Part shown: positions 1-63,050 of the stretch, piece by piece
Position numbering within the stretch: the stretch's first letter is position 1
How the letters are laid out: the number at the start of each line of letters is the position of its first letter
NCBI GenBank assembly: GCA_024636215.1
Contig: JAGXHL010000047.1
Span: 1-63,050, forward strand
Direction: 5' to 3'
DNA from: Deltaproteobacteria bacterium
Lineage (GTDB): Bacteria > Desulfobacterota > Desulfuromonadia > Desulfuromonadales > BM103
Length of the DNA: 63,050 bases
The notes under the pieces: model-generated
Told to the model about the DNA's origin: nothing
What the model saw: the letters and a program-made list of their open reading frames with translations, nothing else
The model's database searches: none
Translations under genes and position numbers: made by a program

Positions 1-63
1 GCGTGTGGCGTGTGGCGTGTGGCGTGTGGCGTGTGGCGTGTGGCGTGTGGCGTGAGGCGTGAG
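1..63. repeat. Heptamer tandem repeat (GCGTGTG/GCGTGAG)
   Basis: Seven perfect copies of GCGTGTG followed by two of GCGTGAG, with no interruption. The array starts at the first base of the window, so its true left end is not visible. Similar 7-bp arrays with other units occur at 2884-2939 and about 4931-4960. Confidence 0.95.
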
Positions 64-119
64 GAAAGGCCGTTTTCACGACGCTTGACTAAAGTTTAAA
101 ACAATTAACAAGATTTTTC

Positions 120-167
120 TTGACCAGACCATGTCTCTCCTTTATTTTGATAACGGTTTTCATAATC
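120..167 (+). promoter_or_regulatory. Promoter with Fur-box-like operator for the iron ABC transporter
   Basis: TTGACC at 120-125 and TATTTT at 143-148 are separated by 17 bp. Immediately downstream, 149-167 reads GATAACGGTTTTCATAATC, which matches 14 of 19 positions of the classical Fur consensus GATAATGATAATCATTATC. Its position at the expected transcription start, ahead of a ferric-iron transporter, supports iron-dependent repression. The match was scored by eye. Confidence 0.55.
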
Positions 168-190
168 ATATTCAACAAGGAGCTTAACCA

Positions 191-1198
191 ATGAAGCAAA
201 TGCACAAGATTCTTGCCGCCCTTATTTTAACCCTGCTGACCCTCGGAGCGACCGGAGTTACGGCTGAAGAACTGGTGATTTATTCAGCCCGTAATGAACA
301 ACTGATCAAACCCTTGTTCGATGCCTATACAAAAGAGACGGGCACCGAAATCACCTTCATCACCGACAAAGAGGGCCCTCTTCTGCAACGCCTCAAAGCA
401 GAAGGCAAGAATACTCGTGCAGACCTGCTGATTACCGTTGATGCCGGCAACCTCTGGCACGCTGCCAACGAAGGACTGTTACAAGCCGTTGATTCAGAAA
501 TCCTGCAAACCAACATTCCAGCGAATTTACGTGATCCGGATAACCAATGGTTTGGACTCTCTTTGCGGGCCAGAACGATTGTTTACAGCACGGCAAGGGT
601 CAAGCCTGAAGAGTTGAGCAGCTATGAAGCCCTCGGCGAGGCGCAGTGGCGAGATCGCCTGCTGCTGCGAACCTCTAAGAAAGTCTACAATCAGTCGCTG
701 GTGGCAATGTTTATCGATGCCTATGGCGAAGAAAAAACCGAGCGCATCGTCGCTTCCTGGGTTGGTAATCTTGCCACCACTCCTTTCTCCAGCGACAGCA
801 AGCTCATGGAAGGGATTCTCGCCGGGCAGGGAGATGTCGGCATCGTCAACACTTACTACTTCGGACGTATGATGAAGAAGAATCCGGAGTTGGAGCTCGC
901 CCTCTTCTGGCCTAACCAGTCGAGCACAGGTGTCCATGTTAATGTTTCCGGGGCAGGCGTCACCAGACATGCCAGGCATCCACAGGCTGCAATCAAGTTT
1001 CTGGAATGGCTTTCATCAGAAAAAGCGCAAAACCTTTTTGCCGATGCCAATATGGAATACCCTGTCAACAAGAGCGTCAATGCGCATCCCTATGTGGCCG
1101 CCTGGGGTGATTTCAAAGCAAGCGAACAGAACCTCGCCAATGCTGGAAAACTGCAGAGCCAGGCGATCCAGCTCATGGATCGTGCTGATTACCGTTAA
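191..1198 (+). CDS. Fe(3+) ABC transporter, periplasmic substrate-binding protein
   Basis: A 335-residue ferric-iron-binding protein of the FbpA/FutA type (extracellular solute-binding family 1) that would deliver Fe(III) from the periplasm to the permease encoded next. Residues 1-25 form a Sec signal peptide ending VTA before EELVIYSARNE, the typical first strand of this family. A Tyr-Tyr pair at about residues 222-223 (NTYYFGRM) matches the iron-ligating tyrosines of FbpA relatives. The start is supported by AAGGAG at 177-182. It is the first gene of a three-gene transporter unit behind a Fur-box-like site. The iron specificity is inferred from family and context. Confidence 0.88.
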   Translation: MKQMHKILAALILTLLTLGATGVTAEELVIYSARNEQLIKPLFDAYTKETGTEITFITDKEGPLLQRLKAEGKNTRADLLITVDAGNLWHAANEGLLQAVDSEILQTNIPANLRDPDNQWFGLSLRARTIVYSTARVKPEELSSYEALGEAQWRDRLLLRTSKKVYNQSLVAMFIDAYGEEKTERIVASWVGNLATTPFSSDSKLMEGILAGQGDVGIVNTYYFGRMMKKNPELELALFWPNQSSTGVHVNVSGAGVTRHARHPQAAIKFLEWLSSEKAQNLFADANMEYPVNKSVNAHPYVAAWGDFKASEQNLANAGKLQSQAIQLMDRADYR

Positions 1199-1213
1199 GC
1201 GTCTCATCGTTTC

Positions 1214-2878
1214 ATGAAGCCGACAAGCAACATAACCAATGGAGCCTCTTTACGAGGCTTCAGCCGTTTCATACCGCGGGCAAGCAGCTGGCAGTATTTC
1301 ACCCTGTTTATTGCCTCACTGGTCCTCGTGCCTTTATCGGTCCTGGCCCTTGCCTGGCTCGAACCGGCCTGGGATATCTGGAGGCATTTGCAAGAGACTC
1401 TGTTGAGCCGCCTGCTGCTGAACACCTTGATCATGGTGATCGGCGTTTCAGCAGGCACTCTTCTGATCGGCATCAGCCTGGCATGGCTGACCGGTGCCTG
1501 CAATTTTCCCGGACGAAGCTATTTTTCCTGGGCGTTACTTTTGCCTCTGGCTATGCCGACCTATGTTCTGGCCTTTGTTTCCTTGGGGCTTTTTGACTAC
1601 TCCGGCCCCGTGCAAACGCAATTGCGCGCATGGTTCGGACGCGACATGTGGTTTCCCGACATGCGGTCCGCGGGTGGCGTGGTGCTGGTCATGTCACTGG
1701 CGCTTTACCCTTATGTGTACCTGTTGGCGCGCAACGCCTTTCGCACCCAGGGCAAACGTGCCCTGGAAGCAGCACAGATTCTTGGCTGTACCCCTGTAGA
1801 AGGTTTCTTCAGGGTGGTGCTGCCGATGGCCAGACCCTGGATCGCCGGAGGAACAACACTGGTCCTGATGGAAGCCCTGGCCGACTTTGGTGCTGTCTCT
1901 ATTTTCAACTACGACACCTTTACGACAGCGATCTACAAAACCTGGTTCGGCTTCTTCTCCTTACCGGCCGCGGCACAGCTTTCATCGCTGCTGGTTTCCA
2001 TGGTATTTCTTCTGGTTGCCCTCGAACAGCGTCTGCGTAAACGTATGCGTTTCAGCCAGAGTCGTCTGACGCCACAGGCGGAGCGGATCGAGCTTATTGG
2101 AGCAAATCGCTGGCTGGCCACCGGCTTTTGTTCAGCGATCTTGTCAATTGCCTTTCTTCTGCCGGCGCTCCAGCTCCTGAGTTGGTCTCTTGAAGTTTTT
2201 CACGAGGAGTTCGACCGCCGTTACCTGAGCATGCTCGGCCATTCTCTGCTGCTGGGCCTGATTGCAGCGCTGGTGATCACCACAGTCGCATTGCTGCTCG
2301 CTTATTCGGGAAGGCGCCATCAAGACCGCCTGACCCATGGCCTGATACGCATGGCTACGCTCGGTTATGCTTTACCGGGAACTGTTTTGGCCGTCGGTAT
2401 GTTCATTCCTCTGGCCTGGCTCGACAACCATTTGATTGACCTCGCCCAGAGTCTGTTCGGCTTAGAAATTTCACAACTGTTACAAGGCACAATCGTCATC
2501 ATGCTGCTCGCTTATACGATCCGCTTCATGGCCGTCGGCTACAAATCGATCGACAGTTCGATGCACAGGGTGACAACCAATATCGATGAAGCCTCTCGCT
2601 TGATGGGCCTGCGTGGTCTCAAGCTGCTGGCAAGAGTGCATCTGCCGATGCTGCGTGGTGGAATTTTTACGGCCCTGACCCTCGCCTTCGTCGATGTCAT
2701 GAAGGAAATGCCGATCACCCTGATGACCCGTCCTTTCGGCTGGGACACCCTGTCGGTAAAAATTTTCGAGCTGACCTCTGAAGGTGAATGGGAGCGAGCC
2801 GCTTTACCGGCCCTGACCCTGCTCTTAAGTGGACTGATCCCGATTGTTTTATTGATGCGGGAAACGGATAAGGGTTAG
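1214..2878 (+). CDS. Fe(3+) ABC transporter, permease
   Basis: A 554-residue inner-membrane permease of the FbpB type, made of two fused BPD_transp_1 halves with about twelve hydrophobic segments. Each half carries an EAA-like cytoplasmic loop: around residue 185 (ALEAAQILGCTP) and around residue 455 (EASRLMGLRG). The length is normal for two-domain ferric permeases. It begins 15 bp after the binding-protein gene and is probably co-transcribed. The ribosome-binding site is weak, which would fit translational coupling. Confidence 0.88.
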   Translation: MKPTSNITNGASLRGFSRFIPRASSWQYFTLFIASLVLVPLSVLALAWLEPAWDIWRHLQETLLSRLLLNTLIMVIGVSAGTLLIGISLAWLTGACNFPGRSYFSWALLLPLAMPTYVLAFVSLGLFDYSGPVQTQLRAWFGRDMWFPDMRSAGGVVLVMSLALYPYVYLLARNAFRTQGKRALEAAQILGCTPVEGFFRVVLPMARPWIAGGTTLVLMEALADFGAVSIFNYDTFTTAIYKTWFGFFSLPAAAQLSSLLVSMVFLLVALEQRLRKRMRFSQSRLTPQAERIELIGANRWLATGFCSAILSIAFLLPALQLLSWSLEVFHEEFDRRYLSMLGHSLLLGLIAALVITTVALLLAYSGRRHQDRLTHGLIRMATLGYALPGTVLAVGMFIPLAWLDNHLIDLAQSLFGLEISQLLQGTIVIMLLAYTIRFMAVGYKSIDSSMHRVTTNIDEASRLMGLRGLKLLARVHLPMLRGGIFTALTLAFVDVMKEMPITLMTRPFGWDTLSVKIFELTSEGEWERAALPALTLLLSGLIPIVLLMRETDKG

Positions 2879-2883
2879 GGGCG

Positions 2884-2939
2884 GGGGCTGGGGGCTGAGG
2901 GCTGAGGGCTGGGGGCTAACCACGAACCACGAACCACTA
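2884..2939. repeat. Eight consecutive heptamers between permease and ATPase genes
   Basis: The gap reads as eight uninterrupted 7-bp units: GGGGCTG twice, AGGGCTG twice, GGGGCTA, then ACCACGA twice and ACCACTA. The unit changes but the 7-bp phase is kept. The array lies inside the presumed operon, about 17 bp before the ATPase start. Confidence 0.9.
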
Positions 2940-2956
2940 ATAAAAGCGGAGTCAAG

Positions 2957-4027
2957 ATGGCAAACGACAAAATCGTTCTTGAATTGAAGCAGATTACCCA
3001 GGCCTATGACCAGCAACTGGTTGTTAAGGACCTTTCTCTGACACTGAAAAGAGGAGAGATCGGTTGCCTGCTTGGTGCCAGCGGTTGTGGCAAGACCACC
3101 GTTTTGAGAACGGTTGCCGGCTTCGAGCCCCTTCTGGAGGGAGAGATCTTGCTGAACGGAGAGTGCGTCAGCAAACAAGGCTACCTGTTGCCTCCAGCGA
3201 AACGAAAGATCGGCATGGTCTTTCAGGACTACGCCCTCTTCCCTCACCTGAGCATTTTCGACAACGTGGCGTTCGGTCTGAAAGGGTTGGAGAAAGCGCA
3301 ATTGATCCGTCAGGCCAACGAAGCCCTCGAACTGGTCGGATTACACAGCGAACACGCCAGGTATCCCCATGAAATCTCCGGGGGACAACAGCAGCGTGTC
3401 GCCCTGGCCCGAGCGCTCGCCCCGAAACCGCACCTGCTCTTGATGGATGAACCCTTTTCCAATCTGGACGTCACCTTGAGAGAGCGCCTTTCCATGGAAG
3501 TCCGCGACATTCTCAAGGAATATGGAACAACAGCACTCTTTGTCACCCACAACCAGCATGAAGCCTTTGCTGTCGCTGATCGGATCGGCGTGATGTACAA
3601 CGGCGAGATTCTGCAATGGGACACGGCCCACAACCTCTATCATCAACCTGTCAGCCTCAGAATAGCCGAGTTTGTTGGTGAAGGGAGTCTGATCAAGGGG
3701 GTTGTCAATGCTGACAATCAGATTGAAACAGGACTCGGGATATTGAACGGCATTATGGCTTCGCCCAGCCCCGCAGAGACACCTGTACAGCTTCTTGTTC
3801 GTCCGGAAGATATCATTCACGATGATGATAGCCCGGTGAAAGCCGAGGTCCTGCGCCGTCATTTCAGAGGGGCAAACATCCTTTACACGTTACTGCTCGG
3901 AAGTGGGGACAAGGTTCAGGCGCTGGTACCGAGCCACTGTGACCATCAGCCCGGCGAAAAAATCGGCATTCATCCAGATGTTCGCCACCTGGTGATTTTT
4001 CCCGTGGGCGTAAAGAGGTCCCGGTGA
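2957..4027 (+). CDS. Fe(3+) ABC transporter, ATP-binding protein
   Basis: A 356-residue ATPase of the FbpC class. Walker A is GASGCGKT at residues 40-47, the signature SGGQQQR is near 141-147, Walker B LLLMDEP is near 160-166, and a switch histidine follows in FVTHNQHEA. The C-terminal ~110 residues have the TOBE-type layout seen in iron and molybdate importers. GCGGAG lies upstream of the ATG. It completes the importer with the two preceding genes despite the heptamer array between them. Confidence 0.9.
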   Translation: MANDKIVLELKQITQAYDQQLVVKDLSLTLKRGEIGCLLGASGCGKTTVLRTVAGFEPLLEGEILLNGECVSKQGYLLPPAKRKIGMVFQDYALFPHLSIFDNVAFGLKGLEKAQLIRQANEALELVGLHSEHARYPHEISGGQQQRVALARALAPKPHLLLMDEPFSNLDVTLRERLSMEVRDILKEYGTTALFVTHNQHEAFAVADRIGVMYNGEILQWDTAHNLYHQPVSLRIAEFVGEGSLIKGVVNADNQIETGLGILNGIMASPSPAETPVQLLVRPEDIIHDDDSPVKAEVLRRHFRGANILYTLLLGSGDKVQALVPSHCDHQPGEKIGIHPDVRHLVIFPVGVKRSR

Positions 4028-4061
4028 GAACAGCTTATGCTGCAATAAAGCCGACGGGAGA

Positions 4062-4538
4062 CTAATCGTCCGCCTGACTCCGCTTGCCGGTCATCGATGC
4101 GATCCGGATTGCCACGGCCGCAGTCTCGGCGTCTAGCGTTTCAATATAGCGCCGCCCTTCCTCAACAAACTCCGCGCAATACTTTTCGATCAAGCTGAAC
4201 AGCGCCTCGTACTTCTCCTCGGCGCAGATCACTTCGGCGGTTCCGGTGACAATCACACTGGCAAACTCCGAGGTGAAATCAGCCGGGACAACCCGACTCT
4301 GTCCCACCACGCAGAAAGAGACTTTATCGTTCGCAAGCAGGTTATCGAGCTTGTGCCCTGTCAGAGCACAATGAAAATAAAGGTTGCGGCCTTTGAGGGC
4401 GTAATTCAGGGGCACACCATAAGCCTGGCCATCGGCATCAACGGTCGACAGCACACCATACTCACCTTCCTGCAGGATCTGCATGGCGGCCTCATCAGGT
4501 AAGGCTTTATCACTTCTTCGCATTGTATCGTTCCTCAC
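4062..4538 (-). CDS. Pyridoxamine 5'-phosphate oxidase-related flavin-binding split-barrel protein
   Basis: A 158-residue protein of the NimA/PNPOx-like family. Recognisable elements are the N-terminal segment EGEYGVLSTVDADGQAYGVPL, the LYFHCA strand followed by GHKLDNL, and SVIVTGTAEVI. These match small FMN- or heme-binding split barrels annotated as 5-nitroimidazole resistance-like proteins. The substrate cannot be told. The gene is convergent with the iron transporter operon. An internal ATG six codons in (MRRSDKAL) is an equally good start. Confidence 0.8.
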   Translation of the reverse strand: MRNDTMRRSDKALPDEAAMQILQEGEYGVLSTVDADGQAYGVPLNYALKGRNLYFHCALTGHKLDNLLANDKVSFCVVGQSRVVPADFTSEFASVIVTGTAEVICAEEKYEALFSLIEKYCAEFVEEGRRYIETLDAETAAVAIRIASMTGKRSQADD

Positions 4539-4586
4539 ATAAACGCATTATTAAGGGCACTCGGGGGTCCAGGGGGCGGGGTGATT

Positions 4587-4635
4587 AGCTCCCTGGTCTC
4601 CGTCCGGGGCGAGTCCCCGGTTTCAGGGCTGTGAT
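4587..4635. repeat. GC-rich direct repeat, copy A
   Basis: A segment built around CCGTCCGGGGCGAGTCCCCGG followed by a CAGGGCTGTGAT tail. A second copy lies at 4961-5010, differing by a few substitutions and one extra G. The core GGGGCGAGTCCCC can fold into a short hairpin. Both copies sit in the 511-bp gap between the split-barrel gene and fetB, which holds no convincing gene. Confidence 0.75.
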
Positions 4636-4726
4636 ATTTCATTGAGCTGTAGTGCTTATTGAGATCATGAACGCGTGGCAGAAGACAATCAAAAACAACA
4701 CCGACAGTTCGCGTACTGTCAGACGC

Positions 4727-4755
4727 CTTACTTTTTTCAACGTCAAAAAAGTAAG
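4727..4755. terminator. Perfect hairpin with T/A-rich arms
   Basis: CTTACTTTTTT at 4727-4737 and AAAAAAGTAAG at 4745-4755 are perfect inverted repeats around a 7-nt loop. The arms are A/T-rich, so this is a weak intrinsic terminator at best. The surrounding sequence (about 4680-4880) resembles non-coding repeat DNA rather than a gene. Confidence 0.45.
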
Positions 4756-4960
4756 CAAAAAGACTGGTTTTCTCCTAGCGGAGGGCATATTCCTTCGCCA
4801 GGTTTCGGTGGATTCTATAGGATTCTGAGCATGGTATCCGGCCCTGTTCAGGGGGGCCTACCTGCAGTGCTTTCTTGAGCGGGTGGCTAAAACGAACACT
4901 CAGAATCATTGCAGCACAGGTTTGGTTTTTCGCGCCACGCGCCACGCGTTCCGCGTCCCG

Positions 4961-5010
4961 CTCCCCCTGGTCGCCGTCCGGGGGCGAGTCCCCGGGTTGA
5001 GAGCTGTGAT
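4961..5010. repeat. GC-rich direct repeat, copy B
   Basis: Second copy of the 4587-4635 repeat, preceded by a short run of heptamer-like units (CGCCACG, CGCCACG, CGTTCCG, CGTCCCG) at about 4931-4960. It lies 40 bp from the 3' end of the fetB-like gene. Confidence 0.75.
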
Positions 5011-5049
5011 GGATCGACAGCTGAATGGTTACGAAGTATTTATCTTATA

Positions 5050-5832
5050 TCAATCTTCACGCAAACTCTGGTAAGGGGTGAAATAGGCACGATAACCAAG
5101 CTTGAGAATAAAAAATGTTGTCAGGGAAACGCTGCCGGTAATCACGCACATGATGGCGATCTGGTACTTGACGGCGATCAGTGGTTCGGTTCCGGAAAGA
5201 ATCTGGCCGGTCATCATACCGGGCAGGAATACCAGCCCCATGGCCGCCATGGCATTCACGGAAGGGATCAGCGCGGCCCGGAAAGCACTGCCGACCGCCG
5301 TTTCGGAGACGCTTTGAATGCTGCCGCCAAGGCAAAGCCCCGCCTCTATTTCGTCGCGCCTTTCTCGAAATTCAGCGGCCAGACGCTCCACCGCAAGGCT
5401 GGCGCCGGTCATGGAGTTGCCGATGATCATACCGGACAGGGGGATCAGGTAGCGTGGGTCGTACCAGGGCTCAAGGCCAATCACCAGAGAACAGAAGAAA
5501 AAGGTCATACCACCGCAGCCAAACAGGATGGCCGTGCCGACCACCCGGTAGAAATGCGGCATTTTCGTCTGCACCCTGGCGCCGATGGTCTGCACCGCAA
5601 AACCGACCATGACAATCAGAATCAGCAGAACCGGCAGGGGAGTCTTCAGGGCAAAGATCAGATGCAGCACATAGCCAACCACAAGCAGCTGGACGAACAT
5701 GCGCAGCCCGGACCAGAACAGATCTTTACTCTGGCCGGCCTTGAGCAGATGGGCCAGGCCGATACTCATCAGCAAGAGGCTGTAGACGGTGACCAGGTCC
5801 CACAAGCTGAGGTCGATAATTGTTGTTGTCAT
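5050..5832 (-). CDS. fetB: FetB-type ABC transporter permease (UPF0014, iron/metal export)
   Basis: A 260-residue membrane protein with about seven hydrophobic segments. It matches the YbbM/FetB family: central IPLSGMIIGNSMTGASLAVERL, then AALIPSVNAMAAMGLVFLPGMMTGQIL. In Escherichia coli, FetAB exports iron under oxidative stress; that role here is inferred from the family. The start overlaps the stop of the ATPase gene by four bases, so the two are translationally coupled. Confidence 0.88.
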   Translation of the reverse strand: MTTTIIDLSLWDLVTVYSLLLMSIGLAHLLKAGQSKDLFWSGLRMFVQLLVVGYVLHLIFALKTPLPVLLILIVMVGFAVQTIGARVQTKMPHFYRVVGTAILFGCGGMTFFFCSLVIGLEPWYDPRYLIPLSGMIIGNSMTGASLAVERLAAEFRERRDEIEAGLCLGGSIQSVSETAVGSAFRAALIPSVNAMAAMGLVFLPGMMTGQILSGTEPLIAVKYQIAIMCVITGSVSLTTFFILKLGYRAYFTPYQSLRED

Positions 5833-6605
5833 TCCGGCACCTGCCCGTCACCTGCCAATTCAGTGGAGAGGAAAGCTCGTACTGTTGCTGTCTGCGGATG
5901 ATCAAGCAGCTGGCTCGCTGAACCTGCTTCGACAACCGCCCCCTCGTCCAGAAAGATCACGTGATCGGCACAACGGCCCGTCAGGCGCAGATCGTGAGTG
6001 ACAAAAATAATGGCCAGATTTTTCTCACGGGCAAGCTGACGGAAAGTCAGGGCCATCTGATCAGCGGTGGGACGATCGAGTGCGCTGGTCGGCTCATCAA
6101 GAAGTAATGCCAGGCAAGGCCCGATCATGGCACGGGCCAGACAGACCCTCTGCTGCTGGCCGACGGACAGTTTTCTGGCATCACGATCAAGCCAGGCCGA
6201 GTCGACGTGACAGAGTTCAAGCAGCTCCTGCAGAGCGGGATCACCGGGATCGGGCCCCCCGGTTCGGCGTAACCGGCCGGAAGCCTGCAGGTTCTGCATG
6301 ACGGTGCCGGGAAACAGGAAAGGCGTCTGATTAACCAGAGGCAGACGTGAGCGCAGCTCGGTCGGCGCAATGGTCTTGATGTTCACACCCGAGAGCAGGA
6401 TCTCTCCAGTCTCCGGTTCGAGCAGCCGATTGAACAATCTGAGCAGAGTGCTTTTACCACTCCCGGACGGACCGACGATGGCAAGGATTTCCCCTGCATC
6501 AACCTGTAGAGACGTCTTTTGCAGAACCCGCTGCAAAACCCCCGACTCGCCCGGACGACTGGCAACAACCTGTCGAGCCTGCAGTAAGGGGGTCGTACTG
6601 TTCAT
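5829..6605 (-). CDS. fetA: FetA-type ABC transporter ATP-binding protein
   Basis: A 258-residue ATPase with Walker A GPSGSGKST at residues 45-53, signature LSVGQQQR, Walker B LALLLDEPTSALD and switch FVTHDLRLTGRC. This is a lone ATPase domain of the YbbL class that pairs with the adjacent FetB-like permease. Both ends overlap neighbouring genes by four bases (fetB downstream, uracil-DNA glycosylase upstream), so the three genes form one unit. Confidence 0.86.
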   Translation of the reverse strand: MNSTTPLLQARQVVASRPGESGVLQRVLQKTSLQVDAGEILAIVGPSGSGKSTLLRLFNRLLEPETGEILLSGVNIKTIAPTELRSRLPLVNQTPFLFPGTVMQNLQASGRLRRTGGPDPGDPALQELLELCHVDSAWLDRDARKLSVGQQQRVCLARAMIGPCLALLLDEPTSALDRPTADQMALTFRQLAREKNLAIIFVTHDLRLTGRCADHVIFLDEGAVVEAGSASQLLDHPQTATVRAFLSTELAGDGQVPE

Positions 6606-7315
6606 AAATCCTCGCCATCGGTTTGCAGTCGACGCAAAACTTGCTTCATATCATCCCAGACGTCCCGCTTGCCCTCCGGGTTGCGCAACAGATAGGCCGG
6701 ATGATAGGTCGGCATCAGGGCAATCCCCTGGTAGCTTTGCCATTCACCACGCAATCGGCTGATGGGTACGTTGGTTTTGAGCAGGCTGTGCACGGCAAAA
6801 CGACCGAGGCCGATAATGACCTGTGGCCGAATGGCTGCAAGCTGCCGGACCAGGAAAGCCTCGCAGGTGGCCACCTCCTCGGGCTGAGGATCGCGATTGT
6901 TCGGTGGCCGACACTTCAGGACGTTACAGATATAGACCTCATCGCGATGCATGCCCATCGCCTGCAGAATTTTATCGAGCAGTTTGCCTGCTTCACCGAC
7001 AAAGGGTTGTCCCTGCAGGTCTTCCTCGCGACCGGGGGCTTCACCAACCAGGACCAGTCGCGCGTTGGGGTTGCCGACACCATAAACCAGTTTGGTCCGC
7101 GACGCAGCCAGACCACAGCGCCGGCAGTCACCAAGGTCATTCATGACGTCATCGAGGGTCTCCATACCAGGGGTCACGGCCTGCGGATTGTGCGTTTCAG
7201 TCCTTGCAGGAGCAGCGACCTGCTGCTCTTCAAAACCGAGGTCGGCGAGATACTCGAACTGGCTGCGGGCCGCGGCCAGGGTTGCACGAATTTCGTTTGC
7301 GAGTTGATCTGGCAT
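6602..7315 (-). CDS. Uracil-DNA glycosylase, family 4 (4Fe-4S)
   Basis: A 237-residue DNA-repair enzyme that removes uracil from DNA. The family-4 motif GEAPGREEDLQGQPFVG lies near residue 90, and HPAYLLRNP forms the second active-site motif. Four cysteines, in CRRCGLA, NVLKCRPP and ATCEAF, are placed as iron-sulfur ligands. The ~65 residues before the catalytic domain are typical of bacterial members. It is the first gene of the unit with fetA and fetB, an unusual pairing of base-excision repair with metal export. Confidence 0.9.
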   Translation of the reverse strand: MPDQLANEIRATLAAARSQFEYLADLGFEEQQVAAPARTETHNPQAVTPGMETLDDVMNDLGDCRRCGLAASRTKLVYGVGNPNARLVLVGEAPGREEDLQGQPFVGEAGKLLDKILQAMGMHRDEVYICNVLKCRPPNNRDPQPEEVATCEAFLVRQLAAIRPQVIIGLGRFAVHSLLKTNVPISRLRGEWQSYQGIALMPTYHPAYLLRNPEGKRDVWDDMKQVLRRLQTDGEDL

Positions 7316-7378
7316 ATTCAGTGACTAAATCCTTTTAGTGGGTATATTATTCGCTGGAAGGTAGGGTACAATCATCCC

Positions 7379-8296
7379 ATGAAATGGTTCATCCCTGCAA
7401 TTCTGATCTCTGCTGCACTACTCCTCTTTCCCTCCGCAGCTCTGGCCTGGGGGATCGGCGTTCATTTGCAGACCGGCGCCTGGATTCTCGACAACCTGGC
7501 CCAACTTCCGGCGCATTTGAGAACGCTGCTCGCAGCCTATCCCAACGACTACCTCTACGGCTGCATCAGCGCCGATATCACCCTCGGCAAAAAATACACG
7601 CACTACCTGCGACACTGCCACTCCTGGCGCATGGGACGCAAGATCCTCGCACAGGCCAGCACAGACCCTCATCAAGCCTGTGCCTACGGTTATCTCAGTC
7701 ACCTTGCCGCCGATACCGTAGCCCACTCCTACTTCGTGCCCTTCAAACTGATGCGCACCTACAACACGGTGCTCCTCAAACACGCTTATTGGGAAATGCG
7801 CTTTGAGGCCCATGTCTCACCGGAGATCTGGCCCCTGGCACGATCGATCGGCCGCAAAGATTTTTCGGAGAATGATAAACTGATGCGTGGCATCCTGGCC
7901 GACACCATTTTCTCCTTCGGAACCAACAAAAGACTTTTCAACTCTCTGCTGCTGCTCAACCGCTTGCAGCAATATCAGAAAGTTCTGCGATCCCTGGCCA
8001 ACACGTCCAAATGGGCAATCAGTGAGCAAGACCAGCAAGATTACCTGGGACTGACCAATCAGGCCACACTCAGCTTTCTACAGGACATCGACCGGAGCCC
8101 CTTCTGCAATGCCGATCCAACCGGTGAGCGCGCCCTGAATACCGCTGTCATGATACGCAAGAACCTGAATACGCTCTGGCTCGATGGCAAATTGCGTGAG
8201 AGTGATGCGGAAGAGATGCTCCGCGTCATCAAAGCCAGGCTCAAGGAAGGCATCTGTCAGCCTGATGACCTGCTGACGCTACTTTCGGAGACCTGA
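7379..8296 (+). CDS. Zinc-dependent phospholipase C-like secreted protein
   Basis: A 305-residue protein with a signal peptide (residues 1-23, ending AALA) followed directly by WGIGVHLQTG, matching the Trp and His that begin the mature zinc-dependent phospholipase C / S1-P1 nuclease fold. A second metal-ligand cluster is GYLSHLAADTVAHSYFVP near residues 101-118. Substrate and true enzymatic activity are unknown; many members are annotated only as family proteins. Its last 18 bp overlap the 3' end of coaBC on the other strand. Confidence 0.78.
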   Translation: MKWFIPAILISAALLLFPSAALAWGIGVHLQTGAWILDNLAQLPAHLRTLLAAYPNDYLYGCISADITLGKKYTHYLRHCHSWRMGRKILAQASTDPHQACAYGYLSHLAADTVAHSYFVPFKLMRTYNTVLLKHAYWEMRFEAHVSPEIWPLARSIGRKDFSENDKLMRGILADTIFSFGTNKRLFNSLLLLNRLQQYQKVLRSLANTSKWAISEQDQQDYLGLTNQATLSFLQDIDRSPFCNADPTGERALNTAVMIRKNLNTLWLDGKLRESDAEEMLRVIKARLKEGICQPDDLLTLLSET

Positions 8297-9520
8297 CTCT
8301 TGCTTGGCTGACACGGGCACTTGCCTCGCTGACATAAGCGTCGAGGCCCTGTCGAGCAGGATCTCGGCAACCGCGTTCTTCGACATCTGCGGCAACTCTT
8401 CGACATAACCGTCTGCGCTCAGAAAGCGAACGATGTTGGTATCACCATCAAAGCCTGCCCCCTCCTGGGTCACATCGTTGGCAACGATCATATCAAGGTT
8501 TTTTTTGTTCAGCTTCTCAGTGGCGTTTTTCAGCAACTCTTCTGTTTCTGCCGCAAAGCCGATCAGAACACGATCGCCCTTGTTTTCTCCGAGTTCTGCA
8601 AGAATATCCGGATTGCGTTGCAGTTCCACCGTCATCGTCTCGGAAGAGCCCTTTTTGACTTTTTGCTCACCGCGTGCGCTGGGTCGAAAATCGGCAACAG
8701 CAGCGGCCTTAATAATGAGATCCGCACGTTCGGCCTCTGCCATAACCGCCCGATGCATCTCCTGCGCGCTGGAGATTTGAATAGTCTCAACGCCTTGAGG
8801 CTCCGGCAAAAACACCGGACCGCTGATCAGCACAACCCGGGCGCCGCGTCTGCAGGCTGCAGAGGCAATGGCGTAGCCCATCTTGCCGGAAGAATAGTTA
8901 CTTAAGAAACGAACCGGATCAATCTCTTCGCGTGTCGGCCCGGCCGTGACCAGCACCGTCTTACCTGCCAGGTCCTTCTCACCAAGCAACGCCTGAGCGG
9001 ACAGCAAGATCTCGCGGGGCTCGGGCAATTTCCCCTGCCCTTGCCAGCCACAAGCCAGCTCACCATAGGCCGGAGCGATAAAATGATACCCGAGAGTTTC
9101 CAGCTTCTGCTGGTTTGCTCGATAGAGCGGGTTGTCCCACATATTACTGTTCATGGCCGGCGCAAAGAGAATTTTGGCCTTGCTGGCCATAATTGTCGTC
9201 GTCAGCAGATCGTCTGCAATGCCATTGGCCACTTTACCGATGAGGTTGGCTGTGGCTGGAGCAACCAGCAAAAGATCAGCACGATCCGCCAGGGAGATAT
9301 GGCCGATCTCCTGCTCCTGGATCACATTGAACAGTTCAGTGTGCACCGGATTGCCGGAAAGGGTTTGGAATGTCAGTGGTGTGACGAACTCCCGGGCGCT
9401 GCGCGTCATGATGACGTGAACCTCGGCACCCGCCTTAACCAGCAGACGCAGCACCTCGGCAGCCTTGTAGGCAGCGATGCCACCGGTAACACCCAGAACG
9501 ACACATTGACCTTGCAGCAT
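8279..9520 (-). CDS. coaBC: Bifunctional phosphopantothenoylcysteine decarboxylase / phosphopantothenate-cysteine ligase
   Basis: A 413-residue enzyme for two steps of coenzyme A synthesis. The N-terminal flavoprotein decarboxylase half has VTGGIAAYKAAE, the PAMNSNMW motif and ACGWQGQGKL. The C-terminal ligase half has VTAGPTREEIDPVRFLSNYSSGKMG, KAAAVADFRP and GFAAET. I chose the ATG at 9520 (MLQGQCVVLG) because GGAG lies six bases upstream and the family begins here; the frame is open nine codons further upstream. It ends 18 bp inside the convergent phospholipase-like gene. Confidence 0.93.
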   Translation of the reverse strand: MLQGQCVVLGVTGGIAAYKAAEVLRLLVKAGAEVHVIMTRSAREFVTPLTFQTLSGNPVHTELFNVIQEQEIGHISLADRADLLLVAPATANLIGKVANGIADDLLTTTIMASKAKILFAPAMNSNMWDNPLYRANQQKLETLGYHFIAPAYGELACGWQGQGKLPEPREILLSAQALLGEKDLAGKTVLVTAGPTREEIDPVRFLSNYSSGKMGYAIASAACRRGARVVLISGPVFLPEPQGVETIQISSAQEMHRAVMAEAERADLIIKAAAVADFRPSARGEQKVKKGSSETMTVELQRNPDILAELGENKGDRVLIGFAAETEELLKNATEKLNKKNLDMIVANDVTQEGAGFDGDTNIVRFLSADGYVEELPQMSKNAVAEILLDRASTLMSARQVPVSAKQESGLRK

Positions 9521-9614
9521 TTTCAACTCCAGCCTTAGGCTCCGCACCGTTCAGGAGGCAGCGCGGAGAAACAATTAAACACGATGTAACTGATCACCTG
9601 CCAGTCCAAGAGTC

Positions 9615-9750
9615 GTCATCCCCGAGTGCTTCTATCGGGGAACCAGTCTTTCAACTCTGCAAAACCTGGATTCCGGCTAAAATCATGCCGGAAAGACACT
9701 GCAGGAGTCGCCTTCAGTCGCGATTGTTCGCTGCTAAAGCCGCTCCTGCA
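9615..9750. repeat. Two REP-like palindromic elements
   Basis: At about 9615-9695 the sequence CATCCCCGAGTGC with TCTATCGGGG, and CCGGCTAAAATCATGCCGG, form short inverted repeats like the GTCATCCCCG repeats scattered in many proteobacteria. At 9700-9750, TGCAGGAGTCGCCTTCAG pairs with CTAAAGCCGCTCCTGCA as a 51-bp imperfect hairpin. No gene is seen between 9548 and 9761. Confidence 0.65.
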
Positions 9751-9761
9751 AAAAAGTAGCA

Positions 9762-10403
9762 TCAGGCCCCGTCTCCCACAAAGGGATTCAACTGCTTCTC
9801 ACGACCGATCGTCGTGTCGGGCCCATGGCCCGGATGGACGATCGTCTCTGCCGGTAACCGCAGGAGCTTTTCACGCACTCCTTCAACCAGAGCATCAAAA
9901 TCGCCGCCGGGAAGGTCGGTCCGGCCAATGGAACCGGCAAACAGGACATCGCCGACGAACAGGTGACCATCACTCAGAAGACAAATGCTGCCAGGAGAAT
10001 GCCCGGGCACATGCAAGACAGAGAAGGACTGCTCTCCCACCGCAAAGCGATCACCCTCGTTGAGAAACGTGTCAGGATCGGGCGACGGCGACACAGTCAA
10101 ACCGTAAATCTGGGCGTGATTACTGGCATTCTGTAACAGGAGCAGGTCTGCTTCATGCAGCATCAGCACGGCACCGGTGGCGTCTATCACCACCTGGTTG
10201 GCGCCGATATGATCGAAGTGACCATGAGTGTTAACCACCTGTTTAATCTTGAAGCCGTGACTTTCCGCAAGCTGCAGAATTCGTGAGCCATCACCTCCCG
10301 GGTCGACCACCATGGCCTCTTTTGTCTTCTGACAAGCGACCAGGAAACAGTTGACCTGTAAGGGTCCTACACTCAGTTGATGTACCAGAAGTCCGTCAGC
10401 CAT
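9762..10403 (-). CDS. Metallo-beta-lactamase fold hydrolase (glyoxalase II-like)
   Basis: A 213-residue cytoplasmic hydrolase. The metal-binding motif NTHGHFDHIG lies near residue 57, later ligands are in HVPGHSPGSICLL and the aspartate in FVGDVLF, and HPGHGPDTTIG is near the end. This is the standard order for glyoxalase II-like proteins; the substrate is unknown. I start at 10403 (MADGLLVHQL): the open frame continues 105 codons further, but that part is low-complexity and lies inside the upstream gene. The start overlaps that gene's end by eight bases. Confidence 0.88.
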   Translation of the reverse strand: MADGLLVHQLSVGPLQVNCFLVACQKTKEAMVVDPGGDGSRILQLAESHGFKIKQVVNTHGHFDHIGANQVVIDATGAVLMLHEADLLLLQNASNHAQIYGLTVSPSPDPDTFLNEGDRFAVGEQSFSVLHVPGHSPGSICLLSDGHLFVGDVLFAGSIGRTDLPGGDFDALVEGVREKLLRLPAETIVHPGHGPDTTIGREKQLNPFVGDGA

Positions 10404-11544
10404 CGTTTTTATCCTGTCTCTCGTCCCCTTCCAGGTCGAGCTTGATCGCTTTGAGTTGGTCGCCCAGGCTGTTGCCGAATCTGGGCCGAGGTTGACTGTA
10501 GCGAGCCTTGTCGTTGGAATCAAGCGGTTTGGCTTGATTCCCTCCGGACTCAACCTGCCCAGGCTCCGCCTGCCCTGACTGCGCCGCCGGCTTTGCCGAT
10601 ACGCCCTTGAAGAAGTAGCGATCATAGAGGCGATGATACTGGGTCCAGGCAGAATCGCTGTCCGGTTCACGGGCAATATGCGTCTGGACACCATTGATCT
10701 TGGAGTCCAGATCATCAATAAAATTCAGGATCACAGCTTCCATGGTCTTCGGTCGTTTTGGCGAGCCATATTCATATTGGCCATGATGCGAAAGCAGCAA
10801 GTGCTTAAGGTGTACCGCCAACTCCCGGGGGAAATCCTGTAGAGTCCGTAATTTCTCCTCAACCAGCTCGACACCGATCATGATATGCCCAAGCAGTTTA
10901 CCGGCATCCGTGTATTCGAAAGACCGCTGGTAACGCAATTCAGCCACTTTGCCGACATCATGCAGCAAGGCCCCGACCACCAGCAGGTCGCGGTTGATAT
11001 CTGCATAGCGCCGGCTGATATCATTGGCCAGAGCAGCAACCGCCAACGAATGTTCGAGCAGACCGCCCAGGTAGACATGATGCATCGCCTTGGCCGCCGG
11101 TGCGCGTTGATAACCCTGCATGAATGCTTCGTCGGCCAGGAAAGCCTGCATCAGTCTCTTCAGGTCGGGATCGCTCAAAGCTTCGACCAGCAGGCGCAGC
11201 TCGTCGACCATGTCGTTAGCCTTGCGCCGCGCAACAGGCAGAAAATCTGCGAGCTCAATGGCAGATTCGTCTACTCTCACCAGGTCCTGGATAATGAGCT
11301 GCATCTTGCCCATATAAACACTGGCTTTTCCTGAGATCTGGACAAAATCGTCCTTTGCAAAGCGCGCCGAAATTTCATCGACACGATCCCAGATACGGCC
11401 TTCGACTTCACCTGAGCAATCCATCAGCTTGAGGGTCATATAGGGACGGCCGTTCTTGGCCATACCGATGATCTTGTCCCTGACCAGAAAGGGTGATGAA
11501 ATCAGGTCACGCTCCTGGATATCTTTGACAAAAACTTTCTTCAA
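10396..11544 (-). CDS. OB-fold / HD-domain 3'-5' exoribonuclease YhaM-like
   Basis: A 382-residue protein with an N-terminal nucleic-acid-binding OB fold (residues ~1-95, including MTLKLMDCSGEVEGRIWD) and an HD phosphohydrolase domain with LLEHSLAVA, LLHDVGK and LSHHGQYEYGSPKRP. This architecture is that of YhaM/CBF1-type 3'-5' exoribonucleases. The last ~70 residues are a polar, Gln/Pro-rich tail not needed for the family. It is coupled to the hydrolase gene downstream. Confidence 0.85.
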   Translation of the reverse strand: MKKVFVKDIQERDLISSPFLVRDKIIGMAKNGRPYMTLKLMDCSGEVEGRIWDRVDEISARFAKDDFVQISGKASVYMGKMQLIIQDLVRVDESAIELADFLPVARRKANDMVDELRLLVEALSDPDLKRLMQAFLADEAFMQGYQRAPAAKAMHHVYLGGLLEHSLAVAALANDISRRYADINRDLLVVGALLHDVGKVAELRYQRSFEYTDAGKLLGHIMIGVELVEEKLRTLQDFPRELAVHLKHLLLSHHGQYEYGSPKRPKTMEAVILNFIDDLDSKINGVQTHIAREPDSDSAWTQYHRLYDRYFFKGVSAKPAAQSGQAEPGQVESGGNQAKPLDSNDKARYSQPRPRFGNSLGDQLKAIKLDLEGDERQDKNDG

Positions 11545-11588
11545 AAGTCACTCCCATTCTCTGTGTATTTTCATTCTGATTCTGCGGG

Positions 11589-13163
11589 TTAGCGATCAAG
11601 CACAGACTTAACAAGCTGGTCGGCTGTACGCAGGCCATCCAGTGCGGCACTCATGATTCCACCGGCATAGCCGGCTCCTTCGCCGGTCGGGAAGAGCCCC
11701 CGGTGGCTGACAGACTCGCCTTGCTCGTTGCGGGTCATCCTGAGCGGCGCCGAGGTCCTGGTTTCAACCCCGATCAGCACGGCTTCCGAAGTCAGAAAGC
11801 CGTGCATCTTGCGATTGAAATGCGGCAAGGCCCTTTGGAGTCCAGAATACACGAAACCGGGCAGAACTTCACGCAGTTCCGAGGCCACAACACCCGGACG
11901 ACAACTGGTTTTCAAAACTTCCCCCGGCTTGCCGACGAAGCTCATCATATTCTGCGCAGGAGCCAGAAAATCTGAACCGCCGGCGACAAACGCCTTGCGT
12001 TCCCAGTGCTGCTGGAAGCGCATGCCGCCGAGCTTTTCTCCGCCCCAGTCCTGTGGCCCCACGGTAACCACCAGAGCGCTGTTGGAATAGTCCCCTTTAC
12101 GCGCCGCTCGGCTCATACCATTGACCACCAGGCCGTCTGCTTCAGATGCGGCATTAATCACCTCACCGCCGGGACACATGCAGAAGGAATAGATGCCGCG
12201 ACCGCTTTCCTCATCATTATAACGCAGCGTGTAATCTGCTGCAGGCAGGCGATCGGCGAAGCAGCCATACTGGATCTGGTTGATCAATTCGGCAGGGTGC
12301 TCGACGCGAACGCCGACGGCAAAACTTTTGGCTTCAAGCTGAACCCCTTTGCGATCCAGCATCAGGTAAGTGTCACGCGCGCTGTGTCCGGGTGCGAGGA
12401 CCAGAGAATCGCAGCGGAGAGTTCCGTTATGATTGAGAACGACCCCTGCGATACGCCCCTGGTGGATTTCGAGATCCGTCAGACAGGTCTCGAAGCGAAC
12501 ATCGACACCGAGATCGATCAACTGCTTGCGGAAATTAACAACGACCTTGCGTAAGCGGTCGGTGCCGACATGGGGGCGAGCCTCGACCAGGATCTCTCTG
12601 GGAGCGCCACAGTCCACCAGTGTCTGCAGAACGTCCAGACGCTGGGGATGGTTCAAACGGGTGGTCAGTTTGCCGTCGGAGAAGGTGCCGGCACCACCTT
12701 CACCGAATTGAACATTACTGACGGCGTCAAATTGACCACAAGCCCAAAAGCTCTCGACATCTTTGATCCTCTTTTCTACGGGTCGGCCGCGGTCTATCAG
12801 CGTCACAGACACTCCGCACTCGGCAAGCCGTTTGGCGGCAAACAGGCCGGCAGGACCCATTCCAACCACCAGCGCGTGATGTTTGACGTTCACCCTGGGC
12901 AGAACGGCATCAACGCGCTCGGGTAATTTTTCAAGTCGATTTGGGGCAAGCCTGCCGAGAAGGACCGCTTCATCATGGCAGCAGAACTCTACGCTATAGA
13001 CTTTGAGAATGCGGCTCTTTTTACGCGCATCAATAGATCGCCGGACGATCCTGAAGTTACTCAGAGACTTAACCTCGACGCCCAGGATCTTTGCGGCCAC
13101 AGAGGGGAGCGTCTCCTCGTCGATCGAAACATCGAGGGTGAGATCACGCAGCAACAGCGCCAT
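11589..13163 (-). CDS. FAD-dependent oxidoreductase (COG2509 type)
   Basis: A 524-residue flavoprotein. Residues 1-85 form the N-terminal domain typical of this group. The FAD-binding motif GMGPAGLFAAKRL is at about 103-115, NVQFGEGGAGTFSDGKL follows, and the C-terminal FAD contact is LFPTGEGAGYAGGIMSAALDGL. These proteins are annotated as uncharacterised FAD dehydrogenases; the substrate is not known. It follows the receiver-kinase gene by 28 bp on the same strand. Confidence 0.83.
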   Translation of the reverse strand: MALLLRDLTLDVSIDEETLPSVAAKILGVEVKSLSNFRIVRRSIDARKKSRILKVYSVEFCCHDEAVLLGRLAPNRLEKLPERVDAVLPRVNVKHHALVVGMGPAGLFAAKRLAECGVSVTLIDRGRPVEKRIKDVESFWACGQFDAVSNVQFGEGGAGTFSDGKLTTRLNHPQRLDVLQTLVDCGAPREILVEARPHVGTDRLRKVVVNFRKQLIDLGVDVRFETCLTDLEIHQGRIAGVVLNHNGTLRCDSLVLAPGHSARDTYLMLDRKGVQLEAKSFAVGVRVEHPAELINQIQYGCFADRLPAADYTLRYNDEESGRGIYSFCMCPGGEVINAASEADGLVVNGMSRAARKGDYSNSALVVTVGPQDWGGEKLGGMRFQQHWERKAFVAGGSDFLAPAQNMMSFVGKPGEVLKTSCRPGVVASELREVLPGFVYSGLQRALPHFNRKMHGFLTSEAVLIGVETRTSAPLRMTRNEQGESVSHRGLFPTGEGAGYAGGIMSAALDGLRTADQLVKSVLDR

Positions 13164-13191
13164 TATGATTTCCGGTTATTGGTTAAAGGAA

Positions 13192-14352
13192 TCATGCCAG
13201 CGGCAGCCAGATATGGAAAGTCGTACCCTGAGAATTACTTTCAACGTTAATGCGTCCGGCATAAGTCTTGACGATCCGCAAGACCACGGAAAGGCCAAAG
13301 CCGGTGCCCCGCTCCTTGGTGGTAAAGAAGGGGTCAAAGATATTGTTCAAATGCTCCTCGGGGATGCCTCCGCCGGTATCGCTGACGGTAATCAAGGCCT
13401 CCTTGTCGTTACTTTCAATGCTCACGGTGAGTTCTCCACCGTCTTTCATTTCAAACAGCGCATTGGCAAAGAGGTTGGAAAAGATCTGGCCTATTTCATC
13501 AGCGTCAGCCAGAATTGAAGGGGTTTCTTTCCCAAGGGCTGTATGCAGGACAACGCCCTGGGCCTTCATCGGTTCCAGAAATGGCTGCAAACTGGTCGTG
13601 ATGATACTGTCGATATGCACGGTGCTCAGTTGGAAGTGTGAGCGTTTACTGGTCGAAAGCAGCTTGACCAGGATCGCATCGATCCGCTCAACCTCATTGA
13701 TGATTTTTTCTGAATAGGACTTCATCTCCGGGTCATTGTTCAGGCCGGACGTCAACACCTGGGCAAAAAGACTGATTGAATTCAGAGGATTGCGGATTTC
13801 GTGGGCCATCCCTGCAGAGAGATGTCCCAAAGCCGCCAGCTTCTCGGTCAGCAGCACTTCGTGATGCGCCATTTCCAGCTCTGCGCTCTTCTGTTCGACG
13901 CGTTCTTCAAGAGTTCGGTTCCAACGCTCGATTTCATCCAGAAGTCGCTCCTGCTCCTCGACCAGCGCCTTGTTACGCAGCTCAATGGAACGAACACGCA
14001 GAACATTCTCGATGCGTTCGACCAGCTTGGCGTTGCTGAAGGGTTTGAGGATATAATCCGACGCACCGGACTTCATCAGTTCGACCGCGACTTCTTCACT
14101 GCCCTTACCGGTAAACATGATCACATAAGTTTCAGGAAAACGCTCACGTATCTCCTTGAGAGCATCAAGGCCATTGACCTTCGGCATCATGTAATCGAGC
14201 AGGACCAATGCAGGTTGTTCGCGTTCTATCATCTCATAGGCAGCCGGGGCGTTATCAACGACAGAGACATCGTAACCCCGACTGGTCAGAACCATGGAGG
14301 TCAGTTCGAGGATCATGCGTTCGTCATCGACAACAAGCAGTTTTTCACTCAT
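13192..14352 (-). CDS. Response regulator receiver-histidine kinase hybrid
   Basis: A 386-residue soluble signalling protein with an N-terminal receiver domain (phospho-acceptor Asp in LLDYMMP near residue 53, Lys in YILKPF near 103). A coiled coil at ~115-165 follows, then a HisKA domain with H box [15 protein letters not shown] near residue 183 and a HATPase domain ([24 protein letters not shown]). No membrane segment is present, so the input is probably phosphotransfer to the receiver. No partner regulator lies nearby. Confidence 0.92.
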
Positions 14353-14455
14353 AAGCAGTGGTTTCCTTAGCGTTCATTGCAGAGCGGTTAGGATACCTCT
14401 CCCTGAAGGCTTTGACAAGTTCATAGCTATCGTTTCAGCGCTGATCTCTGGATGG

Positions 14456-14801
14456 CTAGTATCCTGTACCCCATAAAGTTTCGAGGGATTGCGCAGGGCT
14501 TTGCCATGTCAGCAAGGCGCGATTTCTGTTGCCTGGCCGTAGCTAGTGCCCATCCGGAAACTCCGGATGGGCACTGTGAAGTTTTCGATCTGGAAGCGAG
14601 CAATTTTTCGCTAGGTCAAGGAAATCGAGGATTAGCGGAGGCGTAGAGCTTTACGCCGCACAATCAAATCCGCCGATTGTCGCAGAGATCGCGGTAAAGG
14701 GCCGTTTCCGGACGAAAACTAGCTAAGCAGCTGAAATTGGACGTAGTTGACGCGGCAAAGAACAAGCAAGACGCGAAGAATACGGGTTACAGGGTACTAT
14801 G
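14456..14801. repeat. Long imperfect inverted repeat enclosing a hairpin-core repeat
   Basis: The left arm (about 14456-14544) and the right arm (about 14721-14801) are imperfect reverse complements of each other: AGTATCCTGTACCCC against GGGTTACAGGGTACTAT, and GGCTTTGCCATGTCAG against TGACGCGGCAAAG. Between them sits copy 1 of the hairpin-core repeat. TAGCTA flanks the inner element on both sides. No gene lies between 14353 and 14949, so the 597-bp gap is mostly this composite element. Confidence 0.75.
14545..14720. repeat. Hairpin plus TIR-flanked core repeat, copy 1
   Basis: A perfect 13-bp stem (AGTGCCCATCCGG, loop AAACT) at 14545-14575 is followed by a 142-bp core at 14579-14720. The core begins AAGTTTTCGATCTGGAAGCG and ends GTTTCCGGACGAAAACT, which are inverted repeats of each other. 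The core recurs at 37390-37532 with high similarity. Confidence 0.85.
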
Positions 14802-14949
14802 CCTTTCTGCAATTGATAGAGCCGATGAACTCCGAATGTTGTTTTCTCGGTTGTGTTATGTGTTGTCATTTTGAATGGTTCATGATAAGAACATTCATGT
14901 TAAATATGATGAATTCCCATTATTCAGTAAATTTAGGAGGTTGAAAAGT

Positions 14950-16872
14950 ATGAAGAAAATGTTTTTTGCCATGTGTATGGCCCTGCTCATCTTCGGCTGT
15001 GGTGACGGTGGATCTACGAGTGCCGATAGCCCTCCCAGTGATGGAACTCCCGAGGTTCCGCAAGTTGATGCGGACAAACTTGACTTGACCACTGATCAAT
15101 ATCTGTTAACCACCAACGGGCTGGATTCCGCAACCCTGACCATAGTTACCAGAGACGCCAGTAATGCGGCATTGGCTGACGTTGTCGTAACCCTTACCGC
15201 ATCTGCGGGCATCCTCAGCACCTCGCAGGTTACAACCGACAGTACAGGCCAGGCAACCGTGACTTTCTCCGCAGGCCCGGACAAGACCAATCAGATTGTC
15301 AACGTTACAGCTGTGTCCGGAAAGACTAGCAAAGTTCTGCCCTTGACCCTCACCGGCACCACCCTGACTCTAAACTCTAACAAAAGCAGTCTTCTCGCCA
15401 ACGTTGCCGATACCGCCACACTGACGGTCGCAGCCCGAGATGCCAATAGCAACCCAATTCCTAACACAGACATAACCCTCACTTCGGAAAACGGCAACAA
15501 TCTGACCGCCAACGGCACGACAGCCTCCACGGTGACGGTAACGACAGACAATAACGGCGCAGCCTCCGTCACTATGACTGCACTTAACAACCCCGGTATC
15601 GACACCATTACCGCCAGCGGCAACGGCGCAATAAAAAGCCTCAACATAAACGTCACAAGCGCCCAATTTGGCTTTACCTCACCTGCCGACAATTCGACCA
15701 TAGCTGTGGGCGCGACAACCAACCTGGTGGTAACCTATACCGATGCTCTTGGGAGCCCGCTCAACGGTCAAGCCCTTACACTTAGCACAACCGGCGGCTA
15801 TTTTGATAATGTAATAGGCAAGACCACCACGACCTCCACAACCGATGCCTCCGGAACGGCAACCATAAGCTACACGGCCAGCGGCGTCGCGAGCCCTGTT
15901 GACATAACAGTATCAGGTGGGGCTGAAAGCGACATTATCACGCTCTTGGTCGCATCAATCGATCCCTCCCGGCTGGACTTGCAGGCTTCGCCATCAATAC
16001 TGGCGGCAAGCATAGGCGGCGTCAGCTCCTCCAGCACGATCACCGCCACCGTGCGCGATGCCGGCAACCAGTTAGTCAGTGGCCAGACGGTTGTATTTAC
16101 TATTATAGACGGCCCTGGTGGTGGTGAAAGCATTTCTCCGGGTACAGCGGTGACCGGCGCAGGCGGCACTGCCTCGGTGACATTCACCAGCGGCAGCGCT
16201 GTTTCGGCGCAGGATGGGGTGAAAATCCGTGCAGTTGTGCAATCGACTCCAACGATTTACGCTGACACCACCCTGACTATCGGCCAGGTGGCAGCGACCA
16301 TCGTGCTGGGGGACACCAACAAGATTAGTAAAGTAAGCGTCGATGGCCTGGAGGTCGGCTACGCATTGCCCTTCTCAGTGCTGGTGGTGGACAACAACGG
16401 CAACCCCATTGCCAATGCAGTGGTCAACCTCGGCGTTTATCCCCTCCATTTTTACACTGGGCTTGTTGACGATACAACCGGCAAATACCGCAATGAGGAC
16501 GAGAACCGCAATGGACTCCTGGACCCACTCGAAGACGGGGCCAAGGAAATTGATTATATCACTGGGTTAGAAACTGGTTTTTATTGGAATGACGGTTCCA
16601 CAGGTAATCCGGCGGTCGTGTCAACATCTAAAATTGGGAATAACCAGCTCGATCCAGGTGGAGTGGTGACCATACCCGATTCGATAACGACCGATGATGA
16701 CGGTCTGGCTGCCTTCGAGATCAAGTACGCCAAAGCCTATGGTGACTGGGTGGATGTCGAGATCAAAGCGACTACGCCAGTGTCTGGTGATTTATCGACC
16801 TCCAAGCTTGTAGTTCCCCTGTCAGTCATGGTAAATGATGGTCCTTACCTGAATTCACCCTTCGGCTGGTAG
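14950..16872 (+). CDS. Lipoprotein with repeated bacterial Ig-like (Big_1) domains
   Basis: A 640-residue exported lipoprotein. The signal peptide ends with lipobox IFGC, with Cys near residue 17, followed by a Gly/Ser/Asp-rich linker. Three to four repeats of ~90-100 residues follow, each with the Big_1 pattern (ATLTIVTRDASNAALADVVV, then GILS, then TDSTGQATVTF), then a ~170-residue C-terminal part without clear repeats. Such proteins are surface adhesin or scaffold-like. AGGAGG at 14935-14940 supports this ATG; the frame is open upstream to 14875 but lacks a ribosome-binding site there. Confidence 0.85.
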   Translation: MKKMFFAMCMALLIFGCGDGGSTSADSPPSDGTPEVPQVDADKLDLTTDQYLLTTNGLDSATLTIVTRDASNAALADVVVTLTASAGILSTSQVTTDSTGQATVTFSAGPDKTNQIVNVTAVSGKTSKVLPLTLTGTTLTLNSNKSSLLANVADTATLTVAARDANSNPIPNTDITLTSENGNNLTANGTTASTVTVTTDNNGAASVTMTALNNPGIDTITASGNGAIKSLNINVTSAQFGFTSPADNSTIAVGATTNLVVTYTDALGSPLNGQALTLSTTGGYFDNVIGKTTTTSTTDASGTATISYTASGVASPVDITVSGGAESDIITLLVASIDPSRLDLQASPSILAASIGGVSSSSTITATVRDAGNQLVSGQTVVFTIIDGPGGGESISPGTAVTGAGGTASVTFTSGSAVSAQDGVKIRAVVQSTPTIYADTTLTIGQVAATIVLGDTNKISKVSVDGLEVGYALPFSVLVVDNNGNPIANAVVNLGVYPLHFYTGLVDDTTGKYRNEDENRNGLLDPLEDGAKEIDYITGLETGFYWNDGSTGNPAVVSTSKIGNNQLDPGGVVTIPDSITTDDDGLAAFEIKYAKAYGDWVDVEIKATTPVSGDLSTSKLVVPLSVMVNDGPYLNSPFGW

Positions 16873-16895
16873 TTTTAAGCCAAACCTTGCATGTC

Positions 16896-16930
16896 AAAAA
16901 AATCCCCGTCAATTTGACGGGGATTTTTTT
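16896..16930. terminator. Bidirectional intrinsic terminator
   Basis: AAAAAAATCCCCGTCAA pairs with TTGACGGGGATTTTTTT, giving a GC stem with T runs on both strands. It ends the Ig-repeat lipoprotein gene and could also serve the opposite strand. The following 16931-17143 gap shows no gene. Confidence 0.9.
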
Positions 16931-17143
16931 GTTCTGCAGGCGAGATGTGCAAAGCCTGTTTGCTTACGGCTTCATTCAGACTCCGCTTCGGGATGGACAC
17001 CTTTGCCGGGCCAATTGAGGATTTGCACCTCCAAGTCATCCGGTCACCACCACATGACCGAAACAGCGCCAGAAAAGGCGCTATGCGCCATGTCTGGGGC
17101 ACCCAACAAAAAACCGGACTTTATTCGCCCTGTTTCTGAGTTC

Positions 17144-18601
17144 TCAGTATCGATAGGAATCCGGCTTGTAAGGTCCTTCAACAGGGATGCCGATATAATC
17201 CGCCTGTTCCGCAGTCAGTGTCGTCAGCTTTGCGCCGAGTTTGCCGAGATGCAGACGGGCGACCTTTTCATCCAGGCTCTTCGGCAGAACATACACTTCG
17301 TTATCGTAATTATCACTCCGCTTAAAAAGTTCGATCTGCGCCATGACCTGATTGGTAAAGCTGTTGGACATGACAAAGGAGGGATGGCCGGTGGCACAAC
17401 CGAGGTTGAGCAGGCGGCCTTCTGCCAGAACGATCACAGCATGGCCATCAGGAAAAATCCACTGATCGACCTGGTTGCCGTGTTCGCGAGGGTTCTTGAT
17501 GTTGACCTTTTTGATGCCATCGACCTTCGCCATGGCGGCCATCTCGATCTCGTTGTCAAAGTGACCGATATTACCGACGATGGCGTTGTGTTTCATCCGG
17601 GCCATATGCGCGACGCGAATCACGTCCTTGTTGCCGGTCGTCGTCACAAAAATATCGGCGTCGGCGACCACGTCCTCAAGGGTTTTGACCTCATAACCTT
17701 CCATCAGCGCCTGCAGAGCACAGATCGGATCAATTTCGGTGACGATGACACGGGCGCCCTGACCACGCAAAGACTGGCAGCAGCCCTTGCCGACATCGCC
17801 ATAGCCGCAGATTACAGCCACCTTGCCGGAGAGCATGACATCGGTCGCCCGCATGATGCCGTCGACCAGACTGTGACGACAGCCGTAAACATTGTCGAAC
17901 TTGCTCTTGGTGACCGAGTCATTGACGTTCATGGCCGGAAAGGGCAGCTTGCCTTCCTTCTGCAATTGATAGAGACGATGAACGCCGGTTGTGGTCTCCT
18001 CGGTGACACCCTTGATCGAGCTGCACACAGCGGCCCAGTCGATGGTTTTGCTATCGATTGACTGCTGCAGACACTTGATCATCTCGACCCAGTCTTCCGG
18101 ATCGTCAGGCGTATAGTCCGGAAGCCCTTGTGCCTGCCATTCGGCTCCGTAAAGCACCATCATGGTCGCATCGCCACCATCATCGAGAATCATGTTCGGC
18201 AACTCACCGTTCGGCCAGTGTAAAGCCTTTTCCGTACACCACCAATATTCCTCGAGGGTCTCGCCTTTCCAGGCGAACACCGGTACACCTTGAGGATTTT
18301 CAGGCGTTCCTTCGCGGCCTACAGCAACAGCTGCAGCGGCCTGATCCTGGGTCGAGAAGATATTGCAGGACGCCCAGCGCACCTGAGCACCGAGATCAAC
18401 CAGGGTTTCGATTAACACCGCGGTCTGGATCGTCATGTGTAGAGAGCCGGTGATGCGAGCACCTTTGAGGGGGAACTGGTTGCGATACTCCTCCCGCAAG
18501 GCCATCAATCCCGGCATCTCCACTTCGGCCAAATCGATCTCCTTGCGACCCCAGCTCGCCAGAGAAAGGTCCATTACTTTAAAATCCTGATTCGCAGTCA
18601 T
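17144..18601 (-). CDS. ahcY: Adenosylhomocysteinase
   Basis: A 485-residue cytoplasmic enzyme that hydrolyses S-adenosylhomocysteine to adenosine and homocysteine. The NAD-binding motif is [20 protein letters not shown], the early motif [21 protein letters not shown] is intact, and the C-terminus PYKPDSYRY is the conserved tail contributing to NAD binding. Length is in the normal bacterial range. It starts 15 bp after the SahR-like regulator gene and is probably co-transcribed from the operator at 19598. Confidence 0.96.
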
Positions 18602-18616
18602 TAAATAAGTCCTCCG

Positions 18617-19576
18617 TTAGTGTTTTCCTGAATCCTTGAATTCAGAGCTATGTTTATGATTGACAGCTTTCAACAAAAAAACCGCCTGCTGACCAGGGAG
18701 GGCATCGACCTCATGGCAGACAGCCATTGACAGCCCGGTTTCAGCAAGCCAGCTCTCGAGTTCTTCCCGTTTGAATCCAAGCCACTGGTCGGCCAGACGG
18801 TCTCTGGCCCAGTCATGACCATGTCGAGCCAGGTCTGCCACCACCAGAAAGCCTTCCGGTTCAAGGACGCGGGCAATTTCCCTGAACACGTCTACTGGTT
18901 GTTCAGCGTGATGCAGGACCTGGTTCATCACCACCGTGCGTACCGAACCCTGCGAACAGGGCAGATGATTCATTTCGGCCAGGTGAACCTCCACCTTACT
19001 TGCAAGTTGCTGTTGGCCAAGGACTTCTCTTGCGAGTTTGATCATAGCAGGGGAATGATCGAGACCAAGGACCTGTTGTCCTTTCGTTGCCAGTGAAGGC
19101 AACAGGCTTCCGGTGCCAACACCAACCTCGACGATCAGCCCTCCAGAGGGGACCATGTCCAGCAGCTGTTCCTGATAATCCGGCAGGTTCAACAGTTCAA
19201 GATGCAGCTTATCCCATTCAGGAGCGTGCCGATTGAAGAAATCCTGATTGCGCTTACGCCTGTCAGACATGACCTGAGCGACGCCAAACGCGTCTTGCTC
19301 CTGACCTTCCAGAGCTGCAAGTCTGGGTTCAAGAGCGCTCCAGAGATCTCTGAACAGCCCCTCTTCGTCCAGAGACAACCGATAGTAATGCCAGGTGCCT
19401 TGCTTTTCGATCTGCAGAAGCCCTGCATCTGTCATCAGTTTCAGATGTCTCGAAATTCGGGACTGCCCCATATCGAGGATATGCATCAGATCCTGAACCG
19501 TAAAATCACCCTGACGCAGGACGCGCAAGAGGCGCAAGCGGGTGCCATCGGCCAGAATTTTAAAAAGCCTCAGCAT
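18617..19576 (-). CDS. SahR-like ArsR-family regulator fused to a SAM-methyltransferase fold
   Basis: A 319-residue protein. Residues 1-~90 form an ArsR winged helix (LADGTRLRLLRVLRQGDFTV, then SRISRHLKLMTDAGL) and ~105-300 a class I methyltransferase fold (VEVGVGTGSLLPSLA, then VVMNQVLHHAEQP). SahR of Desulfovibrio has this layout and senses S-adenosylhomocysteine to control methionine-cycle genes. Here the gene precedes ahcY directly, has a perfect inverted repeat upstream, and metK lies 1.2 kb away. The SAH-sensing role is inferred. There is no strong ribosome-binding site. Confidence 0.82.
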   Translation of the reverse strand: MLRLFKILADGTRLRLLRVLRQGDFTVQDLMHILDMGQSRISRHLKLMTDAGLLQIEKQGTWHYYRLSLDEEGLFRDLWSALEPRLAALEGQEQDAFGVAQVMSDRRKRNQDFFNRHAPEWDKLHLELLNLPDYQEQLLDMVPSGGLIVEVGVGTGSLLPSLATKGQQVLGLDHSPAMIKLAREVLGQQQLASKVEVHLAEMNHLPCSQGSVRTVVMNQVLHHAEQPVDVFREIARVLEPEGFLVVADLARHGHDWARDRLADQWLGFKREELESWLAETGLSMAVCHEVDALPGQQAVFLLKAVNHKHSSEFKDSGKH

Positions 19577-19597
19577 AGATCAATTCCGATTATTTTC

Positions 19598-19621
19598 ATA
19601 TATCAGCTTTTATTGATATAT
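19598..19621. promoter_or_regulatory. Candidate SahR/ArsR operator
   Basis: Perfect inverted repeat ATATATCA-N8-TGATATAT located 22 bp upstream of the regulator's start codon. Size and symmetry fit an ArsR-family dimer site, suggesting autoregulation of the regulator-ahcY operon. Confidence 0.65.
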
Positions 19622-19679
19622 TAAATCGATTAGATTGACAAGTAAAAAAACCTCGGATAGACGTAAGTAGACAAGGACC

Positions 19680-20735
19680 TTAACGAAAGCCGAGTTGCCT
19701 TGCAAACCAGAGCCTGACCAGCAAAGCGGTCAGGGTACGGCCGGGACAATGGTTTGTTAAAGGCTCAAACCATCGATCGAAGCCGTTCAACCAGGGCGTT
19801 TTCTGCAAACCAGGACCCTCTCCCCTTTGATACGCCTTACGACAATCCAGAGCAAAACCAAGCTGCCAGGCCTGGCTCCGCACATAGCCACCGGTTGCGT
19901 ACCATATGCTCCAACGCTGACGGCGTGGCATTTTGGCCAGCAGGTCTCTTATGAGTTGAAAAAACGCTAACAGCTGCAAGGGTTGCGCACGATCCTGCTG
20001 GCGATAGAGGTCCTCTGCACGAGCAAAAAAATCGAGCCAGCCGATGGCCAGGAAATTCATCATCAGTGCATTGAGCGTTTGACGGGTTTTGAGTCCTTCA
20101 ACCTGAAAACGTCGCGCAGACGTGGTAATCACCCCGGGCAAAAGCAACCATTGTCCGCAGGCGCGGACAGCTTCGGCAAAGCAGGTATCTTCCATAACCG
20201 GCAGATCCTCGCGAAAAGGGCCGAGGTCAAGCATACTGGTTTTGCTGATCAGCATGCCCTGATCGCCATGAATACAGCCGGGACGGCCAAGCCGGGCTTT
20301 GGCTTCATAGAAAAACAGGCCAAAGCCATCGGCCATACCCTGTTTATCGAATTCAAGCACAAAACGACCTGCAATGACTTGCTGCGGTTGCCGCTGCAGA
20401 TGTTGCTTCATGAAATCAACGGCTGTACGTAATTGAAGAACATTATCAAGCCGACTATCTGCATGCAAAAAAAGTAGCCACTCGGCCTTGGCAACACCGA
20501 CACCGGCATTTAACTGCCGGCCCCGACCGCTCGGGCCCCTAACGCAGAGCCCGGCTAATTGTTGCGCAGCAAAAAGATCATCGGCGATTGCGCAGGTTGC
20601 ATCAGCAGAGCCGCCATCCGTGACAATCACTTCAAAGTTGATCTCCTGCTGCAAAAGCAGATCGGAGAACAGAAGCGGCAGGGCCTCTGCTTCATTGAGG
20701 GCAGGAATGATTATGGAGAGTTCAGGAAGGCCCAT
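19680..20735 (-). CDS. Family 2 glycosyltransferase (TIGR04283-like)
   Basis: A 351-residue GT-A glycosyltransferase with LSIIIPALNEAEALPLL at the N-terminus, EVIVTDGGSADAT, GRGRQLNAG and the metal-binding region FLHADSRL. The order matches the TIGR04283 group of short GT2 enzymes. The C-terminal ~120 residues extend beyond the catalytic domain. The sugar acceptor is unknown. It is separated from metK by a strong hairpin, so it is probably its own unit or weak read-through. Confidence 0.82.
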   Translation of the reverse strand: MGLPELSIIIPALNEAEALPLLFSDLLLQQEINFEVIVTDGGSADATCAIADDLFAAQQLAGLCVRGPSGRGRQLNAGVGVAKAEWLLFLHADSRLDNVLQLRTAVDFMKQHLQRQPQQVIAGRFVLEFDKQGMADGFGLFFYEAKARLGRPGCIHGDQGMLISKTSMLDLGPFREDLPVMEDTCFAEAVRACGQWLLLPGVITTSARRFQVEGLKTRQTLNALMMNFLAIGWLDFFARAEDLYRQQDRAQPLQLLAFFQLIRDLLAKMPRRQRWSIWYATGGYVRSQAWQLGFALDCRKAYQRGEGPGLQKTPWLNGFDRWFEPLTNHCPGRTLTALLVRLWFARQLGFR

Positions 20736-20756
20736 GATTCAGAGTTTAAACGCGAA

Positions 20757-20785
20757 CGGGCGAATCGCAAAACGCGATTCGCCCG
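20757..20785 (-). terminator. Terminator-like hairpin after metK
   Basis: CGGGCGAATCGC and GCGATTCGCCCG are perfect 12-bp inverted repeats around the loop AAAAC. It lies 30 bp downstream of the metK stop on the minus strand. The U tract is weak (GTTTAAAC), so termination may be partial. Confidence 0.7.
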
Positions 20786-20814
20786 CTGTCTTCAGGTGAT
20801 ACCCTGCAATCAAA

Positions 20815-21984
20815 TCAGAGTCCTGCGAGCTTCTGCAGGGAGGCAATACGATCAGTGCGCTCCCAGGTGAATTCAGGGAGTTCTCGGCCAAAATGACCAT
20901 AGGCTGCAGTCTTCCGATAGATCGGGCGCAAGAGGTCAAGGGTCTCGACAATGCTACGGGGACGCATGTCGAATTCTTCACGAACAACCCGGGCAATTTC
21001 ATTGGAAGGAATCTTGCCGGTACCAAAGGTATTGATCATGACTGAAACGGGTTCGGCAACGCCAATGGCGTAGGCAAGCTGAACTTCGCACTTGTCAGCC
21101 AGGCCGGCAGCAACAACGTTCTTGGCCACATAACGCGCCATATAGGAAGCGCTGCGGTCGACCTTTGAGGGGTCCTTGCCGGAGAATGCGCCGCCGCCGT
21201 GGGAGCCTTGGCCACCATAGGTGTCAACGATAATCTTGCGTCCGGTCAGGCCGCAATCACCCATCGGCCCACCAATAACAAAACGCCCGGTCGGGTTGAT
21301 GAAATACTTGGTGTTCTCGTCCAGCAGATCCGCCGGGATCACCTTGCGAACAACTTCCTCAATAATTGCTTCCTTGAGGTTTGCATAAGCGACATCAGGG
21401 GTATGCTGGGAAGAAACCACCACGGTATCAACCCGGATCGGCTTATCATTGATGTACTGGATCGACACCTGTGACTTGCTGTCGGGACGAAGGAAGTTAA
21501 GCAGGCCACTTTTACGCACGTCGGCCAGACGCTTGGTCAGCTTGTGGGCAAAGGTGATCGGCATGGGCATCAGTTCGGCCGTCTCGTTACAGGCATAACC
21601 GAACATCAGGCCCTGGTCACCGGCGCCTTGCTCAGCAAACAACCCCTCACCTTCAGAAACGCCCTGGGAAATGTCTGGAGACTGACGATCAATCGAGGTC
21701 AGGACCGCACAGGTTTCGTAATCAAAGCCCATGGAAGAGTCGTCGTAACCGATCTCTTTAATGGTCTGACGTACGATATCAGGCATGTCGACATAAGCAC
21801 TGGTGGTAATTTCACCGGCGATCATTGCCATCCCGGTGGTAACCAGAGTCTCACAGGCAACCCTGGCTTTCGGGTCTTCAGCGATTATTGCATCGAGAAT
21901 GGCGTCGGAAATCTGGTCGGCGACCTTGTCCGGATGCCCCTCGGAAACGGATTCAGAGGTAAAAAGGAAATCTGTCATTGCCAT
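20815..21984 (-). CDS. metK: S-adenosylmethionine synthetase
   Basis: A 389-residue enzyme making SAM from methionine and ATP. Motifs in order: [25 protein letters not shown]-binding [12 protein letters not shown], and [18 protein letters not shown] start at 21984 (MAMTDFLF) because AAGGAG lies just upstream and the length becomes typical; the frame is open 44 codons upstream without family similarity. Together with ahcY and the SahR-like regulator it forms a methyl-cycle neighbourhood. Confidence 0.96.
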
Positions 21985-22140
21985 GCTTGGTACTCCTTGA
22001 AGAAAGAATATTTGAGTGGGAAAGTTAATCTTTTCGCTGCAACCTGTCAAGCACTTCGGGTCCCGGCCAGCGTGGCTCGCGTTATGAAGCAACCCTCGGC
22101 ACAAGCTGGCAAGCAAAGTCTACGACTGAAACACAGGTTT

Positions 22141-22166
22141 AAGTTTTCGATCTTCCGGACGAAAAC
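22141..22166. repeat. Internally deleted remnant of the TIR-core repeat
   Basis: AAGTTTTCGATCT is fused directly to TCCGGACGAAAAC. These are exactly the two ends of the core repeats at 14579-14720 and 37390-37532, with the middle missing. It ends 3 bp before the ptsI stop codon. Confidence 0.75.
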
Positions 22167-22169
22167 AAG

Positions 22170-23957
22170 CTATATTTGTGTGTCGCTGAACACCTGAGGA
22201 TAGCGTTTGCGCATCTCCTGTTCAAGTGTGCTGAGAACCTCGTCGGCCGTCGGCAGCGACAAAAGTCGATCAAGGATCTGCTTAACATCGGCAAGTTCAA
22301 CCTGCCGTATGATTCGCTTGACCCGAGAGATGTTGGTGGAGTTCATCGACAGCTCCCGAAAGCCGAGAGCAATCAGAACCAATGAGTAAAGGTCCTCACC
22401 GGCCATTTCACCACACATGCCGATCGCTATCCCTGCGTTCTCTGCCGCACGACAGACTTTCAACAAGGCTTGCAGCACAGCGGGATGCATCGGTTCATAA
22501 AGGTAGGCAACATGCTCGTTGTTGCGATCGATAGCCAGACAATACTGAATCAGATCGTTGGTCCCGACCGAGAAGAAATCAACTTCTTTTGCTAGAAGAT
22601 CAGCAATCAGAACGGCAGAAGGGGTTTCAATCATGATGCCGATTTCGACATTTTCGCCGCAGGCAAAACCTTCGGAGAGCAGTTCCTGTCTCTCTCTTTC
22701 AAAAAACTGCTTACACGCACGCACCTCGCCAACACCCGATATCATCGGGAACATAATGCGCAGATTTCCAAACGCGGAGGCTCTGAGAATCGCCCGCAAT
22801 TGCACCCGGAACAGACTAACTTCCTTGAGGGAGAATCTGATAGCTCGTAAACCCATCGCCGGGTTGACTTCATCGGAGAGATTGAACTGCGGGACAAACT
22901 TGTCACCACCGACATCCAGAGTTCTGATCGTAATTGGGAAAGGCGCCATCTGCTCTGCAGCGGAGCGATAAATTTCAAATTGCTCTTCTTCGGAAGGTGG
23001 TCCGTCTCCAGACATGTAGAGGAATTCGGTGCGGAACAGACCGATGCCCTGGGCCCCCTGCTCTTTGGCCGGCATTATTTCACTGACAAAATCTATATTA
23101 CTGCGCAGTGCCAGAAAGTGGCCATCTTTGGTCACGGCGGGGAGAGACCGGAACTGCAGGAGTTCTGTTTCGAGGTAATCGTAATGCTGCTTCCTCAGCA
23201 GGTAGTCGCGAAAAGTCTCCGCAGACGGTTTGAGGATGACGCTGCCCGCGCTACCATCGATAATCATCGGTATGCCGTTAGGCAGCAACGAGGTGATTGT
23301 CTCCAACCCAACGACGGCTGGAATACCGAGGGAACGCGCCAGGATCGCCGTATGTGAGGTACGGCCACCGACGTCAGTGACAAAGCCAACGACCTTGCTG
23401 CGATCCATCTGCACGGTGTCTGCGGGGGAAAGATCATGAGCGACAACGATGACCTGTTCATCGATATCCGCCAAAGACTCTCTGTTTTCACCAAGCAGGT
23501 TGCGCATCAATCGATCTCCGATCGAGTCGATGTCAGAACGTCGTTCGCGAAGATACTCGTCAGTTATCTTGTCAAACACCTGGCGTAATTTACGTAAAAC
23601 ACGGTTCAGTGCGCCTTCAGCATTTATCAGATCGTCATGAATCAGGCTGAGCGTCTCACCGATCAGCATCTCATCCTCAAGAATCATCAGGTGAGTGTCG
23701 ATGATGTACAGATGCTCGGAAAGCTCTTTATTCTCAGCCTGTGACTTAACCTCCAGCAGCTGGCACTTGGACTTCTCCACGGCGGCGTTGAAAGCAGCTG
23801 TTTCCGGAGCAATCTCAGCTGGAGAGATGCGTCGCTCAATCACAGCCATGCGATCACGATTAATCAAGTGACTTCTTGAGATAGCGATCCCGGGTGCTGC
23901 AGCGATGCCAACGAGGAGAGTATCCTCGGCTATGTCAATCTTCACCGAAGCCGTCAT
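22170..23957 (-). CDS. ptsI: PTS enzyme I (PEP-protein phosphotransferase)
   Basis: A 595-residue enzyme that passes phosphate from PEP to HPr. The N-terminal half contains the active-site histidine region GGRTSHTAILARSLGIPAVVG near residue 193. The PEP-binding half has GLFRTEFLYM, EIGIMIETPSAVLIADLLAKEVDFFSVGTNDL and the catalytic Cys region GIAIGMCGEMAGE. It overlaps the HPr gene by 23 bp. Its TAG stop abuts a remnant repeat element. Confidence 0.95.
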   Translation of the reverse strand: MTASVKIDIAEDTLLVGIAAAPGIAISRSHLINRDRMAVIERRISPAEIAPETAAFNAAVEKSKCQLLEVKSQAENKELSEHLYIIDTHLMILEDEMLIGETLSLIHDDLINAEGALNRVLRKLRQVFDKITDEYLRERRSDIDSIGDRLMRNLLGENRESLADIDEQVIVVAHDLSPADTVQMDRSKVVGFVTDVGGRTSHTAILARSLGIPAVVGLETITSLLPNGIPMIIDGSAGSVILKPSAETFRDYLLRKQHYDYLETELLQFRSLPAVTKDGHFLALRSNIDFVSEIMPAKEQGAQGIGLFRTEFLYMSGDGPPSEEEQFEIYRSAAEQMAPFPITIRTLDVGGDKFVPQFNLSDEVNPAMGLRAIRFSLKEVSLFRVQLRAILRASAFGNLRIMFPMISGVGEVRACKQFFERERQELLSEGFACGENVEIGIMIETPSAVLIADLLAKEVDFFSVGTNDLIQYCLAIDRNNEHVAYLYEPMHPAVLQALLKVCRAAENAGIAIGMCGEMAGEDLYSLVLIALGFRELSMNSTNISRVKRIIRQVELADVKQILDRLLSLPTADEVLSTLEQEMRKRYPQVFSDTQI

Positions 23958-24207
23958 TAATCAAAGTCCCGATTATCTTCATTGCCTCTTCAGCGTCCCC
24001 ACCGGACACCGTAACAGTTATTTTAGAGCCTTTCGGAGCAGCCAGCATCAATAGCCCCATGATGCTCTTGCCGTTCACTTCGATGTCTTCCTTTGCTATC
24101 GTCACATCCGACAAGAAACGATTAGCCGTCTGAACCAACTGGGCAGCAGCACGGGCGTGCAAACCCAGACGATTTACAATTTCATATTGCTTTTTTTCTA
24201 TCGGCAT
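23935..24207 (-). CDS. ptsH: Phosphocarrier protein HPr
   Basis: A 90-residue phosphocarrier. The His-phosphorylation motif is NRLGLHARAAAQLV (His near 17), and the regulatory serine region is VNGKSIMGLLMLAA, the site used by HPr kinase. Because hprK is present 4 kb upstream, Ser phosphorylation is plausible. It lies between the IID gene and ptsI on the same strand. Confidence 0.95.
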   Translation of the reverse strand: MPIEKKQYEIVNRLGLHARAAAQLVQTANRFLSDVTIAKEDIEVNGKSIMGLLMLAAPKGSKITVTVSGGDAEEAMKIIGTLINDGFGED

Positions 24208-24220
24208 AGTGTCCCCACCA

Positions 24221-24973
24221 TCAAAACAGTAGTGCCAGCAACAACAAACTGGACGTTGTCAATAAAACCAGGAAAAGGCTGGTCACTCCTTTATGTGACA
24301 GCCAGGCGAAGAGCAGGACAATGGGCAACAGCAGAAAACCCCAGAGACCGTGGAGCTCCTGATGTTCGCAACCCTTGAATGACAGGTATGCGCAGAGCAC
24401 ACCGATCAGTATGGTTGAAGACTCCTTCAGACGGATTGCCAGATCCGGGAAACGACACGTCTGGATCGTTTCGATGGCTCGCAATTCCTGAAAGTAGCCC
24501 AGGGCCAATCCTGCCGCGCGAAAAAACAAGTGTGGCAGATTGAAAAGAACCAGAAAAACCACAGGAGCCCACAGGGAGCCCTGACTCGCAATCAGCAAGC
24601 CAATCAATGCGGCCAGAGGGCGAACACCGCCCCAGAAGAGAGCATCACCCATCGCTGCAAAGGGGGCCATCACCATTTTTTTGTAAGCATCAGGATCAAT
24701 GGCAACATCATCCCCCGCATGCAGACGTTCCTCCATGCGCAGGGTCGTCCCCGCAATCAGTGGAGCAAAGTACGGATGAGTATTGAAATAGGTCACCTGG
24801 CGTTGCTGTACATCGATTGACAACTCATCTCCGTAGATGCTGCGCAAGCCTGGTAAAACCAGGTAAAGAAAGCCGAGGTTCTGCAGGTTTTCAAAGTTCC
24901 AACTGGCCTGCAGCAGGAAAGATCGGAAATAGATCCTGAGGAATGTCAGCCATGAGAGGTGGGGTGCTTTCAT
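24221..24973 (-). CDS. PTS mannose-family IID component
   Basis: A 250-residue membrane component. It opens with the conserved FLRIYFRSFLLQASWNFENLQNLGFLYLVLP segment, then RMEERLHAGDDVA and GDALFWGGVRPLAALIG, then C-terminal hydrophobic helices. I start at 24973 (MKAPHLSW), two bases after the IIC stop and with GAGGTG upstream; the frame extends 16 codons into IIC without need. With IIC it would form the membrane part of a mannose-type PTS permease. Confidence 0.88.
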   Translation of the reverse strand: MKAPHLSWLTFLRIYFRSFLLQASWNFENLQNLGFLYLVLPGLRSIYGDELSIDVQQRQVTYFNTHPYFAPLIAGTTLRMEERLHAGDDVAIDPDAYKKMVMAPFAAMGDALFWGGVRPLAALIGLLIASQGSLWAPVVFLVLFNLPHLFFRAAGLALGYFQELRAIETIQTCRFPDLAIRLKESSTILIGVLCAYLSFKGCEHQELHGLWGFLLLPIVLLFAWLSHKGVTSLFLVLLTTSSLLLLALLF

Positions 24974-24975
24974 TT

Positions 24976-25668
24976 TCACCTCATCCACAGGACCAGAAGG
25001 GTCCCCGAGAAGGCCGCACAAAACAGCGAGATACTGCGATTGACGTTGATCGTGCCGAGTAAGGATGCTGCGCCGATTATAATCAGGCTGTACTGCAGAC
25101 TCAGGCCGGCACCTCTGACTGCGCCAATCAACTGCGGCGCGGTGTAAAACAGGATCACGCTGCCAACCAGCACGATCACGCAGGCCGTTGCCAGACTTGA
25201 CACGGCAAAACTGATTAACCCGAACAGGTGTCGCCGTTCAATACCATGGCAATCACCATGGTTGAGCGCCTGCAGTCCCGAAACAGCGATGCGATCGTTG
25301 ACATTGCGGGCAAGGCGATCAAAGAGCTGTCCAAACTTACCGAGCGGAATGGCAACCAGGACAGCCAGAATCACCATTGGCATCCCACTTAAATCAAGCA
25401 TTTGTCCCATACTGACAGCCAGCACCGTTGCACCAACCGCCACCTGGGTGTCATCTGGCGGGATAGCGGCACCTACGGGTATTCGTCCCAACCAGAGAAG
25501 TTCAAGCAACATCCCGATCTCAAGGCCAAGCAGTGGGTTTCCCAGTGCCAGCCCGGTTAAAGGGCCTGCGACCAGGGGTCGGGATATCATAAACTGGGCC
25601 AGGGCGACGCGATCGAGTCCGGTCAGCATCGCAATCAGCCCTGCCAGCAGATAATCGGCAACCACCAT
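24976..25668 (-). CDS. PTS mannose-family IIC component
   Basis: A 230-residue integral membrane protein with about six hydrophobic segments. The early motif VAGPLTGLALGNPLLGLEIGMLLELLWLG and the following PVGAAIPPDDT are hallmarks of mannose/sorbose IIC proteins. It is somewhat shorter than the ~265-residue enteric proteins, as is usual for the deltaproteobacterial group. It ends just before IID and begins next to the end of IIB. Confidence 0.88.
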   Translation of the reverse strand: MVVADYLLAGLIAMLTGLDRVALAQFMISRPLVAGPLTGLALGNPLLGLEIGMLLELLWLGRIPVGAAIPPDDTQVAVGATVLAVSMGQMLDLSGMPMVILAVLVAIPLGKFGQLFDRLARNVNDRIAVSGLQALNHGDCHGIERRHLFGLISFAVSSLATACVIVLVGSVILFYTAPQLIGAVRGAGLSLQYSLIIIGAASLLGTINVNRSISLFCAAFSGTLLVLWMR

Positions 25669-26157
25669 TTATCGACCTCCGGAACGTATCAGTTTCTGCC
25701 AGCCCTGCTCACGGTCAGCAGGGACACATTGGGAAACGATCTTGACCCCCTGCATCTCTATCTGCTGGAGCTTATCGATATCTTTCTGATCGAGCGCTAT
25801 CGTACAGGTGTAGCGATTCTTGCCATCGCTCGAGTGCATGTTGCCGAGATTAAGTTTAGAGTAGGCAACACCAAGATCGCGGACCTTTAATGCGTCATCC
25901 GATGTGGCAAACAGCAGTAGGACCCGCTTTTTGAGGATTTCCGCAGAGCTGAGGATACAGGCAGTCTCCTCCAGTGTGCCGATAATCAGCTTGATTGAAC
26001 TCGGCACAGCGGCCTGCATGACCATGCACTGAAACGACGCTGCAGCAACCTCATCATTGGCGACCACAATGCAATCAGCATTGACGTATGGCACCCAGGC
26101 TTCCAGAACCTGACCATGCACCAGTCGACTATCGATACGCGCCAGAACAATACTCAT
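25669..26157 (-). CDS. PTS mannose-family IIB component
   Basis: A 162-residue cytoplasmic phosphotransfer protein. The active-site histidine is in ARIDSRLVHGQVLEAWVP (His near 14), followed by DCIVVANDEVA. Length and motif order match mannose IIB domains. It is adjacent to IIC with no gap. Sugar specificity cannot be told; in related bacteria the incomplete PTS may be mainly regulatory. Confidence 0.9.
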   Translation of the reverse strand: MSIVLARIDSRLVHGQVLEAWVPYVNADCIVVANDEVAAASFQCMVMQAAVPSSIKLIIGTLEETACILSSAEILKKRVLLLFATSDDALKVRDLGVAYSKLNLGNMHSSDGKNRYTCTIALDQKDIDKLQQIEMQGVKIVSQCVPADREQGWQKLIRSGGR

Positions 26158-26231
26158 GACAGCTCACCCCTGTCTGAAGGGTAATACATATAACTACCTT
26201 TTTGTATCTATTCAGCTGGTCAAAGACAACC

Positions 26232-26305
26232 TGTAGGATGCGGTGAACATCGTGAACCGCATCATTGCTCGAGCCGATGCGGTTCGTACCTCACCACATC
26301 CTACA
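26232..26305. repeat. Palindromic repeat element between IIA and IIB
   Basis: TGTAGGATGCGGTGAACAT and its near reverse complement ending CACCACATCCTACA flank an inner inverted pair, GAACCGCAT and ATGCGGTTC. The 74-bp element resembles the TGTAGGATGCGGTGA repeats seen between genes in many proteobacteria. It lies in the 228-bp gap that splits the PTS cluster. Confidence 0.75.
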
Positions 26306-26385
26306 TGCTGTCGGGCCATACTGGCGACAGACACTCTTTCCATGGGAGCCACAACCCCCAGTCCGAAAAGTCAGCTGAACTGTTA

Positions 26386-26787
26386 CTACCTTTTTAAATA
26401 TTCACTGGCCAATGCGATACTCTGCTGGCCGTAAGACTTGAGTATTCCCGCAAGTTCATCCAGACCAAGGTTCTCCTGGCTGTTAAAGAATTTCAGCAGG
26501 ATGGGCAGATTAACGCCGGTCAGAACCTCCACGAGCTGAGGTTCGAGAAAGGTCATACTGACATTGGCAGGCGTGCCGCCAAACATATCCGTGACAATAA
26601 TAACTCCGGCTCCGTCCGCACCAACCTCCTTGATGGCCTTATCGATGGCAGCCCGGATATCTTCCATAGAATTATCCTGGTTGATACTCACAGAGCGAGC
26701 GTTTCGAACCGGGCCGATGATCATCTGCACCGACGCCAGAAGCTCCGAGCCAAGATGACCGTGAGTTGCAACAACCAGACCGATCAT
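26386..26787 (-). CDS. PTS mannose-family IIA component
   Basis: A 133-residue cytoplasmic protein. GLVVATHGHLGSELLASVQMI carries the phosphorylatable histidine near residue 10, and VIIVTDMFGGTPANVSM is the second conserved loop. It overlaps rapZ by four bases. It lies apart from IIB-IIC-IID by one palindromic repeat. Confidence 0.92.
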   Translation of the reverse strand: MIGLVVATHGHLGSELLASVQMIIGPVRNARSVSINQDNSMEDIRAAIDKAIKEVGADGAGVIIVTDMFGGTPANVSMTFLEPQLVEVLTGVNLPILLKFFNSQENLGLDELAGILKSYGQQSIALASEYLKR

Positions 26788-27647
26788 GATTCACCCTTAC
26801 CGACATCTCTATGGTTGACCTGAACATCACAGCCGGCTCCGAGCAGATAGGGACCGAGGTCTTCTGCGATAGCGACACTACGGTGACGTCCGCCGGTGCA
26901 ACCGATACCGATCGTCAAACTGGCCTTGCCTTCCTGACGATAACGAGGCAGAAGAAAGAAAAGTAAATCCTTCAGTTTGACAAGAAAGGTCTTGTAGTCA
27001 GCCTGACGTAATACATAGTCACTCACATCAGGGTCCAGCCCGGTTTTGGGACGCAGCTCTTCGACGAAATGGGGGTTATCCAGAAAACGAACATCAAAAA
27101 CCAGATCAGCACCAAGGGGCAGTCCATTGCGAAAACCGAAAGACTGGACCTGCAGACTCAACCGGCCTTCAGACTTTTCAGCCCCGAGGACCACCGCCAG
27201 AACCCTTTGACGAAGCTGATGAACCGTCAACCCGGAAGAATCGAGGATAATCGTCGCCAGGCTGCGCAGTGTTGACATGATTTCACGCTCCCTGTTAATC
27301 GCCGAGAGGATCCCCTCCTTCTGCACCAGAGGATGACGACGCCGGGTCTCGGAAAAGCGCTTGACCAGATCATGATCTGTGGCCTCGAAGAAAAGTACCT
27401 CAACATCGTGCCCCTCCGCCTTGATACGATTCAAAACCTCATGGCAATCACCCAGAAAATCAGAGCTTCTGGCATCAACGACGGTGGCAACCCTGGAGTA
27501 GCCGTGATCCGTTAAAGAGAGAAAATCCGGAAGCATGACCAACGGCAGGTTATCGATGACAAAAAAACCGGCATCTTCGAGAGCCCTGGCGCCGGTACTC
27601 TTGCCAGATCCGGATAATCCGGTAATCACAACCAGTTGGCGTTTCAT
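26784..27647 (-). CDS. rapZ: RNase adapter protein RapZ
   Basis: A 287-residue P-loop protein with Walker A GLSGSGKST at residues 9-17, then the linker DNLPLVMLPDFL, VFDVRFLDNPHFVEELRP and the C-terminal IGIGCTGGRHRSVAIAE. In enterobacteria RapZ steers RNase E to the GlmZ small RNA; the role in this group is less certain. It sits between hprK and IIA with four-base overlaps on both sides. Confidence 0.95.
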   Translation of the reverse strand: MKRQLVVITGLSGSGKSTGARALEDAGFFVIDNLPLVMLPDFLSLTDHGYSRVATVVDARSSDFLGDCHEVLNRIKAEGHDVEVLFFEATDHDLVKRFSETRRRHPLVQKEGILSAINREREIMSTLRSLATIILDSSGLTVHQLRQRVLAVVLGAEKSEGRLSLQVQSFGFRNGLPLGADLVFDVRFLDNPHFVEELRPKTGLDPDVSDYVLRQADYKTFLVKLKDLLFFLLPRYRQEGKASLTIGIGCTGGRHRSVAIAEDLGPYLLGAGCDVQVNHRDVGKGES

Positions 27648-28630
27648 TCGAGGTTATCCCCAATAATTGATTGAGCATGAATCCGGGCTGTTTCGGCCAT
27701 ACGTTGTTCCAGCCGCTCTTCGAATTCAGCGGCACTATGATAGCCCATCTCTTTGAGCAACTGGTTGCGGGCGGCGACTTCCACAAGGGTCGTAATATTC
27801 CGGCCTTGTCGCACCGGGATGGTCTGCAAGGGCAATTTCACGCCGAGCAGTTCATAAGATCTCTCTTCCAGGCCAAGGCGGTCATATTCATGACCGTCCT
27901 GCCATTCAACCAGCTCAATAACCAGATCAATCTTTTTACGCTCACGAATCGCGGCGACCCCGAAAAGGTGCTTGATATTGATTATACCAAGACCACGCAC
28001 CTCCATATGGTAATGCAGAAGATCACTGCCTTCACCAAACAGAACCGCCGGTAATTTCAAGCGAACTTTGACTACGTCATCAGAGACAAGGCGATGACCA
28101 CGGTTGACCAGATCGAGAGCACATTCGCTCTTGCCGATACCGCTCTTGCCCATGAGCAGGACACCGACGCCCAATACATCGACAAGGACTCCATGCACAT
28201 TGGTCTGGGCAAGCAGTCGTTCCTCGAGATACTGGGTCAGCAGTGAGATAAAGGTAGAACTTTGATGATGGCTGCGCAGTAAAGGGATGTTGTGGCTTTC
28301 AGCTTCGCGCAGGAGATTTTCTGGTGGTGTTAAGCCTTTAGTGATAATAAAACAGCAGATGTCGAGGGTACAGACATGGGCAATCTGTTCTTCTGCCCTG
28401 GCCGGATCCCGTTGCGACAGTTCTGAAAGATAACTGAGTTCAGTAGAACCAAGGATCTGAATGCGGTCAGGATGCAGGTTGCGGGTATACCCGGCCAGGG
28501 CCAGGCCGGGTTTCTGAATTCTGGGGACCTGGACAAAACGACTCAGGCCACGCTCTCCGGTCAACAACTCCAGATCAAGCCCGGCCTCCGTCTCGGACAG
28601 CAATTCTGAGATACTCAGACGGGGCATCAA
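27644..28630 (-). CDS. hprK: HPr kinase/phosphorylase
   Basis: A 328-residue enzyme that phosphorylates HPr on serine. The N-terminal regulatory domain spans ~1-130. The catalytic domain has Walker A LLMGKSGIGKSECALDL near residue 155, LVSDDVVKV, EVRGLGIINIKHLFG and the C-terminal VEVAARNQLLKEMGYHSA. It overlaps rapZ by four bases. Its target serine is present in the HPr of this cluster. Confidence 0.95.
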   Translation of the reverse strand: MMPRLSISELLSETEAGLDLELLTGERGLSRFVQVPRIQKPGLALAGYTRNLHPDRIQILGSTELSYLSELSQRDPARAEEQIAHVCTLDICCFIITKGLTPPENLLREAESHNIPLLRSHHQSSTFISLLTQYLEERLLAQTNVHGVLVDVLGVGVLLMGKSGIGKSECALDLVNRGHRLVSDDVVKVRLKLPAVLFGEGSDLLHYHMEVRGLGIINIKHLFGVAAIRERKKIDLVIELVEWQDGHEYDRLGLEERSYELLGVKLPLQTIPVRQGRNITTLVEVAARNQLLKEMGYHSAAEFEERLEQRMAETARIHAQSIIGDNLE

Positions 28631-28638
28631 TTCAACCC

Positions 28639-29100
28639 TTAGAGTTTGTCTTCCTCTTCAGCGATGATCTTGTGAATCTCAGAGCTCTCGACCGCGGACT
28701 GCAGACGCTCACGAACCGCAGTGCTTTTCAGCAGTTTCGAAATGCGGGCGAGGGTTTTAAGATGCACACCAACCGATTCTTCAGGAGCAACCAGGAGAAA
28801 AAAAAGATGAGCGGGCTTACCGTCCATGGAATCGAAATCGACCCCGTGCCTGCTCAAACCAAAAGAAATCAGGAGGCGATCAATATCCTTCAACTTTCCA
28901 TGAGGGATTGCGACACCGTCTCCAATACCCGTGGATCCGAGACGTTCCCGCTCCATCAGAACTTTCAGAACATCATCACGGACCAGGCTTGAATCGGCTT
29001 TCAGCAGAGCATCAGTCAACTCTGCCAAAACCTCCTTCTTACTCGTTCCGTTCAAATCTGCGACGATCGCCGCAGGATCAAGCAACTCCGAAATCTTCAT
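28639..29100 (-). CDS. ptsN: PTS IIA-like nitrogen-regulatory protein PtsN
   Basis: A 153-residue fructose-type IIA domain. The phosphorylated histidine is in GIGDGVAIPHGKL (near residue 69), and HLFFLLVAPEESVGVHLKTLARIS is the following conserved stretch. It occupies the standard place between hpf/rpoN and hprK, where it is thought to link the PTS with sigma-54 physiology. Confidence 0.93.
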   Translation of the reverse strand: MKISELLDPAAIVADLNGTSKKEVLAELTDALLKADSSLVRDDVLKVLMERERLGSTGIGDGVAIPHGKLKDIDRLLISFGLSRHGVDFDSMDGKPAHLFFLLVAPEESVGVHLKTLARISKLLKSTAVRERLQSAVESSEIHKIIAEEEDKL

Positions 29101-29177
29101 TTCACGATAAACCTGAGTAGTAAAGTGTTAGAAAAGCAACAGCAGGCGACAGATTGCCGCCTGCTGTAAAGAATGCC

Positions 29178-29723
29178 CTAGGACTGAGGGACAATCAAGC
29201 CATAATTACCATCTTTGCGACGATACACCACATTAATCTCTTCCGATGCCGAATCCGTGAAGACCAGAAACTCTTTATCCAGCAGATCCATCTGCATGAC
29301 GGCCTCGTCAACAGACATCGGCTTCACATGAAAACTATCCGATTTAATGATGCTCGGCTCGCCGAGACCATCATCAATACTCTCTGCGGTGAAAATTGTT
29401 TTTTCAACGCGTCGTTCTTTGCCGCTTGAGGGCTTGTGATTCTTGATCTTGTCTTTGTATCGCTTCAACTGACGATCCAGTTTGTCTACGACACCATCGA
29501 TTGCCGCATACATATCGGGCGTCTCATCAGAGGCTTTGATCGTAATCCCCTTGGCGCCCAGCGAGACCTCTGCCTTGTGGCGAATTTTTCTCTCTACAGA
29601 AAGGACAACCTGCGCCTCGACGGGTTCATCAATATATTTTTTGACCTTTGCCAGTTTCTCCTCAACATAATCACGTACCGGCTCACTCGTTTCCATATGT
29701 CGAAAGGTCACGTTTATTCGCAT
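29178..29723 (-). CDS. hpf: Ribosome hibernation promoting factor, long form
   Basis: A 181-residue protein. The N-terminal ribosome-binding domain (residues 1-~100) starts INVTFRHMETSEPVRDYVEEKLAK. The C-terminal ~60-residue domain (SFHVKPMSVDEAVMQMDLLDKEFLVFTDS) is the dimerisation domain that defines the long form. It lies between rpoN and ptsN. Sequence upstream (AACCCGGAGGTGCAAAAT) gives a strong ribosome-binding site. Confidence 0.94.
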   Translation of the reverse strand: MRINVTFRHMETSEPVRDYVEEKLAKVKKYIDEPVEAQVVLSVERKIRHKAEVSLGAKGITIKASDETPDMYAAIDGVVDKLDRQLKRYKDKIKNHKPSSGKERRVEKTIFTAESIDDGLGEPSIIKSDSFHVKPMSVDEAVMQMDLLDKEFLVFTDSASEEINVVYRRKDGNYGLIVPQS

Positions 29724-29841
29724 AATTTTGCACCTCCGGGTTAAAGGTTATCAACAAGACTATGTGCTGACAATTATACCTGTTGGTTTACAGAAAACCA
29801 TTCCAATGCCGCAAGCGGGCAGCGTCAGAATTCAGATAGGG

Positions 29842-31284
29842 TTAAAAGAGTCGTTTTCTTTGTGTCGACGAACCAACTCCGAGCATCTCGCGATACTTGG
29901 TCACGGTTCGGCGGGCAATATCAATACCCTGGTTGTGCAGGAGTTCAACGATCTTCTGATCCGAATAAGGCTTGCGGGTGTTCTCCTCGGCAATCAGCTC
30001 CTTGATTTTGCTCTTGACACTTTCTGAAGCAACCGACTCGCCACCCGTTGTATTGATGCCGCTATTGAAAAAGTATTTAAGCTCAAACAGGCCCTGTGGG
30101 GTCTGTACATACTTATTGGTCGTAACACGGCTTACTGTAGACTCGTGCATTTCGATATCTTCCGCGACATCTCTTAATACCAGAGGTTTAAGGTGATCAA
30201 CCCCGCGCTCGAAAAAATCACGTTGAAACTTGACGATACTCTTGGTGACACGGAAGATCGTTCTTTGACGCTGATGAATACTCTTGATCAGCCAGAGTGC
30301 GCCGCGTAGCTTCTCCTGAATATACTCCCCTGCTTTTGCGTCAAGCTGCGCCGATCCGGAAAGAGCATTGCGGTAGAATGAGTTGATGCGCAGATTGGGC
30401 AAGCCTTCATCATTCAGAACCACAACAAAATCGTCACTGATTTTATAAACAAAGATATCCGGCACAATATAGTGAACATCTTCCTGGCCATACTGACTGC
30501 CAGGGCGTGGATCGAGGCCGCTGATAAACTTGGCGGCCCCAAAAATATCTTCCAGAGGAACCTGAAGGCTTCTTGCTATCACCTGGTAACGCCGATTTTC
30601 CAACTCATCCAGATAATCCCTCAGGATAACGCCGACCAGCTCTTCTGACATCTCAAGCAGATCAATCTGCTTGAGCAGACATTCCTGCAAATTACGACTG
30701 GCGACACCGGCAGGATCGAAATCCTGAACCGCAGAAAGAGCACGCTCAACCACCTCTGTTGCACAGGCCGCCTGTTCAGCCAGCTCCTCGACCGAGACAT
30801 GGAGGTAACCATCGTTATCCAGATTGCCGATAATTTCTCCGGCAATGGCACGCTCGAGATTTTCCAGACGGCACAGGTTGAGCTGCCACATAAGGTGATC
30901 AGCAAGGGAGGTTTTCTTGGTCAGGAGGTTCTCATAGGATGGGCGGTCTTCATCGTCTTCATAGCTGTCCGCTGTCGTGCCGCCTAAACTATAACTTTCC
31001 AGGTAGGTCTTCCAGTCGATATCGGCCATACCGTCGCCTTCACCCTCTGCCTCCCGGGTGATCTCCTGCGACTGTGCATCAACAGCCTGTTCCTCCTCGG
31101 CTGGAGTTTTCTCATCCGGAGCCTCCTGACCTTCTTCAAGGACTGGATTTTCCTCTAGTTCTTCGCGAACAACATCCATCAACTCCATGCGTGACAATTG
31201 CAGCAGCTTGATCGCCTGCTGCAGCTGTGGCGTCATCACCAGTTGCTGGCTGAGCTTAAGTTGTTGTCTGATCTCTAAAGCCAT
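29842..31284 (-). CDS. rpoN: RNA polymerase sigma-54 factor
   Basis: A 480-residue sigma factor. The Gln-rich activator-interacting region I (RQQLKLSQQLVMTPQLQQAIKLLQLS) is at the N-terminus, an acidic region II spans ~48-95, the core-binding and HTH regions follow, and the RpoN box is RRTVTKYREMLGV near the C-terminus. It is preceded by lptB and followed by hpf, the common order in proteobacteria. Confidence 0.96.
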   Translation of the reverse strand: MALEIRQQLKLSQQLVMTPQLQQAIKLLQLSRMELMDVVREELEENPVLEEGQEAPDEKTPAEEEQAVDAQSQEITREAEGEGDGMADIDWKTYLESYSLGGTTADSYEDDEDRPSYENLLTKKTSLADHLMWQLNLCRLENLERAIAGEIIGNLDNDGYLHVSVEELAEQAACATEVVERALSAVQDFDPAGVASRNLQECLLKQIDLLEMSEELVGVILRDYLDELENRRYQVIARSLQVPLEDIFGAAKFISGLDPRPGSQYGQEDVHYIVPDIFVYKISDDFVVVLNDEGLPNLRINSFYRNALSGSAQLDAKAGEYIQEKLRGALWLIKSIHQRQRTIFRVTKSIVKFQRDFFERGVDHLKPLVLRDVAEDIEMHESTVSRVTTNKYVQTPQGLFELKYFFNSGINTTGGESVASESVKSKIKELIAEENTRKPYSDQKIVELLHNQGIDIARRTVTKYREMLGVGSSTQRKRLF

Positions 31285-31361
31285 AGCATCATCATAATGG
31301 CAAGCAGCCTCACCAGGTCAAGTATTTGCTCTGATAAAAGCTGATTGCCGTTTTTCCCATA

Positions 31362-32087
31362 TTATAGTTGAAACGACTCGCCCAGGTAAATGGCCCTGGC
31401 TTTCGGGCTCTGCGCGATCTCGTCAGGAGAGCCGTGCACCAGGACACAACCATCATTAAGGATATAGGCCCGCTCGCAGACACCGAGCGTCTCTCGAACG
31501 TTATGATCGGAAATCAGCACGCCGATCTGGCGATTTTTCAAGGATGTAATGATTTCCTGAATATCCAGCACAGCAAGCGGGTCGATCCCGGCGAAGGGCT
31601 CGTCCAACAAGATAAATCGCGGGTCAAGGACCAGGGCACGGGCAATCTCCACACGTCGTCTTTCGCCACCGGAAAGAGCATATCCATAGGATTTTGCAAC
31701 CTGCGTCAAACGGAAATCTTCCAGCAGCTGATCTCTGCGCTCGGCTTGCTGCTGTGCTGACTTATCCGTTGTCTCAAGGATTGCCATGAGATTCTGGGCA
31801 ACTGTCAATTTACGAAATACTGATGCTTCCTGAGGCAGATAGGAAATTCCCATTCTGGCCCTCTGGTGCATTGGCAACGAGGTTAAGTTGACATCGTCCA
31901 GAAAAACCTCTCCCTGCTCCGGACGAACCAGACCGACAACCATATAAAAAGAGGTGGTTTTTCCGGCACCATTAGGGCCAAGAAGTCCGACGACCTCACC
32001 GGACTCCAATTCAAGGTCAACCGATGAGACCACCTGCCTGTCTTTGTAGCTTTTAGACAAACCACGTGCAGCCAGAAGGTGCCTCAA
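31362..32087 (-). CDS. lptB: LPS export ABC transporter ATP-binding protein LptB
   Basis: A 241-residue ATPase powering LPS extraction from the inner membrane. Walker A is GPNGAGKTT near residue 38, the Q-loop region reads GISYLPQEASVFRKLTV, the signature is LSGGERRR and Walker B is FILLDEPFAGIDP. It overlaps lptA by four bases. The membrane partners LptF and LptG are not in the window. Confidence 0.95.
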   Translation of the reverse strand: MRHLLAARGLSKSYKDRQVVSSVDLELESGEVVGLLGPNGAGKTTSFYMVVGLVRPEQGEVFLDDVNLTSLPMHQRARMGISYLPQEASVFRKLTVAQNLMAILETTDKSAQQQAERRDQLLEDFRLTQVAKSYGYALSGGERRRVEIARALVLDPRFILLDEPFAGIDPLAVLDIQEIITSLKNRQIGVLISDHNVRETLGVCERAYILNDGCVLVHGSPDEIAQSPKARAIYLGESFQL

Positions 32088-32581
32088 GGTTTGTCCTCCT
32101 CTTTTGGAGCAAAAACCGCGTTCACCCGGCCACCGGCACCACCGCTGACCACACTGCGCTTGTCATTCAGGTATACGGTAATTTCCTGGCCTTTGACAAA
32201 ATTCTCACCATCATGAACTTCTGGTGAACCGGTCAGGACAATGCGTCCTTCCGGATGATAGAGAACCGCTCGTTCGCCCAGCGCAACGCGCGTGCCTTGA
32301 TTGATACGGACATTGCCCTCGGCAATCACTTTTTCAATCTCGCGTTTTTCACCCTTATACTCAACCGTCAAACGCTTGCCATGTATGGTAACATCATCCT
32401 GGGTTGCAACGGCGTTGCCAATAAAAACGAGCGTTTGTGCGATGTCGTCAGCTTCCAGACGGTCGGAGGTCACTTCAACCGGACCCCGGTTTTTAGTCGC
32501 AAGCTCAGGGGCCGCCAGAACCGTCAGGGGGAAAAACATGATGATACAGATAAAAATGATTTTGTTCATAGACATTGTCAT
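32084..32581 (-). CDS. lptA: LPS transport periplasmic protein LptA
   Basis: A 165-residue periplasmic OstA-type protein that bridges LPS across the periplasm. The signal peptide covers residues 1-~23 (ending VLAA). The beta-jellyroll motif EVTSDRLEADDIAQTLVFIGNAVATQDD is intact. It overlaps lptB and lptC by four bases each. An internal ATG (MSMNKI) is a possible alternative start. Confidence 0.92.
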   Translation of the reverse strand: MTMSMNKIIFICIIMFFPLTVLAAPELATKNRGPVEVTSDRLEADDIAQTLVFIGNAVATQDDVTIHGKRLTVEYKGEKREIEKVIAEGNVRINQGTRVALGERAVLYHPEGRIVLTGSPEVHDGENFVKGQEITVYLNDKRSVVSGGAGGRVNAVFAPKEEDKP

Positions 32582-33162
32582 TCCATTGTTTCCGGGTCGA
32601 AAAATCCTTCGACATCAGCGTTCAGCTGTACACGCTTTTTCTGCAGATAAAGAGTCATGCCGGTCCCTTCAAGGCGCATGCCGCTGGCGAGCATAACAAC
32701 CTGCGAGGCAGTGGTTAATTGCTGTGTGGAATGATCATAATCAAGACTTTCGGTCTTAAACGAATAACCACCAACATGCTGCATAGCAACGTCACCAAAG
32801 ACCTTGATCGCTTGATAATCGCTGCTGACTTCACCCCGAAGTGCGCGAATCGAACCTGCGGGCTCGCCCTGTTCATCAAAGAACTTCAGCTCAGGCTCAA
32901 CCAGTCCCAGGATACCCGAGTCGGCCTTTCTCTCCACCTGACTGGAGACCAGTCTCCAGCGTGGGAGACCATTCTCCACATGGGTATAGTCGATATCCTC
33001 AAGAGACACGTCTATGCCCGTGGGCAAAGACTTGACTACGGCTTCCAACTGACTTTCGGGGCTGTAGCGCATGGCGATCAAAGCAATGATTGCCAAAGCC
33101 AGGGCCAGAGCCAGAACAAGCAGAAAATTACGGGGTTTGAGATAGCTCATGGACAAGGGCAA
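32578..33162 (-). CDS. lptC: LPS export system protein LptC
   Basis: A 194-residue bitopic membrane protein with one N-terminal transmembrane helix (residues ~11-29) and a periplasmic OstA-like domain (DEQGEPAGSIRALRGEVSSDYQAIKVFGDV). Position directly before lptA and the four-base overlap support the call. Sequence conservation in this family is low, so the context carries weight. Confidence 0.9.
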   Translation of the reverse strand: MPLSMSYLKPRNFLLVLALALALAIIALIAMRYSPESQLEAVVKSLPTGIDVSLEDIDYTHVENGLPRWRLVSSQVERKADSGILGLVEPELKFFDEQGEPAGSIRALRGEVSSDYQAIKVFGDVAMQHVGGYSFKTESLDYDHSTQQLTTASQVVMLASGMRLEGTGMTLYLQKKRVQLNADVEGFFDPETME

Positions 33163-33251
33163 GTATACACTTGAGGGTATTTACTGTAAAGAGCAATGCG
33201 ACAAATTGGCATGAGAATTGTATGGGTGTCTGGAAGCCTCCCTGGGGGTTG

Positions 33252-33310
33252 CTAGCAGTCTGTCGGACTAAACGGGCCGAAGCGAAAATTTGGATGCGAC
33301 AGCCTGCTAG
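33252..33310. repeat. Inverted repeat overlapping the kdsC stop codon
   Basis: CTAGCAGTCTGTCG at 33252-33265 and CGACAGCCTGCTAG at 33297-33310 match as inverted repeats at 13 of 14 positions. The TAG stop of kdsC (33307-33309) lies inside the right arm. Confidence 0.75.
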
Positions 33311-33825
33311 TCTTCGAAATAACGATTGGTCACAACCGCCCAGAGGCCTGTTTTTTTGAGGAGAAAATCACAGACTTCCCTGACAGCTCCTCGCCCCCCG
33401 GCACGCGCTGTGACAAGATCTGCAAAAGGCTTCACCTCCTCGACGGCATCCGCAACCGTAGCGCTAAAACCGACCCGCCTCATAACCGGCAGATCAATGA
33501 CATCGTCTCCGACATAAGCGACCTGTTCAGGCGACAAACCACGGAGTTCCAGAATTTCTTGAAAAGGCACGAGCTTGTCTTTCGCGCCCTGATAGACCAG
33601 TTCAATACCGAGTTCTTCAGCCCGTCGGGTGACGACCGCAGACTGGCGACCGGTAATGATACCGACCTCTATGCCGGCCCTTTGCAGCAGCTTGAGGCCA
33701 TAGCCATCCTTAACATCAAAAGATTTGGTTTCGGCACCATCGCTGTCATAAGTGATGCGCCCATCGGTCATGACGCCATCGACATCCAGAAGGAGCAGTT
33801 TGATTTTTGCAAAGTCTGCAACCAT
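33307..33825 (-). CDS. kdsC: 3-deoxy-D-manno-octulosonate 8-phosphate phosphatase
   Basis: A 172-residue HAD-family phosphatase releasing Kdo from Kdo-8-phosphate. Motif I is LLLDVDGVMTDGR, the ITGRQSAVV segment is motif II, and YVGDDVIDLPVM is motif IV. Its ATG shares one base with the kdsD stop (TGATG). The stop codon comes from an inverted repeat. Confidence 0.94.
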   Translation of the reverse strand: MVADFAKIKLLLLDVDGVMTDGRITYDSDGAETKSFDVKDGYGLKLLQRAGIEVGIITGRQSAVVTRRAEELGIELVYQGAKDKLVPFQEILELRGLSPEQVAYVGDDVIDLPVMRRVGFSATVADAVEEVKPFADLVTARAGGRGAVREVCDFLLKKTGLWAVVTNRYFED

Positions 33826-34805
33826 CAGATCACCCCGGCCTTGAGCAAGTCATGCAAGTGAATAATACCGATCGGTTTCTGTTCTTCTTCCGACTCAAAA
33901 ACAAACAGAGAGGTTATTTTGTACTCTTCCATGCGCTGCAGCGCCTTGGCGGCCAGGTTGCTTCGCAAAATACGCTTGGGTTTACCAGCCATGAGCTCGC
34001 AAATCGGCAGGTTGAGGACTTCGATGCCCTGCTCTATCTTGCGCCGCAGATCCCCATCGGTAAAGACCCCGATTAAAGCCCCCTGTTCGTCGACAACGCC
34101 GGTGATCCCCAGTTTTTTACTGGAAATTACATAGAGGGCGTCCTTCAGCGCTGTGCCTGCAGCAACCGTCGGCACGTCGTCGCCAACGTGCATCAGGTCT
34201 TCAACCCGCAGCAACAAGCGTTTACCCAGAGCGCCACCGGGGTGGAAAAGAGCAAAGTCTTCCTCGCGGAATCCTCGCTGCAAAAGCAAGGCCACAGCAA
34301 GAGCATCGCCCATAACCAGCGTGACCGTCGTGCTTGCCGTTGGTGCCAGTTGCAGAGGACAGGCCTCTTCCTTGATGGAGATGTCCAGGAAGACATCCCC
34401 GGCACGCGCCAGAGTACTGCCGGGATTGCCGGTCATTGCCACCAGAGGAAGCCCCATACGTTTGATGATTGGTAGAATCCGGGTAATTTCCTCAGTTTCT
34501 CCGGAGTTGGAAACAGCGATCACCACATCGCCCTTCATCAACATCCCCAAATCACCGTGGACCCCTTCGGCAGGATGCAGGAAAATGGCAGGTGTCCCGG
34601 TCGAAGCCATGGTTGCAGCCATCTTCTGGCAGATCAGACCAGACTTGCCCATACCGGTGACAACGACACGTCCGGTGCAGGCAAGGAGCATCTCTACAGA
34701 CCGGGCAAACTGAACATCCAGACGTTCAGCCAAAGCCTCTACGGCATCGGCCTCAATCTGAATGACCTTACGGGCCGCCTCTAAAATTTCTGCATGTTTA
34801 TTCAT
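33825..34805 (-). CDS. kdsD: Arabinose-5-phosphate isomerase
   Basis: A 326-residue enzyme converting ribulose-5-phosphate to arabinose-5-phosphate, the first step of Kdo synthesis. The SIS domain contains VVVTGMGKSGLICQKMAATMASTGTPAIFLHPAEG and SNSGETEEI. Two CBS domains follow (~205-326), as in KdsD. It is tightly packed between kdsC and kdsA. Confidence 0.94.
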   Translation of the reverse strand: MNKHAEILEAARKVIQIEADAVEALAERLDVQFARSVEMLLACTGRVVVTGMGKSGLICQKMAATMASTGTPAIFLHPAEGVHGDLGMLMKGDVVIAVSNSGETEEITRILPIIKRMGLPLVAMTGNPGSTLARAGDVFLDISIKEEACPLQLAPTASTTVTLVMGDALAVALLLQRGFREEDFALFHPGGALGKRLLLRVEDLMHVGDDVPTVAAGTALKDALYVISSKKLGITGVVDEQGALIGVFTDGDLRRKIEQGIEVLNLPICELMAGKPKRILRSNLAAKALQRMEEYKITSLFVFESEEEQKPIGIIHLHDLLKAGVI

Positions 34806-37348
<2,543 letters not shown>

Positions 37349-37350
37349 TT

Positions 37351-37532
37351 AACCGGTGGTCATCCAGATTTTCCGGATGACCACCGGTTAAGTTTTCGAT
37401 CTGGAAACGAGCAATTTTTTGCAAGGTCAAGGAAATCAAGGATTTGAGCGGAGGCGTAGCACTTTACGCCGCACAATCAAATCCGCCGAATGACGCAGAG
37501 ATTGCGAAAAGGGCCGTTTCCGGGCGAAAACT
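37351..37532. repeat. Hairpin plus TIR-flanked core repeat, copy 2
   Basis: A perfect 15-bp stem (AACCGGTGGTCATCC at 37351-37365, GGATGACCACCGGTT at 37375-37389) is followed by a 143-bp core, 37390-37532, matching 14579-14720. Stem sequences differ between the two copies but each remains fully self-complementary. The right end overlaps the kdsB stop codon (37531-37533). Confidence 0.85.
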
Positions 37533-38277
37533 AAGAGGATAAGAACATCTTCACCCGCTCCAGATCTTCAGGTGTGTCAACCCCCTGCCCAACCAGGTTG
37601 GTCTCTGCAACACGGATCCGATAGCCATGCTCAAGAGCACGCAACTGCTCAAGGCATTCCTGTGCTTCCAGAGGCGTCGACTTCAAGCCTGGATAGGCAA
37701 GGAGAAACTCCCGTCGATAGACGTAAAGGCCGATGTGTTTGGCGGTTGCCAGTTCGTTCCAGCGTTGTTCGACAGCATTGCTGAAATCACGCGGATGAGG
37801 GATCGGTGCCCGGGAGAAATACAGCGCAAAGCCTTGCTGGTCAGTAACCACCTTGACCACATTGGGGTTGAAAAACTCTTCAGCCGAGGTCAGCGGTGTT
37901 TTCAGAGTCCCCATGGGAATCGAGCTGTCGGCCAGCAAGGGGGCAACGGCCGCCTGAATCATGGCCGGATCAATCAGCGGCTCATCCCCCTGAACATTGA
38001 CAATCAGCTCATCATCGAGGCCGGCAGCAACCTCTGCCAGTCGGTCCGTACCGGTCGGATGGTCTGCGCGGGTCATGACAACGTCACCATCAAAAGCAAC
38101 CACAGCTCGGGCAATACGATCATCATCGGTCGCAACAATCACCCTGTCGACTGACTCACACAGCAAGGCACGTTCATAGACCCATTGGACCATCGGCTTG
38201 CCGCATAAATCTGCGAGAGGTTTCCCGGGGAATCGCGTCGATGCGTAACGTGCTGGAATAATGACTGTAACACCCAT
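37531..38277 (-). CDS. kdsB: CMP-Kdo synthetase
   Basis: A 248-residue cytidylyltransferase activating Kdo with CTP. N-terminal [22 protein letters not shown], then [22 protein letters not shown] and [12 protein letters not shown] are all family motifs. I start at 38277 (MGVTVII) where GGAG lies ten bases upstream; the frame is open 33 codons further but without family similarity. Its TAG stop is supplied by the end of the TIR-core repeat. Confidence 0.95.
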
Positions 38278-38518
38278 ATTATTCAGGCTCCAAAAGCAGC
38301 AGATAAAGTAAAAAACAAGAGGCTCATATAACTCCCCTTGACGTTTCTTCGGTCCTATGGCCTCGTGCCTCACCACTCATTGATGCGGTAGGGTGAGCCC
38401 TTTCATCATTTCTCGAATCGACGTCATCTTCGTCGGTCCTTTTTGATCGACCACCGGTGTGTACCAGGCAGAATACTTCTATTTACGTAGAGAAAAGAGT
38501 TTGACGGATTCATACTGA

Positions 38519-38701
38519 TTACAGTTCACTGCTCAACTTCGGTGCATCCTCACCAGTCACAAGAGGTTTTCCGTCTCGCCAGACAACGGTATACTGCCCC
38601 AGACGTTTCTTTTTTTCCAAAGTTTCAGATACAGCTTTTTGAAGAGTGTCAAGCAGGACCTGCCCTTCTTTTGACGGTTTTTTTTTAAAGGTCGCGTTCA
38701 T
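38519..38701 (-). CDS. Small putative antitoxin/partner of zeta-toxin-like gene
   Basis: A 60-residue basic protein with a helical N-terminal part and the C-terminal motif [13 protein letters not shown] recall similar short proteins ending in VVWRDGKPV next to zeta-toxin-family genes, which suggests a partner or antitoxin; this is inference. It overlaps the truncated zeta-like gene by four bases. The 38378-38518 gap between it and kdsB shows nothing recognisable. Confidence 0.6.
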
Positions 38702-39129
38702 ACAGCAGCCTCCTTCTCTAGCAATTGGTAATAGTCTTTATGCAGGATATCGCGAGTTTCACCGTCCTGCTCGAAAACAAGCACGGGCATTTCTCCATCA
38801 TTCATGAAACAGATGCAGCGATCTACGCGATGACTGAAATCATAAAGCAGATTGTGCAGACTGCGCGGAAAGCGTCGCTCGATGTCACGAATGGAGATAT
38901 TGTGGCCACCATGCGCAACCCGTTCGGCTACGCGAAGTTTTGACATTCCAACACTCGGAAGGGCCAGATAGATTAATTCCACCTGCCATCCATCCTGTTG
39001 CAGCCGTTCGATGAGTCGCAGATAGATTCGACCCGCAAGGGTGGTTTCAAAAGCGAAATCTTCACTTTGTTCGATGCACACTTCAATCTCATGCAAAAAG
39101 ATCCGTAGAAAAGCTGATGGAACGATCAA
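38698..39129 (-). pseudogene. Zeta-toxin-family protein, N-terminally truncated
   Basis: A 143-codon frame starting at TTG. It matches the second half of the zeta-toxin-like kinase family (COG4185): [48 protein letters not shown] and [14 protein letters not shown]. Full-length members begin with a Walker A P-loop about 40-50 residues before FETTL. No such motif is found in any frame between here and the next gene, so the ATP-binding start is missing and the protein should be inactive as a kinase. It is coupled to the 60-residue partner. Confidence 0.7.
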
Positions 39130-39161
39130 CCATTGGATATTCTCTGTTCTCTAATGTTTTT

Positions 39162-39995
39162 TCAAGCATAACTAAGCGGAAATTCGGTCAGTTCAGCGGC
39201 ACGGGAATAGGGAATCAACGCCCCGGTGGGGCAATGCTGCCAGAGTTCTTCGCGGTGGGAAGCATCGAAAACCCGCTTGTTGGTCGGAAAGGCCTGAGCG
39301 ACGCCAGCGATAATGGCCAGCTCGGCCTGGCTGAGCGGGGGAACAGCGGACAGATCGGCCTTGAGGATTTCATCGACCAGATCGCGATAATTGTTGAGCT
39401 GAGGTCCCATCGGCAAGGCCGCGTAGGTGGCCCCGGTGATACTTTGCCCCAGGTCACGGCTGGCGGCCATATCGGCGTACCAGAGGTATTTCGCCGCGTA
39501 AAGCATGCGGTCGTCTTTTTTCAATAATGGACGCCCTAATTGCGATTCAAAGGCATCAAGAACCAGGCGGATGCGCGGAATGGAAAAATCGCGGTTGCCG
39601 GTGTGTTCATTGCACGGATGCTCCTGCAGCAGAGTGCGTAACAGGTTATCCATTGATTTGCTTTGAATAACTCCGTTTTCCCAGCGTTTGATGCTGGCAA
39701 TACCGACTTCCAGAGCCTCAGCCAGCGCCTGTTGCGATAAGCTTTTTTCCTGGCGCAGATGACGAATCTCGTCACTGCTGAGCAGGCCAACGGCTTGCCG
39801 GTAAGCATCGGTCAGCCGTTCCTGCATGGTCGCGGCTTCTTCAATGTCAGCCAGCTCCAACCCGCAGTCGCGACACTTGTGCAACATGGCGGTGTAAGTA
39901 AAATCCACCCCTTTGAACTGGGCCTGTTTTTTAACATCGACCTGCGCGACTCGCCCCTGACAGCTGGGGCAGGACTCTTTCATAGATTGACTCAT
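39162..39995 (-). CDS. MqsA-type zinc-finger/HTH protein with Panacea (DUF4065) domain, antitoxin-like
   Basis: A 277-residue protein with three parts: an N-terminal zinc finger (CPSCQG, then CRDCG), an Xre-type helix-turn-helix at ~70-125 (RHLRQEKSLSQQALAEALEVGIASIKRWENG), and a C-terminal Panacea domain (KYLWYADMAASRDLGQSITGATYAALPMGPQLNNY). Panacea proteins neutralise diverse toxins encoded beside them. I start at 39995 (MSQSMKES) with GGAG upstream. The partner gene lies 14 bp upstream and a palindromic operator beyond it. Confidence 0.82.
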   Translation of the reverse strand: MSQSMKESCPSCQGRVAQVDVKKQAQFKGVDFTYTAMLHKCRDCGLELADIEEAATMQERLTDAYRQAVGLLSSDEIRHLRQEKSLSQQALAEALEVGIASIKRWENGVIQSKSMDNLLRTLLQEHPCNEHTGNRDFSIPRIRLVLDAFESQLGRPLLKKDDRMLYAAKYLWYADMAASRDLGQSITGATYAALPMGPQLNNYRDLVDEILKADLSAVPPLSQAELAIIAGVAQAFPTNKRVFDASHREELWQHCPTGALIPYSRAAELTEFPLSYA

Positions 39996-40009
39996 CTTGT
40001 GGTTCTCCC

Positions 40010-40381
40010 CTACTCCCCCGTACTGGTGCAAACATGCAGCGACACCAGGTAAAACCGTGCGTTCTGAAGAGAAAACTTGTAGTAAATGCGCGGCTCAAAT
40101 CTCTGGCAAGACACCGAAAACGCCCACAAATCAAGATTGCAAATCCGCTTTTCGTAAGATCTTTCCGGCGGATGGTGACCAGCGTAATGATCCGGCCCGG
40201 TATTGTTCAAAAGATCCAGCAAAACCAGTTGCAATTCATGCCGGATCGAATAACCAAGGGTCATAGCGTCGGCAACAATGACATCTGGCTCGATAAGGAT
40301 AATTCGATTGTCGTGAACCGCATCCAGCGCGACTTGCAGCTTGCCGTTCAGTTCCTTGTGACTCGGTCTCGGTCTTGCCAT
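40010..40381 (-). CDS. Putative toxin partner of the Panacea antitoxin
   Basis: A 123-residue cytoplasmic protein not assigned to a family by me. It has NRIILIEPDVIVADAMTLGY, HYAGHHPPERSYEKRI and a C-terminal IYYKFSLQNARFYLVSLHV, a strand pair somewhat like the end of small RelE/MqsR-type RNases. First gene of a two-gene unit with the Panacea protein, preceded by GAGGGG and a hairpin leader. The toxin role is inferred from position and size. Confidence 0.6.
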   Translation of the reverse strand: MARPRPSHKELNGKLQVALDAVHDNRIILIEPDVIVADAMTLGYSIRHELQLVLLDLLNNTGPDHYAGHHPPERSYEKRICNLDLWAFSVSCQRFEPRIYYKFSLQNARFYLVSLHVCTSTGE

Positions 40382-40400
40382 GGAGTCCCCTCAAAAAAGA

Positions 40401-40454
40401 CCGAGGATGAAGAAACTGATCCTCGGAAACAATTATGGTATCAATTGATACCAT
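40401..40454. promoter_or_regulatory. Palindromic operator and leader hairpin of the TA-like operon
   Basis: ATGGTATCAATTGATACCAT at 40435-40454 is a perfect 20-bp palindrome 54 bp upstream of the first gene, the likely binding site of the helix-turn-helix antitoxin. Between it and the start codon, CCGAGGAT (40401-40408) and ATCCTCGG (40419-40426) form an 8-bp stem in the 5' leader. Confidence 0.75.
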
Positions 40455-40756
40455 TGTCAAGCAATCACATGATTTCACTGCCTGAATTAAAAAATCAGAA
40501 AACAGTTACATACGAAAGACTAAAGCCTCCCCACAAGACCGGTACACATCACGCAACGCGGACACGGCCGCAAAAACGTGCTCGCCGCGCTGGTTGATAT
40601 CCGGGACCTGGTCGACAGTGGATTGTGTCAAAACTATGGTAAATTACTGCCGCTAGTTGCGCTCTAGTGGCCCACCAGTGGTCCACGGGGTTATTTGAAG
40701 AATTATAGCTTAAAGAAAAAGGGCTTAACAATTAAGCTAAACCCTTGTTCTTGTTA

Positions 40757-40779
40757 TGGTACCCGGGACGAGAATCGAA
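40757..40779 (-). other. tRNA 3' half: candidate attachment-site scar
   Basis: Read on the minus strand it is TTCGATT (7-nt T-loop), CTCGT (T-stem 3' strand), CCCGGGT (acceptor 3' strand), A, CCA. This is the exact geometry of a tRNA from position 54 to the CCA end. The bases before the T-loop (ACATT) cannot pair with CTCGT, so the tRNA stops there. Integrases commonly leave such 3' pieces. The rest of the 40,455-40,965 gap shows no gene. Confidence 0.7.
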
Positions 40780-40965
40780 AATGTCCCCCCTACTCCACTA
40801 CTTTCGGCATTTCAGACAAAACCATCGCATTGTTCAATACTTGCAGGATAATATCCTATTTCCCTGTTGGTCAAATTTTCGTTTTCAGGTCATTTGAGAC
40901 CATCTGAGACCATTCTGGGCGAGAAATTTGTGAGAAATTTTGACCGCCACAACCGTTGGTAGGAG

Positions 40966-41454
40966 TTAGTCTGTTGAGCTCTTTAAACTTGGAAAAGTTG
41001 TTACGAAACAATTATTGGGGCCAACAGGCCAAAATGCAGCACGAGAACCAGTGCCGTTTTCCCCCCTAGTCCAAACAATTTCTCCTTGAACGGATGTTGT
41101 TATATAACTTTCTAGCTTCAATTGGACTGTCGCACAGTCCCCTTGTAATAGATAATTTGACGCTTTCGACACAAAACATCGGTTCCCAGACTTGTGGAAA
41201 TCATACCGGGTAATCCATTGATCACCAAGATCCCCCTGTGACTGAATAATTGAAAAATTGTTCCTGCTGCTTTCCGGAAACCAATCAGAAAAAATCTCCC
41301 CTTCCGGCGCAACCTGCTCCCGGATGAACGAATCACAGCCAGTAAAACCATTTCTTGTTGCCTCAGAAACAGCCCAATGCTCTTCTGCTACGGCATGGTT
41401 GACAACAATAAAACAAATCGCAAAAAGCCATATCCAGACATGATTATGCTTCAC
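40966..41454 (-). CDS. Secreted protein of unknown function, paralogue of the 42676 gene
   Basis: Not recognised. A 162-residue exported protein with a signal peptide (residues 1-~24, ending NHAVA). GTG at 41454 is preferred because GGAGG lies five bases upstream; an in-frame ATG is at 41466. Shares with the 42676-43161 product the pattern GCDS near the mature N-terminus, a W-F pair, NNFSII/EQLTIL, NRCF/GKCF and a final NCFVTTF/GCIIIG. The paired cysteines suggest a disulfide-bonded periplasmic fold. It follows the 41513 lipoprotein gene on the same strand. Confidence 0.65.
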   Translation of the reverse strand: MKHNHVWIWLFAICFIVVNHAVAEEHWAVSEATRNGFTGCDSFIREQVAPEGEIFSDWFPESSRNNFSIIQSQGDLGDQWITRYDFHKSGNRCFVSKASNYLLQGDCATVQLKLESYITTSVQGEIVWTRGENGTGSRAAFWPVGPNNCFVTTFPSLKSSTD

Positions 41455-41512
41455 CTGAGCCTCCATTGTAATACTAAAAAATGATCAATCCAGCTAAATC
41501 AATCTAACGTTA

Positions 41513-42298
41513 TTAGAAAGACAATTTGCGCAAAGTGTTCTTTACATCCTCAATCATGGAGGATTTATTTGCATCGACTACCACATCAAACAGTTCACGA
41601 TTACCGTCAAACAAGCTTTGATAAAAATACATGGACATATCACTTTTGGTTTCTAATCTGTCTTGGATTTCAAGAAAGAAATTCCCATTCAATTGACCCG
41701 GACCCAGCTTTGAGCAGAAATATAGCAACTTACTAGAAACCATTTTATTTGAATCTTCACCATCGGCCTTAGCAGCCCCAATTGCCATTGTAATCAAAAC
41801 GCTACGTATCTGGTCCGGCGTCAATTCTCGAGAATAAATATGCCAATTGTAAAGTGGCACTCCATAACCATATTTGAGAAAATCTGGGTGAGGCTCAATG
41901 CCGAGTTTCTGAGCAAATTCTTTTGGAGCAGCATACCTAGCGTTTAAGGCGTTACCTGACTCCAAGCAGAGTTCCGCAAGGTTGGTGCCTTCTGGTGGGT
42001 CAGCAGAAAGAACCTGGCTCAATTTATAGTCATTTAGAAATATTGACTGCCCCAACCTTAAACTCTCGTTAGCATCAAAAAAGTCGTTACCGACCGGCTT
42101 ACTTATACCTGCGAAGACGTTACCGCCGTTCTTTTTAATTTCAGCGGATTTAGCTTGACGATAATCGTTGAAAGCCTTCTCTTTATTTTGCTTTTTAGCA
42201 TTTATAAGCCAGCCCTCGTCAGGGATTGAAGTTGAGGTGGGTTGCGCTGCGCACCCTGCAAGAAGCAACAGCAGAAGAAAGCTAATCAAATTTTTCAT
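41513..42298 (-). CDS. Lipoprotein of unknown function, intact paralogue of the 44243 pseudogene
   Basis: Not recognised. A 261-residue lipoprotein: MKNLISFLLLLLLAGC gives a lipobox with Cys at 16. The middle contains SIFLNDYKLSQVLSADPP, NLAELCLESGNAL and FAQKLGIEPHPDFLKYGYG, all found again in the pseudogene at 44243-44593. The C-terminal ~110 residues are helical and not present there. AAGGAG lies eight bases before the ATG. The 42299-42675 gap upstream holds only a hairpin. Confidence 0.68.
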   Translation of the reverse strand: MKNLISFLLLLLLAGCAAQPTSTSIPDEGWLINAKKQNKEKAFNDYRQAKSAEIKKNGGNVFAGISKPVGNDFFDANESLRLGQSIFLNDYKLSQVLSADPPEGTNLAELCLESGNALNARYAAPKEFAQKLGIEPHPDFLKYGYGVPLYNWHIYSRELTPDQIRSVLITMAIGAAKADGEDSNKMVSSKLLYFCSKLGPGQLNGNFFLEIQDRLETKSDMSMYFYQSLFDGNRELFDVVVDANKSSMIEDVKNTLRKLSF

Positions 42299-42543
42299 TG
42301 TTATATCTCCTTGTGAAGTTGCTTAAAGCCCCTCCAGCATCGTAGTTAACAGATATCATTTCCCTAAAAACGCCCCAGACAGGGAAAAAATTCAATGACA
42401 CTCAGTGAAATATTTCATGGCTCCCTACCGAACACACCAAAAAGCTTTTGAATATAGAGCCCAATAGAATAATAACCTATTCTATTGATAGACAAGTCAG
42501 ACACGAGGAACAACCTCATAGACACGGTCTTTTGAGGCACGCA

Positions 42544-42573
42544 AATAAAGCCACCAAAAGAGGTGGCTTTATT
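42544..42573. terminator. Intrinsic terminator
   Basis: AATAAAGCCACC and GGTGGCTTTATT form a perfect 12-bp stem around AAAAGA, flanked by A and T runs. It lies between the 42676 gene (minus strand, ending 100 bp away) and the lipoprotein gene, so it probably ends the 42676 transcript. The remainder of 42299-42675 shows nothing else. Confidence 0.85.
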
Positions 42574-42675
42574 ATTTCTACACCAGAACCAGTCAGAACA
42601 TTCTCAAAATCCAAGCTCATTCTGTCAGAAGACTCTACATTGCGACAAGTCCATCATTTGAGAAGATTACGTTCT

Positions 42676-43161
42676 CTACTGAATAGAACCTCTTGAACCA
42701 ATTATTATGCAACCTCCCGGAATCGTTTTAAACAGTACATCGATACCATTGTTGTCGGTCCAAACAAAATCTGCCTGTTCATCTACATATTTTGCATTTT
42801 TCCAGTTTTGCTTTACAGCCATACAGTTTTCTTGAAAAGACAGAACAAAGGTCTCCATTGCGAAACACTTACCATTTTTCTTGGTGAAATCTCCTTCTAC
42901 ATAAAAGGAATCTCCAGTAGTTCCTGACGTGCCCAGTATTGTCAATTGTTCATTTTTGGTTTCGTCAAACCACTTTGTACTGACTCTCAAATTACTGCTA
43001 AAGTTGTCAAAAACATCATCAATTTTTGAATCGCATCCATAAAAATCTTTTTTGTGAGCCATCTGTACAGGTAATGACTGCTCAGCGTATGACACTCCAG
43101 CAAAAAGCAAAACAATAGCCAAACCAAGACCAATGATTGAAAGATTACGTTCGAAGTACAT
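42676..43161 (-). CDS. Secreted protein of unknown function, paralogue of the 40966 gene
   Basis: Not recognised. 161 residues with a signal peptide (residues 1-~26, ending VSYA). Conserved with its paralogue: FYGCDSKID, a W-F pair, TTGDSFYVEGDF, GKCFAMETFVLSFQENC and VWTDNNG. Four cysteines in equivalent places suggest two disulfides. GGGGG precedes the ATG. Between 43162 and 43503 I find no gene; a hairpin AAAACGGAACC/GGCTCCGTTTT at about 43458-43482 probably terminates the next upstream gene. Confidence 0.66.
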   Translation of the reverse strand: MYFERNLSIIGLGLAIVLLFAGVSYAEQSLPVQMAHKKDFYGCDSKIDDVFDNFSSNLRVSTKWFDETKNEQLTILGTSGTTGDSFYVEGDFTKKNGKCFAMETFVLSFQENCMAVKQNWKNAKYVDEQADFVWTDNNGIDVLFKTIPGGCIIIGSRGSIQ

Positions 43162-43503
43162 CTTGCCCCCTTAATTATAAATGAGATTTTCTAATAACTT
43201 AACCATTCTAATTCAATCAAGAACATTAAATAAGATTTTTCACATAAACACCTCCTTAAGGCACCATAAGTTACAAACACGATTATTGGTTATAACTACA
43301 AACGCTAAGATTTCCTTCTAAAAGGTTCCCGCCGAACCATAATGCGACATTCCACAATGCCTACAAGTTTGCGAGTTATTAGGTTCGAAGGCGTTTTTCG
43401 TTGAGACTTTCAATAAAAACAAATCAGAGCGCAATTAGATTTGGTAACCAGTACAATAAAACGGAACCCATTGGCTCCGTTTTGTATGATGAGTTACTGT
43501 GTT

Positions 43504-44250
43504 TTATTGGGTCTTGCCCGACAGGAGGTTACCCATATTATACTGCACTTCGTAAGCGACTTGAGTGTTGTCGATAGCGTACTTTCGGGTTTCGGTATCA
43601 AAAAAAACGTCGTAAACGTAGTCGTAAACAGAAAAAACCTTTTTATCCTCATGCGCCTTGTAATTCACAACACCATACCACTGAGAAAGCCCCTTGCCAG
43701 ATGATTCAAAAACAGACTCTTTACCAAAAGCACTTGAGTCTGCCTTGATGTCCGGGGAGTTGACCCCCATGAATGAAATAACCCACTCAGCGCCTTCCTT
43801 GAGCAAAACTTCAACACGAATCTCTTCGTAGAGGTCCACCTTATTGTCGCGATGGTGCGTAATATAAATCCAACAATCTGGATTGTTATTTGCGCGCATG
43901 AACTTGGCATCAAAAGGACCTTTAGGGTCACCATATAGGATTTGTTTGACTTGCCAATTAATCATATTGTACGTGCCGCCATTGGTCTGAAGAATAAAGT
44001 TCCCTGTACCCTTCACGGGCCAGACTTTGTCAAACTCTTTTTCAAGGGCAGCCTGCATCATTGCATGGTCGTCGATGTATGGCGACATCGCTATTTCTGC
44101 TTTTGCATCAGCGGCATCCATTGCCTGTTGTTTGGCCAACGTTTCCTGGCCGGTTAAAAGCATTCCATCACTGATGCTTCCCCCAGCTATTGCGATTGAC
44201 GTCGCTGACATAAGAACAAGAAGAAAAATCACGAGCCGTGCCTTAACCAT
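43504..44250 (-). CDS. Secreted protein of unknown function, paralogue of the 49852 gene
   Basis: Not recognised. A 248-residue exported protein with a signal peptide (1-~22, ending AIAG). It aligns along its length with the product of 49852-50643: GGTYNMINWQVKQILYGDPKGPFDAKFMRANNNP, SDSSAFG-like serine region, QWYGVVNY and ETRKYAIDNTQVAYEVQYNMGN. The family looks like a periplasmic alpha-beta protein. GGGGAGG lies before the ATG. It overlaps the preceding pseudogene by eight bases, placing it under the riboswitch at 44672. Confidence 0.68.
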   Translation of the reverse strand: MVKARLVIFLLVLMSATSIAIAGGSISDGMLLTGQETLAKQQAMDAADAKAEIAMSPYIDDHAMMQAALEKEFDKVWPVKGTGNFILQTNGGTYNMINWQVKQILYGDPKGPFDAKFMRANNNPDCWIYITHHRDNKVDLYEEIRVEVLLKEGAEWVISFMGVNSPDIKADSSAFGKESVFESSGKGLSQWYGVVNYKAHEDKKVFSVYDYVYDVFFDTETRKYAIDNTQVAYEVQYNMGNLLSGKTQ

Positions 44251-44593
44251 TGAAGCCTCCCCTAAACATTAGATTAAGCCAACCGTAAAGAGGTCCATCG
44301 TAACCATACTTAAGAAACTCATGATGTGGCTCAATGCCAAGTTTCTGAGCAAACAACTTTGGGTCCCCATAAAGGGTCCCCATAAAGAGGACCCAAGGCA
44401 TTCCCTGCTTCCATGCAGAGTGCCGCAAGATTAGAGCCAGATGGGGGGGGTCATTTGCAAGAGCTTGTTTCAATTTAAAGTCATTGAAAAATATAGCCTG
44501 TTTAACCTTTGCCTCCTTGCCACCATCATAAGCAAAACTGTTTACACAAAGCAGAGCAAGCGCAATGACGCTCAGAGCGATAATCTTCTTCAT
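44243..44593 (-). pseudogene. Frameshifted and truncated paralogue of the 41513 lipoprotein
   Basis: The frame starts MKKIIALSVIALALLC (GAGGAGG upstream). It matches the 41513 protein at AIFFNDFKLKQALANDPP and FAQKLGIEPHHEFLKYGYDGPLYGW. Between these, the matching text SGSNLAALCMEAGNAL is in another frame. Two changes explain this: a run of eight G (44443-44450) and a 13-bp tandem duplication (44361-44386), which together restore the frame. The C-terminal ~110 residues are lost. It is still first in a riboswitch-led unit. Confidence 0.75.
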
Positions 44594-44620
44594 TTCTTCC
44601 TCCTCACAAAAATTTAGGCA

Positions 44621-44652
44621 TAAAAATACCCAGCACTTCAAACAGAGCTGGG
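44621..44652 (-). terminator. Terminator of riboswitch expression platform (minus strand)
   Basis: CCCAGC and GCTGGG pair on the minus strand and are followed by TATTTTT. It lies 20 nt after the GEMM aptamer and before the start codon at 44593, as expected of a riboswitch-controlled terminator. Confidence 0.75.
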
Positions 44653-44671
44653 CAATACATGAACTAATTAA

Positions 44672-44752
44672 GTTCTCTTCGAAAACCCGGCTATCCTCAT
44701 GGGACCCGTGGCTTTGCGTCGCTGAATCGCTTCAACTTTGCCCTTATCGGAA
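44672..44752 (-). promoter_or_regulatory. GEMM-I (cyclic dinucleotide) riboswitch 1
   Basis: On the minus strand: GATAAGGGCAAAG, a short stem, CGACGCAAAGCC, a GGGTCCC stem, then GATAGCCGGGTTTTCG. This is the ordered signature of the c-di-GMP-I riboswitch (GEMM, Rfam RF01051). A second copy is at 45823. Relatives in Geobacter include GEMM-Ib aptamers that bind 3',3'-cGAMP; I cannot tell which ligand applies. It precedes the 44593 pseudogene and the 43504 gene. Confidence 0.85.
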
Positions 44753-44847
44753 ACTTCATTATGTAATAATGTGGATATAATGTTATATATCTAGAATTAT
44801 TGCAAGAATTTTAGGTTGCAGCATTAATTATCAATAGCAGGGATTCT

Positions 44848-45444
44848 ATGGATACTTTTCTAAAGACCTTAATAAATCTTTCTTTACTTTTCGTATTGTC
44901 GGCTTGTAGCTACACCAAAATCGAGCCTCCCAGTGTTGCGATGAGTCTTGGGCACAAACCCGACACTCTCGTAATCGGATTCGTAACCCAAGCAAAGGCA
45001 CCTTTTTATGAAGGACTTGAGAAAAGTCTCGAAGCAATCCCTGGAATCAAGGTGGTTGAAACCTACTCAAGAGATGAGCTCGGTCCACACTCATTGTTTC
45101 TCAAGGGGGACCTAAATATCCACAGAAGGAATAACTTTGGAGAAAAGGTTAGTCGTCATCTTATTGGGTTCGGAGTCAATCGTCGCGAGGTCACTGGCCT
45201 CTTTGAAATCGAGAATTCTAGCCACGATACCATCATGTCATTTGCCGCCAATGAATACTACAACGGTGGCACAGGACTGGGAGGGTTACTCGACTTACCA
45301 GGCTTGCTTGTCAGTCCATTTGTTGAAGGTATACCGTACTTCACTCAAACGGATATCATAAGCACTGACACGATGCAAAGGCGACTCGGCGCCGAGGTTG
45401 GGGAGCAAGTGCGCGAGTGGATTCTTGCCAATATGGAACAATAG
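44848..45444 (+). CDS. Lipoprotein of unknown function (DUF4410-like)
   Basis: A 198-residue lipoprotein with lipobox LSAC near residue 20. The mature part has an alternating alpha-beta pattern (TLVIGFVTQA, KVVETYSRDELG, VREWILANME) like DUF4410 proteins, small outer-membrane-associated lipoproteins. That family assignment is tentative. AGGGA precedes the ATG. It is divergent from riboswitch 1, so a two-way promoter probably lies at 44753-44847. Confidence 0.65.
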   Translation: MDTFLKTLINLSLLFVLSACSYTKIEPPSVAMSLGHKPDTLVIGFVTQAKAPFYEGLEKSLEAIPGIKVVETYSRDELGPHSLFLKGDLNIHRRNNFGEKVSRHLIGFGVNRREVTGLFEIENSSHDTIMSFAANEYYNGGTGLGGLLDLPGLLVSPFVEGIPYFTQTDIISTDTMQRRLGAEVGEQVREWILANMEQ

Positions 45445-45822
45445 GTGAATATCCTATTCTTTACAATTATCCCCATCAAGTAAAACTGTCTCAGGCTATC
45501 TCATATGAAAGAGCGACACGACAACGAACAGCGCGATTGAATCTCACCCTTCCGCATAACCACTATTCTGTTTTCAAAGACTCAATGGACTCCAGGGTAC
45601 AAAAACTTGGCGTTTCCATTTAGGCCCCCCCCTCGGACAATTGACATTCATCTATATCAGCATTCGTGCCAACCTAGACATTCTCGACTATAAAGATTTT
45701 GTAAGGTGCCCATCTCTATACCAGAATCCAGAGAAATAGTTTGGAAACATTTCACACTACCTTTAGATTTCTATTTACAATAATTTTAGATAGATACATA
45801 ATGTGTAAAATTACTCATATAT
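45445..45822. other. Gap without recognisable gene
   Basis: I find no credible coding region. It contains a run of eight C near 45625 and becomes A/T-rich toward 45760-45820, where the promoter for riboswitch 2 should lie. Confidence 0.5.
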
Positions 45823-45902
45823 CTCCGATAAGGGCAAAGCTGGAGTAATCCAGTGTCGCAAAGCTGAGGGTCCCATGTGGATAGCCTGGCTGTCGAAGAG
45901 AA
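45823..45902 (+). promoter_or_regulatory. GEMM-I (cyclic dinucleotide) riboswitch 2
   Basis: CCGATAAGGGCAAAGC, a stem, GTCGCAAAGC, GGGTCCCATG, then GATAGCCTGGCTGTCGAAGAG. Sequence order and spacing are nearly the same as riboswitch 1 on the other strand. Paired positions differ with compensation, for example GCTGG..CCAG in the first stem where riboswitch 1 has other bases. It leads into the terminator at 45921 and the gene at 45980. Confidence 0.85.
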
Positions 45903-45920
45903 TTACTGAACGTGATTCCA

Positions 45921-45956
45921 ACACCCAACCTTATCTAAAAAGGCTGGGTGTTTTTG
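45921..45956 (+). terminator. Terminator of riboswitch 2 expression platform
   Basis: ACACCCAACCTT pairs with AAGGCTGGGTGT (one mismatch in 12) followed by TTTTG. It stands between the aptamer and the start codon at 45980. Confidence 0.85.
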
Positions 45957-45979
45957 TTTGTTTAACACTGGGGGACACC

Positions 45980-46321
45980 ATGAAAAAATTGCTGGTCACT
46001 CTGTTACTTGTTCTCTTGCCGTTTACTGTAAATGCGGAACCAATCCAATTGTACTGTATGGCTGCATATCAAGATGGTTGCCAATACATGAACACTGTCA
46101 TGTCTTGGCAACGCTGGATTAGTGCCATGGGTCATGACGGGCAGCGTTATGAAATTGTGAGTATAGAGCCAACACGGACTCCAGGAAGCAACGCAGCATT
46201 TGTTTATATCGCTCCGAAGCAAGAGGCCAAACAACAGACAATGCAGTCTGAATCAAGGTGGGCTAAAGATTGTAGAAAGCGTGGACGCAGGTACGACCCT
46301 GCTACTGACCTTTGTCTTTAG
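45980..46321 (+). CDS. Small secreted protein under riboswitch control
   Basis: Not recognised. 113 residues with a signal peptide (MKKLLVTLLLVLLPFTVNA, cleavage before EPIQL). The mature part has four cysteines (LYCMAAYQDGCQY and two near the end, DCRKRGRRYDPATDLCL). I start at 45980, after the terminator; the frame is open upstream through the riboswitch but that is not plausible. First gene behind riboswitch 2. A hairpin at 46407-46428 separates it from the next gene. Confidence 0.7.
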   Translation: MKKLLVTLLLVLLPFTVNAEPIQLYCMAAYQDGCQYMNTVMSWQRWISAMGHDGQRYEIVSIEPTRTPGSNAAFVYIAPKQEAKQQTMQSESRWAKDCRKRGRRYDPATDLCL

Positions 46322-46406
46322 GGTCGCCAGGGAAGGCCTCTCTCCGTCAAGCCTATACAAGGCTCCATAGCTCTCCAGGTGAACCATTTAGAAATTATTT
46401 TTAAAT

Positions 46407-46428
46407 GCTCAATAAATATTTATTGGGC
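46407..46428 (+). terminator. Possible weak terminator
   Basis: GCTCAATAAAT and ATTTATTGGGC are complementary over 11 pairs including a G-T pair, followed by TTTACTTTAACTTT. It could end the riboswitch-2 transcript or let part read through. Confidence 0.45.
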
Positions 46429-46454
46429 TTTACTTTAACTTTAGGGGGAAAACC

Positions 46455-47321
46455 ATGAAAAAATTCATCTTATTGTCGTTAACCATTTTTGTGTCACTGC
46501 TTCTGGTCGGGTGTGATCCCACCATTGATGCTTCCTCGTCTGAATCAATGGAAAAATCTGTTACTAAAGTAATGCATGCCCTGGCTCCAGATCGCGCACC
46601 AATATTCAAAGAAGCTCTGATTCAATTATCAACGCAGGCAACAATGCGAGCTTTCCAGTCTGCGACCGAAAACATGCAAGAAGGGATGAAAAACCCAATG
46701 GGATGGGTTGCCCAACAAGCTGCCAATCAAGCCAAAGTTGAGGCAGAGCTAGTCAAATTAATTGACGGTAAAACCGGTGAAGAGATTATTACTCTTGCTG
46801 ATCAGGCCAAGAAAGAAATCGCAGCAGCCGAAAAGAAATTGGCTATCGATGAGATTGCGACCCTTTCCGCAAGAATCGAAAAGTGGGATGGCGAGATGGG
46901 GCAACTTGATGGACTGGGTGCCGAGAACTATGAACTGGTCGTGACGGATAAGTTTTTTGGGCACCGGGGCGTCAAGCTTACAGTAACCAATACCCTCGAC
47001 AAACCTCTTGCCAAAATCACACTAGCTGACCTGTATGAGTATGCAGACAATGGTCAGACCTTCGTTTACGACGAAGCCTTGGCATATCTCAAGGAAAAAC
47101 CCTTGATGCCCAAGGAGTCTCGCACAATAACCTTTGCTTTTGGGTCCTTTAGCGAGTTTTCTACGCGGACAAATAAAACCTTTCCTGAGGGTCTGAATCA
47201 CAACTTCCGTATTATTGGCGTTGAGTCCGACCGGGGAGCAGTCCTTCCCAATGAAGGCTTTGTGACGATCAAGCAGGCCAGAGAAAAAGTCGCCAGCCTC
47301 AAAGAGAAGCACAATATATAA
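46455..47321 (+). CDS. DUF6694-like lipoprotein
   Basis: A 288-residue lipoprotein with lipobox LLVGC near residue 19 followed by DPTIDASSSESMEKSVTKV, a start I associate with DUF6694 lipoproteins. Residues ~75-150 are a long Ala/Glu/Lys-rich coiled coil. The C-terminal half (VKLTVTNTLDKPLAKI) looks like a beta-sandwich. Function unknown. GGGGGAAAACC precedes the ATG. Confidence 0.7.
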   Translation: MKKFILLSLTIFVSLLLVGCDPTIDASSSESMEKSVTKVMHALAPDRAPIFKEALIQLSTQATMRAFQSATENMQEGMKNPMGWVAQQAANQAKVEAELVKLIDGKTGEEIITLADQAKKEIAAAEKKLAIDEIATLSARIEKWDGEMGQLDGLGAENYELVVTDKFFGHRGVKLTVTNTLDKPLAKITLADLYEYADNGQTFVYDEALAYLKEKPLMPKESRTITFAFGSFSEFSTRTNKTFPEGLNHNFRIIGVESDRGAVLPNEGFVTIKQAREKVASLKEKHNI

Positions 47322-47348
47322 GTTCGTTACACCCAAAAGGAGAAGCAC

Positions 47349-47576
47349 ATGTTTGGATTAGGCGGTACAGAACTTACTTTCATTCTTGGAATATTCTTGA
47401 TGGGTTTAATTCCAGTGGCACTAACTGTTTGGGCGCTTATCGATGTGCTCAAAAACGAGTTTTCTGGCTCCAACAAGCTGATATGGGCTTTGGTCGTTCT
47501 TTTTCTCGCACCCCTCGGATGTGTTCTCTACTATTTTATCGGCACAAAACAAAAGGCTATATATGAATTGTCATAA
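47349..47576 (+). CDS. Small membrane protein with PLDc_N-type domain
   Basis: 75 residues with two hydrophobic helices (about 8-30 and 42-64). The pattern ALIDVLKNEFSGSNKLIWALVVLFLAPLGCVLYYFIGTKQ matches the small phospholipase D-nuclease N-terminal (PLDc_N) membrane proteins. AAGGAG precedes the ATG. It overlaps the next gene by 14 bp. Confidence 0.78.
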   Translation: MFGLGGTELTFILGIFLMGLIPVALTVWALIDVLKNEFSGSNKLIWALVVLFLAPLGCVLYYFIGTKQKAIYELS

Positions 47577-48309
47577 TTGCGGAAACGAAGTTATTGACAA
47601 CTGTGGAAACAACGGAGTCCATCTCTGTGCGGCCTGTTCCATCACTCCCGAGGGTAAAGCATTGTTGCGCGGTGAAGAATATATGGCACCGACACCGAAG
47701 GAACCAGAGACACCCCAAAAAGCACCTCAGTCAACAGCACCTGTCAGCATCGACCGGGATGCTATTCCGGAAGGTGCAATGATTTGCCATAACTGCGGAA
47801 ACGATGTCGTTGATAACTGCGGAAACGTCGAAGCTTTGCTCTGCGGGTCCTGCTGTAATACACCCCAAGGGCATGCCCTGATGCGTGGCGAGATATACGT
47901 GCCACCGGCGCCCAAAGAGCAGAAAGAGGTCGAGACAGGTGAAGAGCCCCCAAAGCCATCTCAGGACAGAGGCCTTGGTAACGTTACTTATCTCATCATA
48001 GGCATCGTTCTGGCCGTTTCATGCGTTTTGGGATATGGGTACTTTGCTGAATATTCCAAGAAATCCATTATTAAGGAGATGCTTGCTTATCGAGCTGTCC
48101 CTGTTGAATCACTTGAGATTACCACTTACTTCGAAATGCCCATAAAGGGGCAATCGCCGTACATCAACATCGAAGCCTACGGTGTTTCAAATGGTGGTCG
48201 ATTCTACACCAAACTCCAGTACCAAAAAGGCAGGGAGATGAGTAGGAACGGCTATCATTTCCAGCAAGGCGGGTCCACGATAACGGCCGGCATGTTTTAC
48301 AACTTTTAA
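47563..48309 (+). CDS. Membrane protein with two zinc-ribbon repeats
   Basis: A 248-residue protein not assigned to a family. Two near-identical ~45-residue units at the N-terminus (MNCHNCGNEVIDNCGN..LCAAC and ICHNCGNDVVDNCGN..LCGSC) each carry four to five cysteines, suggesting internal duplication of a zinc ribbon. A Pro-rich linker, one transmembrane helix (YLIIGIVLAVSCVLGYGYF, ~141-160) and an exported C-terminal domain follow. I start at the ATG at 47563, as the frame upstream lies inside the previous gene. Confidence 0.7.
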   Translation: MNCHNCGNEVIDNCGNNGVHLCAACSITPEGKALLRGEEYMAPTPKEPETPQKAPQSTAPVSIDRDAIPEGAMICHNCGNDVVDNCGNVEALLCGSCCNTPQGHALMRGEIYVPPAPKEQKEVETGEEPPKPSQDRGLGNVTYLIIGIVLAVSCVLGYGYFAEYSKKSIIKEMLAYRAVPVESLEITTYFEMPIKGQSPYINIEAYGVSNGGRFYTKLQYQKGREMSRNGYHFQQGGSTITAGMFYNF

Positions 48310-48441
48310 CGGAAGACATTTCTCAGCCCAGTTCGTAAAGAGACTTTATTTGCGCTTAATAACTGCTCTTAAATCCCAAGTTTTCAGTTAAGGATTCTGC
48401 TGTCTTAACAATGCCGTGCGTGGGCCCACACAGGAGGAAGT

Positions 48442-49653
48442 ATGTATCGCTTTATCTTATTTTTGATTTTTTCACTGACCCTTATTACGCCGGCTCTTGC
48501 CGACGACATCAAGACCACGCAAATCATCAACAACCTTTATGACCAGAAAGACTACCAGGGTGTTCTTGACCACTGCAATGGTTCAGATGTCGACGATATC
48601 GGCCTCTGCGCTTACTACTCTGGCGTTATTTACGGAGACAGCTTGCTCGGTGAGTATAAAGAAAAAGAAGCTTGCGAAAACTATAAAATCGCCGCTGAAA
48701 ACGATATCCTTGGCGGCTATCAGATGTACGGCGTCTGCCTAATGAACGGCTTCCTTGGCGAAAAGAATTCTGCGGAAGCAGCCATTTGGTGGCAAAAAGG
48801 AGCCGACAATGACTTCGCTCCAAGCATGCGCAAACTGGCGTACTTATATAACGATGGTGATGGTGTGTCTCAGGACTACGCAAAAGCATCGGAACTGTTC
48901 GAGTCTTGTGCCGAACAGAACGACGCTATTTGTGATTTTGATGCGTGGATAAATTTATCCGAGCATGGTACCGGCAAACGAACCTACCGTCAGTCCCTCG
49001 ACAAGTTAAAAGCAGCTCCTCTTGACCTCTTTAACGAGAACGGCCAAGCGACCATCAAGCACATGATTGAGATGGACAAACGCATGCAGCTCCACCGCCA
49101 AACGCACACACATGCCCCTGAACTTTTTGGCGTAAAGCTCGAAGGTGCCCTACGTGGTGAAATTCGCCATGCCGTTAAAGCAAAGGGCGTCGAGGTTATC
49201 AGGGAAGATTACGTCTGGACCGCAGACCAATACACGGCCGCCAATTTGTTGGAAGGTGCAAATCGGCTCAGCGTCCTCTATGCGACCATGGTCGATTCGA
49301 CCGTCGCTATTCCTGATGCATCACGCGGCACCACAGACGTGGTTTCGAGAGTCGTTTATACCTTTGATAACACCCGCGACAAAAAGCGTTTCGAGCAGCT
49401 TAAGGCCGCCGTTGAAGCAAAATACGGCAAGACCCGTGCCCCTGGAATCAACACCGCGACTGTATACGTTGACGGCACCGATGTGTCGGTTTTCTACGAC
49501 AGCTACAAAAAAGAAACCAAACTGGTTTACGCAACGTCATACTACAAAACAGAACAGGACGAAACCGCCGCGCGTGAAAGGGAAAAAGAAGCCGCCGAAC
49601 AGGCGAAGAAGGCTTCTGTTTACAAAGGCGCTGCCTCTTCAGGCAATCTCTAA
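48442..49653 (+). CDS. Secreted Sel1-repeat-like protein
   Basis: A 403-residue exported protein with a signal peptide (1-~20, ending PALA). Residues ~60-170 contain Sel1-like units (AENDILGGYQMYGVCLMNG, AIWWQKGADNDFAPSMRKLAYLYNDGDGVSQDYAKASELFE). The C-terminal half is a different alpha-beta domain (YTFDNTRDKKRFEQLKAAVEAKYGKT), ending in a charged tail. Sel1 repeats mediate protein contacts; the partner is unknown. AGGAGG precedes the ATG. Confidence 0.75.
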   Translation: MYRFILFLIFSLTLITPALADDIKTTQIINNLYDQKDYQGVLDHCNGSDVDDIGLCAYYSGVIYGDSLLGEYKEKEACENYKIAAENDILGGYQMYGVCLMNGFLGEKNSAEAAIWWQKGADNDFAPSMRKLAYLYNDGDGVSQDYAKASELFESCAEQNDAICDFDAWINLSEHGTGKRTYRQSLDKLKAAPLDLFNENGQATIKHMIEMDKRMQLHRQTHTHAPELFGVKLEGALRGEIRHAVKAKGVEVIREDYVWTADQYTAANLLEGANRLSVLYATMVDSTVAIPDASRGTTDVVSRVVYTFDNTRDKKRFEQLKAAVEAKYGKTRAPGINTATVYVDGTDVSVFYDSYKKETKLVYATSYYKTEQDETAAREREKEAAEQAKKASVYKGAASSGNL

Positions 49654-49851
49654 CTTACAGCGTAAGCTTAAAATCAACCCCTGCCATTTTATTAGGGGGA
49701 GGAGTTTTATTTCTGTCGACTTTATTCGCAAAGAATCTGAGATTTCAATAAAATCAATGACGCTGATTCGACACACTATCCTTTAGTTTAAGCTACAGAG
49801 TCGTAAAGAGCGTTTTTGCACAAAACGGCACAACTCATCCAGGATGAAGTC

Positions 49852-50643
49852 ATGAGAACTATTTACACAATTCTTGTTACGCTCAATTTGCTCTTTCTAG
49901 TATCAAATTCTATTGCCGGCGTCACTGTCAGCGAGGGGCTAAAATTAACTGGCCTTGAAACGGAGGTCTATCTGGAAATTCTTGATGTGATTGAAGCACG
50001 GGCGGTCGCAGCACTTAAAATGCATGATGATGTTGTTAATAAGAAAGCCGCCCTAGTACATGAGTTTCAAGGAGTCTACGATGTGACTGGCGGGAAAGAA
50101 GGGGACTATATTATCATCGAAGACGGTGCCTTTTATATGTTTGGCTGGCAAGTTCGACAAATCCTTCTTGGCAAACCAAACGGCTCCTTTGAAGCGAAGT
50201 TTATGCGTGCCAACGACAACCCTGAGATTGCAATCTATGTCGCAAAACACCACGATGAGGCCTCCGATTTAAAAGAGACGATTCGGGTTGAGATTAAAAA
50301 AGACGCTCGTGGCGATTGGTTTATACCTTTTATGTCTGTAGCTTCACCCGCCTTTAAGGTCGATTCGAGTGCTCACGGAAATGAGTCGATTGAAGTTGCG
50401 ACAGGGCTCGGGTTAACCCAATGGTACGGTATAGTTAACTTCAACCCCCGCGATGCCAGTAAGGCTCAGTCTGTCTATAATTATATTCAGAGCGTCTTCT
50501 TTGATGCTGAGACACGTAAATACGCAATTGATAATTCCCAAGTCGGATACGAGCTTCAGTTTAATATGAGGAACATTGTTCCTGACATGAATTTGAATCA
50601 AGAGAACCTTGAAAAGTCAAAGGATCAGGACAGTAAGAATTAG
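49852..50643 (+). CDS. Secreted protein of unknown function, paralogue of the 43504 gene
   Basis: Not recognised. 263 residues with a signal peptide (1-~20, ending SIAG). Shared with the 43504 product: GWQVRQILLGKPNGSFEAKFMRANDNP, DSSAHGNES, LTQWYGIVNF, ETRKYAIDNSQVGYELQFNM. The paralogues are on opposite strands. I start at 49852 (MRTIYTI) with AGGATG upstream; an in-frame ATG at 49816 is possible. The IS1595 element lies 29 bp downstream. Confidence 0.68.
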   Translation: MRTIYTILVTLNLLFLVSNSIAGVTVSEGLKLTGLETEVYLEILDVIEARAVAALKMHDDVVNKKAALVHEFQGVYDVTGGKEGDYIIIEDGAFYMFGWQVRQILLGKPNGSFEAKFMRANDNPEIAIYVAKHHDEASDLKETIRVEIKKDARGDWFIPFMSVASPAFKVDSSAHGNESIEVATGLGLTQWYGIVNFNPRDASKAQSVYNYIQSVFFDAETRKYAIDNSQVGYELQFNMRNIVPDMNLNQENLEKSKDQDSKN

Positions 50644-50760
50644 CAAGCTGGTTGTTCGAGCCTTTTGTGTAACGCTCTGTTCTTGTTCTGTATTGATTTC
50701 TTGAGTGCCCCTTGTTCTTTGCTATACTGTCGTGCTTACATCATTGCTCGGAGGTAAGTC

Positions 50761-51795
50761 ATGGCAAAGGCCATTAAGACGCTTCTGGCCGACTTTGACG
50801 GCCTAAATGAGAGCGACCAGAAGTTCGCATTCAACCAAATACGTGCCAAATTGTTCGGAGGTAACTTCCGCAACGCCGGCCTTCCACAGGAGGTTCGTGA
50901 GCGACGTTTTCACAAGGGCATCAACTGTTTCCATTGTTCTAGCCCAGAAGTTGTCAAAATCGGCAAATCAAGGCAGATACAGCGCTACAAGTGTAAGAGT
51001 TGCAACCGTACTTTTGGAGATCTGACAGCGACGCCCATGAACCGGACACGGTATCGCGACAAATGGATTGACTACTTCGAAATGATGATCGAGGGGAAGA
51101 CGATTAGGGAATGCGCCGAGACACTTGAAATAGCCGTTTCGACATCGTTCATGTGGCGACACAAAATACTCTTTGCCATCCTCGACCTCAGCCGGGAAAC
51201 GTTCGACGGGATTACCGAGGTTGACGAGACCTTTATGCGTCACTCAGAAAAGGGGAGCCGGAACATTGTTGGCCGCAAGCCACGCAAGAGAGGCGGCAGA
51301 GCACCGCTCCGCGGTATCAGCAAAGAGCAAGATTGTATCGTCGTTGCCATTGACCGTACCGGCCGAACTCATGGTCTCGTTGCATGCCGGGGCAGGCTGT
51401 CGAGAAAACAGGCGGAGGCGGTAATGGGCGAGTTGGTCTCAGGTGTAACAACGCTCTGTACTGACTCGCACAGTTCTTGGGAGGCCTTCGCCAAGAGCAA
51501 AGGGCTTGAGCATGTCGTTCTGAACGCGTCAAAGGGGGAACGCGTCAAGAAGACTGTCTACCACATCCAGAACGTCAACAACTTTCACCGGCGCTGGAAA
51601 GGTTGGATGGACAGATTCAACGGAGTGGCTTCCAAATTCCTGAATAACTACATAGCCTGGTTCTGCTTCCTAGATGCCCATAAGCGCGAGACAGACAGTT
51701 GTGCTCGTGAAGAGTTCCTGCTGGCTGCCTGCATGCTGGTCTCCCAAGTCACATTCAGGTCTATCCGAGAAGCAGAATTCACGTTGCCCGCTTAG
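50761..51795 (+). CDS. IS1595-family transposase
   Basis: A 344-residue transposase with an N-terminal zinc ribbon (CFHCSS, YKCKSCNRTF, ~residues 60-85), helix-turn-helix region (IRECAETLEIAVSTSFMWRHKI) and an ISXO2-like DDE domain: EVDETF, CTDSHSSWEAFA and NVNNFHRRWKGWMDRFNGVASKFLNNYIAWF. All motifs look intact. GGAGG precedes the ATG. Confidence 0.93.
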   Translation: MAKAIKTLLADFDGLNESDQKFAFNQIRAKLFGGNFRNAGLPQEVRERRFHKGINCFHCSSPEVVKIGKSRQIQRYKCKSCNRTFGDLTATPMNRTRYRDKWIDYFEMMIEGKTIRECAETLEIAVSTSFMWRHKILFAILDLSRETFDGITEVDETFMRHSEKGSRNIVGRKPRKRGGRAPLRGISKEQDCIVVAIDRTGRTHGLVACRGRLSRKQAEAVMGELVSGVTTLCTDSHSSWEAFAKSKGLEHVVLNASKGERVKKTVYHIQNVNNFHRRWKGWMDRFNGVASKFLNNYIAWFCFLDAHKRETDSCAREEFLLAACMLVSQVTFRSIREAEFTLPA

Positions 51796-51972
51796 GGCAG
51801 TTGTAATTTTTTGCTTTACTTGGTCCTGATCCTTCTGATATCATTAGACTAATTCCGCTACAGAGTAGCACCCTATTGGCTAAGTTGCCTTCACGGCTTC
51901 TGACAGTTTCGACTGGAGAAGTAGCATGTGGAGGTTTTTTTGTGTTCAATAACGACCACCAGGAGGTTTATA

Positions 51973-52200
51973 ATGTTTGACAACGGAGAATGGGTCCCTT
52001 TCGTCATTGGTTTTATATTTATTGTAGTCATCATTGGCCGAGCTTGCGGCGATGGCTTCACGAGTACCGACACATCAAATGACGACGATGAGATGATGAG
52101 GGACGATTGGTCTTGCGGACCGACCTGCTCATGTTTAAACTGTCAGAACAACTTTGACGGCATCAGCATATTCAATGACAATGACAGTGACGACGACTAA
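51973..52200 (+). CDS. IS1595 passenger gene: small acidic Cys-containing membrane protein
   Basis: Not recognised. 75 residues: one transmembrane helix (VPFVIGFIFIVVIIGRACG, ~8-26), then an acidic tail with CGPTCSCLNCQNNF and a final DNDSDDD. AGGAGG at 51961-51966 gives a strong start. It lies wholly inside the insertion sequence, so it moves with it. It is followed by its own terminator. Confidence 0.7.
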   Translation: MFDNGEWVPFVIGFIFIVVIIGRACGDGFTSTDTSNDDDEMMRDDWSCGPTCSCLNCQNNFDGISIFNDNDSDDD

Positions 52201-52221
52201 ATGTCGCAAATCCTGCAATTT

Positions 52222-52249
52222 AGGCCACCTCTTTTGGGGTGGCCTTTTT
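52222..52249 (+). terminator. Terminator inside the IS
   Basis: AGGCCACC (52222-52229) and GGTGGCCT (52238-52245) form a stem followed by TTTT. It ends the passenger gene. Confidence 0.85.
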
Positions 52250-52318
52250 GCATTAAGCACCATTGTGTGGTGCGAAGCGAAGAATATCAATACAGAACAC
52301 GAACAGAGCGTTGTGTAA

Positions 52319-52701
52319 ACGGTTTCTGAGTCCGTATGTTGGCATCCTGTCTCCGGACATGACCCTAAACTGATCAAGGCCGATCTCCAGTTGTGGATAG
52401 GCATTGTTGCGCACCCTCGATAGAAAGCTTAACCTTCAGGAGGGCGCGCTGGTGAGGCAACAACTTATTGTTTAAAATGCAAAGGGCTAAAACTCTAAAC
52501 ATCAAACTCTTGGCTAATGTTTGTCATAGTCAACTAATTAAATCGAAAATCAGTCAGCTCATCATTATCAAATCTCATACCAACCTGATTAAACTAAGCG
52601 TCTACTTTCTAGCACCACCTTAATCTCAGCAATTATCGTCTCAAAAAACGTTCGCTTGATGAGACGCATGGCAAGCATGCTCCGTACCCAGAGTCCTCGG
52701 A
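52319..52701. other. Gap without recognisable gene
   Basis: No open frame with family similarity. Toward 52405-52460 GTTGCGCACCC and GAGGGCGCGCTGG form only an imperfect inverted arrangement. The stretch lies 3' of the integrase gene on the minus strand. Confidence 0.4.
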
Positions 52702-53295
52702 TTAAATCTCTCTCAAATACGCATCTTTGATTTCATCTGGTTGGACGCACAAATATTCAAGAGTCTGCTTTTGGGTTGAGTGATTGAACATATTCATCAA
52801 TGTAGGGATGTCTGTCCCGAACTGGGTCCTATGTATATATCCAAATGTCTTGCGAAGAGTATGGCTCCCGTAGTTCCCTTTCAAGTTCAATTGAGCACAC
52901 CACCCTTTGACTAGCGCATTCAAATATGAAGTTGTCAAAGGGCCTCCACCTTTGCGTGACTTGAAAAGAAAATCTTCATCGTGCGCGTCAGGCATAACGG
53001 CGAGAAGATTTTGAATCGCATCGTAAACCGTCTTATTGATAGTGATGCGCCTCATCTTCTTGGTCTTCTTCTCCAGAAGCTCAAAATGATCTTCTATCTC
53101 AAGATAACGAAATTCGCCGACCCTAATCTTCAACAAATCACTCGCCCTAAGATTCGTGTTGATCCCAAGGGTGAACATTGCAAGATCTCTGGGTCGGTCA
53201 GCCAACAGTTTCTTGATCGTCTTGACATGCTTCAAATCTTTGATGGGGTCGACCCTGATTGTCGAACCTTTTCGCGGATGATTTCTAGCTGCCAT
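52702..53295 (-). CDS. Short tyrosine recombinase (integrase catalytic domain)
   Basis: A 197-residue protein consisting of the catalytic half of a tyrosine recombinase without the usual N-terminal arm-binding domain. Catalytic residues visible: Arg in GINTNLRASDLLKI, the HxxR box SHTLRKTFG, a His in MFNHSTQKQTL and the Tyr in LEYLCV. Stand-alone forms of this length occur in mobile regions. AAGGAG precedes the ATG. The nearby att-like tRNA piece at 40757 need not belong to it. Confidence 0.85.
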   Translation of the reverse strand: MAARNHPRKGSTIRVDPIKDLKHVKTIKKLLADRPRDLAMFTLGINTNLRASDLLKIRVGEFRYLEIEDHFELLEKKTKKMRRITINKTVYDAIQNLLAVMPDAHDEDFLFKSRKGGGPLTTSYLNALVKGWCAQLNLKGNYGSHTLRKTFGYIHRTQFGTDIPTLMNMFNHSTQKQTLEYLCVQPDEIKDAYLREI

Positions 53296-53377
53296 AAAAA
53301 ACTCCTTTCAATATAAAGAATTCATCACAATGTGAACGATAGTTTACATTAAAAATTGCTTTAATTCAATCCAAATC

Positions 53378-53440
53378 ACACAAAAACGCCGCAATCCCTT
53401 TACTGGTGGGCATTTGCGGCGTTTTCGCGAATATCAACTA
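53378..53440. repeat. Hairpin repeat H, copy 1
   Basis: ACGCCGCAA (53386-53394) and TTGCGGCGT (53414-53422) flank a CCC..GGG inner pair, preceded by AAAA and followed by TTTCGCGAATATCAACTA. On the minus strand the hairpin is followed by TTTTTG, so it can act as a terminator for the Cys-rich gene to its right. Similar copies are at 53977 and 56705. Confidence 0.85.
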
Positions 53441-53507
53441 AAAAAAGAAAGTTTAGGTTGGCCTTCAAGTTACGCCCCCATGGTGTGACTTTAGACTGAG
53501 CATCTAC

Positions 53508-53831
53508 TCAAGCCCAGAAAGCCCCAATACAATCGCCGTCATCGCAAACAAATTCATCTACTCTCAAACTTTTTTGGCAAACCACGCATAACTCACGATA
53601 ATCCTTGCAGCATTCACGGTTACGACAACAGGGTCAGGTAAGAGAATCTTGGTGATGACGTGGTTGTTCCTTACAATACGGGCACAACAAACTCTCGTCA
53701 TCTTCGCTCCCAGTCGCACGCTCTTCCAACTCCTCGTGCACTGTTTTACCGGTAAACAAGTCTCGTTGATCGAGAATGAGGTCACCGTTCGCTTTAGTAC
53801 TTGATTTCTCGTCCTTCGGTCTCTTTTCCAT
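53508..53831 (-). pseudogene. Cys-rich zinc-ribbon gene interrupted by one in-frame TGA (or selenoprotein)
   Basis: The frame starts with MEKRPKDEKSSTK (GGAG upstream) and reaches LLCPYCKEQPRHHQDSLT at codon 65, then TGA at 53634-53636. The same frame continues PCCRNRECCKDYRELCVVCQKSLRV to a TGA at 53508. Total 107 codons. If the internal TGA codes for Cys or Sec, it completes a second x-P-C-C knuckle (C-P-C-C) opposite CPYC, as in zinc ribbons. A point mutation of TGC/TGT or a genuine selenocysteine codon are both possible. Confidence 0.6.
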
Positions 53832-53976
53832 TTTATTTCTTTCTCCAGGATTGAGGGTCTAACAACTACGAAGTAAGCGCAGTTGTTTAAATAACCATTT
53901 TGTGACAGGTGTTCTTGTCGACAGCTCAGGGAGGAAGTTAAGGGCCATTGAAAAATAGCCCCGGATCAATTCTAAA

Positions 53977-54038
53977 CACGCAAAAACGCCGCAAACCCTG
54001 ACTGATGGGCATTTGCGGCGTTCACACGAACATCTACT
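53977..54038. repeat. Hairpin repeat H, copy 2
   Basis: ACGCCGCAA (53986-53994) and TTGCGGCGT (54013-54021) with the same flanks (CACGCAAAAA on the left, GAACATCTAC on the right) as copy 1. It lies upstream of the Cys-rich gene. Confidence 0.85.
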
Positions 54039-54074
54039 TCTTATTAAAATTGGCTCTCTACGCGTAATCTATTG

Positions 54075-54215
54075 ATATTGGCCACTAGAATCAGACAAAC
54101 CGTAGCATGATGACCACACTGTACAACAACTTGTCTAATTATCGGCAAATACTCCTTTTAGATGATCAGCTACCTACAAAATCAGCACAGAAAAACAATA
54201 GAAACTTAATCCTTC
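54075..54215. repeat. Dispersed repeat D, copy 1
   Basis: Shares AGAATCAGACAAA, then TTGTCTAATTATC, and a 3' segment AATAGAAACTTAAT with the copy at 55672-55810. The first two parts are inverted repeats of each other, so the element can fold. Confidence 0.65.
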
Positions 54216-54300
54216 AAGAGCAGACAAAGACTCAAAGAGGAAAAAAGATCTTCAACCGATCAACGGTTCATCAGGCGGCAAAGGGTTGCCTGAGTCTCAA

Positions 54301-54337
54301 CAGAAAAGCCCCGCATCCAAAATGCGGGGCTTTTCTG
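54301..54337. terminator. Strong intrinsic terminator
   Basis: CAGAAAAGCCCCGCAT and ATGCGGGGCTTTTCTG form a perfect 16-bp stem with loop CCAAA. It stands 26 bp before the CRISPR-like array, at the array's distal end if transcribed on the minus strand. Confidence 0.88.
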
Positions 54338-54362
54338 TTGTCTGAGAACATCGGCAAGCCGA

Positions 54363-54635
54363 GTCACTCACCGCCTACGCGACGGCAAACTGCACCAATC
54401 ATACGGTGCTTTTTCTAAGCCGCCTACGCGGCGGCAAACTGCACCAATCATACGGTGCTTTTTCTAAGCCGCCTACGCGGCGGCAAACTGCACCAATCAT
54501 ACGGTGCTTTTCCTAAGCCGCCTACGCGGCGGCAAATTGCACCAACCATACGGTGCTTTTTCTAAGCCGCCTACGCGGCGGCAAATTGCACCAATCATAC
54601 GGTGCTTTTTCTAAGCCGCCTACGCGGCGGCAAAC
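54363..54635 (-). CRISPR. Orphan type I-F-like CRISPR repeat array with near-identical 21-bp spacers
   Basis: Six 28-bp units start at 54363, 54412, 54461, 54510, 54559 and 54608, an exact 49-bp period. On the minus strand a unit begins GTTTGCCGCC, has a GCCGCC/GGCGGC stem around GCGTA, and ends GGCTTAGAAA, which is the layout of type I-F repeats (GTTCACTGCC..GGCAGC..TTAGAAA) with compensated stem changes. The first unit (54363-54390) is degenerate, as at the end of an array. The five 21-bp spacers are identical except one base in the fourth, and contain TGCACC..GGTGC. No cas gene is in the window. Confidence 0.65.
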
Positions 54636-54906
54636 ATGAACATGTAGAAAAAGTATCAAGATTCTACTGACCCCACAAGGGTCTTTTCAAAAAAATCACT
54701 TACATCTTTCGGAATCGCACAGCCGGTTGACCCTTAACGCGAATAAACACCATGCTCAAAACAGGTTGACGTCTTAGCAAACCAGCGACAATTTTCATAT
54801 CGTTCAATATTTGTCGACATCGATCTATATCAACAAATAAACATAGGCAGAAATTATTGTTCACTGGCATGGGAATTTCATTTCAACACTCTAGATGGAG
54901 GCTGAT
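54636..54906. other. Gap beside the CRISPR-like array (possible leader)
   Basis: A/T-rich, with GACCCCACAAGGGTC as a small inverted repeat near 54678. It would be the leader side of the array because the degenerate unit is at the other end. No gene is seen. Confidence 0.4.
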
Positions 54907-55584
54907 ATGGAATTCACAAGGATTGAGGAATTTAGACACACCAGTAGAAAAAAATTTCTAAGAGCTGCGAGCGAATATTATGGCATTAATGAGGGGCCAT
55001 TATCTGCGTTTCTCGAACACTATGATATTGAGCCAAAGGGATCCATGGGACCATCAGGGTTAGACGCGGCTCCACTTTTGATAAACGAAATTGCAGAAGG
55101 CGTTGGCTTGCTCGTGCCAGTGGTTGCGAGGTTACAGAAGATTGGAGTTATCAGTAGCCCTATAACCTGCGATGACATTACGTTCCTACAAGGTTACCGG
55201 CATGCTTCGGCCGACATTCGCCTGCATGCTAGTCTGCAAGATGTCTTGAATGCCGGCCCTGATTTCACTGAAAGATGGCAGAAATGGGTCTACTCAGAAT
55301 TCTTCTTTAGCGACACTGAACTTAGGTTCTGTGGGCGAATGGCTTCATTGGTATGGCAATCTACCATTAATCAAACGGCTGAAGATGTAGGAAAAAGATA
55401 TGGAATATCAATTTGTCAGAGCACGCGAGACGAGATTTTCGAAATTCGCGAGACCGCTTACAACGACCGCGAGAAAGTCAATCGAGGGGAAGCGTCAGAA
55501 AACTCTGTATTGAGGTCTCGAGGACTGCCAGAATCTGAGTTCGAGATTTTTAAAAATACATTTGTGTTCGACCTGTATTCATGA
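54907..55584 (+). CDS. Protein of unknown function
   Basis: Not recognised. 225 residues, no signal peptide or membrane helix. The C-terminal half has YGISICQSTRDEIFEIRETAYNDREKVNRGEAS, a charged helical stretch, and ends NTFVFDLYS. I start at 54907 because GGAGG lies five bases upstream; an in-frame ATG is at 54895. It stands alone between the CRISPR-like array and repeat D copy 2. Confidence 0.6.
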   Translation: MEFTRIEEFRHTSRKKFLRAASEYYGINEGPLSAFLEHYDIEPKGSMGPSGLDAAPLLINEIAEGVGLLVPVVARLQKIGVISSPITCDDITFLQGYRHASADIRLHASLQDVLNAGPDFTERWQKWVYSEFFFSDTELRFCGRMASLVWQSTINQTAEDVGKRYGISICQSTRDEIFEIRETAYNDREKVNRGEASENSVLRSRGLPESEFEIFKNTFVFDLYS

Positions 55585-55671
55585 TGCAAAATGGAGTGGG
55601 TTCAGGAAAATTCCAAGTTTACTCACCTTGGTCAGTTATTTACATTTAGGCTCTGTGCTCGTCATATGTTG

Positions 55672-55810
55672 GTATTGACCTCGAGAATCAGACAAAACAT
55701 AATACGCTTTTGACATCGTGCTAAGGTTTGTCTGATTTTCAATAAATAATACTTTTAAATCAATTACTTACAAAGACGGCATAGAACGGTAATAGAAATT
55801 ACATTTACAA
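55672..55810. repeat. Dispersed repeat D, copy 2
   Basis: Contains GAGAATCAGACAAAACATAA, TTTGTCTGATTTTC and AATAGAAATTACATT in the same order and spacing as 54075-54215. Inverted arms AATCAGACAAA and TTTGTCTGATT are perfect here. Between 55811 and 56154 I see no gene. Confidence 0.65.
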
Positions 55811-56154
55811 CGTCTACGGTTGTTTGGTCTAAAGCCGTTTTCAATGGTCATCGTCTATCGAAAACAAGCATATTGTCTCTATATGAAATTAGAAAAACAA
55901 GGGTCTTTTCTTCTGCCTCGCCATAGATAGGCTTCAACTTATTTTTTTGTGTGCCATGCCACTATAATCACACCTCATCTCGCTGGCAATTTAGTGATCA
56001 CTGTCGCAGGTTCCGTTTCACGCTTATTAGTCTCGAAGGCGTTGCGATTGAATCTGTTCTTTCGTGCGGAAAGCGTCAATAGTAGGTCTTTGCCCTCTCG
56101 CCAAACCTAAGCATTACTTTGGAAATATTGATTTTGTTATGTTCCCTCCGGAGA

Positions 56155-56442
56155 TCACGAGTCTTGTTCAAAGTCCTCCATCGCACGAACCGTCCGCTTA
56201 AGTGTAGTGTCTAACTCTCGTCTTATAGACACATCGAGAACAAGATAGGCATCGCGATATCCTAGTAGTTTGCGGTGCCGGCGGTTTACTTCGTTGTGAA
56301 CATCACAAGGCAGAATGGCCAGAACGTTGGGATAAAGTTCTATTGCGTCTGATGAGGTCCCCCGTATGACTGCGCGCTTGAAGTCCTTAAGTGACCCATC
56401 ACATACATGTGTGAAGGTGTCGATGATGTATTGTTTGTCCAT
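56155..56442 (-). CDS. Small protein of unknown function
   Basis: Not recognised. 95 residues, soluble, mixed charge (TFTHVCDGSLKDFKRAVIRGTSS, then LDVSIRRELDTTLKRTVRAMEDFEQ). GAGGAG precedes the ATG. No partner gene is adjacent. The 56443-56704 stretch upstream shows nothing recognisable. Confidence 0.5.
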   Translation of the reverse strand: MDKQYIIDTFTHVCDGSLKDFKRAVIRGTSSDAIELYPNVLAILPCDVHNEVNRRHRKLLGYRDAYLVLDVSIRRELDTTLKRTVRAMEDFEQDS

Positions 56443-56704
56443 GTTTTACTCCTCTCAATGATTAGCGTGTAAAAGACTTATCGTCTGTTTTAGAGACGTC
56501 AATGCCTTCCAAGACACAGACCTGTGTGAGCGCAGGTTTCTGACATCTGTCTTCATGCGTCTTCTCTTGCCGGCATTATACACACGGTTAAAAATGACTC
56601 GGCTCGTCCGAGTAATCTTCATCCTTCGCAAAAGCTATGCCGATCTGACCATTGAAAACATTGAAATTTAATAAGGTTTGAATTTTCACTGGGGAAAACC
56701 TAGT

Positions 56705-56770
56705 GTTACAAAAACGCCGCAAAACCCTTACTGTCTGGGATTTACGGCGTTTCTTCGGATATCAACTAAT
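56705..56770. repeat. Hairpin repeat H, copy 3
   Basis: ACGCCGCAA and TTACGGCGT (56714-56722 and 56742-56750; one wobble pair) with right flank CGGATATCAACTA as in copy 1. It lies 30-95 bp after the stop of the nuclease-like gene on the minus strand, followed there by TTTTTGT, so it can terminate the restriction-modification operon. Confidence 0.82.
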
Positions 56771-56799
56771 TGTTAATATTTAGATTGAGAAGGCAAAGT

Positions 56800-57873
56800 T
56801 CAAAGAGGGAAAAAATTCTTCAATCGCTCTACTGTATGAATCCATTTTGTCGTACTCGGTCGGCAGACGGAATTCTGATTACCAAAAAAGCCTACTTCAG
56901 AAACAGCCTCATTCAATGGCTTCGTTGACAGCCATTCAACGGGAACGAAGTATTCACAGTTCTCATCATCAGCAACATACTGTTGATGGTAGTTTGCTCG
57001 AGCAACTTCAAGAAACGGTTGCTGTACTCCATCAACCTCAATCTGAAATTCGTTGGCGCGAACAGATTGGTCAAGTACCCTGCCGACACCAACATATCCC
57101 TGCCCTGGGACATTCACCCAAACCCTGTCACCCGGGTTAAGCATTGAAAGTGTACGTGTGTACCACGCCCCTCCCCCTGCCGAGATAAAGCCATACTGTA
57201 TCGCTTCATCCCAATACCTATCTTCACCGTGCCCGAACGAGACGTAATATTCCCCATTCCATTCTCCACGCTCACCCGACTGTGCCGACGTCGCGCGAAT
57301 CTCAGTTTCGACGGGGTCTATTAACCATGCTCGACTTAAATACTGATTGTCACCATCCTGAAACACCTGGAAGAAAATAACATTGATCGCAACATCCATA
57401 TCGTTCAAATAATTGACGATGCGCTCTGTACTGGAATCGAGAGAAGACGCGACAACGACTATCTGGTGTGAACCGTTCAACTGGTCTTCATCTAGGGCCA
57501 AGCCGAACTTCAGTTTAAAGGCGTCATCTAGCGCGCCACCACTCGAGAAACGGTCGTAGATATGCGCAACTTCATCTGTTGTCAAACCCTTTACCCAAGA
57601 AGCGTAGTCCAGCGCTTGCGCAACAACCTCACGAGGAGTCTGATTGCGTTTAAGCTCAATAACAATCAATTGCCCATCTTGATTTACAGCGAGAAGGTCA
57701 ACGATACCTCCATGATCAGTTCTGACCTGCTGCCCAATCAACAACCAATGCGGAGAGAGGATGCTGGGATCAGAGACAATCATCTTTTCAAGCAAAGCTT
57801 CATTTTGAAGAGAGACTTCAACTAAAGGCTGTGGTTGCGTACCGACTTTCCAGACTGCATGGTTTATTGGCAT
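56800..57873 (-). CDS. NucS/DUF91-like PD-(D/E)XK nuclease-domain protein
   Basis: A 357-residue protein. The N-terminal ~190 residues carry GGIVDLLAVNQDGQLIVIELKRNQTPREVVAQALDYASWV, whose D..ExK pattern is that of DUF91/NucS-type nucleases. The C-terminal part (WNGEYYVSFGHGEDRYWDEAIQYGFISAGGG and GDRVWVNVPGQGYVGVGRV) is a separate domain that may read modified bases or DNA. Its ATG follows the hsdM stop with no gap, so it belongs to the restriction-modification operon. The cutting role is inferred. Confidence 0.75.
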   Translation of the reverse strand: MPINHAVWKVGTQPQPLVEVSLQNEALLEKMIVSDPSILSPHWLLIGQQVRTDHGGIVDLLAVNQDGQLIVIELKRNQTPREVVAQALDYASWVKGLTTDEVAHIYDRFSSGGALDDAFKLKFGLALDEDQLNGSHQIVVVASSLDSSTERIVNYLNDMDVAINVIFFQVFQDGDNQYLSRAWLIDPVETEIRATSAQSGERGEWNGEYYVSFGHGEDRYWDEAIQYGFISAGGGAWYTRTLSMLNPGDRVWVNVPGQGYVGVGRVLDQSVRANEFQIEVDGVQQPFLEVARANYHQQYVADDENCEYFVPVEWLSTKPLNEAVSEVGFFGNQNSVCRPSTTKWIHTVERLKNFFPL

Positions 57874-59394
57874 TTATTTTCCCCCTAGAGATATTATCCT
57901 ATTCTCCTCATCACTCTCCCCCAGATCCTCAGCAATCTCCCGGAACTGTTCCAAAGCCGCCTGAAGGTCTTCGACGATCTCAGCGGCAAGCACACCTGGC
58001 TCTGGGAGGTTATCAGAGTCTTCAAGAGAGTCGTCTTTCAGCCAGAAGATATCTAGGCTTGCTTTGTCGCGAGAAGTCAGCTCCTCGTACGAATAAGAGC
58101 GCCAGCGACCATCTTGTGTCTCTTCACCCCAGGTCGCTTTGCGCTGATTACGGTTGGTTGGGTTGTAGAGCTGAACAAACTCATCGAGGTCACTGCGCTT
58201 GAGCGGGTTGGTCTTGAGGGTGAAGTGCACATTAGTGCGCAGGTCGTAGATCCACAGCTTCTTGGTCCATGGTGATTCGCTGGCCGGCTTGCGGTCGAAG
58301 AAGATGACATTCGCTTTAACGCCCTGGGCGTAGAAGAGACCGGTCGGCAGGCGTAGCAGGGTATGGACATCACATTCGTGCAGCAGCTTGCGACGCACCG
58401 TCTCCCCTGCCCCACCTTCGAACAGCACATTGTCCGGCACGACCACGGCGGCGCGTCCATTCTGTTTGAGCAGGGTTTTAACATGCTGTATGAAATTTAG
58501 TTGTTTGTTCGATGTGGTGGCCCAGAAATCGTCGCGTTCAATGGTCTCGGTCTCGCGGGAGACTTTGCCGCCCTCGGCGACGATGGTGGTGCTACTCTTC
58601 TTGCCGAAAGGAGGATTGGTCAGGATAATGTTGAACCGGTCACCCGGATCGGAGGCCAGTGAATCGGCAACTGTCAGCGGCAGGTCACTATCGAGGCCGC
58701 TGATACCGTGCAGCATCAGGTTCATGGCACAAAGTCGTGCGGTCGCCTGTACCAACTCCCAGCCCTTGAAGGTCCCTTCCTTGAGTGCCTTAAGCTCTGT
58801 CTTGGTCATGTGCGGATTGTTACTAACCAAAGAGTCGTGCGCAGCGAGTAGAAAGCCTCCGGTCCCGCAGGCCGGATCACAGATGGTTTCACCCGGCTTG
58901 GGAGCAATAGCATCGACAATCGCCTGGATCAGAGGACGCGGGGTGAAATACTGTCCGGCACCGCTCTTGGTGTCTTGTGCGTTCTTCTCCAACAAGCCCT
59001 CATAGGCATCGCCTTTGACGTCGGCACTCATCACCGACCAGTTTTCATTGTCGATCAAATCGACGATCAGGCGGCGCAATTTGGCTGGGTCCTGGAACTT
59101 GTTTTGCGACTTGTTGAAAATCAGCCCGAGCAGGCCTTTCTCGTTGCCGAGATTTTCCAGGGTGTGACGGTAGTGATCGAAGAGTTCGTCGCCGTCTTTC
59201 TTCACCACTGTTGGCCACGAGTAATCAGCCGGTACGTTGCTCGGCTGGTTGTAGGGCGGCTTGGTCCGTTCATCGGCCATCTTAAGGAAGAGCAGATAGG
59301 TGAGCTGTTCAACGTAGTCGCCGTAGCTCATACCGTCGTCACGAAGGACGTTACAGAAGTTCCAGAGTTTGCTTACGATTGCTGCTGGAGTCAT
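57874..59394 (-). CDS. hsdM: Type I restriction-modification system methyltransferase subunit
   Basis: A 506-residue N6-adenine methyltransferase. The helical N-terminal domain covers ~1-140. SAM-binding motif I is ICDPACGTGGFLLAAHDSL after GAGQYFTPRPLIQAIVDAI, and the catalytic motif IV is ILTNPPFGKKS. Works with HsdS for sequence recognition. It is 2 bp after the KAP-NTPase gene. No hsdR is seen in the window. Confidence 0.95.
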   Translation of the reverse strand: MTPAAIVSKLWNFCNVLRDDGMSYGDYVEQLTYLLFLKMADERTKPPYNQPSNVPADYSWPTVVKKDGDELFDHYRHTLENLGNEKGLLGLIFNKSQNKFQDPAKLRRLIVDLIDNENWSVMSADVKGDAYEGLLEKNAQDTKSGAGQYFTPRPLIQAIVDAIAPKPGETICDPACGTGGFLLAAHDSLVSNNPHMTKTELKALKEGTFKGWELVQATARLCAMNLMLHGISGLDSDLPLTVADSLASDPGDRFNIILTNPPFGKKSSTTIVAEGGKVSRETETIERDDFWATTSNKQLNFIQHVKTLLKQNGRAAVVVPDNVLFEGGAGETVRRKLLHECDVHTLLRLPTGLFYAQGVKANVIFFDRKPASESPWTKKLWIYDLRTNVHFTLKTNPLKRSDLDEFVQLYNPTNRNQRKATWGEETQDGRWRSYSYEELTSRDKASLDIFWLKDDSLEDSDNLPEPGVLAAEIVEDLQAALEQFREIAEDLGESDEENRIISLGGK

Positions 59395-59396
59395 TA

Positions 59397-61550
59397 TTAA
59401 TATTTATCCCCTTCTGTGTAATCCACAAGGTATATAGGTTTACCAGACAACATAGATAGGTATGTCGCCTTTACATGGTTCGTTATTTCCTCATCATCGC
59501 CGAGTCTTTCAGCAACCTTTTCTCTGATTTCGTCTAGCCCAAATAGGTTTTCTAACGTTTCCTTGCGAACGTACACATTTTGACCTTTATGAGAATCAAC
59601 ACCGATTGAGCATAGAGACTCAGCAACGCAATCAAGCCCCTCCTTGCTGTCAAGCAGTGTGCGGCAAAGAATTTTAGCTAACTCAATATCCATCTTACGT
59701 AGAAGGAACAACACGTCTTTCTTCCCGGTCAACAAGCAATAATGATTTCTCTCAAAGGAATTCTTTACAGCTTCAACCCACTGAGTTTTGATTTGATCCA
59801 GTTCTTCGTCTGTGCACCATCTTTGTTCCTCACCAACCACATCATCAGTACCGAAAAAGCCAACCTGGGCAAAACAATGAATTAACCCATGAGTCCCTAG
59901 AGACAGCTTTTCTGGATTAGCAACTAATTGGGAAAGAAAATTAAACTTAGAGCCTTTATTGAGAGGGGCTAGGTATTTTTTGAGAACCCACCAAATCTTC
60001 CTGTCTATAGCGACATCTACAAAACCAGTCGGACGAAGACTCATTTGATAGACAAAACGAGTATCAACCAGATTGGACAAATGCATTACAAAGTCTTCTG
60101 GCTGAGCAGGCTTAACATCTCCAATTTTCAAATGTAAGCCATCGACAAAACCATCGATATCCTCCTCATTCAAAACCTGTCCAATGATTTCTTCTCTCTT
60201 TTCAGGACAAGTCAAAAAAGCATTTGAAACTTCAATAGAGATTTCACCTCTTGGTAAGCCATATGAGTGAATAGCCAACAAACGGTCAGAAGCTGCAACC
60301 CAACCATTTTTTCGACAATAATCTTGGTTGTGGGAATGGTCTAGCTCACTGAGAATAGGGAACAACTCCTCTAGCAAAACTCTCATTGAGGTAACAATGC
60401 CGCCTGACAGCTTCTCCAGTTTCTTATCCCTAACCTCTGCATACTTCGCGACATAGTCCGCAGGTTTTTCAATCAAAAAGCTAACTCCTGGAGGCACACC
60501 TGTGTAAGCGCCAGGCAACTCTTTAATATGCTCATAAATTGCTGGCGCTTTTATCCCTACCACCTCTAAAGCAAATAGATCTGCAAATTCAACTTCCCCC
60601 CTGATAGTCGGTTCAATCAATTTGATCCGATTAAACAACCTCTTCACATCTCGGGGAGAAGTAAGTAAATATTTTATTGCGCCCTGGTAAAAGTGACCTA
60701 AACGAGACTTGTTTGCTGGAAAGTATTCTTCCTTAGCCTCTACTGGCAAAAGTGCAAGTTCATCATTTACAAGCTTTTCGATATCTTTGGTTGAGATGAT
60801 CGGCAAAGTGATTCTAGCTTGAATAATTTTATCCAGGTAATGGTCACCTTTATTTATTCCAAACCGGTGTAGCGAATCAACAACATATGAAGAATCAAGC
60901 GCCAGGACAAAGGCAACTCTAGGGAAGTCAGCAACCGATTTCACTAGGCGGATAATGTCATATATTTCTTCAGGTGGGATTCTGTCTATGTCATCAATGA
61001 AAACAACAATTGGCTTATTAAGTTTACCCAGTGCTTCGACAACCTTATCTCTTCTACCTTCAATATTCAGTTCTTTCAACTTGCCAACAGAAGACGTTGC
61101 TTCTCCGACACTACCCATGACTCCCTGAACAATTGAGGCCCAAGGTTCAGCCCCCGGCACAAACTTTAATACTGAAAAAACTTTCGAGTAAGAGATGAGC
61201 TGCCGAGCGACATTCTTTGCCTGACCTGCATTATCAGACGCCCCAATTGTCGCAGCAAACTGCACGAGAAACTCTTGTACTAGATTTTCTACCCCACTTA
61301 TCATCCACGGGCAGAAATTAAACGTAATTGGTCGATCATCGATTGGCAGTGACTCAAAGTATTTGTTAGTCAGGTTGATGAATGAAGTCTTTCCATAGCC
61401 CCACTCACCTTCTATAGAGACAACAATACCTGGGGCTCCTTCTGTCAACAGAAGTCCACGACCAATACGCTGAGCAAATTCTTCGCGACCTAACAAATCA
61501 GGGCTGTCCACCTCGCCAGTAATTGGGCTATCTGTATGGAATTGACTCAT
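59397..61550 (-). CDS. KAP-family P-loop NTPase
   Basis: A 717-residue NTPase. Walker A lies in SIEGEWGYGKTSFINL near residue 47, Walker B in PIVVFIDDIDRIPPEEI near 190, followed by FPRVAFVLALDSSYVV and the sensor-like region YLDKIIQARITLPIIS, the KAP family order. No clear transmembrane helices, unlike classical KAP proteins. I start at ATG 61550; GTG at 61568 is also in frame. Set between hsdS and hsdM, it suggests an accessory role in the defence operon. Confidence 0.88.
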   Translation of the reverse strand: MSQFHTDSPITGEVDSPDLLGREEFAQRIGRGLLLTEGAPGIVVSIEGEWGYGKTSFINLTNKYFESLPIDDRPITFNFCPWMISGVENLVQEFLVQFAATIGASDNAGQAKNVARQLISYSKVFSVLKFVPGAEPWASIVQGVMGSVGEATSSVGKLKELNIEGRRDKVVEALGKLNKPIVVFIDDIDRIPPEEIYDIIRLVKSVADFPRVAFVLALDSSYVVDSLHRFGINKGDHYLDKIIQARITLPIISTKDIEKLVNDELALLPVEAKEEYFPANKSRLGHFYQGAIKYLLTSPRDVKRLFNRIKLIEPTIRGEVEFADLFALEVVGIKAPAIYEHIKELPGAYTGVPPGVSFLIEKPADYVAKYAEVRDKKLEKLSGGIVTSMRVLLEELFPILSELDHSHNQDYCRKNGWVAASDRLLAIHSYGLPRGEISIEVSNAFLTCPEKREEIIGQVLNEEDIDGFVDGLHLKIGDVKPAQPEDFVMHLSNLVDTRFVYQMSLRPTGFVDVAIDRKIWWVLKKYLAPLNKGSKFNFLSQLVANPEKLSLGTHGLIHCFAQVGFFGTDDVVGEEQRWCTDEELDQIKTQWVEAVKNSFERNHYCLLTGKKDVLFLLRKMDIELAKILCRTLLDSKEGLDCVAESLCSIGVDSHKGQNVYVRKETLENLFGLDEIREKVAERLGDDEEITNHVKATYLSMLSGKPIYLVDYTEGDKY

Positions 61551-61587
61551 CAAAAAAGCTCTCTTCACTTAGAGTTGTTTACAAGTT

Positions 61588-62857
61588 TTATTGCACGGTA
61601 AGTTGACCGGAAAATGCTTTTTTGAGAATTGACTGGCGTAGGCGGTCAGAACGCTTGAGGTCAACATCGACCTGATTTTCTAGCCTTTCAATAAGTGATA
61701 GGCGACTCTCGACTACTGAGACAATCTCACCTTGTTCATCTAACGGTGGCACGGGAACAAACAGGGCTTGAAGCTTTGTTCCATTGACATTTGCCTGCCC
61801 AACTTGCTGAGTAACAACTGACTTAACCCACATTCGCCCGAAGTGAGAATTGATGTAGTAGCTGAGGAATTTTGATGAGTAATTTGAGGCCACCCGAACC
61901 CTGATAAGATAAGAAGCAAAAGAGCAAGGCTCAATTGTCCCCTCGTATACAGCAGTTTTGCCGACGAGTTCAGGACTATTTGTACGATTAAAAAGCATAT
62001 CACCAGATTTCAGAAATAATTCTGGGAACTCATCATGGTTAGCGGGGAGAAACTTAAGTTTCTCCCAATCGAGAGAGCCATTAATGATGTTGCCCATGCG
62101 CAAAACAGGAATACCCGTTTCATCTTCTGACGTTTTTGATGAAGATCCGTACTGTACGACCTTACTTATTTGAGCCACAGTCGCCCACACCCACCCCACC
62201 GGCAATTCTGGCAAGCCTGTCGTATCAGGAACAACGGGCTCCTTATACTTCCCTCTACCCTGCCAATTCGCCCGCCGCTCTTCAAGAATCCGCTCCAACA
62301 GCTTGTCGGCAGGTTCAACATCAGGATGCTGCTTACGCCATTCTTCGGTGAGTTTACCTTCGACGGCGGCTTTGAGGACGGCGGCTTTGTAGCGCTTGAG
62401 GTTGGCCTTGACGCGCTTGAGGTTGGCGACGGCTTCATCGAGGCGGGAGAATTGCTTTTCGATCTCCTCGACGATGCGCTTTTGTTGTTCCAGAGGAGCA
62501 AATTGAATCGGCACTTCGTTAAGCTGTTTTTTGCTAATTACGCCTTGTGCTGACCCCGAGGAAGACGCTCTCAGTTTCAAAACCCAAGGGAGTAACTGGT
62601 AGTAGATGAATCGTGTATCTGTTCCTTCTTTAGGCCGAATAGCGGCAACACTTCGGCCAATTGAGCAGTCGATGCCTAAATTTAACTTACCTGACGTAGC
62701 ACCAACGACACAGATAAAGACATCCCCTTTTTTGCCATACTTAAGAGGTTTCGTTGTCCACTCTCTCTCCAAGGGGAACAGAGTGCTAAACTCACCGGCC
62801 TTTACAAAAACAGTCCCGTTCCCATCTTTGTTACATTCGTTTCCTGGAGGTGCCCCC
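61588..62857 (-). pseudogene. hsdS: Type I specificity subunit, 5' end removed by an insertion sequence
   Basis: The frame is open from 62857 (about LTQGAPPGNECNKDG, the start of the first target-recognition domain) to 61588. The first TRD is nearly whole, the central coiled spacer (EQQKRIVEEIEKQFSRLDEAVANLKRVKANLKRYKAAVLKAA) and second TRD (WVWATVAQISKVVQYGSSSKTSED) plus C-terminal coil (SLIERLENQVDV) are intact. The first ~20-30 codons, including the true start, are replaced by the insertion sequence. A TTG at 62772 could still start a 394-residue product missing part of TRD1. Confidence 0.82.
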
Positions 62858-63050
62858 TGTGTCAGGATAGTTGTCGCCTCAAATTAAATCAACAGAGGAG
62901 ACAACAAGGATGTATTCAAAAGCCTTCCGCACACTGATCATTAAAAAGATGACATCGCCTAATCGGCCTGATGTTGTTGCTCTGGCCGAGGAGGTTGGAG
63001 TTCCCCGCAGCACCCTCTACCGTTGGGTAGCAGATGCTGGTAAGCTGACA
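62858..63050 (+). mobile_element. Insertion sequence, left end (IS3-like), runs off the window
   Basis: The hsdS frame stops matching at TGTGTCAGGATAGTTGTCGCCTC, and a transposase reading frame with its own AGGAG follows. The TG start and HTH first protein suggest the IS3 family. Right end and target duplication are outside the window. Confidence 0.7.
62910..63050 (+). CDS. IS3-family OrfA-like transposase protein, partial
   Basis: The first 47 codons of a transposase DNA-binding protein: MYSKAFRTLIIKKMTSPN, then ALAEEVGVPRSTLYRWVADAGK, a helix-turn-helix of the HTH_Tnp_1 type. GAGGAG lies ten bases upstream. The frame is open at the window's end. Confidence 0.78.
   Translation, partial: MYSKAFRTLIIKKMTSPNRPDVVALAEEVGVPRSTLYRWVADAGKLT

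Follow-up and report, generated by a model that had tools for sequence, protein, structure and literature searches.

The closest described relatives of the locus analysed here are RNAs that imitate the type I-F CRISPR repeat or make short use of it. RacrIF1 consists of one solitary repeat; its active product is devoid of the 5′ handle, it yields a Cas6f/Cas7f subcomplex without Cas5f/Cas8f, and type I-F immunity is weakened when RacrIF1 or a non-targeting crRNA is supplied as competitor (PMC10651486, excerpted text). The SRUFinder screen described in the same excerpt grouped full repeat matches less than 100 bp apart into arrays and set these aside. CreR is a crRNA-like repressor of cas operons of type I and type V-A (excerpt of PMC12737573); it is single-copy, lies beside its own cas operon and has a guide that matches the operon promoter. 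In type I-B, short guides repress without interference (excerpt of PMC10989794), and virus-borne mini-arrays have a single spacer or two, directed for the most part at related viruses (excerpt of PMC11656645). The length rules of type I-F1 are known from biochemistry: Cascade assembles on spacers of 14–176 nt according to L = 6N − 4 for N Cas7f, truncation of the spacer by even 6 nt abolishes Cas2/3 cleavage, and licensing of Cas2/3 fails below a spacer length of 32 nt (excerpt of PMC7296934), the crRNA serving as a ruler for Csy3 oligomers (excerpt of PMC6828817). No description of tandem short-guide arrays or of phage-borne creR was found in those parts of the openly licensed literature that were available, and subscription papers may hold one.

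The window, i.e. the whole stretch of 63,050 nucleotides analysed, carries on its − strand an array of five full type I-F repeats followed by a sixth stem without handle (Table 1). TRF reports a single array (54371–54635, period 49, 5.4 copies, 96% matches, no indels) with a repeat-to-repeat distance of exactly 49 nt throughout, in agreement with an earlier note on this DNA that had described six units at a 49-bp period, the leftmost of them degenerate. The repeat is GTTTGCCGCCGCGTAGGCGGCTTAGAAA, with a middle unit that differs by ending in TTAGGAA, and it has the 28-bp length, the 5-bp stem and the CTNAGAAA end of I-F repeats. Three of the five full units match Rfam CRISPR-DR4 (RF01317) on the − strand above its gathering score, which substantiates the proposed type I-F likeness, and 3–8 mismatches separate the repeat from canonical I-F repeats (20 loci compared; a reverse-strand row of L013, at 12 mismatches, is spurious and was left out). 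The stem changes that the note had called compensated indeed hold against CTGCC/GGCAG repeats as well as in phage relatives, where C-G is replaced by U-A at the loop-closing pair in 5 of 14 rows in each stem; in the leftmost unit a 5-bp stem, CCGTC/GGCGG, is retained with one G-U pair. The distinct ∼32-bp spacers at period 60 that characterize I-F arrays are replaced in the window by near-identical 21-nt spacers at period 49, namely five copies of AAGCACCGTATGATTGGTGCA, one of which has a single change.

Table 1. Features of the array, its predicted signals and its neighbourhood, in window coordinates
Feature	Coordinates	Strand	Remark
Predicted sigma-70-like promoter	54661..54690	-	TTGAAA-18-TAGAAT (10/12)
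Inverted repeat GACCCcacaaGGGTC between −35 and −10 boxes	54669..54683	.	GACCC-5-GGGTC
Full type I-F repeat unit 1, promoter-proximal	54608..54635	-	Rfam CRISPR-DR4 match
Full type I-F repeat unit 2	54559..54586	-	
Full type I-F repeat unit 3	54510..54537	-	Handle CTTAGGAA
Full type I-F repeat unit 4	54461..54488	-	Rfam CRISPR-DR4 match
Full type I-F repeat unit 5	54412..54439	-	Rfam CRISPR-DR4 match
Five 21-nt spacers (region 54391..54607)	54391-54411, 54440-54460, 54489-54509, 54538-54558, 54587-54607	-	
Terminal unit	54363..54390	-	Stem-loop kept (54371-54385, CCGTCGCGTAGGCGG); 5′ handle lost, TGAGTGAC in place of CTTAGAAA
Predicted intrinsic terminator	54298..54340	-	Perfect 19-bp inverted repeat GCCCCGCAT/ATGCGGGGC, T-rich tail
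Phage-type integrase	52702..53295	-	Tyrosine recombinase PF00589; nearest recognised mobility gene
IS1595-type transposase	50761-51795		Further left of the integrase
Defence block	56800-62772	-	PDC-S11 candidate, type I methylase, PifA-like KAP NTPase, type I specificity subunit

Each window spacer forms a hairpin, GCACCG-loop-TGGTGC, and together with the first 5 nt of the next repeat reaches −9.5 kcal/mol, a value equalled by only 2 of 200 dinucleotide shuffles; the self-folding, at most one base of difference between copies and the 21-bp length had all been pointed out before. At 364 nt, the predicted transcript has a far more stable fold than its shuffled versions (z −9.2, 0/100). In this whole-transcript fold the spacer hairpins persist and many repeat stems pair with neighbouring repeats, a predicted stem–stem pairing that would count against reading the units as crRNA mimics.

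The −10 box of the predicted promoter ends 30 nt ahead of the first stem, with a predicted transcript start at about 54654. The inverted repeat between the two boxes, of which the window holds no other perfect copy, is a possible repressor site. At the distal end, where a strong terminator had been noted, the hairpin listed in Table 1 was recovered, and from its predicted signals the locus looks like a complete promoter–array–terminator cassette. In line with the reported lack of cas genes, none was found in the 63-kb contig by tblastn or, near the array, by PADLOC. The tblastn queries comprised 54 ORFs of at least 150 aa, drawn from 12 loci that carry cas genes or an I-F array, and matches in the window were confined to one ORF, at three places, two of these being ABC-transporter genes; PADLOC on seven proteins near the array gave no cas family among the matches listed.

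The cassette sits between the integrase and the defence block, probably on a mobile island, and no phage structural gene was recognised beside it; the remaining contig holds core chromosomal genes (PyrG, RpoN, PtsI, AhcY, RapZ and HprK). Comparison of RapZ with 148 sampled genomes, from the phylum of a Desulfovibrio MAG, gave a best match at 52–53% identity and hence a loose class placement, within which cas6f was found in 1 of 98 sampled genomes; the repeat of that lone cas6f genome differs from that of the window at 7 of 28 positions. Several further elements were seen in the surroundings. Dispersed intergenic repeats at 53380–53441, 53979–54040 and 56708–56769 form hairpins (AACGCCGCAA..TTGCGGCGTT), and a 160-bp block, 67% identical between its copies, occurs at 54041–54204 and 55636–55798; these repeats and the block perhaps mark cassette boundaries in the island. 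Divergent from the array, 54895–55584 (+) encodes a 229-aa orphan protein for which two homologues besides itself, at 72–77% identity, were reported among 5.8 billion proteins. Elsewhere in the window lie two divergent c-di-GMP-I riboswitches ∼1.1 kb apart (44678–44752, −; 45823–45897, +) and a fused MqsA/HTH and Panacea (SocA-like) antitoxin-type protein (39162–40031, −), and the contig starts with a (GCGTGTG)n tandem repeat at 1–61.

Neither RNA anti-CRISPRs nor creR, a crRNA-like RNA upstream of cas genes, figured among the comparisons of the earlier note, and both share traits with the window array. Like RacrIF1, it is an I-F repeat mimic away from cas genes, with its own (predicted) promoter and a stem that by sequence is Cas6f-competent, whereas it is not solitary: it has six tandem stems with constant short spacers, and its internal products would bear both a 5′ handle and a 3′ stem. 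The CreR succession of stem, handle, short guide and second stem without an intact handle is also displayed by the window array, which in contrast to CreR is orphan and multi-copy and repeats a single hairpin guide, for which no target was found. With type I-F arrays it shares the sequence and orientation of the repeat and a degenerate terminal repeat, but its spacers are 21 rather than 32 nt long and all alike, and there are no cas genes at the locus. Virus-borne mini-CRISPRs are short arrays on mobile elements that use host Cas proteins (excerpt of PMC11656645), as the window array would probably be too, although the window repeats one short spacer whose core has no exact viral match.

A search for two I-F repeats at a period of 32–56 gave nine viral loci, with matched-pair periods of 36, 46, 47, 48, 48, 48, 49, 50 and 50. 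Wider patterns followed by a strict stem filter raised this to at least 52 rows, at least 47 of which lie in viral loci, and these collapse to at least 46 independent groups (at least 41 viral and at least 19 with three or more stems). A control pattern with off-register spacing gave nine loci, none of which passed the stem filter. Among the matches listed, the median period is 46–49 in 26 of the 46 groups, as against 10.2 expected if periods were uniform over 40–57; observed periods begin at 42, with none at 40–41, and the mode at 46–49 corresponds to guides of 18–21 nt. In terms of the I-F1 rule, a period of 48 gives L = 20 and four Cas7f, and a period of 42 gives L = 14, the reported lower limit. 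Just two stems are present in 27 of the 46 groups among the matches listed, and some of these may be due to chance. The last stem is handle-less in 36 of the 46 groups among the matches listed, a figure inflated by the search pattern, and in 17 of the 27 listed groups with at least two full units.

The flanking signals recur as well. A promoter scoring at least 9/12 precedes 10 of 24 arrays versus 2.7% of 480 random stretches, and a terminator follows 13 of the 24 versus 3.75% of random stretches, the set of 24 including two near-duplicate pairs as well as L008 and L015. L291, with six units at period 44, has near-identical spacers, as do L137, L268 and L004 in part, and an array in a Desulfovibrio MAG (L020) combines near-identical hairpin spacers with a promoter and a terminator. 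Spacer hairpins were rejected as a class-wide trait: 10 of 47 linkers outside the window beat 90% of shuffles, the control giving 27 of 300. The hairpin guide, unusual for the class, could hinder Cas7f loading. As judged from these comparisons, the predicted layout of the window is the same as that of a recurrent phage and prophage class. One viral contig (L008:1970–2028) carries two type I-F repeats 36 nt apart with a 12/12 promoter in front; this spacing is below the reported limit for Cascade assembly, and the locus was kept apart from the 46 groups. In L056:1–1118, L119:371–1506, L101, L022, L007 and L004 the array comes after a recurring gene pair: one product, of ∼250 aa, shows the motif WRAPTSWE..GEGSFTG and is PHROG 8351-like in L056 and L119, and the other has ∼125 aa. 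The pair may regulate the array or act as its partners.

When GTDB contigs were scanned for periods of 42–53, 22 loci emerged, 13 of which are 60-period arrays with one short spacer each. Three others (L019, L021 and L026) were rejected as short-period arrays and look like lysine-rich coding repeats, and L020, L022, L023 and L031 are stand-alone short arrays. Two loci are ambiguous in the grouping: L015, on the contig of its own cas6f, was left out of the 46 groups, and L031, which neighbours housekeeping genes and whose genome lacks cas6f, was included. A Thauera MAG (L017) holds I-F-like repeats at irregular spacing, mostly 50–60 nt, over several kb; it is likewise ambiguous and is perhaps a decaying array or a product of poor assembly. 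By blastn, the window array has a weak match in one phage. Of its plasmid matches, the three best places examined are canonical 60-period I-F arrays. The phage cassettes L154, L137 and L119 had no relatives in the phage collection, and L065 had none in E. coli genomes.

To relate the class to CreR, we examined the regions upstream of csy1 at 46 loci (16, plus 30 from 52 further csy1-bearing genomes; L298 is the same locus as L293, and L311 and L312 each represent the second fragment of a split csy1). A creR-like unit is present at 10 of the 46 and was not detected at the remaining 36. In nine of the ten units the guide has a CC-flanked self-target with a seed of at least 8 in its own csy1 upstream region, and the tenth has a seed of 7, whereas the shuffled control gives a mean of 0.09 and a maximum of 1. 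A second stem follows 43–54 nt further on in nine of the ten; a creR-like unit at L295, though self-targeting, was dropped from the count by a 60-bp rule. A covariance model, R1, was derived exclusively from 14 phage units. Among 68 csy1-bearing genomes, searched with stricter filters and 78 candidates scored per genome, it finds 11 places at E ≤ 1e-10 (a cut set once scores had been seen), nine of them 260–532 bp upstream of csy1, as obtained by coordinate subtraction; the other two are the prophage array L022 and, in G006, a short spacer of a canonical array. The two-stem unit of the phage and prophage class and the creR-like RNAs upstream of csy1 are therefore recognised by one covariance model. 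R1 scores the window array at 35–41 bits, compared with 30–45 (L034) and 43 (L295) for canonical 60-period pairs, i.e. no higher, so that R1 alone does not separate the window from an ordinary array.

A further connection comes from the prophage array L022 (L022:1857–2060) of Azonexus sp. R2A61, a genome with both cas6f and csy1. The array adjoins a superinfection-exclusion-like gene and has methylase, portal and terminase genes on one side. Of the five guides that L022 and L023 carry, each checked against the cas locus of its own host, one from L022 matches a site upstream of the host csy1 beside CC, with a 9-nt seed and 15 of 20 positions; a score of 15 anywhere in the 18-kb locus is reached by 2 of 2000 shuffles. 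The target region lies between csy1 and a large ORF, which from its place and size is taken for cas2/3. The host has a unit of its own (L293:7234–7372), composed of stem, handle, a guide starting AAGTAGTTTCC, a handle-less stem and a T run, with promoter-like sequence adjacent; its guide has the same seed and the same target as that of L022, and the unit is a predicted creR-like RNA. L023, the other stand-alone array in a cas6f host, has no match to the csy1 upstream region of its host, giving one match in two such arrays. For the class as a whole, 3 of 70 distinct guides agree with host creR guides at 10 or more of 12 seed positions versus 0.18 for shuffles, L022 being among the three, and 16 of 70 reach 8 of 12 versus 6.2 for shuffles. 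Against the pooled csy1 regions, a seed of 8 is found for 20 of 70 guides versus 10.2 (p 0.002), and a seed of 9 for 5 of 70 versus 3.1 (p 0.18), which is no enrichment.

The window guide itself gave no convincing target in the 46 csy1 upstream regions sampled, its best seed being 7. A target inside the window was rejected, as just a chance-level seed of 8 was seen, and the 18-nt spacer core has no exact match in viral contigs.

Taken together, we consider the window cassette to be probably a multi-copy crRNA mimic directed at type I-F CRISPR-Cas, a putative anti-CRISPR RNA of creR or Racr kind. The − strand transcript would be cut by Cas6f supplied in trans to ∼49-nt RNAs (5′ start CUUAGAAA), each with a normal 5′ handle, a 21-nt guide and a 3′ stem. 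On these RNAs a short Cascade of Cas5f/Cas8f, about four Cas7f and Cas6f would assemble, unable to license Cas2/3; for the class, the guide lengths and the I-F1 length rules together imply RNAs that would build a binding, non-cutting Cascade. The element would be protected by titration of Cascade, by serving as an additional creR through which Cascade is made to repress the csy operon, or by the two together, and the near-identical tandem copies would raise the dose of mimic RNA. More tentatively, it is quite possible that phages and islands carry multi-copy creR mimics in general, whose non-cutting Cascade both occupies the machinery and shuts down cas transcription, and that the window represents an amplified form.

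A narrower version of the crRNA-mimic reading, which we regard as possible though somewhat doubtful, is a pure decoy of Racr type, in which the array just titrates Cas6f and Cascade, the spacer is targetless, and its hairpin merely separates the units or stalls Cas7f filaments. The constant, self-complementary spacers of the window agree with this, as do the inhibition of type I-F by RacrIF1 and by a non-targeting crRNA (excerpt of PMC10651486) and the dosage that tandem copies supply. A role as decoy can be claimed more safely for the window, as its guide has given no target, and the hairpin guide fits the decoy a little better. Against titration as the whole explanation for the class stand the seed match of the L022 guide to the csy1 upstream region of its host and the resemblance of class guides to host creR guides; moreover, RacrIF1 is solitary and its active product lacks the very 5′ handle (excerpt of PMC10651486) that the window units keep.

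The earlier note had left a choice between a collapsed, tandemly duplicated CRISPR relic and a repurposed array producing many copies of one small RNA. The predicted promoter, the terminator and the recurrent phage layout favour the second. The first, in which one truncated repeat–spacer unit of an I-F array was duplicated and has no function today, appears unlikely. A degenerate terminal repeat is usual in real CRISPR arrays too, and the orphan location in a contig with no cas genes found, together with the failure of R1 to rank the window above canonical pairs, is what a relic would also display. Canonical arrays do hold short spacers, but as single outliers (13 of the 22 loci); it is because every window spacer is 21 nt long, all five being alike, and because promoter and terminator signals are present that the relic is less likely, and the layout moreover recurs in at least 41 independent viral groups.

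A mini-CRISPR for inter-element conflict, whose spacer would guide host Cascade at a competing phage or plasmid, has precedents in virus-borne mini-arrays (excerpt of PMC11656645) and would be served by a repeat suited to type I-F; it is nevertheless highly improbable, as a 21-nt guide should not license Cas2/3 (excerpt of PMC7296934), one spacer is present in five copies and its core has no exact viral match. That the array is a 49-bp tandem repeat of non-CRISPR nature (e.g. a protein-binding or recombination site) resembling I-F by chance is scarcely credible, for although further dispersed repeats occur in the same island, three units exceed the Rfam CRISPR-DR4 cut-off and loop, stem and handle are all I-F-like.

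The reading as a multi-copy crRNA mimic bears on how such RNAs have been surveyed, since in the excerpted account of the published Racr survey (PMC10651486) the whole layout of tandem short-guide arrays was passed over. The I-F1 biochemistry (excerpt of PMC7296934) predicts that guides of 14–26 nt assemble Cascade without triggering Cas2/3, and the guides of the class fall within this range. If the creR link is true, phages would be exploiting the RNA feedback loop of the immune system itself.
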